From Dyella thiooxydans (GTDB lineage Bacteria; Pseudomonadota; Gammaproteobacteria; Xanthomonadales; Rhodanobacteraceae), in NCBI RefSeq assembly GCF_001641285.1, contig NZ_CP014841.1, forward strand, positions 310,001-374,000: a stretch of DNA of 64,000 nt, given 5' to 3'. The first letter of the stretch is position 1, and every line of letters starts with the position of its first letter. Both the position numbers and the translations under genes were made by a program. Positions 1-64,000 of the stretch are shown here, one piece after another. The notes beneath the pieces were generated by a model. The model was not told where the DNA came from and made no database searches. It saw only the letters and a list, made by a program, of their open reading frames with translations.

Positions 1-1
1 C

Positions 2-1348
2 AGCCTGGCCGGTTCGCTGGACGACCTGCATGACCGCCTGCGCTACCTCTCGACCCACGATGCACTGACCGGCCTGCCGAACCGCGCGACCCTGGTCGAT
101 CGGCTGGAGCGCGCGCTGGACGGCGCCCGTGACGGCCGCGGTTACGTGGCCGTGCTGTACATCGACCTGGACGGCTTCAAGCACATCAACGAGTCGCTCG
201 GCCAGACCGCGGGCGACCAGGTGCTGTGCGCGGTGGCCGAGCGGCTGGCCACGCACCTGCGGTACGAGAGCGTGGGTCGCGTCGGCGGCGACGAGTTCGT
301 CGCCGTGCTCGAGCGCATGCGTTCGCAGGATTCGGCCCACCGCATCGTCGAGCGCCTGCTCGACGCCATGCAGCTGCCGCTGGTGGTCGGGGGGATCACG
401 CTTTGCGCCACGCCGAGCATCGGTGTCGCCCACTTTCCGCAGGACGGCGATTCCGCCGAGGCGCTGATCGCGCATGCGGACGTGGCGATGAGCGCGGCCA
501 AGCAGGCCGGCCGCAACGGCTACAGCATCTACGACACCAGCATGCGCCGGCGTGCCGAGCGGGCGCTGGCGATCCAGCGCGGGCTGCATGCGGCGATCGA
601 GGACGGCAGCCTGTCGCTGCACTACCAGTCCAAGCACGACAGCGCCACGGGGGCGATCGTCGGTGCCGAGGCGCTGGCACGCTGGACCCACCCGGAACTG
701 GGCGAGGTGCCGCCGATGGAGTTCATCGCGGTGGCCGAGCGCAGCGGCCAGATCGGTCGCATCGGCGAATGGGTGATCCGCGAGGCCTGCCGGCAGATCG
801 GTGCCTGGCGCGGCCAGGGGATGGCGCCGCTGCGTATCGCGATCAATCTCTCGCCGCTGCAGTTGAACCAGTCGGGGTTTGTGGACACGGCTGCGCGCAT
901 CGCGGCGGAGGCCGGGGTCGATCCGGCGCTGATCCTGTTCGAGGTGACCGAAAGCATCGCCATGGAGAACGCCGAACGCACCCGGCTGATGCTGCGGGAC
1001 TTCCGCGAGCGCGGCTTCGAGTTTGCCATCGACGACTTCGGTACCGGGTATTCCAGCCTGGCCTACCTGCAGAAGTTCCAGGTGCGCCAGCTGAAGATCG
1101 ACCGCTTCTTCGTGCAGGCGCTGGACGAGGGCGGGCCGGAGGCGCGCGCGATCATCGCGGCGATCATCGACCTGGCCCACACGCTGGCCATCGAGGTGGT
1201 CGCCGAAGGCGTGGAGACCCAGCTGCAGGCCAGCGTGCTGCGCACCCTCGGCTGCGACCAGCTGCAGGGCTACCACTTCTCCCGCCCGCTGCCGCCGGAG
1301 GAGTTCGAGCGGCACTGCCGCACGCTGATGGTGCTGGCGCTGGTCTGA
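2..1348 (+). CDS. GGDEF-EAL cyclic-di-GMP signalling protein (5' end outside window)
   Basis: The frame is open from the window edge, so this is the C-terminal 448 residues of a longer protein. A GGDEF diguanylate cyclase domain comes first, with THDALTGLPNR near residue 18 and an intact VGGDEF at about 94-99. An EAL phosphodiesterase domain follows, with AEAL near 223, DDFGTGYSSL near 344, KIDRFF shortly after and AEGVET near 403. All the main EAL metal and substrate motifs are present, so c-di-GMP hydrolysis is likely; the GGDEF half may make c-di-GMP or bind GTP as a regulator. Any N-terminal sensor domain cannot be seen. The next gene converges on it 36 bp away. Confidence 0.93.
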   Translation, partial: SLAGSLDDLHDRLRYLSTHDALTGLPNRATLVDRLERALDGARDGRGYVAVLYIDLDGFKHINESLGQTAGDQVLCAVAERLATHLRYESVGRVGGDEFVAVLERMRSQDSAHRIVERLLDAMQLPLVVGGITLCATPSIGVAHFPQDGDSAEALIAHADVAMSAAKQAGRNGYSIYDTSMRRRAERALAIQRGLHAAIEDGSLSLHYQSKHDSATGAIVGAEALARWTHPELGEVPPMEFIAVAERSGQIGRIGEWVIREACRQIGAWRGQGMAPLRIAINLSPLQLNQSGFVDTAARIAAEAGVDPALILFEVTESIAMENAERTRLMLRDFRERGFEFAIDDFGTGYSSLAYLQKFQVRQLKIDRFFVQALDEGGPEARAIIAAIIDLAHTLAIEVVAEGVETQLQASVLRTLGCDQLQGYHFSRPLPPEEFERHCRTLMVLALV

Positions 1349-1384
1349 CCCGGGGTGCCGGGGCAGGCGCTGCCGTCAAGGCAG

Positions 1385-2569
1385 TCAGTCGATGATCGCG
1401 TGCGGAACGAAGCGCGAGGTGTCCTGGGTGATCAGGCTGGTGTCCTCGCGGATGCCGATGCCGGCCGGTACGTCGGCGATGATCCAGCTGCCGATCAGCG
1501 GATAGTTGCCGTCGAAGCACGGTAGCGGGTGGTATTGCTGGATGATCGCGGCGGGGTGGTCGCCGTAGGGCCCGTCCGAGCGGATGCGCTCCCCGCCCGC
1601 CGTGACCATCTCGATGTTGGCGCCTTCGCGGGAGAACAGCGGCTTGCGTACCCATCCCGCCTGCGGCTGGAAGTCGGCCTCGACGAAGTGTGCCGGAAGC
1701 AGGTTCGGATGGCCGGGGTGCCGCTCCCAGAGCAGCGGCAGGATCGCCTTGTTGCTCAGGATCGCCTTCCAGGCGGGCTCCAGCAGTTGCATGGCGTGGC
1801 GTCGGAGATCCGGTCCGAAGCGATCTTCCATCATGAACTCGAGAGGGTAGAGCTTGAACAGGGTCTGGATCACCCGGTCGGTGGTGTCGGTGAACCATCC
1901 GTCCGCGCTCAGGCCGATATCCTCGATCGCGACGTAGGCGGTCGCGATGCCGACCTGGTGCGCGCAATCGCGCAGGTAGTCGACCGTGGCGCGATCCTCC
2001 ATCGAGTCTGCTACGGCGGAGAAATGCACCGGTGAGCCGATCAGGCGTCCCTTGGCCAGCGTGGCAAAGGCTTCGCACAGCAATTCCTGGATGCGGTTGT
2101 ACTGATCGGCATGCCGCGGCAGTACGCCGGCCTCGATCTGTTGTTCCAGCCACAGCCACTGGAAGTAGGCCGCTTCGTAGAGCGAGGTCGGCGTGTCGTA
2201 GTTCAACTCGTAGAGCTTGGCCGGACCGGTGCCGTCGTAGGCCAGGTCCATCCGTCCGTACAGGTGCGGATCGCGCTGCTGCCACGAACTGCGGATCCAG
2301 TCCCAGTAGGCCGGCGGGATCGCCAGGCGCGCAAGCAGTTCCTCGGAGCGCACGACTTCGTCCACCAGATCCATCGCCATGCCATGCAGGGCGAGGCTGG
2401 GGTCCTCGATGTCATCCTCGACCTGCCGCAGGTCGAGCGCGTAGTAGGCGCGCTCGTCCCAGTAGCGCTCGCCGTCGATGGTGTGGAACAGAAAGCCGAG
2501 GCGCTCGGCCTGGCTACGCCAGTCGGCGCGCTCGGCGATGGCGATGCGTCGCATGCCCTGGCGAGTCAT
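1385..2569 (-). CDS. ygiC: Glutathionylspermidine synthase-family ATP-grasp protein (YgiC)
   Basis: A 394-residue member of the glutathionylspermidine synthase preATP-grasp family, the C-N ligase half found in E. coli YgiC and YjfC. Family-typical stretches include DLAYDGTGPAKLYELNYDTP near residue 110, GSPVHFSA near 185 and GWVRKPLFSREGANI near 320. No amidase domain precedes it, so it is a synthetase-only form and the true substrate is unknown; polyamine or peptide amine ligation is the family-based guess. It is the last gene of a seven-gene minus-strand operon. Its ATG overlaps the stop of ygiB by 4 bp (ATGA), which suggests coupled translation. Confidence 0.88.
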   Translation of the reverse strand: MTRQGMRRIAIAERADWRSQAERLGFLFHTIDGERYWDERAYYALDLRQVEDDIEDPSLALHGMAMDLVDEVVRSEELLARLAIPPAYWDWIRSSWQQRDPHLYGRMDLAYDGTGPAKLYELNYDTPTSLYEAAYFQWLWLEQQIEAGVLPRHADQYNRIQELLCEAFATLAKGRLIGSPVHFSAVADSMEDRATVDYLRDCAHQVGIATAYVAIEDIGLSADGWFTDTTDRVIQTLFKLYPLEFMMEDRFGPDLRRHAMQLLEPAWKAILSNKAILPLLWERHPGHPNLLPAHFVEADFQPQAGWVRKPLFSREGANIEMVTAGGERIRSDGPYGDHPAAIIQQYHPLPCFDGNYPLIGSWIIADVPAGIGIREDTSLITQDTSRFVPHAIID

Positions 2570-3135
2570 CCGCCGAAGTGGAAGCCACCGAAGCGACCGC
2601 TCCGGCCGAACGAGCTGCGCACGGAGCTGGCCGAGCCGAAGCCGCGGCGAGAGACGGTCAGGGCGCGCGTCGGTGCGCTGGCCCTGCCGCGGGCCCCGCG
2701 CACCGCGCCGGTGTGCCGCGAGACCACGTCCCCCGCGGAGGTGAAGAACGTGCCGCTGCGGTCCCGGAAGAGCGGGGCACTGTGACCGTCGTATCCGTCA
2801 AGGACATTGCCTTTGTGCCGGTAGCCGACCAGGAAGCCGCCCATGCGCGGCCGGTAGTACGTCACGTGCCCCGACTGGCCGTCTGCCTGGCAGTCGCCGA
2901 ACTGTTCGTTGCACTGGTTGCCGTTGGTGAATCTCGGTGCGTAGAGCTGGCTCTGCGCGAGCGCCTGCTGGTAGGCCGCCTTGCAGTCGTCTGACGAGAT
3001 ATAGGTGGGGAGGGCGCGGCACTCGTCGACCGACTGCACGACGGCTCCGGTCGCCGGGCCGTGGCTGCAGCCGGAGAGCGTCGCGGGAAGCGCCGTGGCC
3101 ATGAGGGTCAGGCGCAGGTGCGCTGAGCGTTTCAT
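2566..3135 (-). CDS. ygiB: YgiB family (DUF1190) lipoprotein
   Basis: A 189-residue DUF1190/YgiB protein. The chosen ATG at 3135 has GAGGTG seven bases upstream; an in-frame ATG three codons earlier is less well placed. The N-terminus is a lipoprotein-type signal (MKRSAHLRLTLMATALPATL, then SGC with a following Ser-His), so it is probably exported and lipidated at the cysteine near residue 23. The body has regularly spaced cysteines and an aromatic, glycine-rich middle. The tail is rich in Ser, Arg, Phe and Gly and ends in GGFHFGG, typical of YgiB. It pairs with ygiC as in Enterobacteria. Function is unknown. Confidence 0.85.
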   Translation of the reverse strand: MKRSAHLRLTLMATALPATLSGCSHGPATGAVVQSVDECRALPTYISSDDCKAAYQQALAQSQLYAPRFTNGNQCNEQFGDCQADGQSGHVTYYRPRMGGFLVGYRHKGNVLDGYDGHSAPLFRDRSGTFFTSAGDVVSRHTGAVRGARGRASAPTRALTVSRRGFGSASSVRSSFGRSGRFGGFHFGG

Positions 3136-3145
3136 CGGCGGCACC

Positions 3146-3553
3146 TCACGGCGTCATCGACGCGGCGTTCAGCAACCCCACGGCGATCGAAATGCCCGCG
3201 GCGAGCACGCCTGCGGAGATCTTGTCCTCGGTGATCTGCCGGGAAATCCCCGGCACCACGGCACGTGCCAGCAGATAGGCGACGATCTGCACCAGGGCGG
3301 CGAGACCGCCCCAGACCGCCGCGTCCACGAGGCTGACTGCATGCGCGATGGCGGCCTGCAGAGGCAGCGCAATGCCGATCAGGGTGCCGGAGAACGCGAG
3401 CGAGGCGGCGGTGTTGCCCTGGCGGATCAGGGTGAAATCCCGGTGGGGCGTCACCAGCGCCACCACAACGACGGCAGCGATCAGCAGGGCGAGGCCGATG
3501 CCGAGGTAGGAGAAGAAGGCGATCAGGCTCGTTAGGGTGACGATGCTTTGCAT
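3146..3553 (-). CDS. yjfL: DUF350 membrane protein (YjfL)
   Basis: A 135-residue integral membrane protein of the DUF350/YjfL family. About four hydrophobic segments are visible, near residues 8-32, 48-66, 78-98 and 112-130. Family-typical NTAASLAFSGTLIGIALPL lies in the second segment and EDKISAGVLAAGISIAVGLL in the last. It lies 36 bp after yjfK and 10 bp before ygiB in the same operon. No catalytic residues are evident, and the role is unknown beyond association with PspA-like genes. Confidence 0.87.
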   Translation of the reverse strand: MQSIVTLTSLIAFFSYLGIGLALLIAAVVVVALVTPHRDFTLIRQGNTAASLAFSGTLIGIALPLQAAIAHAVSLVDAAVWGGLAALVQIVAYLLARAVVPGISRQITEDKISAGVLAAGISIAVGLLNAASMTP

Positions 3554-3589
3554 GGTGCGTCCTTGGGTTGGCTGTCCGGTGATCGGGGC

Positions 3590-4252
3590 TCAGGTGATGT
3601 CCAGATCGGCTTGCCCGATCTCGATACCTACCGCGTAGGTGATGCAGAACTGGTTCGGACCGGAGTCCTCCGCGTTGACCACCAGCAGCTCGTCGCGCTG
3701 CAGGTCGGCGACCGCGCGGCTGTAGACCACGGCGTAGTTGGTCAGGTCGCCGCTGCGACGGGGCGGCTGCTCGCGGAACAGCACCTCGTCGAAGGCCATC
3801 GGCGGGATCTGGTCGCCGGCATCGGCGCTGGTGACCCGATCCCAGTCGTGGCCGGCATAGTTGATCCGCTGCGCGCCCAGGTGTGCGCCGCCGGTCACCA
3901 GGCGCTGGAAGCTTTCGATGTTCGGAGGATTGACCGTCTCGTAGTAGGTGAACGCATGCATGGACTCGATCGAGTCGCCCACCGTCATCACCTGCAGGTA
4001 GGCGTCGTCTTCGAGATAGAAGCGGTGCATCACGTAGCCGTCGCCGAGTTCGATATGCCCGTAGCACTCGATGCCCTGGTCGCCATCCGGCAGCTCGGCG
4101 AGCATCGCCTGCGGGGCGAAGCGATACAGGGTGCGGTCGAACTGCACGCGGCCACCGATGCGCAATCCGAGCGGAAGCAGCGCTCGCGCCGTGCCGGGCA
4201 GTCCCTGGCCGGCACTTGGATCCGACGGTGGTCGACGATGGAACAGGCTCAC
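3590..4252 (-). CDS. yjfK: DUF2491 family protein (YjfK)
   Basis: A 220-residue YjfK/DUF2491 protein. I place the start at the GTG at 4252, which overlaps the upstream stop as GTGA; an in-frame ATG seven codons earlier would overlap the channel gene by 25 bp. Conserved-looking stretches include GYVMHRFYLEDDAYLQVMT, FTYYETVNPPN and FREQPPRR. The protein is soluble, with no signal peptide or membrane segment. It lies between the potassium-channel gene and yjfL. Molecular function is not known for the family. Confidence 0.83.
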   Translation of the reverse strand: MSLFHRRPPSDPSAGQGLPGTARALLPLGLRIGGRVQFDRTLYRFAPQAMLAELPDGDQGIECYGHIELGDGYVMHRFYLEDDAYLQVMTVGDSIESMHAFTYYETVNPPNIESFQRLVTGGAHLGAQRINYAGHDWDRVTSADAGDQIPPMAFDEVLFREQPPRRSGDLTNYAVVYSRAVADLQRDELLVVNAEDSGPNQFCITYAVGIEIGQADLDIT

Positions 4253-5298
4253 GCCATCGTGCCCTGCAGGCATGCCAGCTCGGTCGGATCGATGCGCTGC
4301 CGGGCCAGGTAATAGAGGATGTTGCCCTCGCGCACCGGCTGGTCGTCGGGCGGGTTGATCTGCACCGGCGCTACGTCGGACTCACGCATGCCCAGGAAAA
4401 GCGCCGATTGATCCTTGAAGCAGCGTGCGACCTGGCGCGCCGATGTGGCGATACCGGTTGGCATCGCCACGCTGAACTGGGTGGGGCCGGTAGCGGTGGA
4501 GAGCAGCTCCAGCGCGATGATCGAGCTGCCGGGGTCCTGCGCGGCCCGCGCGATCACCTCGGCGGACATCGGGCGGGTGCATTCCACCTGCGGGTAATGG
4601 GAGCGCACCAGCTGCAGCGCATCGGGTCCCTCGAAATGGGCGACGACATGGGCGTTCGGGGCATGTGCCATCACGGCCAGCACCGCGGCGAGGCTCTGGT
4701 CGTCGCTGGGGGTGTGGATGATGATCCGGTCGGCACCCTGCAGCGACGCGCGTGCATAGACCGGGCTGTCCGCATAGTTGCCCGCCGCGACGAAGCGCAT
4801 CTGTTCCGGGCGCGGGTTCTCGTCCAGTTCGCAGGCGACCAGCACCAGGCCCTCATCGTCCGTCGCGGTATCGGACAGCAGCAGGTCCACCAGTCGGTCC
4901 GAGGCGGCGCCTCGCCAACCGACCAGCACGGTGTGGCCGCGCATTTGTTCGTAAGTCATACGTCCCACCAGATGGCGTCGAAGGTAGCTCGCCAGCGATG
5001 CGCTGGTCTTGGCCAGCACGGCGGCAAAAAAGGCCACGGCGCCCGGCATCAGCAGGAAGGCGACGATCAGGCGTCCAGCGGTGGTCTGCGGCGACAGGTC
5101 GCCGTAGCCGATGGTCGTGGCCGTGGTCATGTAGTAGTAGGGAAAAGCCTGCGGCGCGACGAGCGCGGATTCGCCCGCCAGCACGAGCAGCGCCCAGGTC
5201 ACCCCCATGTGCACCAGCAGCGCCAGCAGCACGGCCAGCCAGCTTACCCGGCGGACGTGCCGGGCCAGCGCCCTGGTCAGGCGCCCGATAACCCACAT
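4249..5298 (-). CDS. Two-helix potassium channel with RCK-like cytoplasmic domain
   Basis: A 349-residue ion channel subunit. A first hydrophobic segment (about residues 18-42) and a second (about 80-100) flank a pore loop with the selectivity filter TTATTIGYGDLSP near residue 60. The remainder is a cytoplasmic TrkA-N/RCK-like region starting HTVLVGWRGAASDRL near residue 123. Its nucleotide-binding glycine motif is degenerate (GWRGAAS instead of GxGxxG), so ligand binding may differ. It lies 27 bp downstream of the PspA-like gene and overlaps yjfK, so the operon couples a cation channel with a membrane-stress protein. It resembles Kch-type channels but is not a clear orthologue. Confidence 0.88.
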   Translation of the reverse strand: MWVIGRLTRALARHVRRVSWLAVLLALLVHMGVTWALLVLAGESALVAPQAFPYYYMTTATTIGYGDLSPQTTAGRLIVAFLLMPGAVAFFAAVLAKTSASLASYLRRHLVGRMTYEQMRGHTVLVGWRGAASDRLVDLLLSDTATDDEGLVLVACELDENPRPEQMRFVAAGNYADSPVYARASLQGADRIIIHTPSDDQSLAAVLAVMAHAPNAHVVAHFEGPDALQLVRSHYPQVECTRPMSAEVIARAAQDPGSSIIALELLSTATGPTQFSVAMPTGIATSARQVARCFKDQSALFLGMRESDVAPVQINPPDDQPVREGNILYYLARQRIDPTELACLQGTMA

Positions 5299-5325
5299 GT
5301 GCTCCCCCTGTCTCCCCGTCCGGCG

Positions 5326-6057
5326 TCAGCTGCCCGCGGTCGACTTGGACTCGACCTTTACGCTTCCCTGTGTCCGCTCCTGCTTGAAGCGGGCGAGGAT
5401 CATTTCCGCACCGGTGCCGCCGCTGACGAGTCCGGCAGCTGCCAGTTTCCGCTCCAGTTCGGCATCGCCGGCGGAGGGATCGAGTTCCTCGCTGGCCTCG
5501 ATGCGCGCGGCGGCCTCGGCCTGTCGCTGCTTGATGCGTTCCAGCGAGTCGAGCGCCGAACCCATGCGGCTGTTGCTGCCGGCGGTGCGCGAGGCGATCG
5601 CCATCTGCGCGCGCTGCACGGACGCGGTGGCTTTCACTGTGTCGACCTGCGAGCGCAGCCCCTTCAGCTGGATCTCGGTCTTGCCGATCGTCGCCTTCAG
5701 CGTGGCGATCGACTGCTGCAGCCTGCGCAGGTTGCCTTCGTCGACCTTCTGCTCGGCCTCCAGCGGCGCGAGCTTCGCGGCGACCTCACGGGCGAGGGCC
5801 TCGTCGCCCTTGTCCAGCGAACCCTCGATGTAATGCGCGTACTCGGCCATCTTGCCGGTGCGGTCGTCCATCTTCTGCTGGGCCAGCTTGGCCTGGGCCA
5901 TCAGCTTGGCCAGGTCGTCCCGTGCCCGTTGGAGCTCGGTGCCGGTATCGCGGATCTCCTGCTCCAGGATGGTGATGGCGTTGGCGTCGACGATCTTCTG
6001 GCCGGTCTCGTGCGAGACGCCGCGCAGCAGGGTGAGAAGCTTGGTCAGCAGGCTCAT
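5326..6057 (-). CDS. yjfJ: PspA/IM30 family protein (YjfJ)
   Basis: A 243-residue PspA/IM30-family protein, almost wholly charged and helical after an amphipathic N-terminus (MSLLTKLLTLLRGVSHETG). Long coiled-coil heptads run from about residue 25 to 185. PspA proteins bind stressed membranes and oligomerise into scaffolds; that role is inferred from family. The C-terminus is a short linker plus a final helix ending in a Ser/Lys/Thr tail. Its start lies 8 bp after the yjfI stop. The YjfJ type lacks the usual pspF/pspBC partners, and none are found here. Confidence 0.87.
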   Translation of the reverse strand: MSLLTKLLTLLRGVSHETGQKIVDANAITILEQEIRDTGTELQRARDDLAKLMAQAKLAQQKMDDRTGKMAEYAHYIEGSLDKGDEALAREVAAKLAPLEAEQKVDEGNLRRLQQSIATLKATIGKTEIQLKGLRSQVDTVKATASVQRAQMAIASRTAGSNSRMGSALDSLERIKQRQAEAAARIEASEELDPSAGDAELERKLAAAGLVSGGTGAEMILARFKQERTQGSVKVESKSTAGS

Positions 6058-6065
6058 GGATGACC

Positions 6066-6485
6066 TCAGAGGAAGTGGGTCTTGAGGGTTTCGGCGGCGT
6101 CCAGGGTATTGAGCGCCAGGGCCTGAAGTTCCTCGTCCAGTTCGTCCATGCTCGCCTGGGTCGACAACTCGCCGAACACGATGTACGTGTCGCGACCGCC
6201 GATCTGGGTCAGGCCGAGGTTGGACAGCGGGTTGATCGGGTTGATACGCATGCAGGCATCGTTGAAGCCGGAGCGGTCCCGCACGAGTTCCGCGTCGACC
6301 AGCACGGTGGACACCGCGATCTGCGAGCTGGATGCGGCGACCTGCACCTGCATGTCGCCGTAGGCGTGCAGCGTGAGGTTGATGACCGGCTCGGCCTCGT
6401 CGATCAGTTCGACCGTGATGTCATTCGTGTCTGCATAGCGCTTGTCGAGCTGCCTGTGTAGCTCGCGCGTATCCCTGCCTGTCAT
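6066..6485 (-). CDS. yjfI: DUF2170 family protein (YjfI)
   Basis: A 139-residue DUF2170/YjfI protein, first gene of the yjf-ygi operon. The ATG at 6485 has GGAAG eight bases upstream and is preferred over an in-frame ATG ten codons earlier that has no ribosome-binding site. The protein is acidic and soluble, with family-like stretches PINPLSNLGLTQIGGRDTYI and FGELSTQASMDELDEELQAL. In E. coli the same gene precedes yjfJ, and the order is conserved here. Function is unknown. Confidence 0.85.
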   Translation of the reverse strand: MTGRDTRELHRQLDKRYADTNDITVELIDEAEPVINLTLHAYGDMQVQVAASSSQIAVSTVLVDAELVRDRSGFNDACMRINPINPLSNLGLTQIGGRDTYIVFGELSTQASMDELDEELQALALNTLDAAETLKTHFL

Positions 6486-6515
6486 GAACAGTGCTTCCCT
6501 GGACCGTGAACGCAA

Positions 6516-6745
6516 GTTTTTAGCAGATCACTGGCGAATGGGCCAGCGAGGGCGTTGGCGATAAAGGCACGCGGGGCTTCGACGGGTGTCCCGCCGGCTT
6601 GCAGGTCGGCCCCTCGTCCGTCTTGCCAAGGCTACGGCAGCCTCCCTAATCTCCGGCGGGTCATCAGGGACTGGGATGTGGCCATGCGGGTCGGGTTTTC
6701 CATGGAACGGGTGCGCTGCAGCCGGCAGTGCCGCGTGATGCACGG
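6516..6745. other. Intergenic stretch without a convincing gene
   Basis: This is the first half of the 470-bp gap between the yjfI start and the gcvP stop. No frame shows protein-like composition together with a ribosome-binding site. It should hold the promoter for the yjf operon on the minus strand, but I cannot name a convincing -35/-10 pair. Confidence 0.5.
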
Positions 6746-6883
6746 ATGACCCTCTCGCTCGATGTCGTGCAGGCGCTGGCGCCCAACCAGTTCCCCAACC
6801 TGTTGGCCACCGCGCTGCGTTGCGAGGATGTGCTGGACTGGGCCGCCGCGCAGGACATCAAGGCGGTGCGATCGTCGGGCTGA
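6746..6883 (+). CDS. Possible 45-residue protein or gene remnant
   Basis: A short ATG-to-TGA frame encodes 45 residues beginning MTLSLDVVQALAPNQFPNLL. The composition is protein-like (Leu/Ala/Asp rich, two balanced helices), unlike the Arg/Pro-rich shadow frames nearby. There is no good Shine-Dalgarno sequence and I recognise no family. It could be a small real gene or the surviving end of a decayed one. It converges on gcvP and ends just before that gene's terminator. Confidence 0.25.
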   Translation: MTLSLDVVQALAPNQFPNLLATALRCEDVLDWAAAQDIKAVRSSG

Positions 6884-6903
6884 GTGCGGTGAACGGGGCG
6901 TCG

Positions 6904-6930
6904 AAACGAAAAACCCGGCCGAAGCCGGGT
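6904..6930 (-). terminator. Rho-independent terminator of gcvP
   Basis: On the minus strand a 7-bp GC stem (ACCCGGC with a TTCG loop) is followed by TTTTTCGTTT, about 30 bp after the gcvP stop. Confidence 0.85.
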
Positions 6931-6958
6931 CTTTCGCATCGCACGGGAGTGCGACGGC

Positions 6959-9850
<2,892 letters not shown>

Positions 9851-9896
9851 GTCTGGGGCATCCGGGAATAGCGTGCCGTGCCGCACGCGGGGCGCC

Positions 9897-10080
9897 CCTC
9901 TGTCCTTTTGCCTGAGAGTTTGGAGGCAGCGATGGACTGCTGCCTTGTGCCCCTTCGGCGCCGGATTCAACCGGTCTCTCCAGAGTGTTTGCGCGCGGTG
10001 GTTACGGGGCCTGAGCGATTACGGGCGTTGCGCCTTCGGCAGCGACGTGGCCCTGGAAGGCCCGACGCTTCTCCCACCGT
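9897..10080 (-). promoter_or_regulatory. Tandem glycine riboswitch upstream of gcvP
   Basis: Read on the minus strand, the second aptamer (about 9986 to 9897) has the classic parts CTCTGGAGAGACC, GCCGAAGGGGCA and ACTCTCAGGCAAAAGGACAG. A first aptamer (about 10076 to 9990) shows GGGAGAAGCG, GCCGAAGGCGCAAC and TCGCTCAGGCCCCG. Two adjacent aptamers are the usual cooperative glycine arrangement, normally an ON switch for glycine cleavage genes. The 46 bp between it and the ATG hold a GGGGCGCCCC hairpin that could be the expression platform. Confidence 0.93.
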
Positions 10081-10095
10081 ACGTTTACCGCGGCG

Positions 10096-10124
10096 ATTAT
10101 ACAGGCCGCCCGGGTGGTGGTCAG
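10096..10124 (-). promoter_or_regulatory. Sigma-70 type promoter for the gcvP riboswitch transcript
   Basis: The minus strand reads CTGACC, a 17-bp spacer, then a perfect TATAAT. The predicted start is near 10089, just ahead of the first glycine aptamer. Confidence 0.75.
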
Positions 10125-10194
10125 CGGGTGGGGCACCCGGTCGCGGGGCCGATGGGGCCGGTTAAGCTGGGGTGGTTTCGACAAGAGGTTTCCC

Positions 10195-10605
10195 ATGATC
10201 CGGATCGGCGAGATCGACCACGTGGTGCTGCGCGTATGCGACCTGGACGCGATGCAGCGGTTCTACTGCGACGTGCTGGGCTGCCGCGAGGAGCGCCGGC
10301 AGGACGAGATCGGCCTGGTGCAGCTGCGCGCCGGGGCCTCGTTGATCGACCTGGTGAGCGTGGATGGGCGGATCGGCCGTCACGGCGGTGCGCCGCCCGG
10401 CGTGGAGGGTCACAACATGGACCACGTCTGCCTTCGCGTGGAGGACTACGACGAGGCGGCGATCCTGGCCCACCTGCGCGCCCACGGCGTGCGCATCGGC
10501 GACCTCGGCATGCGCTATGGCGCGAAAGGCGAAGGCCCATCGATCTACCTGTACGACCCGCAGGGCAACATGATTGAGCTGAAGGGCCCGCCCCATCCGG
10601 GCTGA
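10195..10605 (+). CDS. VOC (glyoxalase/bleomycin-resistance) superfamily protein
   Basis: A 136-residue single-domain VOC protein. The N-terminal module begins MIRIGEIDHVVLRVCDLDAM and the second begins near residue 79 with HNMDHVCLRVEDYD. The C-terminus has the typical IYLYDPQGNMIELK. Likely metal ligands are the histidines of IDHVVLR and MDHVCLR and the glutamate of IELK. The ATG at 10195 follows AAGAGG at good spacing. VOC enzymes include glyoxalase I, dioxygenases and resistance proteins; nothing nearby identifies the substrate. Transcription is divergent from gcvP. Confidence 0.85.
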   Translation: MIRIGEIDHVVLRVCDLDAMQRFYCDVLGCREERRQDEIGLVQLRAGASLIDLVSVDGRIGRHGGAPPGVEGHNMDHVCLRVEDYDEAAILAHLRAHGVRIGDLGMRYGAKGEGPSIYLYDPQGNMIELKGPPHPG

Positions 10606-10615
10606 TGTCCGCTCC

Positions 10616-10697
10616 TGCAGGAACCCGCTCCCGGGCGATGCTCTTCGCTCCGGTGCCCGATCAGAGCGAAGAGCATCGCCCGCAAGCGGGCTCCTAC
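10616..10697. repeat. REP-like palindromic repeat, copy 1
   Basis: An imperfect inverted repeat with arms CCCGCTCCCGGGCGATGCTC and GAGCATCGCCCGCAAGCGGG, ending in CTCCTAC. It shares its core (GGGCGATGC and GTAGGAGCCCGCT) with the copy at 22594. It fills the gap between two convergent genes (VOC and HAD). Confidence 0.85.
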
Positions 10698-10712
10698 CGA
10701 TCTGCCAGGGCC

Positions 10713-11318
10713 TCAGGCCAGCGCGGCGGCCAGGGCGTGGCAGTCGGCGAAGTACCAGTCGGCCAGTTCCGGCCAGCGGTTGTCGGGCAGGTTCACCAAC
10801 ACCGAGCGCGCGCCGGCGGCGCGGGCGCTGGCCAGGTCGTAGGCGTAGTCGCCGACCATGGTCAGTTCGGCGGGATCGACCGACCAGTGCGCGGCGATAT
10901 GTTGCAGGCCGATGGGGGCGGGTTTGGGTGGCGCATCCTCGCGACCGAGCACGACCGCCGGATCGAAGCAGTCGGCCAGGCCGATCGCCTCCAGCGACAG
11001 CAGGGCCAGTTCGCGCAGGTTGCGGGTGAGGATGCCGAGCCGGCAGCCGCGCGCTGCGAGCGTGCGGACGAGTGGGACGGCGCCGGAGGCCGGGCGCGAC
11101 GCGAGCGCCAGTTCGCGCTCGTGCTCCAGCAGCCACGCGCGCTTGGCATCGGCTTCGGCGGCGGGCAGGGCGGCGATGTGGGCGAGGATGTCCTCGTCGT
11201 CGCGGATCGCCAGTGCGCGGCGGATCGCGGCGAAGTCGTGCACGGCAATCGTCAGCGTGCCGTCCAGGTCGAACACCCAGTGGCGGTGCGAGGCGAGGGC
11301 GTGGCGCGTGGTCGTCAT
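10713..11318 (-). CDS. HAD-family hydrolase (phosphoglycolate phosphatase-like)
   Basis: A 201-residue HAD phosphatase. Motif I is WVFDLDGTLT near residue 14, motif II is GILTRNLRE near 97, the motif III lysine is in PPKPAP near 131, and motif IV is MVGDYAYDLASARAAG near 155. The start at 11318 has a GGGGGTGA stretch upstream; a longer frame to 11372 lacks such support and would run toward the tRNA terminator. The layout matches Gph/YrfG-type small-molecule phosphatases, but the substrate cannot be told from sequence. It is transcribed towards the VOC gene. Confidence 0.88.
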   Translation of the reverse strand: MTTTRHALASHRHWVFDLDGTLTIAVHDFAAIRRALAIRDDEDILAHIAALPAAEADAKRAWLLEHERELALASRPASGAVPLVRTLAARGCRLGILTRNLRELALLSLEAIGLADCFDPAVVLGREDAPPKPAPIGLQHIAAHWSVDPAELTMVGDYAYDLASARAAGARSVLVNLPDNRWPELADWYFADCHALAAALA

Positions 11319-11362
11319 CGGCGGATCACCCCCGGCGGCCTGCATGAACCGCAGAAACGACA

Positions 11363-11384
11363 AAGCCCGCATCGCTGCGGGCTT
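11363..11384 (-). terminator. Hairpin terminator after tRNA-Leu
   Basis: On the minus strand AAGCCCGCA pairs with TGCGGGCTT, followed by a weak TTTGTCGTTT tail. It lies about 10 bp downstream of the tRNA CCA end. Confidence 0.65.
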
Positions 11385-11394
11385 CGTCTACAAT

Positions 11395-11479
<85 letters not shown>

Positions 11480-11516
11480 AGGTGCCGCGCAACCGTTCGG
11501 GCTGCGCGAGCCGCGT

Positions 11517-11545
11517 AGATTAGGCATCTACCCCAGGGTTGTCAA
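11517..11545 (-). promoter_or_regulatory. Strong sigma-70 promoter for tRNA-Leu
   Basis: The minus strand reads TTGACA, a 17-bp spacer, then TAATCT, placed about 38 bp before the mature tRNA 5' end. The -35 hexamer is a perfect consensus. Confidence 0.8.
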
Positions 11546-11618
11546 CAATACGTCGACAAAAATTTTCCCCTGCTTCCGGACGATTTCCGTCCCGGAGGCC
11601 TTCAACCAAGGTAACTGA

Positions 11619-14318
11619 GTGACCCAGAAGAAAAACACGCGTGGCGGCAAGCGCCGCGCAGCAGCACCCAACCGCGACGACGCCCCCCTGCGGCCGTCCG
11701 GCAAGCCCCGCTCCAACGGCGGAGCGCCGCGCAAGGGCGCCGGCGCGGTCCGCGATCCGCAGGCCGAGCGCGAGGCGCAGCGCTACGAACGACCGATCCC
11801 CAGCCGCGAGGCGATCCTCTCGATGCTGGCCGACCGCGGCGAATGGCTCAGCGAAGCCCGCATCGCCGAAACCCTGCAGCTCGACCATCCCACCGACCTG
11901 ATGGCCCTGCGCAAGCGCCTCGGCGCGATGGTGCGCGATGGCCAGCTGCTGCAGGGGCGTCGCGGCGACTACGCCCCTGCACAGAAGCTGGACCTGATTC
12001 CCGGACTGGTGATCGCCAACGCCGAGGGCTACGGCTTCCTGCGTCCGGACGAGGGTGGCGACGACCTCTACCTTTCGCCGCAGCAGATGCGTGCGGTGAT
12101 GCACGGCGATCGCGTCCTCGCCAGCGTGGTGGGCCTCGACCGGCGTGGCCGCCGCCAGGGCGCCATCGTCGAAGTGCTGCAGCGACGCTCGCCGCGGCTG
12201 GTCGGCCGCGTGACGGTCGAGAACGGCGTCACCGTGGTGGCGCCCGACGATCGCCGCCTGCACCAGGACATCCTGATTCCGCCGGGCAAGGAGCAGGGCG
12301 CCCGCAACGGGCAGATCGTCGTCGTCGAGATCACCGACCCGCCGACCGCGCATCGTGCGCCGCTGGGAGAGATCCGCTCGGTGCTGGGCGAACGCCTGCA
12401 GCCTTCGCTGCTGGTGGAGATGGCGATCGCCAGCTACGACCTGCCGCGTGAATGGTCGCCGGAGGTGCTGCGCGACGCCGCCCAGGTCGAGCCGGAAGTC
12501 ACCGCCGCCGAGCGCGAGGGCCGCGTCGACCTGCGCAAGCTGCCGCTGGTGACCATCGACGGCGCCGACGCGCGCGACTTCGATGATGCCGTGTATGCCG
12601 AGCCGAAACGTGGTGGCGGCTGGCGGCTGATCGTGGCGATCGCCGACGTGTCGCACTACGTCAAGCCGGGCACCGCGCTGGATACCGAGGCGCAGGAGCG
12701 CAGCACCTCGACCTACTTCCCCGGCTTCGTGGTGCCGATGCTGCCGGAGACGCTGTCCAACGGCATCTGTTCGCTCAACCCGAAGGTGGAGCGGCTGTGC
12801 ATGGTGTGCGACATGCAGATCAATGCCGAGGGCGAGGTGACCAAGTCGAAGTTCTACGACGCGGTGATGCTGTCGCATGCGCGCCTGACCTACGACAAGG
12901 TGTGGCAGGTGGTCGGGCTGGAAGATGCCGACACGATCGCCGAGGTGGCCGACGTGCTGCCGCAGATCCGCCACCTGCACGCGCTGTACAAGGCGATGGC
13001 GGCCCAGCGCCTGCGCCGCGGTGCGATCGATTTCGAGACGCCGGAGGTGAAGTTCCGCCTCGACCAGCGTGGCGAGGTCGAGGCGATGGGCGCGATCGAG
13101 CGCAACGACGCGCACAAGCTGATCGAGGAGTGCATGATCGCCGCCAACGTGCAGGCGGCGCTGTTCCTGGAAAAGAAGAAGATCCCCGCGCTGTTCCGCG
13201 CCCACGAGCCGCCGCCGGCAGAGAAGTACGAGGACCTGCAGCAGTTCCTGCGTGAGTTCAAGCTCAGCCTGCCGCCGCTGGCCGAGGTCACCCCGGGTGA
13301 TTTCGCCGAGCTGTTGCGGCTGGTACACGAGCGCCCCGAGCGCGAGCTGATCCAGTCGGTGCTGTTGCGGGCGCAGAGCATGGCCGCCTACCAGCCGGAG
13401 AATCGTGGCCACTTCGGCCTGGCGCTGAGTGCGTACGCGCACTTCACTTCGCCGATCCGTCGCTACCCCGACCTGCTGGTCCATCGCGCGATCCGCTTCG
13501 CACTCGCTGGCGGCAAGCTGGCCAATTACGTCTACACCCCGGCCGAAATGGGTTCGCTGGCGGTGCACTGCTCGCAGCGCGAGCGGCGTGCGGAGGAGGC
13601 CGAGCGCGACGTCGACGAGCGCTTCAAGTGCGCCTGGATGAGCAAGCACGTCGGCAGCGAGTTCGACGGCGTGGTCACCGGCGTCACCTCGTTCGGCCTG
13701 TTCGTGGAGCTGGACGAGTCGAAGGTGTCCGGCCTGGTGCACATCAGCCAGCTGGCCAACGACTATTACCACTTCGACCCGGTGCGCAAGCTGCTCAAGG
13801 GCGAAAAGTCCGGCGAGCAGTTCCGCCTCGGCGACCATGTGCGCGTGCAGGTGCTGCGCGCCAGCCTGGAGGATCGCAAGATCGACTTCCGGCTGGTGCC
13901 GCAGAAGAAGCGCGGCGCGCCGCCTCCGAAGACCGCCAGGGCCTATGACTACGCGGCCAGTGGCGAACGCTACTCGTTGCCCAAGACCGCGGCCGCACCG
14001 GCGCCGGTCGCGAAGAGCCAGGGCATGTTCGGTCGTGCGGCCAATGCGATCGGCCGCGCTTTCGGCCGTCGTGACGCCGAGGTGCCGGCAAAGGCGCCGG
14101 TGAGCGATAATCCGCCGCCCCGCGCCCATGCGCGGCCGGCTTCGGCCTTGCCTGCGCTGCCGCCAGTCGCAGCGCCCGCCGGCAAGCCGAAGGGCAAGGC
14201 AACGAAAAAGGCGGCTACCAAGGCGTCCCGTGCTCGGCCCGAGCCCAAGCCCAAGGCCGAGCCGAAGCAGAAGCCGAAAGGCCGGGGCGGGCGTCCCACT
14301 CGATCGAAAGGCAAGTAA
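11619..14318 (+). CDS. rnr: Ribonuclease R
   Basis: An 899-residue 3'-5' exoribonuclease of the RNB family. The N-terminal tail is basic. A winged-helix domain lies near residues 60-120 (SREAILSMLADRGEWLSEAR), then cold-shock OB folds, then the RNB domain with active-site aspartates in TIDGADARDFDDAVYAEP near 310. A C-terminal S1 domain (GVTSFGLFVELDESKVSG, near 690) ends in a roughly 130-residue Pro/Ala/Lys-rich tail. RNase R degrades structured RNA and acts in RNA quality control. Translation starts at GTG 11619, with AAGG close upstream. rlmB follows after 4 bp, so the two are co-transcribed. Confidence 0.96.
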   Translation: MTQKKNTRGGKRRAAAPNRDDAPLRPSGKPRSNGGAPRKGAGAVRDPQAEREAQRYERPIPSREAILSMLADRGEWLSEARIAETLQLDHPTDLMALRKRLGAMVRDGQLLQGRRGDYAPAQKLDLIPGLVIANAEGYGFLRPDEGGDDLYLSPQQMRAVMHGDRVLASVVGLDRRGRRQGAIVEVLQRRSPRLVGRVTVENGVTVVAPDDRRLHQDILIPPGKEQGARNGQIVVVEITDPPTAHRAPLGEIRSVLGERLQPSLLVEMAIASYDLPREWSPEVLRDAAQVEPEVTAAEREGRVDLRKLPLVTIDGADARDFDDAVYAEPKRGGGWRLIVAIADVSHYVKPGTALDTEAQERSTSTYFPGFVVPMLPETLSNGICSLNPKVERLCMVCDMQINAEGEVTKSKFYDAVMLSHARLTYDKVWQVVGLEDADTIAEVADVLPQIRHLHALYKAMAAQRLRRGAIDFETPEVKFRLDQRGEVEAMGAIERNDAHKLIEECMIAANVQAALFLEKKKIPALFRAHEPPPAEKYEDLQQFLREFKLSLPPLAEVTPGDFAELLRLVHERPERELIQSVLLRAQSMAAYQPENRGHFGLALSAYAHFTSPIRRYPDLLVHRAIRFALAGGKLANYVYTPAEMGSLAVHCSQRERRAEEAERDVDERFKCAWMSKHVGSEFDGVVTGVTSFGLFVELDESKVSGLVHISQLANDYYHFDPVRKLLKGEKSGEQFRLGDHVRVQVLRASLEDRKIDFRLVPQKKRGAPPPKTARAYDYAASGERYSLPKTAAAPAPVAKSQGMFGRAANAIGRAFGRRDAEVPAKAPVSDNPPPRAHARPASALPALPPVAAPAGKPKGKATKKAATKASRARPEPKPKAEPKQKPKGRGGRPTRSKGK

Positions 14319-14322
14319 GTAG

Positions 14323-15069
14323 ATGAGCGAAAGCTGGATCGTCGGCATCAACCCGGTGGAAGGTGCCCTCAGCAACGATGCCGGGCAGGTGCGCGAACTG
14401 CTGGTCGAACAGGGCCAGCGCAACGCGCGCGTGCAAGCGCTGGCCGAGCGGGCCAAGGCGCTGAAGATTCCCGTGCATCACCGGCCGCGCGAGCAACTGG
14501 ACAAGCTGTCCGGCGAGGCGCGCCACCAGGGCGTGGTAGCGCTTTACGAGCCGCCGCCGATGGCGCACGAGGGCGACCTGCCGGCGCTGCTCGAGCGTGA
14601 TGGCGCCGACACGCTGGTGCTGGTGCTCGACGGCGTGACCGATCCGCACAACCTCGGCGCCTGCCTGCGCAGCGCCGCGGCGGCCAGGGTCACCGCGGTG
14701 ATCGTGCCGAAGGACCGCGCGGTGGGCCTGACCCCGGTGGTCCGCCGGGCCTCGGCCGGCGGTGCCGATCGCGTGCCGCTGATCGCGGTGACCAACCTGG
14801 CGCGCACCCTGCGCGAGCTGAAGGATGCCGGCGTGTGGATCACCGGCATGGCCGGCGACACCGACGACTCGATCTACGGCATCGACCTGAAGGGGCCGGT
14901 GGCGCTGGTGCTGGGCAGCGAAGGCGAAGGCATGCGCCGGCTGACCCGCGAGCTGTGCGATTTCGTGGCGAAGATCCCGATGCCGGGCGCGATGGAGAGC
15001 CTCAACGTCTCCGTCGCCACCGGCGTGGTGCTGTTCGAGGCCCTCAGGCAGCGGAGTGCGAAACGATGA
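14323..15069 (+). CDS. rlmB: 23S rRNA (guanosine(2251)-2'-O)-methyltransferase
   Basis: A 248-residue SpoU/TrmH-family (SPOUT) methyltransferase that modifies G2251 in the ribosomal P loop. After an N-terminal substrate-binding domain (IVGINPVEGALSND) come the three SPOUT motifs: DGVTDPHNLGACLRSA near residue 106, LVLGSEGEGMRRL near 194 and IPMPGAMESLNVSVA near 220. It starts just after rnr, the usual neighbour. Its stop overlaps the next ATG as ATGA. Confidence 0.95.
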   Translation: MSESWIVGINPVEGALSNDAGQVRELLVEQGQRNARVQALAERAKALKIPVHHRPREQLDKLSGEARHQGVVALYEPPPMAHEGDLPALLERDGADTLVLVLDGVTDPHNLGACLRSAAAARVTAVIVPKDRAVGLTPVVRRASAGGADRVPLIAVTNLARTLRELKDAGVWITGMAGDTDDSIYGIDLKGPVALVLGSEGEGMRRLTRELCDFVAKIPMPGAMESLNVSVATGVVLFEALRQRSAKR

Positions 15070-15332
15070 CGACGGGACTGCACTGGTACGACTTGGTGGG
15101 TTTTGCCGGGGTTCTGCTGATCCTGCTGGCCTACTTCCTGCTGCAGGCCCACAAGTTGCACGGCAACCGGCTGGCCTACCAGTTGATGAACATCGCCGGT
15201 GCGCTCGGCGTGCTGGTGTCGCTGGTGTTCGGCAGCTTCAACTGGTCGGCGTTTCTGCTCGAGCTGGCCTGGATCGCCATCGGCATCTACGGCATCGTGC
15301 GCGGCGTGCGGCTGCGGCGGATGGGTGGCTGA
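15066..15332 (+). CDS. Small integral membrane protein (CBU_0592-like)
   Basis: An 88-residue protein with three hydrophobic stretches, about residues 10-28, 40-58 and 62-78, and a basic C-terminus (RGVRLRRMGG). The pattern GFAGVLLILLAYFLLQ with LAYQLMNIAGALG resembles the small CBU_0592-type family; that assignment is from memory. It overlaps rlmB by 4 bp, so it is translated with it. Role unknown. Confidence 0.75.
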   Translation: MTTGLHWYDLVGFAGVLLILLAYFLLQAHKLHGNRLAYQLMNIAGALGVLVSLVFGSFNWSAFLLELAWIAIGIYGIVRGVRLRRMGG

Positions 15333-15403
15333 ATCGCTGGGGCGGCGGAGCGTTCCGCCGCTGGATGGCCGGCGAATTCCATATCCTCGGAAGGCTCAAA
15401 TGA

Positions 15404-15427
15404 AGACGGCCCCGCGCGCGGGGCCGT
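15404..15427. terminator. Perfect GC hairpin between convergent genes
   Basis: GACGGCCCCGCG pairs perfectly with CGCGGGGCCGTC. There is no strong T run on either side, so termination efficiency is uncertain. It lies between the small membrane-protein gene and phoU. Confidence 0.5.
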
Positions 15428-15471
15428 CCTGGGGCTGGCCGGGCCTCGATCACCGCTGCCCGGAACGAGCG

Positions 15472-15548
15472 GTAGGAGCGCACCCTGTGCGCGACCACCG
15501 GATGTCCTTCCTGGGCCCGAGGGCATCGCGCACAGGGTGCGCTCCTAC
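15472..15548. repeat. REP-like palindromic repeat, copy 2 (contains phoU stop codon)
   Basis: The arms are GTAGGAGCGCACCCTGTGCG and CGCACAGGGTGCGCTCCTAC, separated by about 37 bp. The ends match the GTAGGAGC ends of the other copies but the stem core differs. The right arm covers 15545-15547, the TAG stop of phoU on the minus strand. Confidence 0.85.
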
Positions 15549-16267
15549 TCGCCGAGCTTGGTCAGCTCCGGGCTGGAGGTGAAGTCGCGCTTCACGCGCT
15601 GCTTGTCCAGCGTCTCGCCATGCACCTGGAACCAGATGCTCTCGGCGATGTTGGTGGCATGGTCGCCGATGCGCTCGATGTTCTTGGCCATGAACAAGAG
15701 GTGCGTGCACGGCGTGATGTTGCGCGGGTCTTCCATCATGTAGGTGAGCAGCTGGCGGAAGTAGCCGGTGTAGGCCTCGTCCAGCTCGGCGTCGCTCTTC
15801 CACACCTGGTAGGCGTGCTCGGCGTCCTGGTCGCGGTAGGCCACCAGCACTTCGCGGACCTCCGCGGCGGCCAGCTTGGCCAGGTAGTCCAGGCCCTTGG
15901 TCGGCGAGACCGGGGCGACCATCGACAGCGGGATCGAGCGTTTGGCCACGTTGGCGGCGTAGTCGCCGATGCGCTCGATGTCGGCGGCGATGCGCAGGGC
16001 GGCGAACACATTGCGCAGGTCGCCGGCCATCGGCGCACGCAGGGCCAGCAGGCGCACCACGTCGTGGCTGATTTCCTGCTCGAGCTGGTCGATCGCGTCG
16101 TCGTTGGCCACCACGCGCTGGGCGGCGCGCTCGTCGCGGCGGGCGATCACGTCGATCGCCGACTCCAGCTGGGTCACCGACAGCTCGCCCATGCGCACGA
16201 TCTCGCCGGTGAGGCGGGCCAGTTCGCTGTCGTAGCTCTTGATGATGTGCTCGCTGCCGCTGCTCAT
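15545..16267 (-). CDS. phoU: Phosphate signalling complex protein PhoU
   Basis: A 240-residue PhoU with two homologous three-helix repeats. Metal-binding-type motifs are DIERIGDYAANVAK near residue 97 and NIERIGDHATNIAE near 200. PhoU connects the Pst transporter to the PhoR/PhoB system and restrains Pho signalling when phosphate is plentiful. It is the last gene of the pstSCAB-phoU cluster, 61 bp after pstB. The stop codon lies inside a palindromic repeat, so the final residues may have been set by insertion of the repeat. Confidence 0.96.
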   Translation of the reverse strand: MSSGSEHIIKSYDSELARLTGEIVRMGELSVTQLESAIDVIARRDERAAQRVVANDDAIDQLEQEISHDVVRLLALRAPMAGDLRNVFAALRIAADIERIGDYAANVAKRSIPLSMVAPVSPTKGLDYLAKLAAAEVREVLVAYRDQDAEHAYQVWKSDAELDEAYTGYFRQLLTYMMEDPRNITPCTHLLFMAKNIERIGDHATNIAESIWFQVHGETLDKQRVKRDFTSSPELTKLGE

Positions 16268-16328
16268 GTCGATACCTGCCTGTCTGGGATGCGTGGAACG
16301 GGTGGAACGCGGGGACGGCTCAGCCGGA

Positions 16329-17144
16329 TCAGCCGAAGCGGCCGGTGATGTAGTCCTCGGTCTGCTTCTTGCTCGGCTTGGTGAAGATCTTCTCGGTGCC
16401 GTCGAATTCGATCAGCTCGCCCATGTACATGAACGCGGTGAGGTCCGAACAGCGCGCCGCCTGCTGCATGTTGTGGGTGACGATGACGATGGTGAACTGG
16501 CTCTTGAGCTCTTCCACCAGCTGCTCGATGCGGCCGGTGGCGATTGGGTCCAGCGCCGAGGTCGGCTCGTCCAGCAGCAGCACCTCGGGGCGCAGCGCGA
16601 TGGCGCGGGCAATGCACAGGCGTTGCTGCTGGCCGCCGGACAGGCCGAGCGCGTTCTGCTTGAGCTTGTCCTTCACCTCGTCCCAGAGCGCCGCGTCGCG
16701 CAGGGCCTTCTCCACGCGCACGTCCATGTCGGCACGAGACAGCTTCTCGTGATGGCGGATGCCGTAGGCGACGTTCTCGAAGATCGTCATCGGGAACGGC
16801 ACCGGCTTCTGGAACACCATACCGACCTTGCTGCGCAGGCGGTTCATGGAGTACCGGGCGTCGAGCACGTTCTCGCCGTCCAGGATCACCTCGCCGCGCG
16901 CTTCCAGCTTCGGGTAGATCGCGTAGATGCGGTTGAAGATGCGCAGCAGGGTGGACTTGCCGCAGCCGGACGGGCCGATGATGGCCGTCACCTTCTTCTC
17001 CGGGATCGCCATGCTGATGCCTTTCAGCGCATGGAACCCGTTGTAGTAGAAGTGCAGGTCGTTGACCTGGATCTTGGTCGGCGCGACGGCCTCGGGGCTG
17101 GCCGCGGGCTGCGGGTGGAGGCCGGCGGCGGCGGACTCAGTCAT
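16329..17144 (-). CDS. pstB: Phosphate ABC transporter ATP-binding protein
   Basis: A 271-residue ABC ATPase that powers high-affinity phosphate import at the inner membrane. Walker A is GPSGCGKST near residue 56, the signature is LSGGQQQR near 168 and Walker B is [14 protein letters not shown] near 187. The PstB-typical [15 protein letters not shown] follows Walker A. The ATG overlaps the end of pstA by 8 bp. Confidence 0.97.
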
Positions 17145-18003
17145 GGGACACCTTGTTGCGGGAAAGGACCAGGCGGGAAGCGAGGCTCAGCAGCAGCACG
17201 AACATGGTCACCACGAAGGCGCCGGCCCAGGCCAGCGCGTGCATCGCGTCGCCCGGGTCGTTCGCGTACTGGTAGATGATCTGCGGCAGGCTGGCCATCT
17301 TGCTCATCGGGCTCAGCACCATGAAGTTGTTGCCGAACGCGGTGAACAGCAGCGGTGCGGTTTCGCCGCTGATACGAGCCAGCGCCAGCAGCACACCGGT
17401 GATGATGCCCGAACGCGCCGCGCGGATCAGGATCTGCAGGGTCAGCTTCCATTGCGGCACGCCCAGCGACAGCGCCGCCTCGCGCAGCGTGGAGGGCACC
17501 AGGCGCAGCATCTCGTCGGTGGTGCGCACGATCACCGGCAGGGCGATCAGTGCCAGCGCCACGCCGCCGGCAAAGCCGGAGAAGGTGGTGTTGCCGTGGG
17601 TCAGCGCGGTGCTGGGCAGCACCACGATCGTATAGACGAACAGGCCCATCACGATCGACGGCGCCGACAGCAGGATGTCGTTGAGGAAGCGGATCGTCTC
17701 GCCGAGTTTGGTGCGGTTGGCATACTCGGCCAGCCAGGTGCCGGCCAACACGCCGATCGGGGTGGCGATGGCGATGCCGATGAAGTTGATGATCAGGCTG
17801 CCGACCATGGCGTTGGACAGGCCGCCATCGGCGCCGTAGGCGGTGATCTTGGTGAACAGCTTCAGGTCCAGCGCGCTGATGCCCTGGCGCAGGGTTTCCC
17901 ACAGGATCCAGGCCAGGAAGCCCAGGCCGATCAGGGTGGCGAACACGCTCAAGCCGAGCGCGAGCCAGTTGGTGAGGCGGCGTCGAAGGTATAGGGCATT
18001 CAT
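17137..18003 (-). CDS. pstA: Phosphate ABC transporter permease PstA
   Basis: A 288-residue inner-membrane permease with about six hydrophobic segments. The ABC-permease EAA loop reads [20 protein letters not shown] near residue 190, followed by [10 protein letters not shown]. The start at 18003 shares its A with the last base of the pstC stop (TGATG), indicating coupling. In-frame sequence upstream of this ATG belongs to a shadow of pstC and is not part of the protein. Confidence 0.95.
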
Positions 18004-19022
18004 CACACGCCCTCCCGCTTCTTCAGCTGGCGCAGCATCAGGCGCGCGATCAACAGCACGAAGAATGTGACCACGAACAGCAGGAAGGCCAGCGCCATCA
18101 GGGTGGACTTCTGCAGGCCCACCGCCTCGCTGAACTGGTTGGCGATGGTCGACGCGATCGAGGCGCCCGGATCCAGCAGCGAGGCGGACAGGTTCATCGC
18201 GTTGCCCAGCACGAAGGTCACCGCCATGGTCTCGCCCAGAGCGCGGCCGAGGCCGAGGAACACGCCACCGATCACCGCCGAGCGGGTGTACGGCAGCACG
18301 ATGTCCCAGACCACTTCCCAGGTGCTCGAGCCCAGCGCATAGGCCGACTCCTTCAGGCGCGTGGGCACGGTCTGGAACACCTCGCGCATCACCGAGGAGA
18401 TGAACGGGATGATCATGATCGCCAGCACGATGCCTGCGGTCAGCACGCTGGCGCCGAACGGGTAGTTGCTGGCGAACAGCTTGCCGATGAAAGGCACGTG
18501 CGCCGCCACCCAGGACACCTTGCCGTCGTCTGGGCTGTCGCCCAGGTAGCTGGTCAGCCAGGGCTTGATGTGCGCGGAGAAGAACGGCGCGAAGATGAAC
18601 AGGCCCCACATGCCGTAGATGATCGACGGGATGCCGGCCAGAAGCTCGATCGCCGAGGCGACCGGGGTACGCAGCCAGGGCGGCGCGACCTCGGACAGGT
18701 ACAGCGCGATGCCGAAGCTGATCGGCACGGCGATGATCAGGGCGATGATCGAGGTGGCGATGGTGCCGTAGACCGGGACCAGCGCGCCGTAGACGTCGTT
18801 GCCCGGATCCCAGGCGGAACTGGTGAGGAAGTGCCAGCCGAAGGTGCCGAAGGCATGCCGGCCCCCCCACAGGGTCGCGCCGGCGGCGCCGAGCAGCGAG
18901 GCGAGCACCAGCAGCGCGCAGGCCATGAGCAGCCAGCGGAACCAGCGGTCGTTGCGCGCATCGCGATGATTGCGCTGGTCGCCGGTATCGCGGATCGCGA
19001 GGGCGTCGGGGGCACTGGACAT
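18003..19022 (-). CDS. pstC: Phosphate ABC transporter permease PstC
   Basis: A 339-residue permease that pairs with PstA. Six or more membrane helices are visible. The EAA-type loop includes SAYALGSSTWEVVWDIVLP, then GGVFLGLGRALGETMAVTFV. It is separated from pstS by 149 bp that hold a terminator-like hairpin. A roughly 50-residue periplasmic insert is seen between the third and fourth helices. Confidence 0.96.
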   Translation of the reverse strand: MSSAPDALAIRDTGDQRNHRDARNDRWFRWLLMACALLVLASLLGAAGATLWGGRHAFGTFGWHFLTSSAWDPGNDVYGALVPVYGTIATSIIALIIAVPISFGIALYLSEVAPPWLRTPVASAIELLAGIPSIIYGMWGLFIFAPFFSAHIKPWLTSYLGDSPDDGKVSWVAAHVPFIGKLFASNYPFGASVLTAGIVLAIMIIPFISSVMREVFQTVPTRLKESAYALGSSTWEVVWDIVLPYTRSAVIGGVFLGLGRALGETMAVTFVLGNAMNLSASLLDPGASIASTIANQFSEAVGLQKSTLMALAFLLFVVTFFVLLIARLMLRQLKKREGV

Positions 19023-19074
19023 GGAACGGGCCGTCCTCTGGGTAACTCAAGGGCGCAAGGATACCGGCGCCTTC

Positions 19075-19108
19075 AAAGAAAAGCCGCCCCTGGTCCTCCG
19101 GGGCGGCT
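19075..19108 (-). terminator. Terminator/attenuator between pstS and pstC
   Basis: On the minus strand an 8-bp stem GCCGCCCC/GGGGCGGC is followed by TTTTCTTT. A second hairpin with GGTGGT/ACCACC arms lies closer to pstS. Partial termination here would raise PstS over the membrane subunits. Confidence 0.75.
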
Positions 19109-19171
19109 GTTCGGCTGTCCTCCGACGGAAAGGGTGGTCATCGTGATACCACCCTCTCCGGGAAGACCATC

Positions 19172-20194
19172 TTACTTCTGGAACTCCGAGGCCCAGTAGG
19201 CTTCGATCTGCTTGACCAGCGACGGCGGCAGCGGCACGTAGTCGAGCGAGGCGGCCTGCGGCTGGCCGTTCTCGTAGGACCACTTGAAGAAGTCGAACGC
19301 CACCTTGGTGTGCTCGGCATTCTTCGGCTGCTTGTACATGATCGCCCAGGTGGTGGCGGTGATCGGCCACGCGGTCTGACCCGGAGCGTTGGTCATGACC
19401 AGGTTGAAGTCCTTGGCGTGTGCCCAGTCGGCGGTGGCGGCGGCGGCGGCGAAGCTGTCGGCGCTCGGCTTGACCACCTCACCGGCGGCGTTCTTCATGT
19501 CGACCCAGCTGATCTTGTTCTTCAGCGCGTAGGCGTACTCGACGTAGCCGATCGCACCCTTGATCTGGCGCACGTACTGCGACACGCCTTCGTTGCCCTT
19601 GCCGCCCACGCCGGTCGGCCAGTCGACGGAGGTGCCGAACTTGACCTTGCCGGCCCATGCCGGGCTGACCTTGGTCAGGTAGTTGGTGAAGTTGTAGGTG
19701 GTGCCCGAGCCGTCCGAGCGATGCACGACGGTGATCTTGCCGGCCGGCAGGTTCACGCCAGCGTTCAGGGCGGCGATCTTCGGGTCGTTCCAGTTGGTGA
19801 TCTTGCCCATGAAGATGTCGGCCAGGGTCGGGCCGTCGAGCTTGATCTGGTCAGCCTGGATGCCGTTGATGTTGACCACCGGCACGATACCGCCGACGAC
19901 CAGCGGGAACTGGCCCAGACCGAACTTCTTCAGGTCCTCGCCGCTCAGCGGAGCGTCGGAGGCGCCGAAGTCGATGGTGCCGGCCTTGATCTGCGCGATG
20001 CCCGCGCCCGAGCCGACCGACTGGTAGTTGAGCTGGTTGCCGGTCTTCTCGGCATAGGCGGCCGACCACTTGGTCAGGACCGGGTAGACGAAGCTGGAAC
20101 CGGCACCGGTGATGTCGGTGGCCTGAGCGGCGGCCACGCTGAACAGCGAAGCGGCAGCGATCAGGGCGATACGGGATTTGGTCGAGGTCAACAC
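19172..20194 (-). CDS. pstS: Phosphate ABC transporter substrate-binding protein
   Basis: A 340-residue periplasmic phosphate-binding protein. A signal peptide (residues 1 to about 25, ending SVAAAQA) is followed by DITGAGSSFVYPVLTKW. Phosphate-contacting motifs include SVGSGAG near 61, DFGASDAPLS near 75 and VVHRSDGSGTTYNF near 158. The start is GTG at 20194 with AAGGAG a few bases upstream; the next codon, TTG, is a less likely alternative. It heads the pst operon and probably lies under PhoB control. Confidence 0.96.
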   Translation of the reverse strand: MLTSTKSRIALIAAASLFSVAAAQATDITGAGSSFVYPVLTKWSAAYAEKTGNQLNYQSVGSGAGIAQIKAGTIDFGASDAPLSGEDLKKFGLGQFPLVVGGIVPVVNINGIQADQIKLDGPTLADIFMGKITNWNDPKIAALNAGVNLPAGKITVVHRSDGSGTTYNFTNYLTKVSPAWAGKVKFGTSVDWPTGVGGKGNEGVSQYVRQIKGAIGYVEYAYALKNKISWVDMKNAAGEVVKPSADSFAAAAATADWAHAKDFNLVMTNAPGQTAWPITATTWAIMYKQPKNAEHTKVAFDFFKWSYENGQPQAASLDYVPLPPSLVKQIEAYWASEFQK

Positions 20195-20301
20195 GGTAGC
20201 TCCTTGAGGAGGAAAGACACGGGAGGTAAGCCCGTCCTTTCCCCATTACAGGGGGGACGTGTTGCAATGAAATGAGATCAATGTTGCACGCGTGTGACAG
20301 C

Positions 20302-20319
20302 CTGTCATCGGGCCGTCAC
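20302..20319. promoter_or_regulatory. Candidate Pho box upstream of pstS
   Basis: The plus strand reads CTGTCAT, four bases, CCGTCAC, the E. coli-type Pho box layout of two 7-bp repeats 11 bp apart with one mismatch. It lies about 110 bp from the pstS start, in reverse orientation to the gene, and overlaps the end of the RNase T gene. On the minus strand weaker CTGTGAC and CTGTCAC repeats overlap it. Confidence 0.5.
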
Positions 20320-20975
20320 AGCACCCCTTCGCCGATGTGCTCGCGCTCGAAGGTTTCCAGCCGGCGCCAGCGGTTGATGATGCCGCAGAACAGCTCGGCG
20401 GTGCGCTCGGCGTCGTAGACCGCCGAATGCGCCTCGCGGCTGTCGAAGCCGTGTCCTGCGGCCAGCACGGCCTTGCTCAGCACGGTCTGGCCGAAGGCGA
20501 GCCCGCTCAGGGTGGCCGTATCGAAGCAGCTGAACGGGTGGAACGGGTTGCGCTTGTGTCCGACCCGGCGCACCGCGGCGTTCAGGAAACCCAGGTCGAA
20601 GGCCGCGTTATGGCCGACCAGTACGGCGCGCTGGCAGTGCTGGTGGCGCATGGCCTGGCGAACTTCATTGAATATGTGATCCAGCGCCAGGCGCTCGGCG
20701 AGGGCGCCGCGCAGCGGGTTGTCCGGATCGATCCCGGTGACTTCCAGTGCCCGCGGGTCCAGGTTGGCACCCGGGAAGGGCTCGACGTGGGCCGAAACCG
20801 CCGGCAGGGGGCGCAGGTAGCCGTCCGCGTCCATGGTCAGGTTGACCGCGGCGATTTCCAGCAGGGCATCGCGCTCGGCGTCGAAGCCGCCTGTTTCCAC
20901 GTCCACGATCACCGGCAGGAAGCCGCGGAAACGGTCGGCCATGCGTGTGGCCAGGCTCTTGTTGAGGTCGTCCAT
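20316..20975 (-). CDS. rnt: Ribonuclease T
   Basis: A 219-residue DEDDh exonuclease. Exo I is [20 protein letters not shown] near residue 22, Exo II is [13 protein letters not shown] near 122 and Exo III is [14 protein letters not shown] near 183. Start [11 protein letters not shown]-type sequence and length match RNase T, which trims tRNA and other stable RNA 3' ends and turns over the tRNA CCA end. It sits between pstS and the divergent porin; the link to phosphate genes is positional only. Confidence 0.93.
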
Positions 20976-21063
20976 CGGACAAGCATATCAGTCGGGGCGC
21001 GACATCCCGGTGACCGCTGGCCACCATACGGAAAGATGACGGCCATGGCCCGCTGACTTCGTT

Positions 21064-21080
21064 TTGTCACATTCCGTCAA
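21064..21080 (+). promoter_or_regulatory. Candidate Pho box upstream of the porin
   Basis: TTGTCAC and CCGTCAA lie 10 bp apart, about 108 bp before the porin ATG. The spacing is one base short of the usual 11. It is supported mainly by the matching site near pstS and the porin type. Confidence 0.4.
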
Positions 21081-21187
21081 CATGACTGCAAAGGGATGCC
21101 CGCAAACTTTTAACGTCCTGCTTCGCCGACCACGGAATTTCCAGGGGCGCGGTCGAGGTGGCGTTATCCATCCAGCGGAGATTTCCC

Positions 21188-22456
21188 ATGCGTTCCAAGT
21201 TGCTCGTGGTAGCCATCGCTGCCGGCCTCGGCTTCACCAGCCTTGTTTCGGCCGCGCCGGCCCAGAAGACCAAGACCGCCAGGGCCGAGCAGACGTCGGC
21301 CGCCACCAACGCCGAAATCGAGGCCCTGAAGGCCCAGCTCGCCGCCATGCAGTCCAAGCTCGACGACCTCGAGCAGCGCGCCGACGCCCAGTCGCAGATC
21401 AACGTCAGCACCGGCCAGGCGATCGAGAAGGTGCAGGCCACCGGCTCCAACGACAAGTCGCTGGCCAAGCTCGAGAAGCTGGTGAACAACACCAGCATCG
21501 GCGGCAAGATGTACTTCGACTTCTCCAACATCAGCCAGAAGAACAGCGATACCGGCAAGACCGCTGCCAGCGGCACCGGCGTCGACGTGAAGCGCTTCTA
21601 CCTGTCGGTGACCCACAAGTTCGACGACGTCTGGTCGGCCAACCTGACCACCGACTTCAACTACGCCAGCGCCATCGGCCAGACCAGCCTGTTCGTGAAG
21701 AAGGCCTACGTGGAAGGCAGCTTCGACCCGGCGTTCAAGCTGCGCATCGGTTCGGCCGACATGCCGTGGATCCCGTTCGTCGAGAACTACTACGGCTTCC
21801 GTTACGTCGAGAACACCCTGACCGACCGCCTGCACTACGCCAACTCGGCCGACTGGGGCCTGCACACGATGGGTGACTTCGGCGGCAAGACGGTCAACTA
21901 CGCGGTGTCCGTGGTCAACGGCAACGGCTACAAGAACCCGGGTCGCTCGAAGGGCGTGGACGTCGAGGCCCGCGTCGGTTTCGTCCCGTTCGAGAACGCG
22001 GTCATCGCCGTTGGCGGCTACGACGGTCATCGCGGCAAGGAAGTCCAGGGCGGCGGCTCGACCAACACCGCCTCGCGCGCCGACCTGCTGCTGGCCTACG
22101 CCGACAAGAACTACCGCTTCGGCGCCGAGTACTTCACGGCCAAGAACTGGAACAACGTGACCACGATCTCCACCGACAAGGCCGACGGCTACTCGGTGTG
22201 GGGCAGCGTGGCGGTCGCCGACGGCGTCTCGCTGTTCGCCCGCTACGACAGCGCCAAGCTGAGCAAGACGCTCGACCCGAAGGCGAAGGACACCTACTAC
22301 AACGCCGGCGTGCAGTTCGACATCACCAAGGGCTTCCAGCTGGCCGCGGTGTACAAGCACGAGAAGGGCGACAAGTCGGTGGGCACCCCGGTTCCGCCGC
22401 ACGTGCAGAACGTGAAGACGGACGAAGTGGGTATCTTCGGCCAGGTGGCGTTCTAA
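21188..22456 (+). CDS. OprO/OprP-type phosphate-selective porin
   Basis: A 422-residue outer-membrane beta-barrel. A signal peptide (MRSKLLVVAIAAGLGFTSLV) precedes a short coiled coil (AEIEALKAQLAAMQSKLDDL, near residues 44-63), which in OprP-like trimers extends into the periplasm. The barrel contains VDVKRFYLSVTHKFDD, then FVKKAYVEGSFDPAFKLRIG and WIPFVENYYGFRYVE, family features of phosphate/polyphosphate porins. It ends in a terminal phenylalanine (GIFGQVAF). GGAG precedes the ATG by seven bases. Neighbouring pst genes and a candidate Pho box support phosphate uptake as the role. Confidence 0.9.
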   Translation: MRSKLLVVAIAAGLGFTSLVSAAPAQKTKTARAEQTSAATNAEIEALKAQLAAMQSKLDDLEQRADAQSQINVSTGQAIEKVQATGSNDKSLAKLEKLVNNTSIGGKMYFDFSNISQKNSDTGKTAASGTGVDVKRFYLSVTHKFDDVWSANLTTDFNYASAIGQTSLFVKKAYVEGSFDPAFKLRIGSADMPWIPFVENYYGFRYVENTLTDRLHYANSADWGLHTMGDFGGKTVNYAVSVVNGNGYKNPGRSKGVDVEARVGFVPFENAVIAVGGYDGHRGKEVQGGGSTNTASRADLLLAYADKNYRFGAEYFTAKNWNNVTTISTDKADGYSVWGSVAVADGVSLFARYDSAKLSKTLDPKAKDTYYNAGVQFDITKGFQLAAVYKHEKGDKSVGTPVPPHVQNVKTDEVGIFGQVAF

Positions 22457-22466
22457 AAACTGTCAT

Positions 22467-22493
22467 GCGACACCGGCATGATGCCGGTGTCGC
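22467..22493 (+). terminator. Hairpin after porin gene
   Basis: GCGACACCGGCAT pairs with ATGCCGGTGTCGC, a long stem ten bases after the stop. No T run follows, so it may stabilise the 3' end rather than terminate. Confidence 0.5.
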
Positions 22494-22530
22494 ATTCCGG
22501 TTATCGGAAGGGAGTTCGACCCAGGGACGG

Positions 22531-22564
22531 AAAAACGGCGGGCAGCAGCCCGCCGTTTGCTTTT
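22531..22564. terminator. Bidirectional rho-independent terminator
   Basis: ACGGCGGGC pairs with GCCCGCCGT, flanked by AAAAA on the left and TTTGCTTTT on the right. It serves the porin on the plus strand and nth on the minus strand. Confidence 0.85.
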
Positions 22565-22593
22565 GTGCGCCGAGCCAGCGCCATGTGCTCCCG

Positions 22594-22667
22594 GTAGGAG
22601 CCCGCTCGCGGGCGATGCCTGCCGCTCTGATTCGACACAGGAGCATCGCCCGCGAGCGGGCTCCTAC
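22594..22667. repeat. REP-like palindromic repeat, copy 3
   Basis: Near-perfect arms GTAGGAGCCCGCTCGCGGGC and GCCCGCGAGCGGGCTCCTAC, each followed inward by GATGC/GCATC, with a loop of about 25 bp. It sits between the convergent porin and nth genes. It is the cleanest of the three copies. Confidence 0.9.
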
Positions 22668-22689
22668 GGGGCTTTCCGGGCGGAGCGGA

Positions 22690-23331
22690 TCAGCCCGGCG
22701 TCTTGTCCTTGAACCGGCACAGGTCGCGGATCACGCAGTCCGGGCAATCCGGCTTGCGCGCCTTGCACACGTAGCGGCCGTGCAGGATCAGCCAGTGGTG
22801 GGCGTCGAGTTTGAACTCGGGCGGCACCACTTTCTCCAGCTTGTCCTCGACCGCCCGCACATCCTTGCCCGGGGCCAGTCCGGTGCGGTTTGCCACGCGG
22901 AAGATGTGCGTGTCCACCGCGATGGTCGGCTCGCCGAAGGCGGTGTTGAGCACCACGTTGGCGGTCTTGCGACCGACGCCGGGTAGGGCCTCCAGCGCCG
23001 CGCGTTCGCGCGGCACCTCGCTGTCGTGCTGATCGACCAGGATCCGGCACAGCGCGATCACGTTCTTCGCCTTGGCGTTGAACAGGCCGATGGTGGAGAT
23101 GAAGGTCTTCAGCCTGTCCTCGCCCAGTGCGAGGATCGCCTCGGGCGTGTTGGCGACCGGGTAGAGCCGGCGCGTGGCCTTGTTCACGCCGACGTCGGTG
23201 GCCTGGGCGGAAAGCACCACGGCCACCAGCAGTTCGAACGGCGTGGTGTAGTCCAGTTCGGTGGTGGGCCTGGGGTTCAGTTCGCGCAGGCGGGTGAACA
23301 GCTCGACGACATCGGCACGCTTCATGGGCAT
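22690..23331 (-). CDS. nth: Endonuclease III
   Basis: A 213-residue DNA glycosylase/AP lyase that removes oxidised pyrimidines. The helix-hairpin-helix and catalytic residues are in LPGVGRKTANVVLNTAFGEP, with the lysine near residue 120, and the catalytic aspartate in AVDTHIFRV. The C-terminal 4Fe-4S loop has the spacing C-x6-C-x2-C-x5-C (CKARKPDCPDCVIRDLC). It lies downstream of rnfB and metG on the same strand. rnfB-nth proximity is common in proteobacteria. Confidence 0.96.
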   Translation of the reverse strand: MPMKRADVVELFTRLRELNPRPTTELDYTTPFELLVAVVLSAQATDVGVNKATRRLYPVANTPEAILALGEDRLKTFISTIGLFNAKAKNVIALCRILVDQHDSEVPRERAALEALPGVGRKTANVVLNTAFGEPTIAVDTHIFRVANRTGLAPGKDVRAVEDKLEKVVPPEFKLDAHHWLILHGRYVCKARKPDCPDCVIRDLCRFKDKTPG

Positions 23332-23404
23332 GGCGGAACGCCTCCGTTGTCTGCGAGGGTGGCCGCCAAGCGGCTTGAAGTCGTCGAGGTGAGAGAGTCA
23401 CTGG

Positions 23405-23424
23405 ATTCCAGCGCGCGCTGGAAT
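23405..23424. repeat. 20-bp perfect palindrome of the ATTCC-GGAAT repeat type
   Basis: ATTCCAGCGCGCGCTGGAAT is perfectly self-complementary. It is flanked by TGG before and GACG after, so the minus strand reads GTCATTCC then GGAATCCA. This resembles the short dispersed palindromes common in proteobacterial intergenic DNA. It lies between nth and rnfB. Confidence 0.6.
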
Positions 23425-23446
23425 GACGACATGGCGCGGCTCGTCT

Positions 23447-24079
23447 TCATGGCGACTTGTTGCTTTTCATGCGGGCGCGGGCGAGTGCGGCCAGGACCGG
23501 ATTGGCCTGGCTGGTGACATCCAGGGCGGCCTTGCGCGCGGCCAGCTCGGCCTCGTGCGCCAGGCGTTCGCCTTCCAGTCGCGCCTCGCGGCGCTGGAAG
23601 TGCCTGCGCGCGGCGTTGGTGCGTTCCGGGTGGTCCACCCATGCCAGGGGCATCGGTTCGAGCATGATGCAGTCGACCGGGCAGGCCGGCACGCACAGCT
23701 CGCAGCCGGTGCAGTCATCGACCAGCACGGTGTGCATCAGCTTGGCCGCGCCGACGATAGCGTCGACCGGACAGGCCTGGATGCACTTGGTGCAGCCGAT
23801 GCAGTCGGCCTCGACGATGCGTGCCAGCGTGCGCGGCTTTTCCACGCCGTGGGCCGGGTCCAGCGGCAGCACCGGCTGCCCGAGCAGGTCCGCCAGCCGG
23901 GCAATGCCGGCCGCGCCGCCGGGCGGGCAGCGGTTGATCGGCGCCTCACCGGCGGCGATCGCCTCGGCGTAGGGGCGACAGCCGTGGAAACCGCACTGCT
24001 CGCACTGGGTCTGCGGCAGGATCGCGTCGATGCGCTCGGCCAGCGTCTCCACGGCAATACGGTCAGCGGACGGTGGCAC
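23447..24079 (-). CDS. rnfB: RnfB family Fe-S protein (electron transport complex subunit B)
   Basis: A 210-residue iron-sulfur protein. The N-terminal 4Fe-4S domain has [20 protein letters not shown] with a further cysteine in INRCPPGG. Two ferredoxin motifs follow: [12 protein letters not shown] near residue 96 and [12 protein letters not shown] near 126. The C-terminus is a charged helix. Usual RnfB starts with a membrane helix; none is seen here, and no other rnf genes are in the window, so it may work as a soluble electron carrier. The ATG at 24079 overlaps metG by 17 bp. Confidence 0.88.
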
Positions 24080-26162
24080 CCGGCTTGGCGCCCTGGTCGG
24101 CGTCGAGCAGGAACAGGTCGCTGCCGCCGTCGCCGGCGGACAGGATCATCCCCTCGGACAGGCCGAAGCGCATCTTGCGCGGCGCCAGGTTGGCGATGAA
24201 CACCACGTTGCGGCCGACCAGTTTCTCCGGCTCGCCGTAGGCGGCGCGGATGCCGGAGAAGATCTGCCGGGTGCCCAGCGGGCCGGCATCCAGTTCGAAG
24301 CGCAGCAGCTTGTCCGAGCCCTCCACGAACTCGCACACGGTGACCTTGCCCACGCGCAGGTCGAGCTTGGCGAAATCGTCGATGCCGATGGTCGGGGCGG
24401 TGGCCGGAGCGTCGGTGGCGGGCGTGGCGGTGCTTTCGGTCATGGTCTTCTTTTCGGTCTTGCTGGGGGTGGGAGCGGTCGCCGCGGGAGCGGCCAGGGA
24501 TTCCTTTGAGGCTTCGACCATCGCCTCGATCTGCTTGGGATCGAGGCGGCCGAGCAGCGGCTCGAACGGCGAAATGATGTGGTTGTGCAGCGGCGCGCGG
24601 GCACCGTCGAAATCGAGGATCGGCGCAGCGAGGAACTGTTCGGCCGCGGTCACCGTGGCCGGCACGATCGGCTTGAGCAGGCCGCCGAGCAGGCGGAACG
24701 CGGCAATCGCGAACGAGCACACCTGGTGCAGCTCGAGCCGGCGCGACTCGTCCTTGGCCAGCGTCCACGGAGCGGTGGCGGCGATGTGGCCGTTGACCAG
24801 GTCGGCCATGGTCACGAAGCGGCGGGTGACCTCGGCGAACAGGCCGCGGTCGTAGAGTTCGGCGATGCCGTCGTAGTGCTCGAGCAGCCGGTTCCAGAGC
24901 TCCGCCTCGGTGCTGCCGAAGCGCTCGGCGAGCTGGCCGTCGAAGAACTTGTGCACGAAGCCCGCGGTGCGGCTGGCGATGTTCACCCACTTGCCGACCA
25001 GGTGCGAGTTGACGCGCTCCTCGAAGGCCTTGAGGTCGAGGTCCACGTCCACCGGGGCGTCGTCGAGCATGGTGGCGAAGTAGTAGCGCAGACACTCCGG
25101 GTTCAGGCCGACATCGAGGTAGGTGCGGGCCTGGATGAAGGTGCCGCGCGACTTGGACATCTTCGCGCCGTTGACGGTGAGGTAGCCGTTGACGTGCAGC
25201 GCGGTCGGCACGCGGAAGCCGGCCCCGTGCAGCATCGCCGGCCAGAACAGGCCGTGGAAATTGATGATGTCCTTGCCGATGAAGTGGTGCATCTCGGCGG
25301 CGCTGTCCGGTCCCAGATAGGCGTCGAAATCGATGCCGGTGCGCTCGCACAGCGCCTTGAAGCTGGCCAGGTAGCCGACCGGCGCATCCAGCCAGACATA
25401 GAAGAACTTGCCCGGCGCGTCGGGGATCGGGAAGCCGAAGTAAGGCGCGTCGCGCGAGATGTCCCAGTCCTTCAGCCCACCGTCCAGCCACTCGCGCAGC
25501 TTGGCCGCCACACCGCTGTTGGCCACCGGCTGGCCGCCGGAGTACTTGCCGGCGAACCAGTCGCGCAGCAGGCCCTCGAACTTCGACAGCTCGAAGAAGT
25601 AGTGCTCCGACGCACGCAGCACCGGGGTGGCGCCGGACATCACCGAGTACGGATTGATCAGGTCGGTCGGCGCGTAGGTGGCGCCGCAGTTCTCGCAGTT
25701 GTCGCCGTACTGGTCGGGCGTCTTGCAGACCGGGCAGGTGCCCTTGATGTAGCGGTCCGGCAGGAACATCTGCTTGTCCGGGTCGAACAGCTGCTGGATG
25801 TCGCGGCGGGCGATGGCGCCGCCGTCGCGCAGGCGCGTGTAGATCAGCGTCGCCAGTTCGCGGTTTTCGTCCGAATGGGTGGTGTGGTAGTGGTCGAAGT
25901 CCACGCCGAACGCGGCGAAGTCCGCCTCATGGCCGGCGCGGATGCCGGCGATGTAGTCCTCCGGCGCCAGTCCGGCCTTCTCCGCGGCGAGCATGATCGG
26001 CGTGCCGTGCGCGTCGTCGGCACAGACGTAGATGGCCTCGTTGCCGGCCATGCGCTGCGCCCGCACCCAGATGTCGGCCTGGATGTAGCCCAGCAGGTGG
26101 CCCATGTGCAGCGGGCCGTTGGCATAGGGCAGGGCGTTGGTGACGAGGATGCGTCGGCTCAT
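24063..26162 (-). CDS. metG: Methionyl-tRNA synthetase
   Basis: A 699-residue class I aminoacyl-tRNA synthetase. The HIGH-type motif is [15 protein letters not shown] at the N-terminus. The zinc knuckle pairs are CPVCKT and CENCGA near residues 145-165, and the KMSKS loop is [11 protein letters not shown] near 330. After an Ala/Thr-rich linker near residues 560-595 comes a C-terminal Trbp111-like tRNA-binding domain ([15 protein letters not shown], near 600), giving the long dimeric form. apbC/mrp lies nearby but on the opposite strand. Confidence 0.97.
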
Positions 26163-26234
26163 GGCGGCTTGCTTGGCTTAAGTGACCACACATTATGGCA
26201 TGGCCGTCCAAACCCTCCGATCGGCGCATGCCGC

Positions 26235-26262
26235 AAACAAAAGGCCCGCCAGGTGGCGGGCC
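26235..26262 (-). terminator. Terminator of the DUF2147 gene
   Basis: On the minus strand GGCCCGCC pairs with GGCGGGCC, followed by TTTTGTTTG, about 26 bp after the stop. Confidence 0.85.
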
Positions 26263-26288
26263 TCCGGGTTCCGCGGAAGCGGGAAACG

Positions 26289-26753
26289 TCAGTTCTGCCG
26301 TTCCCACACCTGCGAGCGGCCGATCAGGGCGAAGCCGATGTAGCCGTGCACGTCGAGCTTCTGACCACCGTCGAGCATCTTCAGGCGCACCTTGTAGACC
26401 TTGCCGGTCTTCGGGTCGAGGATCTTGCCGCCGTCCCACACGTCGTCGTCCTTGCTGACGCCCCACATGATGTTCATGCCCTCGATCGGCTGGTTGTGCC
26501 GATCGCCGTCGCACTTCTTGCAGATCGGCTCGGCGCCGTCACGGGCAATGTCCTCGGGGCTGCGGTTGAGCAGCTTGACGATGCGTGCCTGCAGCTCGCC
26601 GTTGTGGTCGGTGATCTCGACGATCGACTTGGCCATGTGGGTCTCGTCGTCGATGGTCTTCCAGGTGCCGACCGGGGTGTCGCTGGCGGCGAAGGCGGAA
26701 CCGGCGATCAGCAGCAGGCCGGTGGCGAGGGTGAGGCGGGACAGCAGGGTCAT
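26289..26753 (-). CDS. DUF2147 family secreted protein
   Basis: A 154-residue exported protein. The start at 26753 has a strong GGGAGG seven bases upstream; a longer in-frame extension has none. A signal peptide (MTLLSRLTLATGLLLIAGSA, cut near AFA-AS) precedes the DUF2147 body: PVGTWKTIDDETHMAKSIVE, then CKKCDGDRHNQPIEGMNIMW and GGKILDPKTGKVYKV. Family members are lipocalin-like beta-rich periplasmic proteins of unknown function. It has its own terminator, so it is probably monocistronic. Confidence 0.88.
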   Translation of the reverse strand: MTLLSRLTLATGLLLIAGSAFAASDTPVGTWKTIDDETHMAKSIVEITDHNGELQARIVKLLNRSPEDIARDGAEPICKKCDGDRHNQPIEGMNIMWGVSKDDDVWDGGKILDPKTGKVYKVRLKMLDGGQKLDVHGYIGFALIGRSQVWERQN

Positions 26754-26923
26754 GGTTTTCCTCCCGTACGAAAGCGTATGGCGATGAGACTGGCGAGGGC
26801 CGGGGGGAGCGTCAAGCTGCAATGCGCAAGAGCCACTCGGGGCCGTCGGGCCATGATCCAGCGCAGCCGGTGACACCGGCATGACTGGCATAATTGCGCT
26901 CTTTCCCCCCAAAACAGTCCCCC

Positions 26924-28018
26924 ATGACGCAGGCAAATGAAGCCCTGGTGCGCGAGTTGCTCGCCGCGCTTACCGACCCCCACACGGGCGCCCCCCTGGC
27001 CGAATCCGTTCGCGCCATCGGGGTGGACGGCGACCGTGTGTCGGTCGATCTCCAGCTCGGCTATCCCGCGGCCTCGGCGACGGCGGACCTTGCCGCGCAG
27101 GCCCGCCGGGCGCTGGAGGCCCACCCGGCGATCGCCGCGGCTGCGGTGTCGGTCGGCAGCCGCGTGCAGGTGCACAAGGTGCAGGGCCAGCTGGCGCCGC
27201 TGCCGAACGTGAAGAACATCATCGTGGTCGCTTCCGGCAAGGGCGGCGTGGGCAAGTCCACCGTGTCGGTGAACCTGGCGCTGGCGCTGGCCGCGGAAGG
27301 GGCCAAGGTCGGCATTCTCGACGCCGACATCTACGGCCCCAGCCAGCCGCGCATGCTCGGCCTGTCCGGCAAGCCCGAGTCGCCCGACGGCAAGACCATC
27401 ATTCCGCTCCAGGCGCATGGCCTGCAGGCGATGTCGATCGGCTTCCTGGTCGACGAGGAGACGCCGATGATCTGGCGCGGACCGATGGTTACCCAGGCGA
27501 TGATGCAGCTGCTCGGCGACTCGCGCTGGGAGCAGCTCGATTACCTGGTGGTCGACCTGCCGCCCGGCACCGGCGACATCCAGCTCACCCTGGCGCAGAA
27601 GGTGCCGGTGGCCGGCGCGGTGATCGTCACCACGCCACAGGACATCGCCCTGCTGGACGCGCGCAAGGCGCTGAAGATGTTCGAGAAGGTCGAGGTGCCG
27701 GTGCTCGGCGTGGTGGAGAACATGGCCACCCACGTGTGCTCGGCCTGCGGCCACGAGGAGCACATCTTCGGCGCGGGCGGCGGCCAGCGCATGGCCGACC
27801 AGTACGGCGTGGCCTACCTCGGTTCGCTGCCGCTGGACATCCGCATCCGCGAGCAGGCCGACGGCGGCACGCCGACCGTGGTGGCGATGCCGGAGTCCGA
27901 CCTGGCGGCGCGCTATCGCGAGATCGCCCGCAACGCGGCGGGCCGCCTGTCGCGCCAGCCGCGGAACAAGTCGCTGGGCCTGGGCAAGGTGGTGGTGCAG
28001 GGCGCGCCGTCGGCATGA
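26924..28018 (+). CDS. apbC: Iron-sulfur cluster carrier ATPase ApbC/Mrp
   Basis: A 364-residue ParA/MinD-type P-loop ATPase that carries and transfers 4Fe-4S clusters. The N-terminal MIP18-like domain (VRELLAALTDPHTGAPLAES) precedes the deviant Walker A VVASGKGGVGKSTVSVNLAL near residue 105. The cluster-bridging CxxC is HVCSACGHEE near 270. A TGG-CATAAT extended -10 lies 30 bp upstream of the ATG. Its stop overlaps the next ATG as ATGA. Divergent from metG and the DUF2147 gene. Confidence 0.94.
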   Translation: MTQANEALVRELLAALTDPHTGAPLAESVRAIGVDGDRVSVDLQLGYPAASATADLAAQARRALEAHPAIAAAAVSVGSRVQVHKVQGQLAPLPNVKNIIVVASGKGGVGKSTVSVNLALALAAEGAKVGILDADIYGPSQPRMLGLSGKPESPDGKTIIPLQAHGLQAMSIGFLVDEETPMIWRGPMVTQAMMQLLGDSRWEQLDYLVVDLPPGTGDIQLTLAQKVPVAGAVIVTTPQDIALLDARKALKMFEKVEVPVLGVVENMATHVCSACGHEEHIFGAGGGQRMADQYGVAYLGSLPLDIRIREQADGGTPTVVAMPESDLAARYREIARNAAGRLSRQPRNKSLGLGKVVVQGAPSA

Positions 28019-28563
28019 CGGTCGCCGCACGCCATCGCGTGCTGTGCCTGGCGGGCAGCCTGCGGGCGGTGTCGGCGAACCGGGCGGTGCTTGAGGCCGC
28101 ACGCGAACTGGCGCCGGCCTCGCTGGAGCTGGTTCTCTACGACGGTCTCGCCGCGCTGCCCTGGTTCAATCCGGATGACGAGCGGGATCCCCTGCCGCCC
28201 ACCGTGGCGCGCTTGCGTGCTGCCGTCGACGGCAGCGACGCGCTGCTGATTGCCTGTCCGGAATATGCGCACGGCGTGCCCGGCGCCTTCAAGAACCTGC
28301 TCGACTGGCTGGTCGGCTGCCCGCGGTTTCCGGGCAAGCCGGTGGCCCTGCTCAACGCCTCGGCGCGCGGATCCCACCATGCGCAGGACGCGCTTCGCGA
28401 AATCCTGCGAACCATGTCGGCCGAGCTGCTGGACGCGGCGTCCGGCACCGTGCCCTTGCCGGGTGCGGGCTGCGACCGGGCATCCGTGCTCGCCCAGCCG
28501 CAACCGCGCGGCGAGCTGGAGGCCCTGCTGAAGCGGCTTGCGCGGGCGCTCGGGAGCGACTGA
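28015..28563 (+). CDS. NADPH-dependent FMN reductase family protein
   Basis: A 182-residue flavodoxin-fold reductase. The phosphate loop is [18 protein letters not shown] near residue 11, and the family motif [19 protein letters not shown] lies near 80. It overlaps apbC by 4 bp, so a role in supplying reduced flavin to iron-sulfur or redox chemistry is possible but inferred. Other family members reduce azo dyes, chromate or quinones. Confidence 0.87.
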
Positions 28564-28666
28564 TCGGCCCGATGCTGGCCTGTCGGGCCGGTTCGCGTGG
28601 TATTTTTCCGGGTCTTTGCGGCAGCCGGATGCTTCGGTTGCCCACTACCCGACGACCGGAGCGCGT

Positions 28667-29233
28667 GTGAGCATCAAACCCGACAAGTGGATCCGCCGGA
28701 TGGCTGAGCAGCACGGCATGATCGAGCCGTTCGAGCCCGGCCAGGTGAAGATGCGCGATGGCGAGAAGCTGGTGTCCTATGGCACCTCCAGCTACGGCTA
28801 CGACGTGCGCTGCGCCCGCGAATTCAAGATCTTCACCAACATCAACTCCACCATCGTCGACCCGAAGGCGTTCGATCCGACCAGCTTCGTCGACGTCGAG
28901 GCGGACGTGTGCATCATCCCGCCGAACTCGTTCGCGCTGGCGCGCACGGTGGAGTACTTCCGCATCCCGCGCGACGTGCTGGTGGTGTGCCTGGGCAAGA
29001 GCACCTACGCGCGCTGCGGCATCATCGTCAACGTCACGCCGCTGGAGCCGGAGTGGGAGGGCCACGTGACGCTGGAGTTCTCCAACACCACGCCGCTGCC
29101 GGCCAAGATCTACGCCAACGAGGGCGTGGCGCAGATGCTGTTCTTCGAATCCGACGAATCGTGCGAGACCAGCTATCGCGACCGCGGCGGCAAGTACCAG
29201 GGCCAGCAGGGCGTGACCCTGCCGCGCACCTGA
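28667..29233 (+). CDS. dcd: dCTP deaminase
   Basis: A 188-residue trimeric dUTPase-fold enzyme that converts dCTP to dUTP in pyrimidine deoxynucleotide synthesis. I use the GTG at 28667 ([13 protein letters not shown]), with GGAG six bases upstream; it matches the family N-terminus, unlike the longer open frame before it. Motifs include [14 protein letters not shown] near residue 40, [20 protein letters not shown] near 110 with the catalytic glutamate in PLEPEWEGH, and the C-terminal [14 protein letters not shown]. Confidence 0.96.
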
Positions 29234-29326
29234 ATGTTCGCTGGCGATGGCGATCGTCGCCCATCGCGCGCGCCGTACCGGCGCTACACTCACCCAGTTG
29301 TGATGAATGCCTTGCAGGAGATCCGC

Positions 29327-29824
29327 ATGACCCGTCTTTCTTCCCTCGCCGGCCGGCTGGCGATGGCTGTCCTTGTCGGCGGCACCGTGCTGCTGGCGGG
29401 ATGCCACCGCGGCGCGACCAAGGAGCAGGTGGCCGCGATTGAATCCAAGGGCCAGTTCGATACCGTGATCAAGGCGTACAAGGGCGGCCAGTTCCTGGTC
29501 GACGGTGCGGTGCTTTCGGCGCTCGACACCGGCAGCCACTTCGCCTATCTGAAGGAAGTCGGCAAGCTGCCCAAGACCGTGCTGCTGGTTCCCAGCGACG
29601 ACTACAAGGTGCGCAAGGAGCACCTGCAATATCTGGCACGCATGCAGCTGGATTACGGTTTCGTCGCCTACTATGACAAGGATGGCAAGCTGGTGGAGAT
29701 CAACCCCCAGGACACCAAGGCCCGCAGCCTTGAGGACTACCACGGTCCGGTCAAGATGGATGATCACCTCAAGGGCAAGGATGCGGCCGGATCGAGCGTG
29801 GAAGACGCCACCCGGGGCTACTGA
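29327..29824 (+). CDS. Hypothetical lipoprotein
   Basis: A 165-residue predicted lipoprotein. The ATG at 29327 has AGGAG six bases upstream. A signal (MTRLSSLAGRLAMAVLVGGT) ends in lipobox LLAGC near residues 22-26. The mature part is hydrophilic with KAYKGGQFLVDGAVLSALDT and DYGFVAYYDKDGKLVEINPQ. I recognise no domain. It converges on pcp with only 24 bp between the stops. Residue +2 after the cysteine is His, not Asp, so outer-membrane placement is likely. Confidence 0.75.
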   Translation: MTRLSSLAGRLAMAVLVGGTVLLAGCHRGATKEQVAAIESKGQFDTVIKAYKGGQFLVDGAVLSALDTGSHFAYLKEVGKLPKTVLLVPSDDYKVRKEHLQYLARMQLDYGFVAYYDKDGKLVEINPQDTKARSLEDYHGPVKMDDHLKGKDAAGSSVEDATRGY

Positions 29825-29848
29825 GCCCCGCCTCGCGGGCGCGACGGC

Positions 29849-30502
29849 TCAGCTGATCGCGCCCGCCGCCAGCCGCGCGTCCGTTTGGACGCGCGCCGCG
29901 GTGCGCAGGGCGACCAGCAGGCCCCGGCGTACGTCCTCCAGCGACATGCTCGGTGCATGCGCATGCGTCACGGCCTGGTCCGGCAGGAAGGGAATGTGCA
30001 CGAAGCCCGTGCGCACACCACGCTGTCGCGCTGTGTAGTGCGCCATGGCATAGGCGATGTGGTTGCAGACGTAGGTGCCGGCCGTGTTCGAAACTTCCGC
30101 CGGCAGGCCGGCCTCGCGCAACGCGGCGAGCATCGCCTTGATCGGCAGGCTGCTGAAGTAGGCCGCCGGACCATCGGCGACCACCGGCTCGTCCACCGGC
30201 TGCGCGCCGGCGTTGTCCGGGATGCGCGCGTCGTTGACGTTGATCGCCACGCGCTCGATCGACAGGCGGCTGCGCCCTCCCGCCTGGCCGACCCCAAGCA
30301 CGATCGCCGGGCGCACCTCGCGCAGCGCCCGCCGCAAGGCCTTCAGCGAGGCGGCGAACTCGGTCGGCAGCTGCACGGCCACGATGCGATGGCCTCCTGC
30401 CCGGCGGCCGTGCAGCGAGCGCACCGCTTCCCACGACGGATTGATCGTCTCGCCGCCGAATGGGTCGAAGCCGGTAAGCAGGATGTGCGGTGAGCGGGTC
30501 AT
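29849..30502 (-). CDS. pcp: Pyroglutamyl-peptidase I
   Basis: A 217-residue cysteine peptidase (C15) that removes N-terminal pyroglutamate from peptides. The family signature is LLTGFDPFGGETINPSWEAV with the catalytic glutamate near residue 80 region; the catalytic cysteine is in NTAGTYVCNHIAYA and the histidine in FVHIPFLPDQ. It is the last gene of the pxpBCA-DUF969-DUF979 run, 20 bp after DUF979, which suggests that it feeds pyroglutamate to PxpABC. Confidence 0.93.
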   Translation of the reverse strand: MTRSPHILLTGFDPFGGETINPSWEAVRSLHGRRAGGHRIVAVQLPTEFAASLKALRRALREVRPAIVLGVGQAGGRSRLSIERVAINVNDARIPDNAGAQPVDEPVVADGPAAYFSSLPIKAMLAALREAGLPAEVSNTAGTYVCNHIAYAMAHYTARQRGVRTGFVHIPFLPDQAVTHAHAPSMSLEDVRRGLLVALRTAARVQTDARLAAGAIS

Positions 30503-30522
30503 GGTCGGTTGGCCTCGACGGT

Positions 30523-31494
30523 TCAGTGGCGGAATACCAGCAGCGCCATCAGCGCCAGGTTCACCGCCAGCAGCACCAGCGCGGTGACCACCTGGGCACG
30601 GATCACGCCGTACGGCGAGCGCAGTTCCAGCAATGCGGCCGGTACCAGGTTGAAGTTGGCCGCCATCGGCGTGAGCAGGGTGCCGCAGTAGCCGCACAGC
30701 ATGCCCAGCGCGCCGAGCGTGGCGGGGTTGGCGCCGTAGCGATGCACCAGCAGCGGCAGGCCGATGCCGGCGGTCATCACCGGAAAGGCGGCGAACGCAT
30801 TGCCCATGATCACGGTAAACACCACCATGCCCAGCCCGTAGGCGAGCAGGCAGGCGATGGCACTGCCGGCGGGCAGCCAGTCGGTGGTGAGTTGGGCGAT
30901 CGCATCGCCCACGCCGCTGCGGGTGAACACCTGGCCCAGCGCGGCCAGCAGCACCGGCAACAGCGCGGCCCAGCCCATGGTGTCGAGCAGGCGGCGGCCT
31001 TCCAGCAGGCCCAGCGACGGCGCCTCGCGGGTCACCGCGGCTGCCGCGAACAGGGCCAGCACGCAGGCCAGCGCCAGTCCGGTGAGGGTCATCTGCACCG
31101 GGTCGAACAGCTGCCAGCCGTGCCACTGCAGCTTCGCGCCACCCAGCGCCACGCCGACCGTCACCAGTGGAATCAGCAGGGCCGGCAGGAACAGCCGGTG
31201 GCCGAGCCGCGCGGCCGATGCCGCGCGCTGCGTCGGCGTGGTCTCCTCCTCCGGCCGCCGGTGGCCGAGCTTCGGCGCGATCAGAGCCAGCACGATCACC
31301 GTCGCGCCGGCCAGCCGGGCCGGCAGCGGATGACCGGCATGCGTCGCGTCGAGCACCGCGCCGCCGGTGCCGAACAGCGCGGCCAGGATCAGCCAGAACG
31401 CGCCGCGCCAGGCCTCGCGCTCGCGCAGGTTGCGCCAGCCGGCGTAGGCCATGAACAGCGCAAGCAGCAGGTGCACATGTTCGACGCGGAGCAT
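30523..31494 (-). CDS. DUF979 family membrane protein
   Basis: A 323-residue, very hydrophobic DUF979 protein with roughly nine to ten membrane segments. The C-terminal part carries conserved-looking GNAFAAFPVMTAGIGLPLLV and LGMLCGYCGTLLTPMAANFN. It starts 3 bp after DUF969; the two are a fixed pair in many bacteria and likely form one membrane complex. Placement between pxpA and pcp suggests transport of pyroglutamate or pyroglutamyl peptides. That is inference; no substrate is established by the sequence. Confidence 0.85.
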   Translation of the reverse strand: MLRVEHVHLLLALFMAYAGWRNLREREAWRGAFWLILAALFGTGGAVLDATHAGHPLPARLAGATVIVLALIAPKLGHRRPEEETTPTQRAASAARLGHRLFLPALLIPLVTVGVALGGAKLQWHGWQLFDPVQMTLTGLALACVLALFAAAAVTREAPSLGLLEGRRLLDTMGWAALLPVLLAALGQVFTRSGVGDAIAQLTTDWLPAGSAIACLLAYGLGMVVFTVIMGNAFAAFPVMTAGIGLPLLVHRYGANPATLGALGMLCGYCGTLLTPMAANFNLVPAALLELRSPYGVIRAQVVTALVLLAVNLALMALLVFRH

Positions 31495-31497
31495 CGC

Positions 31498-32184
31498 TCA
31501 GGTCTCCTGCCGGGTCGCGACGCGGCGCCGCAGGTGGCGCTGGAACAGCGCGATCCGCACGCCGTGGACGACAAACGCGGCGATCGCCGTCGGCAGTGCC
31601 CACAGGGCGATCGACAGCGGCGTCAGTTCGATGCCGTGCTGGCTGTAGAAGCCCTGGATCAGCAGCACCGCGCCCAGCGCGATGAACACATCCTCGCCGA
31701 AGAACAGGCCGACATTATCGGTGGCCGCACACAGTGCGCGCAGGCGGTCGCGCTCGTCTTCGGGCAGATCGGGATCGATCCGCGCGGCAGCGGCCTCGGC
31801 CATCGGCGCCAGCAGCGGGCGCACCGTCTGCGCCGGCCCGGCCACGCTCTGCAGGCCGATCATCGACAGCAGCTGGCGCCCGAGCAGGTAGCCGATCAGC
31901 AGCCGGGCCAGGGTCATGCCACGCAGACGCTCCATCCAGGCGCGGGCGTGCTCTCGCAGGCCGGCGCGTTCGAGCAGGCCGATCGCCGGCAGCGTCATCA
32001 CGATGATCAGCAGGATGCGGCTGGAGGCAAAGCTGGTGCCGAGCAGGGTCAGCAGGTCGGGCACGCTCATGCCGGAGAGCAGACCACTGGTGATTGCCGC
32101 GGTGACCACCACCAGTACCGGGTTGAAGCGCAGTACGAAGCCCAGCGCGATCACCGCCACGCCGAGCAGGGGCCACCCGTTCAC
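31498..32184 (-). CDS. DUF969 family membrane protein
   Basis: A 228-residue DUF969 protein. Translation starts at GTG 32184, overlapping the pxpA stop as GTGA; a longer in-frame extension is out-of-frame shadow of pxpA. About five membrane segments are visible. A conserved-looking loop is QSVAGPAQTVRPLLAPMAEA, followed by TDNVGLFFGEDVFIALGAVL. Paired with DUF979 just downstream, probably as a transporter or channel for the pyroglutamate pathway (inferred). Confidence 0.84.
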   Translation of the reverse strand: MNGWPLLGVAVIALGFVLRFNPVLVVVTAAITSGLLSGMSVPDLLTLLGTSFASSRILLIIVMTLPAIGLLERAGLREHARAWMERLRGMTLARLLIGYLLGRQLLSMIGLQSVAGPAQTVRPLLAPMAEAAAARIDPDLPEDERDRLRALCAATDNVGLFFGEDVFIALGAVLLIQGFYSQHGIELTPLSIALWALPTAIAAFVVHGVRIALFQRHLRRRVATRQET

Positions 32185-32945
32185 GCGACCCCCGGGGCGA
32201 CGATGCGCAGGCCCGCCTGTTCCAGTGCCGCGCGCAGGCTGCGCGCGAAGGCCACTGCATGCGCGCCGTCGCCGTGCAGGCACAGCGTGTCCGCTTCCAG
32301 TCGCACGGTGCTGCCGTCCACCGCAACGACCTCGCCATCGACCGCCATGCGCAGCGTCTGCGCGGTGGCCTCGGCGTCATCGGTGATTACCGCGTCCGGT
32401 TCGCGGCGTGGCTGCAGTGAACCGTCGGCGCGGTAGCGGCGGTCGGCGAAGGCCTCGGACACCACCGCCAGCCCCGCCGCCCGCCCGGCGTCGAGCAGCG
32501 CCGAGTCGGCCAGGCCGAACAGCCGCAGCGACGGGTCGAACGCGCGCACCGCGTCGGCGATCGCGTCGGCCAGCGCGCGGTCGCGGGCGGCCATGTTGTA
32601 GAGTGCGCCGTGCGGTTTCACGTGGGCCACTGCGGCACCGGCCGCGCGGGCGAAGCCGTGCAGGGCGCCGAGCTGGTACAGCGTCATCGCGTGCACCTCG
32701 GCCGGCGACACCGCCATCTCGCGGCGGCCGAAACCCTGCAGGTCGGGCAGCGAGACGTGGGCGCCGATCGCCACGCCTCGCGCGGTCGCCTCGGCCACCG
32801 TGCGCTGCATGATGGTCGGGTCGCCGGCGTGGAAGCCGCAGGCGATGTTGGCCGAGCTGACCAGGGCGAGCAGGGCGCTGTCCTCGCCCATCCGCCAGGC
32901 GCCGAAGGATTCGCCGAGGTCGCAGTTGAGATCGATGCGTTTCAT
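32181..32945 (-). CDS. pxpA: 5-oxoprolinase subunit PxpA (LamB/YcsF family)
   Basis: A 254-residue LamB/YcsF protein, subunit A of the bacterial 5-oxoprolinase that hydrolyses pyroglutamate to glutamate with ATP. Signatures are MKRIDLNCDLGESFGAWRMG, then SSANIACGFHAGDP near residue 30, VKPHGALYNMAARD near 109 and EAFADRRYRADGSLQPR near 164. The ATG overlaps the pxpC stop as ATGA. Confidence 0.94.
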   Translation of the reverse strand: MKRIDLNCDLGESFGAWRMGEDSALLALVSSANIACGFHAGDPTIMQRTVAEATARGVAIGAHVSLPDLQGFGRREMAVSPAEVHAMTLYQLGALHGFARAAGAAVAHVKPHGALYNMAARDRALADAIADAVRAFDPSLRLFGLADSALLDAGRAAGLAVVSEAFADRRYRADGSLQPRREPDAVITDDAEATAQTLRMAVDGEVVAVDGSTVRLEADTLCLHGDGAHAVAFARSLRAALEQAGLRIVAPGVA

Positions 32946-33919
32946 CGTTCCGATTCTCCCCGGTCGAGTACCCGCTGCACCAGCCGGTGCAGGTCGCGCT
33001 CGCGCGCGCGCTGCCGCTGCAGCGCCTCGTCCAGCGTGATCGCTGTGAATTGCACGGTGTCGCCTGGCCGGCGCTGCGCCAGGGTCGGCAGGTCGACGGC
33101 GGCGACCTGGCCGATGCGCGGATAGCCGCCGGTGACCGGCGCCTCGGCCAGCAGGGCGATCGGCTGGCCGGATGGCGGCAACTGCACGGTGCCGGGCAGC
33201 ACGGCCTCGGACACCAGCTCCAGCGGTGCGGCCAGCGCCAGCGCCCCGCCTTCCAGCCGCGCGCCGGTGCGGTTGCTGGAGGCGGCGATGCGGAAGCGGT
33301 CGCCGCACAGCCGCTCGCGCGACCTCGCATCGAGCTGTCCGGCGTGGCTGCCGGGCAGCAGCGCCAGCGGCCCCATCGCGAAATCGAACCAGGGCTGCGG
33401 ATCGACGCCCCAGCGGCGGATGCGCAGATGCTCGGGCGGATCGATGGCGCCGGGCTCGCCCAGCGGTAGCACGTCGTCGGCGGCCAGCGCGCGCCCGCCG
33501 AACGGCCCGAGCCGCGCGTGCAGGTCCTCGCTGCGGCTGCCCAGCACCGGCGGCACTGCGAAGCCGCCACGCACCGCCAGGTAACTGCGGCAGCCCTGGC
33601 GCATGGCGCGCAGGCGCAGCACGCTGCCGGCGGGCAGGTCCACCGCAGTCCAGGGCGGGAGCAGGTCATCGCCCACACGGGCGTCGATCGGCGCGCCGGT
33701 CAGGGCGATCCGCGCCGCGCGGTCGAAGCGCAGGGCCGGGCCCTGCAGGGTGATCTCCAGCGCGGCTTCGCCGCCGGTGTTGCCGACCAGTGCGTTGGCC
33801 AGCCGCCACGCCGGAGGGTCTGCCGCCCCGGCACGCCCGATGCCGAGCGCCGCGTGGCCGGGCCGGCCGGCGTCCTGCAGCGTGGTCAGCAGACCGGGGC
33901 GCAGTACATGCACGCTCAC
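32942..33919 (-). CDS. pxpC: 5-oxoprolinase subunit PxpC (biotin-dependent carboxylase-like, AHS2)
   Basis: A 325-residue AHS2/KipA-domain protein. Family motifs are LRPGLLTTLQDAGRPGHAAL near residue 5, then FDRAARIALTGAPI and LAVRGGFAVPPVLGSRSED. The end has PVTGGYPRIGQVAAVDLP. The GTG start at 33919 overlaps the pxpB stop as GTGA; longer in-frame sequence is a pxpB shadow. With PxpB it forms the kinase-like half of 5-oxoprolinase. Confidence 0.92.
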   Translation of the reverse strand: MSVHVLRPGLLTTLQDAGRPGHAALGIGRAGAADPPAWRLANALVGNTGGEAALEITLQGPALRFDRAARIALTGAPIDARVGDDLLPPWTAVDLPAGSVLRLRAMRQGCRSYLAVRGGFAVPPVLGSRSEDLHARLGPFGGRALAADDVLPLGEPGAIDPPEHLRIRRWGVDPQPWFDFAMGPLALLPGSHAGQLDARSRERLCGDRFRIAASSNRTGARLEGGALALAAPLELVSEAVLPGTVQLPPSGQPIALLAEAPVTGGYPRIGQVAAVDLPTLAQRRPGDTVQFTAITLDEALQRQRARERDLHRLVQRVLDRGESER

Positions 33920-34620
33920 GGCCGTGACTCCGCCCGGAGCGCGTCGAAGCGCGCGGCGTCGATCGGCGCGAAGCGCACCCGGTCGCCGGGCCGAAGCGCC
34001 GCCGGCTCGGCCGCGGCCGGGTCGAACAGGCGCAGCGGCGTGCGCCCGATCAGCTGCCAGCCGCCGGGCAGGGCGTCGGGATAGATGCCGGTCTGCGCGC
34101 CGCCGATCGCCACGCTGCCGGCGGGCACGCGGGTGCGCGGATCGGCCCGGCGCGGCACGGCCAGTAACGGATCCAGGCCCAGCAGGTAGGGAAAACCCGG
34201 CGCGAAGCCGAGCATCGCCACGCGGTAGTGGCCGGCCGCGTGACGGGCGACGACTTCGTCGGCCCCCAGCCCGGTCAACCGTGCCACCTCGGCGAGGTCG
34301 GGGCCGGCGTCGCCGCCGTAGCAGACCGGCACTGTCACTTCGCGCGGGTCCGGCGATGCTGCCTGCGGCGAGGCCAGGGCGGCCATCGCGGCGTCGCGCA
34401 CGGCGAGGTGGGGCGCGAGCCCGTCGCAGCCTTGCCACGATCCGGCATCGAAGCGCAGCAGCAGGCTGGCGTAGGCCGGCACGCATTCCACTTCCGGCAG
34501 GGCGTGCGCCAGCGTCCCGGCCGCGGCCAGCACGCGGTCGCTGGTGGTTGCGTCGATGCCTTCGCCGAAATGCAGCAGGAGGGCGCCTTCGGCCAGCGGT
34601 TCGAAGCGGATCGGCGCCAT
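33916..34620 (-). CDS. pxpB: 5-oxoprolinase subunit PxpB (AHS1/KipI-like)
   Basis: A 234-residue AHS1-domain protein. The signature block is MLGFAPGFPYLLGLDPLLAV near residue 134, with RTRVPAGSVAIGGAQTGIYP and LPGGWQLIGRTPLRLFDP. An N-terminal domain has the typical FEPLAEGALLLHFGEGID. It heads the pxpBCA block, 7 bp after a HIT-family gene on the same strand. Confidence 0.92.
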   Translation of the reverse strand: MAPIRFEPLAEGALLLHFGEGIDATTSDRVLAAAGTLAHALPEVECVPAYASLLLRFDAGSWQGCDGLAPHLAVRDAAMAALASPQAASPDPREVTVPVCYGGDAGPDLAEVARLTGLGADEVVARHAAGHYRVAMLGFAPGFPYLLGLDPLLAVPRRADPRTRVPAGSVAIGGAQTGIYPDALPGGWQLIGRTPLRLFDPAAAEPAALRPGDRVRFAPIDAARFDALRAESRP

Positions 34621-34627
34621 CGATGGC

Positions 34628-35050
34628 TCAGCCGACCGCGACGGTGAGCTGGCCGTGCAACGCGTCGACGAGGCGTTTGCGTGCCGGCGCGGCGTACGGT
34701 TCGGCGGCGCCGCTGCCCCACACCGGGCCGGGCCATGCGGCGTCGCCCTCGCGGCGCGCGACCACGTGCACGTGCAACTGGCGCACGATGTTGCCCAGCG
34801 CGCCGAGGTTGAGCTTGTCGCACGGCGCGACCGCGCGCAGCGCGTCGCTGGCCAGGCGGATCTCGCGCCACAGCCGCTCCTGCTCGATCTCGTCCAGCTC
34901 GTGGATCTCGCTCATCGCCGCGCGGCGCGGCACCAGCAGCAGCCAGGGGAAGCGCGAGTCGTCCATCAGCCGCACGCTGCACAGCGGCAGCTCGATCACC
35001 GGCACCGAATCGCCGGCCAGGCGGGGGTCCAGGGTGAAATCCGTGTTCAT
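34628..35050 (-). CDS. HIT-family protein
   Basis: A 140-residue histidine-triad protein. The nucleotide-binding motif is QLHVHVVAR near residue 96, a variant of HxHxH with Gln in the first position. The upstream strand reads FPWLLLVPRRAAMSEIHELD. Members hydrolyse or transfer nucleoside phosphoramidates and dinucleotides; the substrate is unknown here. Its ATG overlaps the preceding hydrolase stop by 4 bp and pxpB follows after 7 bp, so it is transcriptionally tied to both. Confidence 0.88.
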   Translation of the reverse strand: MNTDFTLDPRLAGDSVPVIELPLCSVRLMDDSRFPWLLLVPRRAAMSEIHELDEIEQERLWREIRLASDALRAVAPCDKLNLGALGNIVRQLHVHVVARREGDAAWPGPVWGSGAAEPYAAPARKRLVDALHGQLTVAVG

Positions 35051-35721
35051 GGCGTGGCACCGAGTTCGCGGGCGAAGAAATCCAGCGTGCGCTGCCAGGC
35101 CAGCGTCGCGCTGGGGGCATCGTAGGCGTGCGGATCGACGTCGCGGTTGAAGGCGTGGCCGGCCGGGTAGGTGTACACCGTCATCTGCGGTAGCTTCTCG
35201 CGGTGCTGCTGCACGATCTCCGGCGGGATCGACGGATCGTGCTCGCCGAAGTGGAAGATCACCGGCGCCTTCGGCGTCTCGTCCAGGTAGGCGCGATTGC
35301 GCGCACCGTAGTAGCTCACCGCCGGCAGGCCCAGCCGCTGTGCCGAGCGCAGCGCCACCGTGCCGCCCCAGCAGAAGCCGACCACGCCGATGCGCCCGGC
35401 CGAGGCGATCGCCTCGGCCGCGCTGGCCACATCGTCCACCGCCAGCTCGATGTCGACCTCGGACACCAGCGTGCGGCCGCGGGTGAAGCCGGCTTCGTCG
35501 TAGTCCAGTTCCACGCCGCTCTCGACGTGGTCGAAGAAGCACGGCGCGATCGCGGTGTAGCCGGCCTCGGCGAAGCGGTCGGTGACGGCGCGCATGTGCG
35601 CGTTGACGCCGAAGATCTCCTGCACCACCACGATGCCGCCGCGGGGTTTACCCGTCGGCTGGGCGAGGTAGGCGCCGATGCAGTGCAGGCGGGTGGTGTT
35701 GAGGCTGATCGACTGGCCCAT
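35047..35721 (-). CDS. Dienelactone hydrolase family protein, paralogue 1
   Basis: A 224-residue alpha/beta hydrolase of the DLH family. The nucleophile elbow is GVVGFCWGGTVAL near residue 108, with cysteine as nucleophile. The acid is in GEHDPSIPPE and the histidine in PAGHAFNRDVDP. I chose the ATG at 35721 with GGAGG seven bases upstream; an in-frame ATG at 35754 has no such site. It is a tandem paralogue of the next upstream gene, sharing VVVQEIFGVNAHMRAVTDRF-type sequence. Physiological substrate unknown. Confidence 0.88.
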   Translation of the reverse strand: MGQSISLNTTRLHCIGAYLAQPTGKPRGGIVVVQEIFGVNAHMRAVTDRFAEAGYTAIAPCFFDHVESGVELDYDEAGFTRGRTLVSEVDIELAVDDVASAAEAIASAGRIGVVGFCWGGTVALRSAQRLGLPAVSYYGARNRAYLDETPKAPVIFHFGEHDPSIPPEIVQQHREKLPQMTVYTYPAGHAFNRDVDPHAYDAPSATLAWQRTLDFFARELGATP

Positions 35722-35796
35722 GGGCGCGCCTCCGCGAGGATTGGCAAACCACAAGTCTAGTCCGCTTCACGCGCCGGGGCCGAGCACAGCGCCTGA

Positions 35797-36453
35797 TCAG
35801 CCCACGTGTTCGCCGAGGAACGCCAGCGTGCGTTGCCACGCCATCGTCGCGCTGGGCGCGTCGAAGCTGTTGCGGCGATCGCAGTTGAAGCCGTGGTCTG
35901 CCTCGTACTCGTATACGGGCGCGTCCGGGTTTGCGGCGGCCACCGCGGCGCGGTCGGCGGCGGTGATGTGGGCGTCTTTCAGGCCGTAATGGAAGATCAG
36001 CGGCGCCCGCGCCGGCCGATCGATGAAGCGGGTGTTGCTGCCGCCGTAGTAGCTCACGCCGGGCAGGGCCAGCTCGATGGCCGCGGCATAGGCGATCGAG
36101 CCGCCCCAGCAGAAGCCGACCGTGCCGACCTTGCCGGCGTCGGCCACGCGCCGGGCCGCCGCGGCCACGTCCTGCAGCGCGCGCTCGAAGCTGATCCGGT
36201 TCTTCAGCGCCACGCCCTCGCGCAAGCCATCGGCGTCGTAGCCTAGTTCCACGCCCGGTTTCACCGGGTCGAACAGCGCCGGTGCGATGGCGGAGTAGCC
36301 GGCGGCGGCGAAGCGGTCGGCGACGTCGCGGATGTGCGCGTTCACGCCGAAGATTTCCTGGATCACCACGACACCGCCGCGCGGCGTGCCGGCGGGTTCG
36401 GCGAGGTAGGCGCCGATCGGTGTGGCGCTCGGCAGTTCGATCATCCGACCCAT
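35797..36453 (-). CDS. Dienelactone hydrolase family protein, paralogue 2
   Basis: A 218-residue DLH-family hydrolase. The nucleophile elbow is GTVGFCWGGSIAY near residue 107, the acid aspartate in GLKDAHITAAD and the histidine in ADHGFNCDRRNSFDAPSA. AAGGAG precedes the ATG. It is clearly a duplicate of the downstream gene, with the same VIQEIFGVNAHIRDVADRF and C-terminal TMAWQRTLAFL pattern, but has diverged well outside the core. It opens the nine-gene minus-strand run. Confidence 0.88.
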   Translation of the reverse strand: MGRMIELPSATPIGAYLAEPAGTPRGGVVVIQEIFGVNAHIRDVADRFAAAGYSAIAPALFDPVKPGVELGYDADGLREGVALKNRISFERALQDVAAAARRVADAGKVGTVGFCWGGSIAYAAAIELALPGVSYYGGSNTRFIDRPARAPLIFHYGLKDAHITAADRAAVAAANPDAPVYEYEADHGFNCDRRNSFDAPSATMAWQRTLAFLGEHVG

Positions 36454-36589
36454 GGGGTCTCCTTAGATGACGGGGGAAAGCGGCAGAAGGTTAATACCTG
36501 TCGCGTCAGGCATACGTGCAGGATCCGTTTTCGGAGGCGCGGGGCGACCGTCGCGTTACAATGGCGGGCTGCCCCACCCGGTAACCCTC

Positions 36590-37933
36590 ATGTCCGCCCA
36601 GTCCACCTCCCAGAAGATCGGTTTTGTCAGCCTCGGTTGCCCCAAGGCGCTGGTCGATTCCGAACGCATCCTCACCCAGCTCAAGGTGGAGGGTTACGAG
36701 ATCGTGCCCAGCTACGACGCGGCCGACGCGGTGGTGGTGAACACCTGCGGCTTCATCGACGCGGCGGTGCAGGAGTCGCTGGACGCGATCGGCGAGGCGC
36801 TGCACGAGAACGGCAAGGTGATCGTCACCGGCTGCCTCGGCAAGCGCGAGGAGCTGATCCGCGAGGCCTACCCGGACGTGCTGTCGATCAGCGGTCCGCA
36901 GGACTACGCCAGCGTGATGAGCGCGGTGCACACGGCGCTGCCGCCGTCGCGCAACAAGTTCCTGGATCTTGTGCCCGACACGGGTATCAAGCTCACTCCG
37001 AAGCACTACGCGTACCTGAAGATTTCCGAGGGCTGCAACCACCGCTGCAGCTTCTGCATCATCCCGTCGATGCGCGGCGACCTGGTCTCGCGGCCGGTCG
37101 ACGAGGTGCTGCGCGAGGCCGAGCGGCTGGTCAAGGGTGGGGTGAAGGAGCTGCTGGTGATCTCGCAGGACACCAGCGCCTACGGCGTGGACGTGAAGTA
37201 CGCCGAGCACCTGTGGCGCGACAGGAACTACCGCACGCGGATGACCGAGCTCTGTGAGGGCCTGTCCGAGCTCGGCGTGTGGACGCGCCTGCACTACGTC
37301 TACCCGTACCCGCACGTGGACGAGCTGATGCCGCTGATGGCGGCGGGCAAGATCCTTCCCTACCTGGACATCCCGTTCCAGCACGCCAGCCCGCGCATCC
37401 TCAAGCTGATGAAGCGCCCGGGCAACATCGACAAGACGCTGGAGCGGGTGAAGAACTGGCGCAAGGCGGTGCCGGACCTGACGATCCGCAGCACCTTCAT
37501 CGTCGGCTTCCCCGGCGAGACCGACGCCGAGTTCGAGGAGCTGCTGGACTTCCTGCGCGAGGCCGAGCTGGATCGCGTCGGCGCCTTCACCTACTCGCCG
37601 GTGGAGGGTGCCAAGGCCAACGAGCTGCCCGACCCTGTGTCCGAGGAGCTGAAGGAAGATCGCCTGGAGCAGTTCATGGCGGTGCAGGCGGAGATCTCCG
37701 CCGCCAAGCTGCAGCGCAAGGTCGGCCGCACCATCCAGGTGCTGGTCGACGAGGTGAACGAGGCCGGTGCGGTGGCGCGCTCGGCGGCCGATGCGCCGGA
37801 GATCGACGGCACCGTGCTGATCGCCGACGGCCAGCAGCTCAAGCCCGGCCAGTTCGTGCAGGTGGTGGTGGAGTCGGCCAGCGAGCACGACCTGCACGCG
37901 CGCCTGGCGCAACCCGTGCTGCCGGTGGTGTGA
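36590..37933 (+). CDS. rimO: Ribosomal protein S12 methylthiotransferase
   Basis: A 447-residue radical-SAM methylthiotransferase that modifies an aspartate of ribosomal protein S12. The N-terminal MTTase domain has [18 protein letters not shown] and [20 protein letters not shown], giving three cluster cysteines. The radical-SAM triad is [17 protein letters not shown] near residue 146. A C-terminal TRAM domain follows near 375. The ATG at 36590 matches the family start; the upstream open frame is not used. Its TGA overlaps the next GTG. Confidence 0.96.
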
Positions 37934-38805
37934 AGCGGCAGCGCTATGTCGCCCCGGCGCGCGAGGCGGTCGATCCGGCCGTGTTCGCGATGCCGCCGCT
38001 CATCGCGTGGAGCGAGTATGCCGGGCTGCTGCAGGGTGCCGATTGGCCGGGCATCGATGCCCTGAATTCGCGGCGTTGCCATGATGCGATCCCGCACTTC
38101 GCCGCGCAGGACCGCGCCCTGCTCGACGACGGCCTGCATTACGAGCAGCGCATCGCCGAACGCGGCATCGTCGCCACCCGCGAGCGCAACTGGCACGACC
38201 TGTTCAACGCGCTGGTGTGGCTGCGCTACCCGCGGCTCAAGCAGGCGCTGAATCAGCGCCAGGTCGAGGAGATCGCCCGCATGGGCCCGCGCGAGCGGTC
38301 GCGCCCGCAATGCGCGATGACCCATTTCGACGAGGCCGGGGTGATCGTGCGCGTGACCGATCCCGCGTTGCTGGCGCTTTGGGACGCACACGACTGGCAC
38401 GGCCTGTTCTGGCGCGAGCGCGCCGCCTGGAGGGACGGGCGCATCGACGCTGCCGTGTTCGGCCATGCCCTGCTGGAGCACGCCCTCACGCCCGGCAAGC
38501 TGCTGGTTGGCAAGGCGTTGGTGGTGGCGGCCGATGCGGATGCGCCGTGGGCGCCGATCGTTGCCGACCTGGCCGCGGGCGTCGCGCGCGCCGACCTGCT
38601 GCTCGATCCGCTGGAGCTGCGTCCGCTGCCGCTCTCGGGCATCCCGGGTTGGCATCCGCACAACGGCGACGAGACCTTTCATCGCAGCACGCCCTGCTAC
38701 CAGCCGCGGCGCGAAGGCCGTGGCTATCCGCCGCCGCGGATGCTTCCGGATATGGCCGGACCGATGGGAGCGTGGGCTCGTCCAGGGACGGGCGTATCGG
38801 CCTAG
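37930..38805 (+). CDS. DUF3025 family protein
   Basis: A 291-residue protein of the DUF3025 family. Typical segments are [20 protein letters not shown] near residue 90, [13 protein letters not shown] near 133, and [20 protein letters not shown] near 175. The GTG start overlaps the rimO stop as GTGA, so it is translated from the rimO message. It is soluble. The function of the family is not known. The 3' end overlaps a convergent gene by 4 bp. Confidence 0.82.
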
Positions 38806-39086
38806 AGCTGGAACAGCGCGACCGGAAGGATCGCCACGCTCGCCGCGAGCACCTGCAGCCCCAGCACGCCCAGGCCGCGGGCCGGCGCCTTCGGCATCCA
38901 GCGGAAGGCGAAATACGCCACGAAGGGCAGCTGGCCGACGATCAGCAACTGGAACAGGTGGGCGGCGGCGCCCTCGTCCGGCTGGCGCACCGGTCCGGAC
39001 AGGGCCAGGTAACCGAGCACGATGGCCAGTGCGGCCAGGGACATGAGTAGCGGTGCGATCGCGCTGACATGACGAAAGGCTTTCAT
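38802..39086 (-). CDS. Small hypothetical membrane protein
   Basis: A 94-residue protein with three hydrophobic segments, near residues 9-30, 43-63 and 70-92. The first holds SAIAPLLMSLAALAIVLGYL; a loop reads SGPVRQPDEGAAAH. I recognise no family. Its stop overlaps the end of the DUF3025 gene by 4 bp in convergent orientation. Confidence 0.6.
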   Translation of the reverse strand: MKAFRHVSAIAPLLMSLAALAIVLGYLALSGPVRQPDEGAAAHLFQLLIVGQLPFVAYFAFRWMPKAPARGLGVLGLQVLAASVAILPVALFQL

Positions 39087-39190
39087 CGGCTGACTCCATT
39101 CGGGGCGCTGGCGCGATTGTGCTCCTCCGTACCCGGCCCGGCCAAGCGCCGCCGCGTCGATCCGTGAGGCATCGGCAGGAGTGCCGCGGC

Positions 39191-39829
39191 TCAGGGATGC
39201 TCGACCTGGTCCTGTCGTGCAATCGCCTTCGCCGCGGCGAGCACTACCGAGGCGGGGATGCGCACACGGTAGTCGGGATGCGAGTAGCTGAATTGCAGTT
39301 CGCCGTGGCCGTCGACGATGAACACCGAGGGCACCGGCAGCACCGGCTGCGCCTCGCCGGTCGCCGCTTTCAGGTCGACGCCATAACCCTGGTACTGCGC
39401 CAGCAGCTTCGCATCGACCCGGTAGCCGATGCCGAAGGCCTTCAGCGCGTTGGCCGGGCTGTCCGACAGCAGGGTGTAGCCCAGCCTGTCCTTGCCCAGG
39501 GTCTTGCGCAGCTCCTCCGGGCGATCCGGGCTGATCGCGAGGATGCGGTAGCCCAATGCCTCGACGTCCTGCTGGATCAGCCGCAGCCGGCTCAGCTGCA
39601 GGTTGCAGTAGGGACACCAGCCACCGCGGTAGAACACCAGGATCGCCGGCCTGCCGCCGACCTGGTCGTGCAGCGTGGTGGGCTGGCCGTCCAGCGTGCG
39701 CAGCGGCACCTGCGGCAGCCTGGAGCCGAGCAGGATCGGGTGCACCTGCTCGGGGGCTGCGGCCAGTTCACCGGCGAAGACCGTGGTGGTGCCGAGCAGG
39801 AGCAGGGCGGACGGGAGAAGGCGGAGCAT
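39191..39829 (-). CDS. Exported peroxiredoxin-like/redoxin protein
   Basis: A 212-residue AhpC/TSA-redoxin protein with a signal peptide (MLRLLPSALLLLGTTTVFAG). The active site is FYRGGWCPYCNLQLSRL near residue 68, a CxxC in place of the single peroxidatic cysteine. The body keeps the thioredoxin fold with VPSVFIVDGHGELQFSYSHP. Likely a periplasmic thiol oxidoreductase or peroxidase. A longer in-frame N-terminal extension is Arg-rich shadow sequence and was not used. Confidence 0.85.
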   Translation of the reverse strand: MLRLLPSALLLLGTTTVFAGELAAAPEQVHPILLGSRLPQVPLRTLDGQPTTLHDQVGGRPAILVFYRGGWCPYCNLQLSRLRLIQQDVEALGYRILAISPDRPEELRKTLGKDRLGYTLLSDSPANALKAFGIGYRVDAKLLAQYQGYGVDLKAATGEAQPVLPVPSVFIVDGHGELQFSYSHPDYRVRIPASVVLAAAKAIARQDQVEHP

Positions 39830-39969
39830 GGGCGGGTCCCGGCGGGTATGTACTGGCCATTCGCTGGAACAGCTCTGCCGGATACGCCGCCCATGTGGCA
39901 ATACGTCCGGCCTGGCCGCTCGTGCACGGGAGAGCGAGGGCGACGGGGATTCCGCCCTCGCATCCGTGG

Positions 39970-40962
39970 TTACTGCGCGACCAGCTCGACGCGGCGATTG
40001 CGCGCGCGCCCGGCCTCGCTGGCATTGCTGGCCACCGGTGCCCACGAGGCCACACCCTCGGCGGTGAGGCGCGCGGCGGCGACGTGGTAGTCGTTTACCA
40101 GCGCCTTCACCACGCTCTGCGCGCGTTGCTGCGACAGCGCCAGGTTGTGCGCCGCGGACCCCGTGTCGTCGGTATGGCCGACGATGTAGACCTTGAGCGC
40201 GGGATGTCCGGCCAGCAGCTTGGCCATCTCGTCCAGCGTGGCTTTCGACGAGGGGTCGATCGCGGCGCTGTCGTTGGCGAAGTGCAGGCCGTAAAGCGCC
40301 ACGTGGCCAGTGCTGGTCAGGCCATCATCCATGGCTTTGGCATCCACGCTGACCTCGCCCGTGGCCATCGGCTTGTGCTCGCAGATCTCCAGAAAGATGC
40401 CGGGCAGTCTGTTGTCAGCCTTGGCCACCAGCAGGACCAGATCGATATCACCTTGCGGACGGGACAAGTGGGCAGTCAACACATCCACGTCGTCATTGCT
40501 TGGCTCCAGGTTTGGCGCCAACAGGCTGGCGTCCTCCGTTCTCATGCCCTCCCGAACCGGGTCCAGCAGGGCGCTGGCAAGATAGTAGCCGTCGCCGCAG
40601 CTGGTATCGCCCTCGCACTTGAACCGGGTCGCGAAGCCGGCCGATTGCAGCGCGGCCTGGAAGTTGCGGAAGATTTCCAACGTGCTCTTGCCGGCCGGGG
40701 CCACATAGGCGATGCGCGTAATGCGTCCCTCGACCGACTCCGATTGCACCAGGTTGTCATCGACGGTCTTGCCCAAGGGCAGCAGCATCCGGTCGTAGTC
40801 GACCGTCTGGTAACCGGTGATCACCGAGCCGGCGAAACGTGATACCAGCGGATGATCGTGGCTGCCGGCGAGATCGTGGCCGGGCAGATCTTGTGCGTGC
40901 GCCGCTGCCGTTGCGGCCAGAGCCAGGGCGGCAGAGCAGAGGAAGAGGCGAAGCGGTTTCAA
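39970..40962 (-). CDS. OmpA-family protein with DUF4892-like N-terminal domain
   Basis: A 330-residue exported protein. A signal peptide (MKPLRLFLCSAALALAATAA) is followed by a region resembling DUF4892, with SVITGYQTVDYDRMLLPLGK and RFKCEGDTSCGDGYY. The C-terminal peptidoglycan-binding OmpA domain starts near residue 225 (LYGLHFANDSAAIDPSSKAT) with IVGHTDDTGSAAHNLALSQQ and ends in GRARNRRVELV. It probably sits in the periplasm attached to peptidoglycan. The specific role is unknown. Confidence 0.86.
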   Translation of the reverse strand: MKPLRLFLCSAALALAATAAAHAQDLPGHDLAGSHDHPLVSRFAGSVITGYQTVDYDRMLLPLGKTVDDNLVQSESVEGRITRIAYVAPAGKSTLEIFRNFQAALQSAGFATRFKCEGDTSCGDGYYLASALLDPVREGMRTEDASLLAPNLEPSNDDVDVLTAHLSRPQGDIDLVLLVAKADNRLPGIFLEICEHKPMATGEVSVDAKAMDDGLTSTGHVALYGLHFANDSAAIDPSSKATLDEMAKLLAGHPALKVYIVGHTDDTGSAAHNLALSQQRAQSVVKALVNDYHVAAARLTAEGVASWAPVASNASEAGRARNRRVELVAQ

Positions 40963-41042
40963 ATGTGCGAATCCTTGCGAGTGAGATGGAACGATGGGTC
41001 ATTGCCGATCCATGCGGCTCGTTCCGTTGCCGATGGGTCGAT

Positions 41043-41558
41043 TCAATCGGTGGTGCCGCCTTCGTAGCGGACGGCAACCACGGCAAAGCGGGTTTCGCCG
41101 CCGGGCAGCGTGGCGGAGAACTCGTCGTCCACGCGCTTCTTCATCGCCGCGCGGGCCAGCGGTGAGTCGATGCTGATCCAGCCGAGTTTCGCGTCGGTCT
41201 CGTCCGGTCCGACGATGCGGTAGCGCAGGATCTCGCCGCTGTCGACGTTCTCCAGTTCGATCGTGGCGCCGAAGAACACCGCGTCGCGGTCGGCCGGCGC
41301 GCCCTCGGCCACCTTCAGCGAAGGGATGCGCTTGCTGAGATAGCGCGCGCGGCGGTCGATCTCGCCGAGCTGCTTCTTGCGGTAGGTGTACTCGGCGTTT
41401 TCCGAGCGATCGCCCTCGGCGGCGGCGGCGGCCAGCGCCTTGACCACTTCGGGGCGCAGGGTGTGCCAGAGGTGGTCGAGTTCGGCCTTCAGGCGCTCGA
41501 AGCCGGCGCGCGTGATGATGGCCGTCGACGACGGCGAAGGGGGGCGCCAACGGCTCAT
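41043..41558 (-). CDS. greB: Transcription elongation factor GreB
   Basis: A 171-residue Gre factor. The coiled-coil N-terminal domain begins [20 protein letters not shown] with the tip acidic residues in [20 protein letters not shown]. The FKBP-like C-terminal domain has [20 protein letters not shown]. The [20 protein letters not shown] stretch is GreB-like, not GreA-like. It rescues backtracked RNA polymerase. The ATG overlaps the upstream membrane-protein stop by 4 bp. Confidence 0.93.
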
Positions 41559-42820
41559 GCGCGGGTTCCGGAATGCAGTTGCTGGATGCGGGCGAGCAGC
41601 TCGCCGTGCTGCGGGTGGTCGGTCCAGGCGCTGGCGATGCGCCCGAGCAGTACGGCGGCCTCCATCGCCTGGCCCTCGGCTTCGAGTTCGCGCGCCGCGA
41701 GCAGGGCGACGGTGGGCGCGCGCCCGTCGCGCGGCCAGCGTGCCAGCCAGCCGCGACAGAGCTTGAGCGCCATCCGGCGCATGCCGCTGCGCGAGGCAGT
41801 CTCGGCCAGCGCGCCGGCATTGCCGGGATCGTCCGGCAGAAAGTCGGGGTCGATCGTCATGCAGTCCTGCACCATGCCCAGCGCCTTGCGCGGTTCGTTG
41901 TTCGCCATCAGTGCGGCGATGCGGATCTGTCCGTGCACCAGCAGCGCGTCGTTGAGCCGCTGGCGGCGCAGCAGGTCGCGGTAGGCCTGGTGCAGTTCGG
42001 CCGGTGCCTCGCGGTCCTGCAGGCGGGGGACCAGCAGCCGCGTCGCCGCCATCGGATCGTTCGTGGCCAGTTCGCGGACTTGGTCGAGCAGCCGCTGGTC
42101 GTCGTGGCCGCCCAGTGCCTCGGTGATCACTTCGGCCTCCGGCGTCAGGCCGAAATGTTCGTGCCGACGGTGGATCATCGCGCCCATCAGGTGGAAGCCG
42201 AGCACGATCAGGTAGGTGCAGGCGAACGCGAACAGCGGCAGCGACAGCAGGCGCGGCAGCCGTGCACTGACCAGCGAGGCCAGTACCGCCAGGATGCCCA
42301 CAGCCACGTTGATGCCGACCGGCAGCAGATAGGTCCAGCCGAAGCGTCGGATGATCTCGCCCCAGTGCAGCGGATTGAGCGCCAGCGGCAGGCTGCCGTC
42401 GAAGGCCAGTGCCATGTCGATCGCCGGCAGTACCAGCGCCACGGCCAGCAGGGTGGGCCAGAACAGCCCGGGCGAGTACAGCGGGACTGCCACACAGGCG
42501 ACGGCCGCCAGCACGTGCACGGCGGTCAGCCCCCACGCCGCGCGGTCGCTGTCGCCCAACCCGACGTCCGGCGGGTCGGCGAAGCCGTTCGCGGTATGCA
42601 GCATGCACTCGGCGGCATAGCGCCAGGTGGCGCCCCACACCAGCAGGCTGGCTGCCGTGCCGAGGAACAGCGGCAGCAGGCCGAGGTAGTGGACCAGCGC
42701 CAGGCCGACCAGGGTGGGTAGGGCCGCGCCGCGCAACGGATAACCGAGCCCCGTGGCGAAGCGCTCGCCCAGCGGCGTGGCCGGGTCGACCGTGCGGATA
42801 CGGACGTGCGCTGGCTTCAA
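41555..42820 (-). CDS. Unknown membrane protein with helical C-terminal region
   Basis: A 421-residue protein. The N-terminal half has about six hydrophobic segments (residues 30-62, 100-145, 160-215). The C-terminal 190 residues are soluble, helical and TPR-like, with [20 protein letters not shown] and [21 protein letters not shown] recognise no named family. It lies in a run with a HerA-like ATPase before it and greB after it, both joined by 4-bp overlaps. The TPR-like part suggests protein binding on the cytoplasmic face; that is inference. Confidence 0.8.
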
Positions 42821-44319
42821 CGCTTGCCGCCGAAAATGCCGCCCAGCACGCCGCGCAGGATCTGCCGGCCCAGCTGGTTGCCCATGGTGCGCACGGCCGA
42901 CTTGCCCAGCGCCTCGATCATGCCCTGGCGGCGCTTGGTGCCGAACAGCGCATCGTGCACCGCCTCGCCCCAGGCCGAGCCGGGCGTGCCGGCGGTGGAC
43001 GGGGCGCTGGTGGCGACCTGGTCGGCATCGGCAGCCTTGTCCTGGGCGCGGGCGGCGAGCTTTTCGGCGGCCGATTCACGGTTCACCGGGGTGTCGTACT
43101 TCCCGCCCACTGGCGAGCGCATGCGCACGGTCTGGCGTTCTTCGGCGGTGATCGCGCCGATGCGGCAGCACGGCGTGGTCACCAGCACCTGTTCGACCGG
43201 CGCCGGTACGCCGCCGCTTCCAAGGGTGGAGGCCAGCGCCTCGCCTACGCCGAGCTGGGTGATCGCCTGCACCACGTCCAGCTTCGGGTTGGCGACGAAG
43301 GTTTCGGCGGCAGCCTTCACCGCTTTCTGGTCGCGTGGGGTGAAGGCACGCAGCGCATGCTGCACCCGGTTGCCGAGCTGGCCGAGGATCTCGCCCGGCA
43401 CGTCGTCCGGATTCTGCGAACAGAAATACACGCCCACGCCCTTGGAGCGGATCAGTCGCACTACTTGCTCCACGCGCTGGCGCAGGGCGGGCGGGCAGTC
43501 GTCGAACAGCAGATGCGCCTCGTCGAAGAAGAACACCAGCTTGGGCTGGTCCAGATCGCCCACTTCCGGAAGCTGCTCGAACAGCTCCGACAGCAGCCAC
43601 AGCAGGAAGGTGGAGTAGAGCCTGGGCTTCATGATCAGCTGGTCGGCGGCCAGCACGTTGATCACGCCGCGACCGCTCATGTCCTGGCGGATCAGGTCGG
43701 TGAGGTCCAGCGCCGGCTCGCCGAAGAACTGGTCGGCGCCGTCCTGCTCCAGTTTGAGCAGGGCGCGCTGGATCGCGGCGATGCTGGTCGGGCTGATCAG
43801 CCCATACTGGGCGGAAATGGTCTTGGCGTTCTCGCTGGCGAAGCCGAGCATGCTGCGCAGGTCGGCCAGGTCGAGCAGCAGCAGGCCCTGGTCGTCGGCC
43901 ACCTTGAACACCACTTCGAGCACGCCCTGCTGGGTATCGTTGAGCTCCAGCACGCGGCCGAGCAGGGTGGGCCCCATCTCGCTGATGGTGGCGCGCACGG
44001 GGTGGCCGAGCTTGCCGTACAGGTCCCAGAACACCACCGGGTTGGCCTGCGGCTTCCAGTCGGTGAGCCGGAGTTTCTCCAGCCGGGCCTTGAGCTTGTC
44101 GCCCGGTTCGCCGGCGGCCATCGCCAGGCCGGCGAGGTCGCCCTTGGCGTCGGCCAGGAAACAGGGCACGCCAAGCCGGGAGAAGCCCTCGGCCAGCACC
44201 ATCAGCGAGACCGACTTCCCGGTGCCGGTGGCGCCAGCGATCATGCCGTGCCGGTTGCCGTAGCGCGGGTCGAGGCTGACGCCGGTCGTGTCGTTGCGGC
44301 CGATCAGGATCTGGCTCAT
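42817..44319 (-). CDS. HerA/FtsK-like ATPase, DUF853 (YjgR family)
   Basis: A 500-residue DUF853 protein. Walker A is [18 protein letters not shown] near residue 31 and Walker B is [15 protein letters not shown] near 270; an arginine-finger-type segment follows in [20 protein letters not shown]. Members are HerA-related nucleotide-driven motors of unclear substrate. The C-terminal 100 residues are Ala/Gly-rich and end in [13 protein letters not shown]. It begins a three-gene unit with the membrane protein and greB. Confidence 0.9.
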
Positions 44320-44428
44320 GGGTTCTCGCTCCCTGGGAATGGGCCGATTCTACCCAGCGTGAGCGGCTTCATTGAGTCAGCGGGCACACACGGCTACTGT
44401 GGCGGTTTCGTCCTTGCCGATCTGCCTC

Positions 44429-45907
44429 ATGTCCGTGCGTGTCCCGTTGTTACGTTCGCTGTCGTTCGCTGTCGCTGTTTCGCTGGCCGGTTGCGCCAGC
44501 GCCCCGGACAAGGCACCGGCATCTCCCTCGCTCAATGCGCTTTACAGTCAGTTGGACACGGCCAGCCAGGGCTACGAGAACGCGCTGCGCCAGGCCCGGG
44601 CGGGCGACGAGGCCGGCTCGGAGAAGACCCTCGCCGCCGCGCTCGACCAGCTGAAGCAGGCGGCAGCCGGTTGCGATGTCGCGAGCGGCTGCGATCCCCA
44701 GCGGTTCTACGCCGTCTATGACCGCCTGCTGCGGCTGAAGGACGGCAGCGACATCGGGGTCGACGGGCTGGATACCGCAGGCGAGTCGGGTGGGCCGGAC
44801 GGCCTGGCGACCGGAGCGGCCAGCCTGCCGCAGGCGCGCCGCTCGGTGACGCTGCTGCACGGCCAGAAGCTGTCCGAACTGATCGCGATGAACGGTCCGG
44901 TCAAGGCGGCGCTGGAGATGTGGCTGACCCAGTGGCGCCCGAACCTGATGGATGCCTGGGTCAATTACCAGTACATGCGCTTCGAGATGTGGCCGCAATA
45001 CCAGAAGGCCGACCTGCCGGAAGCGCTGCTGTTCGGCATCATGGCCAAGGAATCCGGCGGCAAGGTGCATGCGGTATCGCGCTCGGGCGCGGCCGGGCCG
45101 CTGCAGTTCATGTACTCCACCGGGCTGCGTTTCGGGCTGGGCACGGACAACGGCTTCGACACGCGCTTCGACCCGAAGCAGGCGGCGCGCGCCAACGCCG
45201 AGTATCTCAACGAGCAGCTCGGTGCCTTCAACAACAACCTCGAACTCACCCTGGCCGCCTACAACGCGGGCGAGGGTCGCATGCGCCGCATCGCCGGCGA
45301 TCGGCCCGGAGTGAGCTTCTACGATCCGTCGGTGTACGACGAGCTGTCGCAGGAGACCCGCGACTACGTGCCGGCGGTGTTGGCTGCAGCCTGGCTGTTC
45401 CTGCACCCGGACAGCTACAACCTGCATTTCCCGAAGGTGGATGGCCGGCCGGGGCAGGTGGTGCTCAAGCGTCCGGCATCGCTGTCGGAGCTGACCGTCT
45501 GCCTGGGCAATACGGCGAACCTGCCGGGCGGCTGGTTCCGCACCCTGCGCAACCTCAACCCGCGGATGGATCCCGAGGCGGAGCAGCCGGCGGGCACAGC
45601 GCTGGCTTTGCCCAAGGCGCTGGAGCGGGCCTACGCGGCGCGCTGTGTGGACGGCCCGTGGCCGATCCTCGCCAGCGACCTGCACGATGCGGTGGTGCCC
45701 AAGCCGGCGGTCGACCCCTCACCGGCAAAGCAGCAGCGCCACGGCCCCACGCGGCATTACCGCGTGCGCTCGGGAGACACGCTGATCGGCATCGTGCACC
45801 GGATGCGCTGTTCCAGCGTGCGGGACGTGGTGGAGGCGAACGAGCTGCACGGTCACCGGATCAAGCCCGGGCAGGTATTGCAGATCCCGGACTGCCGGCG
45901 CCGCTGA
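44429..45907 (+). CDS. mltD: Membrane-bound lytic murein transglycosylase D-like protein
   Basis: A 492-residue predicted lipoprotein. The start at 44429 gives MSVRVPLLRSLSFAVAVSLA followed by lipobox LAGCAS. The SLT catalytic domain has the glutamate in IMAKESGGKVHAVSRSGAAG near residue 206, PLQFM, and the AYNAGEGRM motif near 280. A C-terminal LysM repeat (HYRVRSGDTLIGIVHRM, near 445) binds peptidoglycan. It cleaves glycan strands during wall turnover. Divergent from the HerA-like gene. Confidence 0.92.
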   Translation: MSVRVPLLRSLSFAVAVSLAGCASAPDKAPASPSLNALYSQLDTASQGYENALRQARAGDEAGSEKTLAAALDQLKQAAAGCDVASGCDPQRFYAVYDRLLRLKDGSDIGVDGLDTAGESGGPDGLATGAASLPQARRSVTLLHGQKLSELIAMNGPVKAALEMWLTQWRPNLMDAWVNYQYMRFEMWPQYQKADLPEALLFGIMAKESGGKVHAVSRSGAAGPLQFMYSTGLRFGLGTDNGFDTRFDPKQAARANAEYLNEQLGAFNNNLELTLAAYNAGEGRMRRIAGDRPGVSFYDPSVYDELSQETRDYVPAVLAAAWLFLHPDSYNLHFPKVDGRPGQVVLKRPASLSELTVCLGNTANLPGGWFRTLRNLNPRMDPEAEQPAGTALALPKALERAYAARCVDGPWPILASDLHDAVVPKPAVDPSPAKQQRHGPTRHYRVRSGDTLIGIVHRMRCSSVRDVVEANELHGHRIKPGQVLQIPDCRRR

Positions 45908-45910
45908 GGT

Positions 45911-46357
45911 TCAGGCCGCGGCAGCCTCGCCGGTCCAGCCGTGGCCCGTGTCGCCAGCGGGTGCTGTCTGGCGCATCTCCTTCAGCTCGCGCAACTGGCG
46001 CATCAGCTGGCGATAGACGGCCTGCAGGCCGCCGAGCTGGGCGTCCTTGGTCTCGTGATAGGCCACGGCCAGCCACAGTGCGATGCCGCGGATGGCGATC
46101 TCGACGTTTTCCGAGCGCGCCCGCGTGTAGCCGATCTCGGTGCCCTGGCCCCATGGCAGGTAGCGTTCCTCCGGCGGAGTGCCGTAGAGGTGCGGGAAAT
46201 CGCAGCGGGTGGCCTGGCCGATCTCGCGCAGGGCGAGCGTGCCCAGGCGCATGCGGTTGTGCCGCGACAGTCCCTGGATGGCCTGCTGGATGTCACGCAG
46301 CTGGCGATTGAGCTGGCGGGCGCGGTTCAGGGCGATGAGCTGGGTGAGCAGGCGCAT
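45911..46357 (-). CDS. Conserved-looking hypothetical protein
   Basis: A 148-residue soluble protein, starting MRLLTQLIALNRARQLNRQL at the second of two in-frame ATGs. It shows coiled, amphipathic helices and blocks such as TRCDFPHLYGTPPEERYLPW and AYHETKDAQLGGLQAVY that look conserved. I cannot assign a family. It converges on the transglycosylase gene with 3 bp between the stops. Confidence 0.65.
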   Translation of the reverse strand: MRLLTQLIALNRARQLNRQLRDIQQAIQGLSRHNRMRLGTLALREIGQATRCDFPHLYGTPPEERYLPWGQGTEIGYTRARSENVEIAIRGIALWLAVAYHETKDAQLGGLQAVYRQLMRQLRELKEMRQTAPAGDTGHGWTGEAAAA

Positions 46358-46491
46358 GGGACTCTCGGGCACGGCGGCAGCGTGTTCATACGCTGTACAC
46401 GAGAATACTCGGGCTCGCGTCAGTTTTGTACGGTCGTGGTCACAAACTGCCGCGCATGGTCACGAATATGTGCGCCAGCTGCCGTTTTGCG

Positions 46492-47328
46492 TCACCCGTG
46501 CCCGAGGCGCTGGCCCACCTTCACGGGCTGCTGGGAGGTGAGCGGGTCCCATTCGGCCGTGCCCGGGGGGAGCAGCAGGATCACCGTCGAGCCCATGTTG
46601 AAGCGCCCCATCTCGGCAAAGCGCTCGAGCCGGATGTCCTGTCCGGAGAAGGACTTGCGGCGGATATCCGAGGCATAGGGAGGGATCACCAGTCCGTCCC
46701 AGACGGTGGAGACGGAGGAGACCAGCACCGCTCCGACCATCACCACGGCGAACGGGCCGTGCTCGCCGTCGAAGTGGCAGACCAGTCGTTCGTTGCGGGC
46801 AAACAGGCGTGGGATCGCCTCCACCGCGAACGGCGCCACGCTGAAGATGCGGCCGGGGATGTGCACGGTCTCGCGCAGGGTGCCGGTCAGCGGCATGTGC
46901 ACGCGGTGATAGTCGCGTGGGGACAGGTAGACGGTGACGAAGCGGCCGTTGCGGTACGGCTTGGCCGAGTCGTCGTCGCCCAGTAGTTCGGCGGCGGTGA
47001 ACGACTGCCCCTTGGCCTGGAAGATGCGGCCGTCCTCGATCGCGCCGGCCTGGCTGATGCGGCCGTCGGCCGGGCACAGCACCGTGGCGGGGTCCGGGTC
47101 GGGCTGGCGCGCGCCGGGCTTCAGCACACGGGTGAAGAAGGCGTTGAAGTGCTCGTAGGCGCGCGGGTCCGGCTGCGCCGCCTCGGCCATGTCGACCTGG
47201 TAGTTGCGCACGATGGTGCCGATCAGCCAGTCCTTCCACGGGCGGAAAGTCCAGCGGGTGGCCCAGTAGACCACCCGCGACAAGGCGCGGTGCGGCAGGA
47301 TGTACTGCAGGAATACCTTGAAAGTCAT
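46492..47328 (-). CDS. psd: Phosphatidylserine decarboxylase proenzyme
   Basis: A 278-residue proenzyme that makes phosphatidylethanolamine at the inner membrane. The start at 47328 ([20 protein letters not shown]) fits the family. Segments include [15 protein letters not shown] near 55, [12 protein letters not shown] near 135, and the self-cleavage site in [12 protein letters not shown] near 245, where the GST serine becomes the pyruvoyl group. A TATACT element lies only six bases before the ATG, hinting at a very short leader. Divergent from prmB. Confidence 0.95.
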
Positions 47329-47353
47329 CCGGCCAGTATAGAGGCCGGGCACC

Positions 47354-47359
47354 TATAAT
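47354..47359 (+). promoter_or_regulatory. Candidate -10 element for prmB
   Basis: A perfect TATAAT lies 33 bases before the prmB ATG. The -35 region has no good match, so confidence is limited. Confidence 0.35.
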
Positions 47360-47391
47360 GGCCGGCTCGCCCATGCTGCCCGGAATGCGCC

Positions 47392-48312
47392 ATGACCGCC
47401 GAACTGTCCACCATCATCGACTTCATCCGCTACGGCGCCAGCCGCTTCTCGGCGGCCGGGCTGACCTTCGGTCACAGCCACGACAACCCGATCGACGAGG
47501 CCACCCATCTGGTGCTCGCCGCGCTGCACCTGCCGCCTGACCTGCCGCCGGCCTACGGTGCGGGCAAGCTGGTGGCCGAGGAGCGCGAGCGCGTGCTCGG
47601 CCTGATCGAGCGCCGCGTCAACGAGCGCGTGCCGGTGGCCTATCTGGTGGGCGAGGCCTGGTTCGCCGGGCTGAAGTTCAAGAGCGATCGCCGCGCGCTG
47701 GTGCCGCGCTCGCCGATCGCCGAGCTGATCGAGTCCGGGTTCGCGCCGTGGCTGGATCATCGCCACGTGGAGCGTGCGCTGGACGTGTGCACCGGTTCGG
47801 GCTGCATCGGCATTGCCATGGCCGAGTACAACCCCGACTGGCAGGTCGACATCGTCGACATAAGCCTGGAAGCGCTGTCGCTGGCGCGCGAGAACATCGT
47901 GTTCCAGCACGTGGAAGGGCGGGTCGAGGCGATCCAGTCCGACCTGTTCGCCGGCCTGGCCGGGCGGCGCTACGACCTGATCGTCTCCAACCCGCCCTAC
48001 GTCACCGAGGACGAGTACGCCGCGCTGCCAGGCGAGTACAGCCACGAGCCGAAGCTTGGGCTGACCTCGGGCGAGGACGGGCTGGACCTGTGCCTGCGCA
48101 TGCTCGACGAGGCCGCCGATTACCTCACCGAGGACGGTCTGCTGATCGTCGAGGTGGGCGAGAGCGAGCGGGCGCTGGCCGAGCTGCTGCCGCAGGTGCC
48201 GTTCGTGTGGATCGAGTTCAAGGTCGGCGCGATGGGCGTGTTCGCGCTGGAGCGCCGCGACCTGATCGAGCACGCCGAAGCGATCCGCGCCGTGGCCCAG
48301 GCCCGTCGCTGA
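47392..48312 (+). CDS. prmB: 50S ribosomal protein L3 glutamine methyltransferase
   Basis: A 306-residue class I SAM methyltransferase of the HemK/PrmB group, methylating a glutamine of ribosomal protein L3. The SAM loop is [20 protein letters not shown] near residue 130 and the glutamine-binding motif is [14 protein letters not shown] near 196. The N-terminal helical domain ([19 protein letters not shown]) and [16 protein letters not shown] are PrmB-like. aroC follows, the usual neighbour. Confidence 0.95.
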
Positions 48313-48415
48313 CCGGTTTGCGGGCGGCCGCCAGGGCCGCCGGCTGTGGCAAGATGCAGTGCAACATGAGGCCGGGCGACCCGGCCCTTGCACCTTCTTT
48401 CCAGCGGTAGCGCCC

Positions 48416-49504
48416 GTGTCCAGCAACTCCTTCGGCAAGCTCTTCACCGTCACCACCTTCGGCGAAAGCCACGGCCCGGCCATCGGCTGCGTCGTGGATG
48501 GCTGCCCGCCCGGGCTCGCGATCGCCCCGGAGGACTTCCGCGCGGATCTGGAGCGTCGCGCCACCGGCCGTACCCGGCACACTTCGCAGCGACGCGAGGA
48601 CGACGACATCGAGATCCTGTCCGGGGTCTACGAGGGGCGCACTACCGGCACGCCAATCGCGCTGCTGATCCGCAACACCGACCAGCGCAGCAAGGACTAC
48701 GGCAACATCGTCGAGACCTTCCGCCCCGGTCACGCCGACTACACCTACTGGCAGAAATACGGCATCCGCGATCCGCGCGGTGGCGGACGCTCCTCGGCGC
48801 GCGAGACCACCATGCGCGTGGCGGCAGGCGTGATCGCCAGGAAATGGCTGGGCGAGCGGCACGGCGTGCGCGTGCGAGGCTACCTGTCCCAGCTGGGCGG
48901 GATCGTGCCGGCCGCCATCGATCTGGACGTGGTCGAGCAGAACCCGTTCTTCTGGCCGGACGCCGCCCAGGTGCCGGAGCTGGAGGCCTACATGGATGCG
49001 CTGCGCAAGTCCGGCGACTCGGTGGGGGCGCGGGTCACCGCGATCGCCGAGGGTGTGCCGCCGGGCTGGGGCGAGCCGATCTACGGCAAGCTCGATGGCG
49101 AGCTGGCCGCGGCGATGATGTCGATCAACGCGGTGAAGGGTGTGGAGATCGGTGACGGCTTCGCCGCCGTCTCCCAGCGCGGCACGCAGCATCGCGACGA
49201 AATTCGTTTGGACGGCTTTACGTCCAATCATGCCGGTGGCATCCTCGGCGGAATCAGTACCGGTCAGCCGGTGGTCGTCTCGGTGGCCTTCAAGCCGACC
49301 TCCAGCATCCTCGTCCCCGGGGCCAGCGTGAACCTTGCCGGCGAGCCGGTGGAGGTGGTGACCAAGGGGCGCCACGATCCCTGTGTCGGGATCCGCGCCA
49401 CGCCCATCGTCGAGGCCATGCTGGCCCTGGTGCTGATGGATCAGGCCCTGCGCCACCGTGCCCAGTGCGGCGATGTCGGCACGGTGCTTCCCCGCATTCC
49501 CTGA
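48416..49504 (+). CDS. aroC: Chorismate synthase
   Basis: A 362-residue FMN-dependent enzyme for the last shikimate step, EPSP to chorismate, which also feeds the trp genes further on. Signatures are [20 protein letters not shown] near residue 10, [20 protein letters not shown] near 60, [18 protein letters not shown] near 122 and [23 protein letters not shown] at 48416 is chosen as start ([10 protein letters not shown]), matching the family N-terminus. Confidence 0.97.
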
Positions 49505-49548
49505 GCGGCTGCGCGCCATGCGCGCCGCTCCTCGATCAGGCTTCCGGC

Positions 49549-50568
49549 ATGAGCAAACGTCTCAAGGTGTGGGTGTCGCGGCCACTGTTCGCCGACGTGC
49601 TGGCGCGGCTCGAGCAGTACGTGGACATCGACGCCGAGGCGGTGGAGCGGGTCCATGACGCGCAGGAGCTGAAGCAGCGCCTGGCCGCGGTGGATGGCGC
49701 GATCATCGGCCTGGCCGACCGGGTCGATGCCGCGACGCTCGCCGGTAATCATCGCCTCAAGGTGATCTCGAATCTCGCCGTGGGCTACAACAACCTCGAT
49801 GTCGAGGCGCTGACGAAGGCCGGCGTGCTCGCCTGCAATACGCCGGAAGTGCTCAACGAGACCACCGCCGACTATGCCTGGGCGTTGTTGCTGGCGGCTG
49901 CCCGAAGGGTCGGTGCCGCCGAGCGCTGGCTGCGCGCGGGGCGGTGGCGTGGCGCGATGCGCTTCGACGACTGGCTCGGCGTGGACCTGCACGGCAAGAC
50001 GCTCGGCATACTCGGTATGGGCCGGATCGGACAGGCGATCGCGCGCCGCGCCGGCGGCTTCGACATGCGCGTGCTGTACCACAACCGGAGCCGCCTGCCG
50101 GAGCTGGTCGAGCATGGATGCGCGGCGCACTGGGTGGATAAAGCTTCGCTGTTGCGGGAGTCGGACCACCTGGTGCTGGTGCTGCCGTACACCGCGGAGA
50201 ACCATCACATCATCGGTGCCGCCGAGCTGGCGTCGATGAAGCAGGGCAGCGTGCTGGTGAACATCGCCCGCGGCGGTCTGGTCGACGAGGCCGCGCTGGC
50301 GGCGGCGTTGCGCGAGGGACGGCTGGCCGCGGCAGGCCTGGACGTGTTCGAGGACGAGCCTGTGGTCCATCCGGACCTGCTGGCGCTCGAGCAGGTGGTG
50401 CTCAGCCCGCACCTGGGCAGCGCCAGCGCCGATACCCGCCGCAACATGGCCGGGCTGGCCGTGGACAATGTGCTGGCTGGCCTGGGTGTGGGCCCCGGGG
50501 CTGGCCGGCCGCCGGCACCGATCAACCCCCGCGTGCTGGCGATGAGGGAGCGTGGCGGTAAAGCGTGA
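49549..50568 (+). CDS. D-isomer specific 2-hydroxyacid dehydrogenase (glyoxylate/hydroxypyruvate reductase-like)
   Basis: A 339-residue NAD(P)-dependent dehydrogenase. The nucleotide motif is LGILGMGRIGQAIARRA near residue 150. The catalytic arginine is in NIARGGLVDE, the glutamate in FEDEPVVHP and the histidine in LSPHLGSAS near 290. The N-terminal KVISNLAVGYNNLDVEA is typical of GhrB-type enzymes. Substrate could be glyoxylate, hydroxypyruvate or another 2-ketoacid. The ATG at 49549 is preferred over a longer frame overlapping aroC. Confidence 0.9.
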   Translation: MSKRLKVWVSRPLFADVLARLEQYVDIDAEAVERVHDAQELKQRLAAVDGAIIGLADRVDAATLAGNHRLKVISNLAVGYNNLDVEALTKAGVLACNTPEVLNETTADYAWALLLAAARRVGAAERWLRAGRWRGAMRFDDWLGVDLHGKTLGILGMGRIGQAIARRAGGFDMRVLYHNRSRLPELVEHGCAAHWVDKASLLRESDHLVLVLPYTAENHHIIGAAELASMKQGSVLVNIARGGLVDEAALAAALREGRLAAAGLDVFEDEPVVHPDLLALEQVVLSPHLGSASADTRRNMAGLAVDNVLAGLGVGPGAGRPPAPINPRVLAMRERGGKA

Positions 50569-50597
50569 CCCGTTTCACGGCCGCGCAGTTGGTGCAT

Positions 50598-50625
50598 TTG
50601 AGTTGCGTTCCGCCCCGGCTAGATT
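50598..50625 (+). promoter_or_regulatory. Candidate sigma-70 promoter for asd
   Basis: TTGAGT and TAGATT are separated by 16 bp and lie about 70 bp before the asd ATG. Confidence 0.5.
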
Positions 50626-50691
50626 CCCGCGAATGCGGGAACGTCATTGGCCCGGCGGCCTTTTAGGACTTTCCTGGCAGACAGACCAATC

Positions 50692-51720
50692 ATGAGCAAG
50701 AAGAGCAGTTACAAGGTGGCGATGGTCGGTGCGACCGGCGCGGTGGGCGAAACCCTGCTGTCGATCCTGGCCGAGCGGGATTTCCCGGTGAGCGAGCTGG
50801 TGCCGCTGGCGAGCGAACGCTCGGCCGGAGGCCAGGTCGAGTTCGCCGGCAAGAAAGTCACCGTGCAGAACCTGGCCGACTATGACTTCGCCGGCGTCGA
50901 CATCGCCTTCTTCTCGGCGGGTGGCTCGGTCAGCCGCGAGCATGCACCGCGCGCCGCGGCGGCCGGCGCGGTGGTGATCGACAACACCTCGGAGTTCCGT
51001 TACCAGGACGACATCCCGCTGGTGGTCAGCGAGGTCAATCCGCACGCCATCGCCGATTACACCGTGCGCAACATCATCGCCAACCCGAACTGCTCGACCA
51101 TGGGCATGCTGGTGGCGCTGGCGCCGATCCACCGGGCGGTGGGCATCGAGCGGATCAACGTGGCGACCTACCAGTCGGTGTCCGGCGCCGGCCGCTCGGG
51201 CCTGGAGGAGCTGGGCAGGCAGACCGCGGCCCTGCTCAACTTCCAGGACGTGGAGCCGGGCAAGTTCCCCAAGCAGATCGCGTTCAACGTGATCCCGCAC
51301 ATCGACGAGTTCCAGGCCAACGGCTACACCAAGGAAGAGATGAAGATGGTCTGGGAGACGCGCAAGATCCTCGAGGACGCGTCGATCCAGGTAAACCCGA
51401 CCGCGGTGCGCGTGCCGGTGTTCTTCGGCCACTCCGAGGCCGTGCACATCGAGACCCGCGACAAGATCACCGCCGAGCAGGCGCGGGCGCTGCTGGAGCA
51501 GGCCGAGGGCGTGGTGGTGATCGACGAGCGCAAGGCCGGCGGCTACCCGACCCCGGTGGGCGACGCGGCCGGCAAGGATCCGGTCTACGTCGGCCGCATC
51601 CGCGAGGACATCTCGCACGAGCACGGACTGGACCTGTGGGTCGTGTCCGACAACATCCGCAAGGGCGCAGCGCTCAATGCCGTTCAGGTGGCCGAGCTGC
51701 TGGTCCGGGACTATCTGTAA
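50692..51720 (+). CDS. asd: Aspartate-semialdehyde dehydrogenase
   Basis: A 342-residue enzyme that makes aspartate semialdehyde for Lys, Met, Thr and diaminopimelate synthesis. The NADP loop is VAMVGATGAVGETLLSIL near residue 9. The catalytic cysteine is in IANPNCSTMGMLVAL near 130 and the histidine in VPVFFGHSEAVHIETRD near 247. Its own promoter lies upstream. A small coiled-coil gene and fimV follow, as in Pseudomonas and Xanthomonas. Confidence 0.97.
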   Translation: MSKKSSYKVAMVGATGAVGETLLSILAERDFPVSELVPLASERSAGGQVEFAGKKVTVQNLADYDFAGVDIAFFSAGGSVSREHAPRAAAAGAVVIDNTSEFRYQDDIPLVVSEVNPHAIADYTVRNIIANPNCSTMGMLVALAPIHRAVGIERINVATYQSVSGAGRSGLEELGRQTAALLNFQDVEPGKFPKQIAFNVIPHIDEFQANGYTKEEMKMVWETRKILEDASIQVNPTAVRVPVFFGHSEAVHIETRDKITAEQARALLEQAEGVVVIDERKAGGYPTPVGDAAGKDPVYVGRIREDISHEHGLDLWVVSDNIRKGAALNAVQVAELLVRDYL

Positions 51721-51732
51721 GAGGGTGGATCG

Positions 51733-52035
51733 ATGATGCGTCCGGGTCCGATGTTTTCGCTGGTCTTCGGCGGCCTGCTGTCCGCGGGAGTGGCGGCGGC
51801 CTCGGGCGTATCGCCGCCGCATGATGCGGGGAAGGCCAGTCTGGCCAAGGCCCATCAGGCAGAGGCCAGCCATGCTGCCGAGGTCGCCCGGCTGAAGCAC
51901 CGGGTGGCCGAGCAGGAGGCGCGCAGCCGCCAGGCGAGCCAGCGGCTGCGCGAGCAGGACCAGGCGCTGGAACGCCTGCATCGCGAGCTCAAGGCGGCCG
52001 GAGTGTCCGATGACGCGGTCGCCACCGGCCCCTGA
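51733..52035 (+). CDS. Small exported coiled-coil hypothetical protein
   Basis: A 100-residue protein with a probable signal peptide (MFSLVFGGLLSAGVAAASG, after MMRPGP), then an uninterrupted coiled coil (AEVARLKHRVAEQEARSRQA, near residues 48-67). AGAGGGTGG precedes the ATG. It starts 12 bp after asd, so it is probably co-transcribed with it, and precedes fimV. No family is recognised. Confidence 0.65.
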   Translation: MMRPGPMFSLVFGGLLSAGVAAASGVSPPHDAGKASLAKAHQAEASHAAEVARLKHRVAEQEARSRQASQRLREQDQALERLHRELKAAGVSDDAVATGP

Positions 52036-52196
52036 TCGGGCACAATAATGAGAAGCTGGCGCAGAAACATCGTGCAAGTGGTCGCCGCGCCTATTGTTGA
52101 TTGGCTGGCATATAACTAAAGTGGCGCGTCATTCAGGCGGTAGTCGCAGCTTGCGGCCACCGGGTTAAGCGTCACGGGGAGTCCGGGGGAAACGCG

Positions 52197-54503
52197 ATGA
52201 ATCGTTCGTTGAAACTGTCTTTGATGCTGGCGCTGGCGCTGGGGAGCAGCCAGGCGGCAGCGCTCGAGCTGGGCCAGATCCAGGTGAAATCGGCGCTGGG
52301 ACAGCCGCTGGTGGCGGAAATCCCGGTGACGCCCGAGGGGGCGGGGGATCTGCGCAATCTCAGCGCCAAGCTGGCTTCGGACGCGGATTTCATGCGCGCC
52401 GGCATTACCGACGGCCGGACCTCGGTTCCGCTGAGTTTCGCCATCGTCAATGGCCCGCACGGCACCAAGCTGATCCGTATCACCAGTACCGAGGCGATCA
52501 ACGATCCCTACCTCGATCTGCTGGTCGAGGTGGACAACGCCTCCGGCAAGAGCCTGCGCGAATACACCATCCTGCTCGATCCGCCGGGCATGGCATCGGC
52601 CCCGCCGGCCACCCGCGCCCCGGCGCCGTCCCGCAAGGCGCCGTCCCGGGCTGCCGCGCCTGCTCCCGCTGCCGCGCCGCAGGTGGCTGCGAACGGTCAG
52701 ATCGGTCCGGTACAGAGCGGACAGACGCTGTCGGCCATCGCCGCCAAGGTGCGGCCGGACGGTGTCGACCTGAACCAGATGCTGCTGGCGTTGAAGCAGT
52801 CCAATCCGGACGCGTTCTATCGCGACAACATCAACGCGCTCAAGCGCGGCGCCGTGTTGCGCGTGCCCAGCGCCGAGGAGGCCCGCGCCACCTCGATCGC
52901 CGCGGCGATGGCCGAAGTGCGTCGGCAGAACAGCGACTGGCGCGCGGGCACCGTCTCTGCGCCGACCAACGTGGCCGACGCCGGCACCCGGGCTTCGGCT
53001 TCGAGCTCGCCGACGGCGCCTGCGACCAAGGCCAGCGACCATCTCGAGTTGCTACCGTCCGCCAAGGGCAGCAAGGGTGCCAGCGCTGGCGGCGGCAAGG
53101 CCGCCGACCTGCGTCGGGATCTGCAGCAGAGCCAGGAGAGCGTGGCCAACCTGCAGCAGCAGAGTGCCGATCTCCGCTCGCGCCTGAAGGATCTGGAAGA
53201 CATCAACGGCAAGAACCAGCGTCTGCTGGCACTCAAGGACAGCGAGATCGCCGAGTTGCAGCGCAAGCTGGCCGAAGCCCGCAATGGCGCCCCGGCGAGT
53301 GAGCCGGTCGCCGCCCCGGCTCCGGCGCCCATGTCCGCGCCTGCGACCATGGCCAGTGTCGCCAAGCCGGCTCAGGCGACGGCGCCGCTGCAGCCGGCTT
53401 CGGCATCGACGGCCCCTGCTGGCAGCGCAGCTCCGGTGTCGGCATCCACCGCCGGCGCTCCCGCTTCCGCCGCGAGCGTGCCGTCCGCAGCCAGGCCGCA
53501 GGCGAGCGCGCCGGTCGCCAAGCCCGTGGAGAAGCCGGCAACAAAGCCCGTGCCGGCGAAGGTTGCGCCCAGGCCCGTGGCGACCGAAGAGCCCTGGTAC
53601 ATGCAGACCTGGGCGTGGGCGTGGGCGGCCGGTGGCGGTGCCATCGTGCTGCTGCTGCTCCTCCTCCTGCGCGGCCGGCGCAGCAAGGCTCCGGCCAAGA
53701 GCACGTCCTCGCTGGCCGACCGCTTCGGCTCGGTGCCTCCGCTGGATGACAGCGGCAGCAGCGATCCCGACCAGGACGAGCTGCTCGATCAGCTTGCCGA
53801 GCACCCCGATGACATCAGCCTGCACCTGGAGCTGGTCAGCCTGTACTACCACCGTCGTGACGTGGAGCATTTCGAGGCTGCCGCGGAGGCGATGTACGCA
53901 CACATCAGCGATCCGCAGCAGTCCGAATGGCAGGACGTGGCGGCGATGGGCGAGGATCTGGTGCCGGGCCACCCGCTGTTCGCCGGTGTGGACACATCTG
54001 TGCCCGAGTCCGAGCGCGCCCCGCTGGGCGGCTTCAACCTCGACGAGCCGGCCGAAGACCTGCACGAGGGCGCCCCGGTACCGCCGCCGATGCCGTCCGG
54101 CCCGTCCAAGATCAGCGAGTACCACTTCGACTTCAACCTCACTCCCCGCCCCGGTGCGCAGGTCGATGCCGGGCACCACGAGGAGCCGGGCGAGCAGGCT
54201 GAAGAGCATCCGCTCGGCACCATGGACGAGAGCCTGTCGCTGGATTCGCTCGCCAATGAACCGGCAGCGGCTCCGGCCGGCGAGGCGGACGAACTGCCGG
54301 CATGGCAGCCGTCCGAGGGCGGTGGCGACTTCGAGATGGGCGAGTTCAGCGACGATCCGATCGACACCAAGCTCGACCTGGCCCGCGCCTACCTCGACAT
54401 GGGCGACGCCGATGGCGCCCGCGCCATGCTGGAGGAAGTGCTGGCCGAGGGCACGCAGATGCAGCGCGATACCGCGCGACGCCTGCTCGACGGCATCGCC
54501 TGA
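52197..54503 (+). CDS. fimV: FimV-like peptidoglycan-binding pilus assembly protein
   Basis: A 768-residue FimV. A signal peptide and LELGQIQVKSALGQPLVAEI open the periplasmic part. A LysM-like motif (VQSGQTLSAIAAKVRPDGVD, near residue 170) is followed by a coiled coil (SQESVANLQQQSADLRSRLK, near 305). A long Ala/Pro region leads to one membrane helix (WAWAAGGGAIVLLLLLLLRG, near 470). The acidic cytoplasmic part ends in the FimV C-terminal TPR domain (DTKLDLARAYLDMGDADGAR). FimV supports type IV pilus assembly, twitching and polar signalling. Confidence 0.94.
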   Translation: MNRSLKLSLMLALALGSSQAAALELGQIQVKSALGQPLVAEIPVTPEGAGDLRNLSAKLASDADFMRAGITDGRTSVPLSFAIVNGPHGTKLIRITSTEAINDPYLDLLVEVDNASGKSLREYTILLDPPGMASAPPATRAPAPSRKAPSRAAAPAPAAAPQVAANGQIGPVQSGQTLSAIAAKVRPDGVDLNQMLLALKQSNPDAFYRDNINALKRGAVLRVPSAEEARATSIAAAMAEVRRQNSDWRAGTVSAPTNVADAGTRASASSSPTAPATKASDHLELLPSAKGSKGASAGGGKAADLRRDLQQSQESVANLQQQSADLRSRLKDLEDINGKNQRLLALKDSEIAELQRKLAEARNGAPASEPVAAPAPAPMSAPATMASVAKPAQATAPLQPASASTAPAGSAAPVSASTAGAPASAASVPSAARPQASAPVAKPVEKPATKPVPAKVAPRPVATEEPWYMQTWAWAWAAGGGAIVLLLLLLLRGRRSKAPAKSTSSLADRFGSVPPLDDSGSSDPDQDELLDQLAEHPDDISLHLELVSLYYHRRDVEHFEAAAEAMYAHISDPQQSEWQDVAAMGEDLVPGHPLFAGVDTSVPESERAPLGGFNLDEPAEDLHEGAPVPPPMPSGPSKISEYHFDFNLTPRPGAQVDAGHHEEPGEQAEEHPLGTMDESLSLDSLANEPAAAPAGEADELPAWQPSEGGGDFEMGEFSDDPIDTKLDLARAYLDMGDADGARAMLEEVLAEGTQMQRDTARRLLDGIA

Positions 54504-54524
54504 CCGGTTCGCCCGCGTGACCCG

Positions 54525-54563
54525 AGCCCGGATCGACCCTGCGTCGGTCCGGGCTTTTTCTTG
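54525..54563 (+). terminator. Rho-independent terminator after fimV
   Basis: AGCCCGGA pairs with TCCGGGCT, followed by TTTTTCTT. It ends the asd-fimV transcript about 20 bp after the stop and lies before truA. Confidence 0.85.
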
Positions 54564-54609
54564 CCGGCTGCTATGCTCGGCGCCCGTTTGACCGCAGCTT
54601 CCCTCCCGC

Positions 54610-55377
54610 ATGCGCATTGCCCTGGGCATCGAATACGACGGCACCGACTTCTCCGGCTGGCAGCGGCTGAGCCATCGGGACAGCGTGCAGGGCGCGCTGG
54701 AGAAGGCGCTGTCGTTCGTTGCCGCGCAGCCGGTCGACGTGACCTGCGCAGGTCGCACCGATGCCGGGGTGCATGGCCGTTGCCAGGTGGTGCATTTCGA
54801 TACCGACGTCCGACGCGATCCGCGCGGCTGGGTGCTGGGGGCCTGTTCCAACCTGCCGACCTCGGTGGCGGTGCTGTGGGCGCAGGAGGTTTCCGACGAA
54901 TTCCACGCCCGCTTTTCCGCGCGCAGCCGGCGCTACTGCTACCGCATCCTCAACCGGCCGGTGCGGGCGGCGCTGGATGCGCGCTACGTGACCTGGGAGC
55001 GCCATCCGCTCGACGCCGCGCGCATGCACGAGGCCGCGCAGGCGCTGGTCGGCGAGCACGATTTCACCGCCTTCCGCGCGATCGCCTGCCAGGCCGCCCA
55101 CGCGCGGCGCGAGGTGCTCGCCGTGTCGGTACGTCGCGAGGACGAGCAGGTGATCGTGGAGATCGAGGCCAACGCCTTCCTGCACCACATGGTGCGCAAC
55201 ATCGTCGGTTCGCTGCTGCCGATCGGCCGCGGTGAACAGCCCATCGATTGGATGGGTGAGCTGTTGGCCGGCCGCAACCGCGAGGTCGCCGGTCCGACCG
55301 CGCCGTCGTCGGGACTCACATTCATCGGTCCACGCTACGAGGCGCTTTGGGGCCTGCCGGCGGAGGTGAGCCAGTGA
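54610..55377 (+). CDS. truA: tRNA pseudouridine(38-40) synthase
   Basis: A 255-residue TruA that isomerises U38-U40 in the tRNA anticodon arm. The start [20 protein letters not shown] is canonical. The catalytic aspartate is in [20 protein letters not shown] near residue 53. The C-terminal domain has [20 protein letters not shown]. Its TGA overlaps the trpF GTG. Confidence 0.96.
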
Positions 55378-56015
55378 GGCGGACACGGATCAAGTGCTGC
55401 GGGATGACCCGCGTCGAGGACGCACGGCTCGCCGCCGAGCTCGGCGCCGATGCGATCGGCGTGGTGATCACCGCGCGCAGCAAGCGCCGGGTCGAGCTGG
55501 CGCAGGCACGGGCGATCGTCGCCGCGATGCCGCCGTTCGTGACCACCGTGGCGCTGCTGATGGACGACAGCGCCGAGACCGTGCGCGCGGTGATCGAGCA
55601 GGTGCAGCCGGATCTGCTGCAGTTCCATGGCAACGAGAGCGACGCGTGGTGCGCGCAGTTCGGGCGTCCGTACCTGAAGGCCGTCGCCATGGGCGAGGGC
55701 GCCGCGGCACTGCCGCGCCTGCGTGACTACCCGCGTGCATCCGGCCTGTTGCTCGACGGCCACGGCCTGGGCGAGCCCGGCGGCAGCGGCAAGGCGTTCG
55801 ACTGGTCGCTGATGCCGGCCGACCTGCCGCAGCCGCTGCTGCTGGCCGGCGGCCTGCACGCGGGCAATGTCGGCGAGGCGATCCGCGTGGCTCGGCCGTG
55901 GGCGGTGGACGTGGCCAGCGGCATCGAGGCCTCGCCCGGCATCAAGGATCCGCAGCGGCTGAAGGACTTCATCGCGGCGGTGCGCGCCGTGGACCGAGGA
56001 GGGGCAGCGTCATGA
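55374..56015 (+). CDS. trpF: Phosphoribosylanthranilate isomerase
   Basis: A 213-residue TIM barrel for the third step of tryptophan synthesis. Motifs are [20 protein letters not shown] with the catalytic cysteine near residue 8, [20 protein letters not shown] near 80, the aspartate in [20 protein letters not shown] near 126, and the phosphate-binding [20 protein letters not shown] at 55374 overlaps the truA stop as GTGA. A cupin-like gene follows with an ATGA overlap, so trpF is split from trpBA. Confidence 0.95.
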
Positions 56016-57046
56016 GTCATGTTTCCAGCACGGCGCCGGCACCGGCCGCGATGGAGGAAGTCCGGGTCGATGCGGATCATCCGTTCGATCCAGGCATCCT
56101 GCTCGGCCGGGAACGTCCGCTGGCGATCCGCGGGCTGGTGCGCGACTGGCCGATCGTGAAGCTCGCGCTGCAGTCGGACACCGCCTTCGCGCAACGCCTG
56201 GCCGAGCTGGACAACGGCGCCGACGTCAGCACCCTGATGGTGGCACCGGAAGCCGACGGCATCGTCGGCTATTCGGCGGATCTGGGCCAGATGAACTACC
56301 AGCACTTCAAGGTGCCGGTCACCCTGGGTCTGCAGCGGCTGGCCAGCTACAGCCGGCGAGAGCACGCGCCGGCGCTGGTGATCCAGAGCGCGCGCGTGCG
56401 CGACTGCCTGCCCGGGCTGCTGGAAGACCATCGCCTGCCGTTTCTCGATCCTGCGGTGGAGCCGCGCCTGTGGGTGGGCAACAAGGCCACCACGCCCACC
56501 CATTTCGACTCGATGCGCAACATCGCCTGCGTGCTGTGCGGCGCGCGGCGCTTCACCCTGTTTCCGCCGGAACAACTGCCCAACCTCTACATCGGTCCGC
56601 TGGACTTCGCGCCGACCGGCGCGGCGATCAGCATGGCGCGGCTGGACCGTCCCGACGATCCGCGCTACCCGCGACTGAAACAGGCGCTGGCCTCGGCGCA
56701 GGTGGCCGAGCTGCACCCTGGCGACGCGATCTACATCCCGTCGCTGTGGTGGCACAACGTGGAGTCGCTGCAACGGCTCAATGCCCTGATGAACTACTGG
56801 TGGAACTCGACGGACGCGCCTGGCTACAACTCCGGCCACGGGCGCGCCGCACTGTTCCATTGCCTGCTGGCTTTCCGCGAACTGCCGGCGGCGGAACGCG
56901 AACAGTGGCGCCGGATGCTGGACTACTACGTATTCGGCGATGAAGACGTCGCGGCGCACATTCCCGAGCAGCGGCGTGGCGTGTTGGGGCCACAGACACC
57001 AGAGATCGTGGAGAAGCTGAAGGAAGGCGCGCGGCAGAATCTGTAA
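56012..57046 (+). CDS. Cupin-like (JmjC/cupin_8) Fe(II) oxygenase-type protein
   Basis: A 344-residue JmjC-like cupin. The likely iron triad is His and Asp of THFDSMRNIACVLCG near residue 167 and the later His of IPSLWWHNVESL near 249. The N-terminal part has RPLAIRGLVRDWPIVKLAL, typical of cupin_8 proteins. Family members are 2-oxoglutarate hydroxylases of proteins or small molecules. The substrate is unknown. It overlaps trpF by 4 bp and is the last plus-strand gene before the LysR regulator. Confidence 0.85.
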   Translation: MSHVSSTAPAPAAMEEVRVDADHPFDPGILLGRERPLAIRGLVRDWPIVKLALQSDTAFAQRLAELDNGADVSTLMVAPEADGIVGYSADLGQMNYQHFKVPVTLGLQRLASYSRREHAPALVIQSARVRDCLPGLLEDHRLPFLDPAVEPRLWVGNKATTPTHFDSMRNIACVLCGARRFTLFPPEQLPNLYIGPLDFAPTGAAISMARLDRPDDPRYPRLKQALASAQVAELHPGDAIYIPSLWWHNVESLQRLNALMNYWWNSTDAPGYNSGHGRAALFHCLLAFRELPAAEREQWRRMLDYYVFGDEDVAAHIPEQRRGVLGPQTPEIVEKLKEGARQNL

Positions 57047-57176
57047 GCCCGGGCGTCATGCAGCCGCCTTGCGGTCCCGGTGTGCGGGAACCTTGCCGCG
57101 AGTGTTCGCCGGAGGCCCGGGTTTCTCCCTGATGGCTTGCGATTGGTGGACCGGATTCGCGCCACCGGGAAAGCGC

Positions 57177-58070
57177 TCAGGTAGCGGCCAACTCGCCGCG
57201 CAGCCATCGTGCCAAGGCCGGGAGTCGCGGATCCTCGCTGCCTCGCGCCGAGACCAGTGCCCAGCATGCGGAGGTCGGGTGGAACCCCCAGGGGGCCAGC
57301 AATCGGCCGTCGGCGAGATCGTCGGCCACCAGTGGCTGCGGCGCGATCGCCACGCCCAGGCCCGCCGCGGCGGCTTCCAGCAGGAAGTACAGATGGGGCA
57401 GCGCCTGGGTCTGTTGCAGCGAGGCGGGCGGCAGCCCCGTGGCGCGCGCCCACTCCGGCCAGGCCTGCGGGCGCGAGGCGGTATACAGCAACGGTTCGTC
57501 ACGCAGCGCGCTGACGGGGGATTCGCGCAGGCGCTCGGCGCCGGGGTAGCGCGGGCTGAGTACCGGGCCGATCCGTTCCGGCGCCAGTTCGTGGACCTGC
57601 CAGCCGGCAGGCCAGGGTGGCGCGGCCAGCAGCAGGGCGGCGTCCACTTCTGCCAGATGGTCGGCGACGGGTTCCTCCTGCACCGCCAGATGCAGGGGCA
57701 GGGTGGGCAGCTCGTGGCGCAGGCGCTCCATCCGTGGAATCACCCAGCGCGCGAGCACGCTGCCCGGGCAGCCGAGCACGAAGGCCGCCGAGGCGCGAGT
57801 GTGGCGCAATTGCTGCCAGCCCTCGCGCAGTTGCCCGAACGCGGTGCTGCATTGCTCGTGCAGCTGCTGGCCGACCGTGGTGAGTGCGATCCCGCGGCCT
57901 TCCCGGGTGAACAGTGGCTGGCCCAGCGCCTCTTCCAGCACGCGCACTTGCCGGCTTACCGCACCGTGGGTCACGTGCAGCTCCCGCGCAGCGAGGCTCA
58001 TGCTGCCCAGTCGCGCGGCGGCTTCGAAGGTACGCAGGGCATTGAGTGGGGGCAGGTCACGCGCGCTCAT
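57177..58070 (-). CDS. LysR-family regulator (TrpI/GcvA-like)
   Basis: A 297-residue LysR-type regulator. The N-terminal helix-turn-helix is FEAAARLGSMSLAARELHVT near residue 15 with GAVSRQVRVLEEALGQPLFT following. The remainder is the substrate-binding fold. It is divergent from trpB with 126 bp between the starts, the position of trpI in Pseudomonas and relatives, where TrpI with indoleglycerol phosphate activates trpBA. That role is inferred from position. A palindrome lies immediately before its ATG. Confidence 0.88.
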   Translation of the reverse strand: MSARDLPPLNALRTFEAAARLGSMSLAARELHVTHGAVSRQVRVLEEALGQPLFTREGRGIALTTVGQQLHEQCSTAFGQLREGWQQLRHTRASAAFVLGCPGSVLARWVIPRMERLRHELPTLPLHLAVQEEPVADHLAEVDAALLLAAPPWPAGWQVHELAPERIGPVLSPRYPGAERLRESPVSALRDEPLLYTASRPQAWPEWARATGLPPASLQQTQALPHLYFLLEAAAAGLGVAIAPQPLVADDLADGRLLAPWGFHPTSACWALVSARGSEDPRLPALARWLRGELAAT

Positions 58071-58091
58071 GTGTGATATTTACTCACATAT
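58069..58091. promoter_or_regulatory. Candidate LysR operator between the regulator and trpB
   Basis: TGTGA and TCACA flank seven bases, and the symmetry extends to 8-bp arms with one mismatch, with a T-N11-A core. It overlaps the start codon of the LysR gene and lies about 105 bp before trpB, which suits autoregulation. The sequence is notably AT-rich against its surroundings. Confidence 0.6.
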
Positions 58092-58196
58092 CGTTGCGAA
58101 CTTCTCGCTTTTTCTCCGGCCGTGGCCGGCCTATGCTGGGCACCTTGCCGGTTTGCCGGACCAGCACGTCGCAGTTTTTCGCACAGGAATATCGCC

Positions 58197-59432
58197 ATGG
58201 CCACGCCCGCGTCGACCGCCGTCCCCACCGTCACCGACTTCCATGCCTGGCCCGATCCGCACGGTCGTTTCGGCCCCTTCGGCGGCCAGTACGTGGCCGA
58301 GACGTTGATGGCGCCGCTGGCCGAGCTGACCGAGGCGTACGAGCGCCTGCGCAAGGATCTGGAATTCCTCGCCGAGCTGGACCGCGACCTTACCCACTAC
58401 GTCGGGCGGCCCAGCCCGCTGTACCACGCCGAGCGGTTGTCGGCGCACGTGGGCGGCGCGCGCATCATCCTCAAGCGCGAGGACCTGAACCACACCGGCG
58501 CGCACAAGATCAACAACACCATCGGCCAGGGCCTAGTCGCCAAGCGCATGGGCAAGCCGCGCATCATCGCCGAGACCGGCGCCGGGCAGCACGGCGTGGC
58601 CAGTGCCACAGTGGCCGCGCGGCTGGGCCTGAAGTGCGTGGTGTACATGGGCGCCACCGACATCGAGCGGCAGAAGATCAACGTCTACCGCATGAAGCTG
58701 CTTGGCGCCGAGGTGGTGCCGGTGACCTCCGGCTCGAAGACGCTGAAGGACGCGCTGAACGAAGCGATGCGCGACTGGGTCACCAACGTGGCCGACACCT
58801 TCTACATCATCGGCACCGTGGCCGGTCCGCACCCGTACCCGATGATGGTGCGCGACTTCAACGCCATCGTCGGCCGCGAGGCGCGCGCGCAGATGCTCGC
58901 CGAATATGGCCGGCTGCCGGATGCGATCACCGCCTGCGTCGGCGGCGGCTCCAATGCGATCGGCCTGTTCCACGAATTCCTCAACGACCGCGACGTGCGT
59001 ATCGTCGGCGCCGAGGCGGCGGGCGAGGACATCGGCAGCGGACTGCATGCGGCCTCGCTGGCGGCCGGTCGCCCCGGCGTGCTGCACGGCAACCGCACCT
59101 ACGTGCTGTGCGACGACAACGGCCAGATCGCCGAGACCCACTCGATCTCCGCCGGCCTCGATTACCCGGGCGTCGGCCCCGAGCACGCCTTCCTCAAGGA
59201 CACCGGCCGCGCCGACTATGTGGGCGTCACCGACGCCGAGGCGATGGAGGCGTTCCACCTGCTGGCGCGCATGGAGGGCATCCTGCCGGCGCTGGAGTCC
59301 AGCCACGCGGTGGCGCAGGCGATGAAGCTCGCTCGCGAGCTTCCAAAAGACGGGTTGGTGCTGTGCAACCTCTCGGGTCGCGGCGACAAGGACGTGCACA
59401 CCATCGCCGCGCGCGAGGGCGTCACCGTCTGA
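58197..59432 (+). CDS. trpB: Tryptophan synthase beta chain
   Basis: A 411-residue PLP enzyme condensing indole with serine. [20 protein letters not shown] opens the catalytic part. The PLP lysine is in [20 protein letters not shown] near residue 95. Later motifs are [20 protein letters not shown] and [16 protein letters not shown] near 248. The ATG at 58197 has AGGA upstream. A 127-bp gap of repeat sequence separates it from trpA, unlike the usual close or overlapping trpBA junction. Confidence 0.97.
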
Positions 59433-59559
59433 GAGCAGGAGTGAGTGTCGAGGAGTGAGAAGTGAGAGAAAGCCACTTCGCTCCACGCCACTCGAATCTT
59501 CCGGACTTGCCTGCTCTCACTCCTCACTCCTCTCCACTCACTCCTCGCTCCTGGCTCCC
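59433..59559. repeat. Long imperfect inverted repeat filling the trpB-trpA gap
   Basis: The left half is built of GAGTGAG/AGGAGTGAG units, starting right after the trpB stop. The right half is the complement, CTCTCACTCCTCACTCC and CTCACTCCTCGCTCC, ending just before the trpA ATG. The arms are about 35-45 bases each with a central loop of about 40. The right arm leaves trpA without a purine-rich ribosome-binding site. Confidence 0.8.
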
Positions 59560-60360
59560 ATGTCCCGAATCGATCAACGCTTCGCCTCGCTCAAGGCCGC
59601 CGGCCGCACCGGCCTGATCCCGTTCGTCACCGCCGGCGATCCATCGCCTGATGCCGTGGTCGCGCTGATGCACGCGCTGGTGGAAGGCGGTGCGGACCTG
59701 ATCGAACTGGGCGTGCCGTTCTCCGACCCGATGGCCGACGGTCCGGTGATCCAGCACGCCAGCGAGCGGGCGATCGCCAAAGGCGTAGGCCTGGGCGACG
59801 TGCTGCGCTGGGTGGGTGAATTCCGCCGGCGCGATGCGGACACGCCGGTGGTGCTGATGGGCTACCTCAACCCGGTCGAGATCCACGGCTACGAGGCGTT
59901 CGCCGCGGAGGCCGCGGCCGCGGGCGTGGATGGGGTGCTGCTGGTGGATTGTCCGCTGGAAGAGTCTGCGGTGCTCGAACCGCTGCGCGCCGCCGGCCTC
60001 AAGACCATCCGCCTGGCAGCCCCGACCACCGCACCCGCGCGTATGGCGCAGTTGTGCGAGGTGGCCGAGGGCTTCCTGTACTATGTGTCGTTTGCCGGCA
60101 TCACCGGCGCCGGGCGGTTGAGCACCCGGGACATCGCGTCCCGCGTGGCCGACATCCGCTCGCGCGCCAGGGCGCCGGTGGCAGTGGGTTTCGGCGTGCG
60201 CGATGCGCAGAGCGCGAAGGAGATTGCCGCCTTCGCCGATGCGGTGGTGATCGGCAGCGCGCTGGTGGAGCGGTTGGACGGGGCAGGCACGGCGGACGAA
60301 GCCGTGGCCCGGGCAAAGGACTTCCTGGCACCGATCCGCGCCGCACTCGATGCACACTGA
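59560..60360 (+). CDS. trpA: Tryptophan synthase alpha chain
   Basis: A 266-residue TIM barrel that cleaves indole-3-glycerol phosphate. Motifs are GLIPFVTAGDPSPDAV near residue 20, DLIELGVPFSDPMADGPVIQ with the catalytic glutamate near 50 and the aspartate near 61, and GFLYYVSFAGITGAG near 172. The ATG at 59560 is the family start, but upstream bases are CT-rich with no Shine-Dalgarno. accD follows 45 bp on. Confidence 0.96.
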   Translation: MSRIDQRFASLKAAGRTGLIPFVTAGDPSPDAVVALMHALVEGGADLIELGVPFSDPMADGPVIQHASERAIAKGVGLGDVLRWVGEFRRRDADTPVVLMGYLNPVEIHGYEAFAAEAAAAGVDGVLLVDCPLEESAVLEPLRAAGLKTIRLAAPTTAPARMAQLCEVAEGFLYYVSFAGITGAGRLSTRDIASRVADIRSRARAPVAVGFGVRDAQSAKEIAAFADAVVIGSALVERLDGAGTADEAVARAKDFLAPIRAALDAH

Positions 60361-60405
60361 AACGGTCGCCTGGCCGTTTCGGTCAGGAACGTTTGAGGTG
60401 TTGCA

Positions 60406-61278
<873 letters not shown>

Positions 61279-61305
61279 TCCGCGGATCGCCGCGGGGCCC
61301 CGTCG

Positions 61306-61339
61306 AAGCCGTCGCACCCTCCGGTGCGGCGGCTTTTTT
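61306..61339 (+). terminator. Rho-independent terminator after accD
   Basis: GCCGTCGCACC pairs with GGTGCGGCGGC around a CTCC loop, followed by TTTTTT, about 30 bp after the accD stop. Confidence 0.9.
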
Positions 61340-61355
61340 GTGGGCGCATCCGGTG

Positions 61356-61517
61356 TTGTCCACAGCCGGTGTGGGTGTCCTGCGGAAAAGCCTGTGGACA
61401 AGCGCGATTCGCATGTTTGCGATCAGACACTTTCTACGCGCCGCTCATTTTCTGTGCAGCCGTGCGCGCGTTTTCCACAGCCGCTGTGGAGGTCGATGGG
61501 AAAAGCCTGTGGATAGG
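61356..61517. repeat. Two 47-bp near-copies carrying facing DnaA-box-like sequences
   Basis: Unit 1 (61356-61402) and unit 2 (61471-61517) match at 37 of 47 positions. Unit 1 holds TTGTCCACA and, 37 bp on, its inverse TGTGGACAA. Unit 2 holds TTTTCCACA and, also 37 bp on, TGTGGATAG. These are near the DnaA box TTATCCACA. The 68 bp between the units are locally AT-richer. The block lies between convergent accD and the PAP2 gene and codes for nothing evident. Confidence 0.75.
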
Positions 61518-61570
61518 TGGCCTATCGTGCTGATCGCACAGCACTCGTGCACGTGCTGGCTAGGATCTGC

Positions 61571-62140
61571 TCACGCCAGCAGCGCGAGATGACCCAGCCA
61601 CAGCGCGAGCGAACCGAGCGCGCCGCCGATGCCGATCGCCGCCAGCACGTCGCTGGGGTAGTGCAGGCCGAGAATCACCCGCGAGGCGGCGACCAGTGCG
61701 GTGAACGGCAGCAGCAGCGGCGCCAGCATCGGATACCAGGCCAGCGCCACCACGGTGAAGCCCACTGCTTGCAGCGTGTGGCCGGACGGGAAGCTGAACT
61801 CGTCCAGCGGCGGCACGTGCGCGATCACGCCGGGGCAGGCGCGGAACGGCCGCGGGCGCCGGGTCCAGCGCTTGAGCAGGCGGTAGAGCATCAGTGCGGT
61901 GAGCCCGGTGAGCGCCATGTGCGCGGCGGCGGTGAGTCCGCGCAAACCGTCGAACAGCGCCAGCGAGAGCATCAACGCATACCAGAACACGCCGTCGCCG
62001 AGCCGGCTGACCGCACCGAAGAACACGCCCACCGCGCGACGCGCGCCCCAGCGGTTGGCCGCCACGCACATGCGGCGGTCGATGGCGAAGCGCGGCCCGA
62101 TGGCAAGCTCAGGCGTGGGCAGCGGCGGCAGGCGGGACAT
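61571..62140 (-). CDS. PAP2-family membrane phosphatase
   Basis: A 189-residue PAP2 phosphatase with several membrane helices. The three signature motifs are KRWTRRPRPF near residue 90, FPSGHTLQAVG near 117 and SRVILGLHYPSDV near 158. Such enzymes remove phosphate from lipid phosphates or undecaprenyl pyrophosphate. The ATG at 62140 overlaps the preceding glycosyltransferase by 32 bp, so they share a message; a link to lipid or glycan metabolism is likely. Confidence 0.9.
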   Translation of the reverse strand: MSRLPPLPTPELAIGPRFAIDRRMCVAANRWGARRAVGVFFGAVSRLGDGVFWYALMLSLALFDGLRGLTAAAHMALTGLTALMLYRLLKRWTRRPRPFRACPGVIAHVPPLDEFSFPSGHTLQAVGFTVVALAWYPMLAPLLLPFTALVAASRVILGLHYPSDVLAAIGIGGALGSLALWLGHLALLA

Positions 62141-63269
62141 GGCGCTTCTCCTCGGCGAGCTGCATCAGCAGGGATTCGAAATCGCGGATCACCGCGTCAG
62201 GCGACAGCGCGGCCACACTGGCCTGGGCAGCGCGGCCCATGTGGCGGATCAGGCTGGGGTTGCTGCCCAGGGTGATCGCCGCCTCGATGAAGCGCGGCTC
62301 GTTGTCCGGCTCGATCACGTAACCGTTGTGGCCGTCGGTCATGTGCTCGCGCGCGGCGCCTTCGCGGTAGGCGACCACCGGCACGCCGGCGGCCAGCGAC
62401 TCCAGGATCACGTTGCCGAAGGTCTCGCTCAGGCTGGGAAAGACGAACAGGTCCGCGCTGGCCACGTGTCGCGCCAGCGCCTCGCCGCGCTGCATGCCGG
62501 CGAAGATGAAGTCCGGGTGGGCTTCCTGCAGCGCCGCGCGTGCGGGGCCATCGCCGACCCACACGTAGCGGGCCTCGGGCACCTGCTGCTGCAGCGCGCG
62601 GAAACTGCGCACGGCGAGATCGAGGTTCTTTTCCGCGGCGATGCGGCCGACGTAGAGCATCACCGGCGCATGGCCTTCGGCGCCCCACTGCAGGCGCAGG
62701 GCCGGGTCGCGGTGCTGCGGATGGAACTGCCGGGTGTCCACGGCGCGGCGCAGGATGCGCGCGTTGGCCACGCCCATGTCGTTGAGTTCCCGTCGCAGCG
62801 CTTCGGTCGGTACCAGCGTGGCGCCGCCGCGATTGTGGAAGCGCCGCAGATAGCCGCGTACGGCCTCGGTGAGGAAGCCGACCCCGTAGTGCGCCGCGTA
62901 GGTGTCGAAGCGGGTATGGAAGCCGGTGGCGACCGGCAGGTCGAGCTGTTGCGCAGCGCGCATGGCCGACCACCCCAGTGGGCCTTCCGTGGCCACGTAG
63001 ATGGCGTCCGGCCGCAAACGGCTCCAGCGGCGGCGCAGCATGCGGCCGGCGGGCAACCCGAAGCGAAGCCCCGGGTAGCGCGGCAGTGCGGCGCCGCGGG
63101 TCTCCACCGGCAGCGTGCCCGGTTCGTCGACGAACGGCTGCGGCTGCCGCGGGCGAATCACCTCGACCGAGTGCCCCAGCGACGCGAGCCCGGCGGCAAG
63201 GCTGTGGACGGTCAGCGCGACGCCGTTGATCTCCGGCGGATAGGTTTCGGTGACGATGCCGATACGCAT
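62109..63269 (-). CDS. GT4-family glycosyltransferase
   Basis: A 386-residue GT-B glycosyltransferase of the GT4 family. The N-terminal domain starts MRIGIVTETYPPEINGVALT. The donor domain has VMLYVGRIAAEKNLDLAVRS near residue 205 and the EX7E motif in SLSETFGNVILESLAAG near 285. Related enzymes mannosylate or glucosylate diacylglycerol or phosphatidylinositol. It precedes a PAP2 phosphatase, consistent with glycolipid synthesis. Upstream in-frame sequence is not used. Confidence 0.9.
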   Translation of the reverse strand: MRIGIVTETYPPEINGVALTVHSLAAGLASLGHSVEVIRPRQPQPFVDEPGTLPVETRGAALPRYPGLRFGLPAGRMLRRRWSRLRPDAIYVATEGPLGWSAMRAAQQLDLPVATGFHTRFDTYAAHYGVGFLTEAVRGYLRRFHNRGGATLVPTEALRRELNDMGVANARILRRAVDTRQFHPQHRDPALRLQWGAEGHAPVMLYVGRIAAEKNLDLAVRSFRALQQQVPEARYVWVGDGPARAALQEAHPDFIFAGMQRGEALARHVASADLFVFPSLSETFGNVILESLAAGVPVVAYREGAAREHMTDGHNGYVIEPDNEPRFIEAAITLGSNPSLIRHMGRAAQASVAALSPDAVIRDFESLLMQLAEEKRHVPPAAAAHA

Positions 63270-63415
63270 GGCGTGCCTCTGGCTGGCTTGGCATAGCGTG
63301 GGCAGGCGAGGTTTCGGCGGCATGGCGCGGTTGTGACGTCCTGGTGACGCCCCGGTAGGGCTAACACCGGCCCGGTGCCCGCCGTCCCCACATGCGCGAG
63401 GCCCAGAAGGCCGCC

Positions 63416-63697
63416 ATGAAGCCGATATTGCTGTTGCTCGGATGGGTCCTGCCAAAGGGCTGCCTTGCCGCTGTCGCGCTACCGCAGCAAGAGGGCGTCG
63501 GGTTTGTTGTCCCGGACAAGGTGCCGGCCAAGTCGCACCACCCGCTGTTCGAGGTGCGCTACGAGCTGATCAGCGCGACTCCGTCCAGGCGTCCGGAACC
63601 CTTGCCGCAGATCGACATGGGCAGCGCGAAGGCTGCCATCCATCCGTTGTCGCTGGATGCTTCGGGGGTGGGGCGCGGTCGGCGGCCAGTTCCGTAA
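63416..63697 (+). CDS. Possible small exported protein
   Basis: A 93-residue frame starting MKPILLLLGWVLPKGCLAAV, which looks like a signal peptide, after GAAGG at good spacing. The rest is Pro-rich and hydrophilic (SHHPLFEVRYELISATPSRR). I recognise no domain. The last 15 residues are Gly/Arg-rich and may be a shadow. It could be a real small gene or a decayed one. Confidence 0.4.
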   Translation: MKPILLLLGWVLPKGCLAAVALPQQEGVGFVVPDKVPAKSHHPLFEVRYELISATPSRRPEPLPQIDMGSAKAAIHPLSLDASGVGRGRRPVP

Positions 63698-63764
63698 TCC
63701 CGATATGGAGCTGTGTCGCGGCAGGGGTTGCGAGACGCAACTGCGCCGCTGACGACCGGCCGGC

Positions 63765-64000
63765 TCAGTCGCCGAAGTAGTACGACGCGCCGAGGTTGGC
63801 CTGCCAGCGTGATGCGCTGCCCGCCAGCCGGTGGTTGAAGCCCGCGTCGAGCTGCAGGCGCGGGGTGGCCATCCAGGCAAGGCCTGCACCGGCGAGCTGC
63901 CCGGCTCCCGCATGGCTCGGATGCAGCGTCGCCAGTTGCAGGTAGGCGCTCAGCGCAGGCGTGACGGACACGGTGTCACTGAGCGCCAGCGTGCTGCTGT
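63765..64000 (-). CDS. C-terminal end of an outer-membrane transporter-like protein (5' end outside window)
   Basis: The minus-strand frame is open to the window edge and ends WQANLGASYYFGD, with alternating beta-strand residues before it (TPRLQLDAGFNHRLAGSASR). This resembles the last strands of the MetA phenol-pathway/transporter family of outer-membrane barrels. Only about 78 residues are seen, so the family call is tentative. The terminal residue is Asp, preceded by aromatic-rich YYFG. Confidence 0.55.
   Translation of the reverse strand, partial: SSTLALSDTVSVTPALSAYLQLATLHPSHAGAGQLAGAGLAWMATPRLQLDAGFNHRLAGSASRWQANLGASYYFGD

Follow-up and report, generated by a model that had tools for sequence, protein, structure and literature searches.

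A tandem array of DnaA-box-like sites downstream of accD in Dyella thiooxydans: a candidate DARS-like locus

In this study, we asked what role a duplicated cluster of DnaA-box-like sites could play in the gap between accD and a PAP2-family gene of D. thiooxydans. The stretch of DNA analysed (the window) is 64 kb long and corresponds to C1:310001-374000 of a single-contig genome of 4.23 Mb. On balance, our analysis favors reading the locus as an array of two units, each a DnaA-binding core, which may act like the DARS sites of Escherichia coli, and we infer that DARS-like reactivation is its best-supported function. This reading is based on the conserved boxes and their spacing, a spacing of boxes I and II identical to that in DARS1 and DARS2, a stretch of DnaA identical to that of E. 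coli, the presence of an Hda gene, the convergent neighbors and the existence of a second locus.

Organization and conservation of the units

The preliminary description had reported two 47-bp units with 37 common positions, and both were recovered here: unit A1 at 61356-61402 and unit A2 at 61471-61517 (both + strand), which start 115 bp apart and are identical at 37 of 47 positions as counted by eye. The nonamers that it had noted as facing each other at a 37-bp offset were likewise confirmed and correspond to boxes I and IV of each unit. Beyond that description, each unit has two weaker reverse sites, at offsets 14 and 25; there is also a conserved 3' flank, some 60 bp long, and a second locus. 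Each unit comprises one forward DnaA-box-like site and three reverse sites at offsets 14, 25 and 37, and the reverse boxes II-IV follow one another in 11- and 12-bp steps, which leaves 2-3 bp between nonamers. In A1, the box scan gave box I (TTGTCCACA, 61356-61364, + strand), box III (TTTTCCGCA, 61381-61389, - strand) and box IV (TTGTCCACA, 61393-61401, - strand). The degenerate box II of this unit (ACACCCACA, 61370-61378, - strand) was read from the sequence; its TGTGGA at 14-19 is conserved in 89 units, and it exceeds the limit of the layout finder described below. In A2, box I (TTTTCCACA, 61471-61479, + strand) and box IV (CTATCCACA, 61508-61516, - strand) came from the box scan, and the half-site box II (ACCTCCACA, 61485-61493, - strand), with the conserved TGTGGA, and the weak box III (TTTTCCCAT, 61496-61504, - strand) came from the sequence. 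A sequence-only model of the unit, R1, scored A1 at 54.2 bits and A2 at 53.8 bits, both units being part of its training set. The last unit of many arrays deviates; here, 61508-61532 consists of box IV, CTATCCACA, followed by an inverted GATAGG/CCTATC.

The 64-kb window contains 12 boxes with at most one mismatch from TTWTCCACA, where 4.6 would be expected and 0 of 100 shuffles reached this count, and five of the 12 lay inside A1 and A2. Genome-wide (4.23 Mb), the longer pattern TTDTCCACAG gave 13 matches against 10 for the reversed control, no more than chance, and six of these 13 fell in locus A and its second copy, locus B.

The array lies at a non-coding position, as DARS sites do, and both neighboring genes point at it: accD on the left (60406-61278, + strand; Pfam Carboxyl_trans and Zn_ribbon_ACC) and the PAP2-family gene on the right (61571-62140, - strand; Pfam PAP2, 3.8e-18). 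A probable intrinsic accD terminator, recognized by eye as an 11-pair stem followed by six T, precedes the array at 61308-61339 (+ strand). The segment 61300-61346, which covers it, folds at -28.1 kcal/mol (z -4.07), and the terminator pattern scan listed none at 61308-61339. This arrangement bears on whether the array might be a structured RNA or a 3' untranslated element of accD. Box I of unit 1 can pair with box IV (-20.2 kcal/mol, z -2.82), as such an element would allow. Yet across 25 sequences set in the correct register, 90.0% of cells pair and a change on either side at once is seen in 0 of 10 pairs, and the best Rfam match (E 0.11) had 19.8 bits, not near its gathering score of 48. 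With no compensatory change, no Rfam match and a probable terminator before the array, we consider the RNA explanation extremely unlikely and rejected it.

A consensus was built from 25 units of seven genomes and later from 89 distinct units; since a model of the initial 25 served to find the others, the conservation figures are inflated. At offset 0, the consensus of box I is TTTTCCACA, with TTG as the main variant. Box II appears as TGTGGA at 14, in its first six positions only, and box III as a weak GGnnAA at 28-33, compatible with a reverse box at 25 and followed by AAGCC. Box IV stands at offset 37, or at 38 in two of the 25 units. In the 89 distinct, model-found units, positions 3-8 were invariant and the TGTGG of box IV reached at least 0.98, both values being inflated in the manner mentioned. 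The spacing of boxes I and II also stood out in a count over seven single-contig family genomes; G297, which belongs to another family, was left out of it. Forty of 68 TCCACA/TGTGGA pairs (gaps 0-25) had the gap of 5 that corresponds to boxes I and II, 17 of the 40 being supplied by G112 alone, and the runner-up was gap 0 with 7.

In addition, the conserved flank at 61403-61465 and its equivalent in other units contain two motifs at a near-fixed distance from box I, one a half consensus like that of IHF and the other a Fis-like dyad. In the window, the IHF-like site is GATCAGACACTTT (61421-61433, + strand), whose first and last base differ from WATCARNNNNTTR. CARNNNNTTR occurred at offset 67-69 in 39 of the 89 distinct units; the full IHF consensus was found in 0 of 89, and the best IHF-like match was at offset 65 in only 27. 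The Fis-like dyad was best at 86-87 in 69 of 89 units, averaging 9.08 of the 13 positions scored, whereas shuffled sequences averaged 7.78 (maximum 8.04). Passages of one study state that DARS2 of E. coli requires IHF and Fis sites (PMC4245941). Among the arrays listed, the units are 113-184 bp apart. Compared with uniform draws, the 21 distinct spacings seemed to follow a period near 11.5 bp (0 of 5000), but this was ordinary once seven cluster centers were allowed (759 of 5000), and we make no claim of quantized spacing.

Comparison with DARS1, DARS2 and datA of E. coli

The bioD-uvrB gap of MG1655, which we take to be DARS1, carries TTATCCACT (+, 2108 of stretch L141), TTATCCACA (-, 2122) and TAATACACA (-, 2134). 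DARS2, in the rppH-ygdT gap, carries TTATTCACC (+, 2136 of stretch L142), CTATCCACA (-, 2150) and TTCTTCACA (-, 2162); this placement fits the deletion primer MutH-9 given in a part of PMC4585315, which abuts the rppH-ygdT boxes. Both E. coli sites therefore have the arrangement 0/14/26 (+, -, -), against 0/14/25/37 in the window units. The two systems share a forward box I, a reverse box II at 14 and a reverse box III, placed at 26 in E. coli and at 25 here, as well as a non-coding position, two main loci and tandem boxes 2-3 bp apart. Unlike the three-box E. coli cores, the window units have a fourth reverse box at 37. The units are also repeated (two here, three in the Rhodanobacter loci L007-L009), box II is degenerate at locus A, the gene neighborhood is another one and the E. 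coli sites are unmatched by R1.

We further compared the layouts with a finder that seeks boxes I, II and III at 0/14/25-26 with up to five mismatches in total. Run on four E. coli stretches, it gave one match in each DARS stretch (two mismatches in total for DARS1, three for DARS2) and nothing in the datA or dnaA stretches; nor did it match anything in 627,006 bases of background from the D. thiooxydans genome. When the total was restricted to at most three mismatches, random sequence yielded 0.0 matches per 4.64 Mb and strand. In the D. thiooxydans genome, the finder picked unit B1 and a site upstream of priA, each also on the opposite strand because boxes I and II form a palindrome. It missed A1, A2 and B2, where box II has three mismatches, with CCACA or TCCACA kept at locus A; box III is often weak. 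The positions of the three-box DARS core are present, and box quality, judged by the limits of the finder, matches that core at B1 and the priA site but not at A1, A2 and B2. At 23 further loci (L173-L195), the finder gave at least one match in 18 and none in five, although the loci came from the R1 search, and boxes I and II are already part of that model.

Neither sequence nor neighborhood pointed to common descent with the E. coli DARS sites. R1 gave no match in the DARS1 and DARS2 stretches at E up to 1, and the neighbors, accD/PAP2 and DUF4124/SDR as against bioD/uvrB and rppH/ygdT, indicate no syntenic homology.

The array also resembles datA of E. coli in being a non-coding cluster of DnaA boxes away from oriC. 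Alternatively, it might serve DnaA titration or datA-like inactivation, DnaA being stored, or its ATP hydrolyzed, after fork passage. Boxes II-IV do run in one direction at intervals of 2-3 bp, which according to the published passages would favor chains of ATP-DnaA. However, the part of PMC5742627 that describes datA gives its essential boxes in one direction only, together with an IHF site, and the datA stretch is without an opposed 0/14 core. Here, box I is opposed to boxes II-IV, an arrangement that datA does not have, and it is among the best-conserved parts of the units. We therefore regard titration as unlikely, while treating it as the main rival of the DARS-like reading. The latter is best supported because boxes in the unit have the order and spacing seen in DARS1 and DARS2, and among the guesses of the preliminary description it is the one that gained from this comparison.

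Genomic position and distribution

The replication origin most likely lies near dnaA. Three perfect TTATCCACA boxes (3142109, 3143600 and 3143634) flank the gene (C1:3142216-3143541), none more than 110 bp from its ends, and a GC-skew fit to 51 sampled stretches was best at 3.20-3.22 Mb and slightly lower at 3.12-3.14 Mb. The dnaA/oriC region thus has TTATCCACA boxes as well, but the finder detected no 0/14/25-26 core in its 19-kb stretch (L108). A second or alternative origin at the array, as the clustering of DnaA-box-like sites might suggest, is hardly credible given the position of dnaA with its perfect boxes (3.142-3.144 Mb), the best skew fit, and the skew within the window, which is positive in each of its four 16-kb parts. 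It was rejected on skew and dnaA position, and the array showed neither the skew switch nor the dnaA neighborhood expected of oriC here. The early judgment that oriC was not the first guess therefore holds, and the second initiation region proposed beside it is disfavored. The contig itself begins at hda (C1:40-696) and not at dnaA (3.14 Mb).

R1 matched 105 of 147 genomes of the family, representing 22 of 26 genera, and gave no match under strict filters in the other 42. In a sample of 200 genomes of the order, 76 had matches: 31 belonged to the own family and 27 to a second one (f2), and the remaining 18, from other families, mostly gave weak single matches. Across the class, 16 of 229 genomes were matched, three from the own order and 13 outside it, mostly over boxes I-II only. 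The nonamers are therefore kept in relatives, and the doubt initially attached to their conservation was not borne out. Loci of f2 have the same layout, with TGTGGATAA as box IV in 12 of 17 units among those listed, and some of them have pssA-like, PHA-synthase-subunit, 3-hydroxybutyrate dehydrogenase and ppsR genes nearby. When 19 named accD loci were scanned, units followed accD in three, all from Rhodanobacter (L007-L009) and each with three units with the 37-bp offset; the Luteibacter accD locus (L010) and 15 other named ones had no units after accD.

The second two-unit locus, B, lies at C1:2690264-2690425, and loci A and B were both present in all four genomes of the genus examined. Among the best 30 family loci, 20 matched accD and/or PAP2, seven matched DUF4124/SDR and three matched neither pair; two of these three (L158 and L168) resemble, by eye, the cupin/trpF end of the same trp-accD region. 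R1 matches per genome ranged from 1 to 17. Amplified arrays were seen at L187, L188 and L190, for example near-identical units 128 bp apart and an additional array some 5 kb away from that at accD, and unit matches at many places were seen in G015 and G036 (genus g13).

A dispersed or mobile repeat, in which the likeness to DnaA boxes would be secondary, could account for this range of copy numbers, for the near-identical units 128 bp apart in G112 and for the separate places with matches among those listed (at least seven in G015 of the family and at least five in G297 of f2). Against this, 27 of the 30 best family loci lie at two orthologous places, and the boxes are the most conserved positions. 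We consider such a repeat very improbable. The concern that the unit might be found at many loci was therefore dispelled for most of the best family loci and upheld for G015 and G297, and matches at five or more places in some relatives weaken the two-locus picture. Up to 17 matches per genome, and several places in some genomes, would also store DnaA well, as titration supposes.

Additionally, an E. coli-type 0/14/26 core was found about 100 bp upstream of priA (C1:2697252-2697287; L107:13253-13288), with TTATCCACA, TGTGGATAA at 14 and TGTGGATGG at 26 on the reverse strand; priA was identified by NCBIfam and Pfam. Sites of this type, taken as sites irrespective of the adjoining genes, also occur in four other family genomes, G112, G134, G126 and G023; those of G112, G134 and G126 lie 7-9 kb from locus B. 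Among nine class-level loci, three (L199, L204 and L205) have a 0/14/26-type core beside a match to the PriA of D. thiooxydans. DnaA-box cores of the 0/14/26 layout were also observed in other orders of the class (L201, L202, L203 and L206). The priA site and the other gene settings in other families would suit transcriptional control by DnaA or by a different regulator that recognizes a palindrome, and the abstract of PMC11317965 mentions that DnaA also regulates genes. Nevertheless, loci A and B lie between gene ends wherever both neighbors were matched, which converge on the array at 18 of 18 loci with accD and PAP2 and 10 of 10 with DUF4124 and SDR, and a search for the sigma-70 pattern gave no promoter-like site in 61200-61700. 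Gene control is thus an improbable explanation of the array.

Along the arm from dnaA to the opposite pole, 33 clusters from 20 genomes included 14 at 0.7-0.9 and nine at 0.2-0.4. This sample comprised 19 one-contig genomes and one two-contig genome, with sizes partly rounded and orthologous loci that are not independent. The count took in rows of at least 25 bits and, for G111 and G034, the single best row; weaker rows were left out, three of which (24.6-24.9 bits) belong to clusters already counted. All genomes except that of D. thiooxydans (G000) had been chosen for having R1 matches, so that 20 of 20 is uninformative on frequency. In D. thiooxydans, locus A lies at 0.69 and locus B at 0.21 of the origin-to-terminus arm, the latter position being in line with titration; synteny alone could produce the clustering. 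Passages of PMC5010248 describe a conserved relative distance of DARS sites from oriC among E. coli strains.

Proposed mechanism and meaning

The DnaA of D. thiooxydans and that of E. coli have GRDHTTVLHACR in common, a stretch of the DNA-binding domain that we take to be the signature of DnaA-box recognition. Binding of DnaA to the array is very likely. A gene for Hda is also present (TIGR03420, 228.5 bits with the cut-off at 194.8), so that ADP-DnaA is probably made and would need recharging.

Under the DARS-like reading, DnaA would bind box I one way and boxes II, III and IV the other way in each unit. With intervals of 2-3 bp, boxes II-IV would permit head-to-tail chains of DnaA; two papers report a preference of E. 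coli DnaA for boxes paired at intervals of 2 or 3 bp (PMC11317965) and state that such intervals favor head-to-tail binding (PMC8682772). Boxes I and II are opposed and 14 bp apart, as in DARS cores, and two accounts for E. coli describe how the opposed boxes I and II of DARS bring two ADP-DnaA molecules head to head, with release of ADP (PMC8682772; PMC5742627). By analogy, head-to-head contact at boxes I and II might loosen ADP from bound DnaA, and apo-DnaA would then be released, which would supply ATP-DnaA for the next initiation. The repeats may multiply this nucleotide exchange, and IHF or Fis might take part at the flank.

More broadly, it is possible, and we propose it tentatively, that the order has its own class of DnaA-reactivating loci: a tandem four-box DARS core, placed in the family mainly at two orthologous places, with the repeat number setting the rate at which ADP-DnaA is recharged. 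In the titles and abstract openings of open-licence literature on DnaA boxes or DARS in Xanthomonas, Rhodanobacter, Xanthomonadales, Vibrio and Shewanella, this element was not found. The consulted parts of PMC4245941 and PMC5742627 describe DARS control for E. coli and related species. If the proposal is true, such control would reach back further than the E. coli-related group from which it is described, or would arise anew more easily, and the array suggests that chromosome copying in another order may be controlled through similar tandem sites. Furthermore, the tandem four-box version would offer natural variants, from 1 to 17 matches per genome, for testing the effects of box order, spacing and copy number, and such tests would address DnaA recharging and the timing of initiation.
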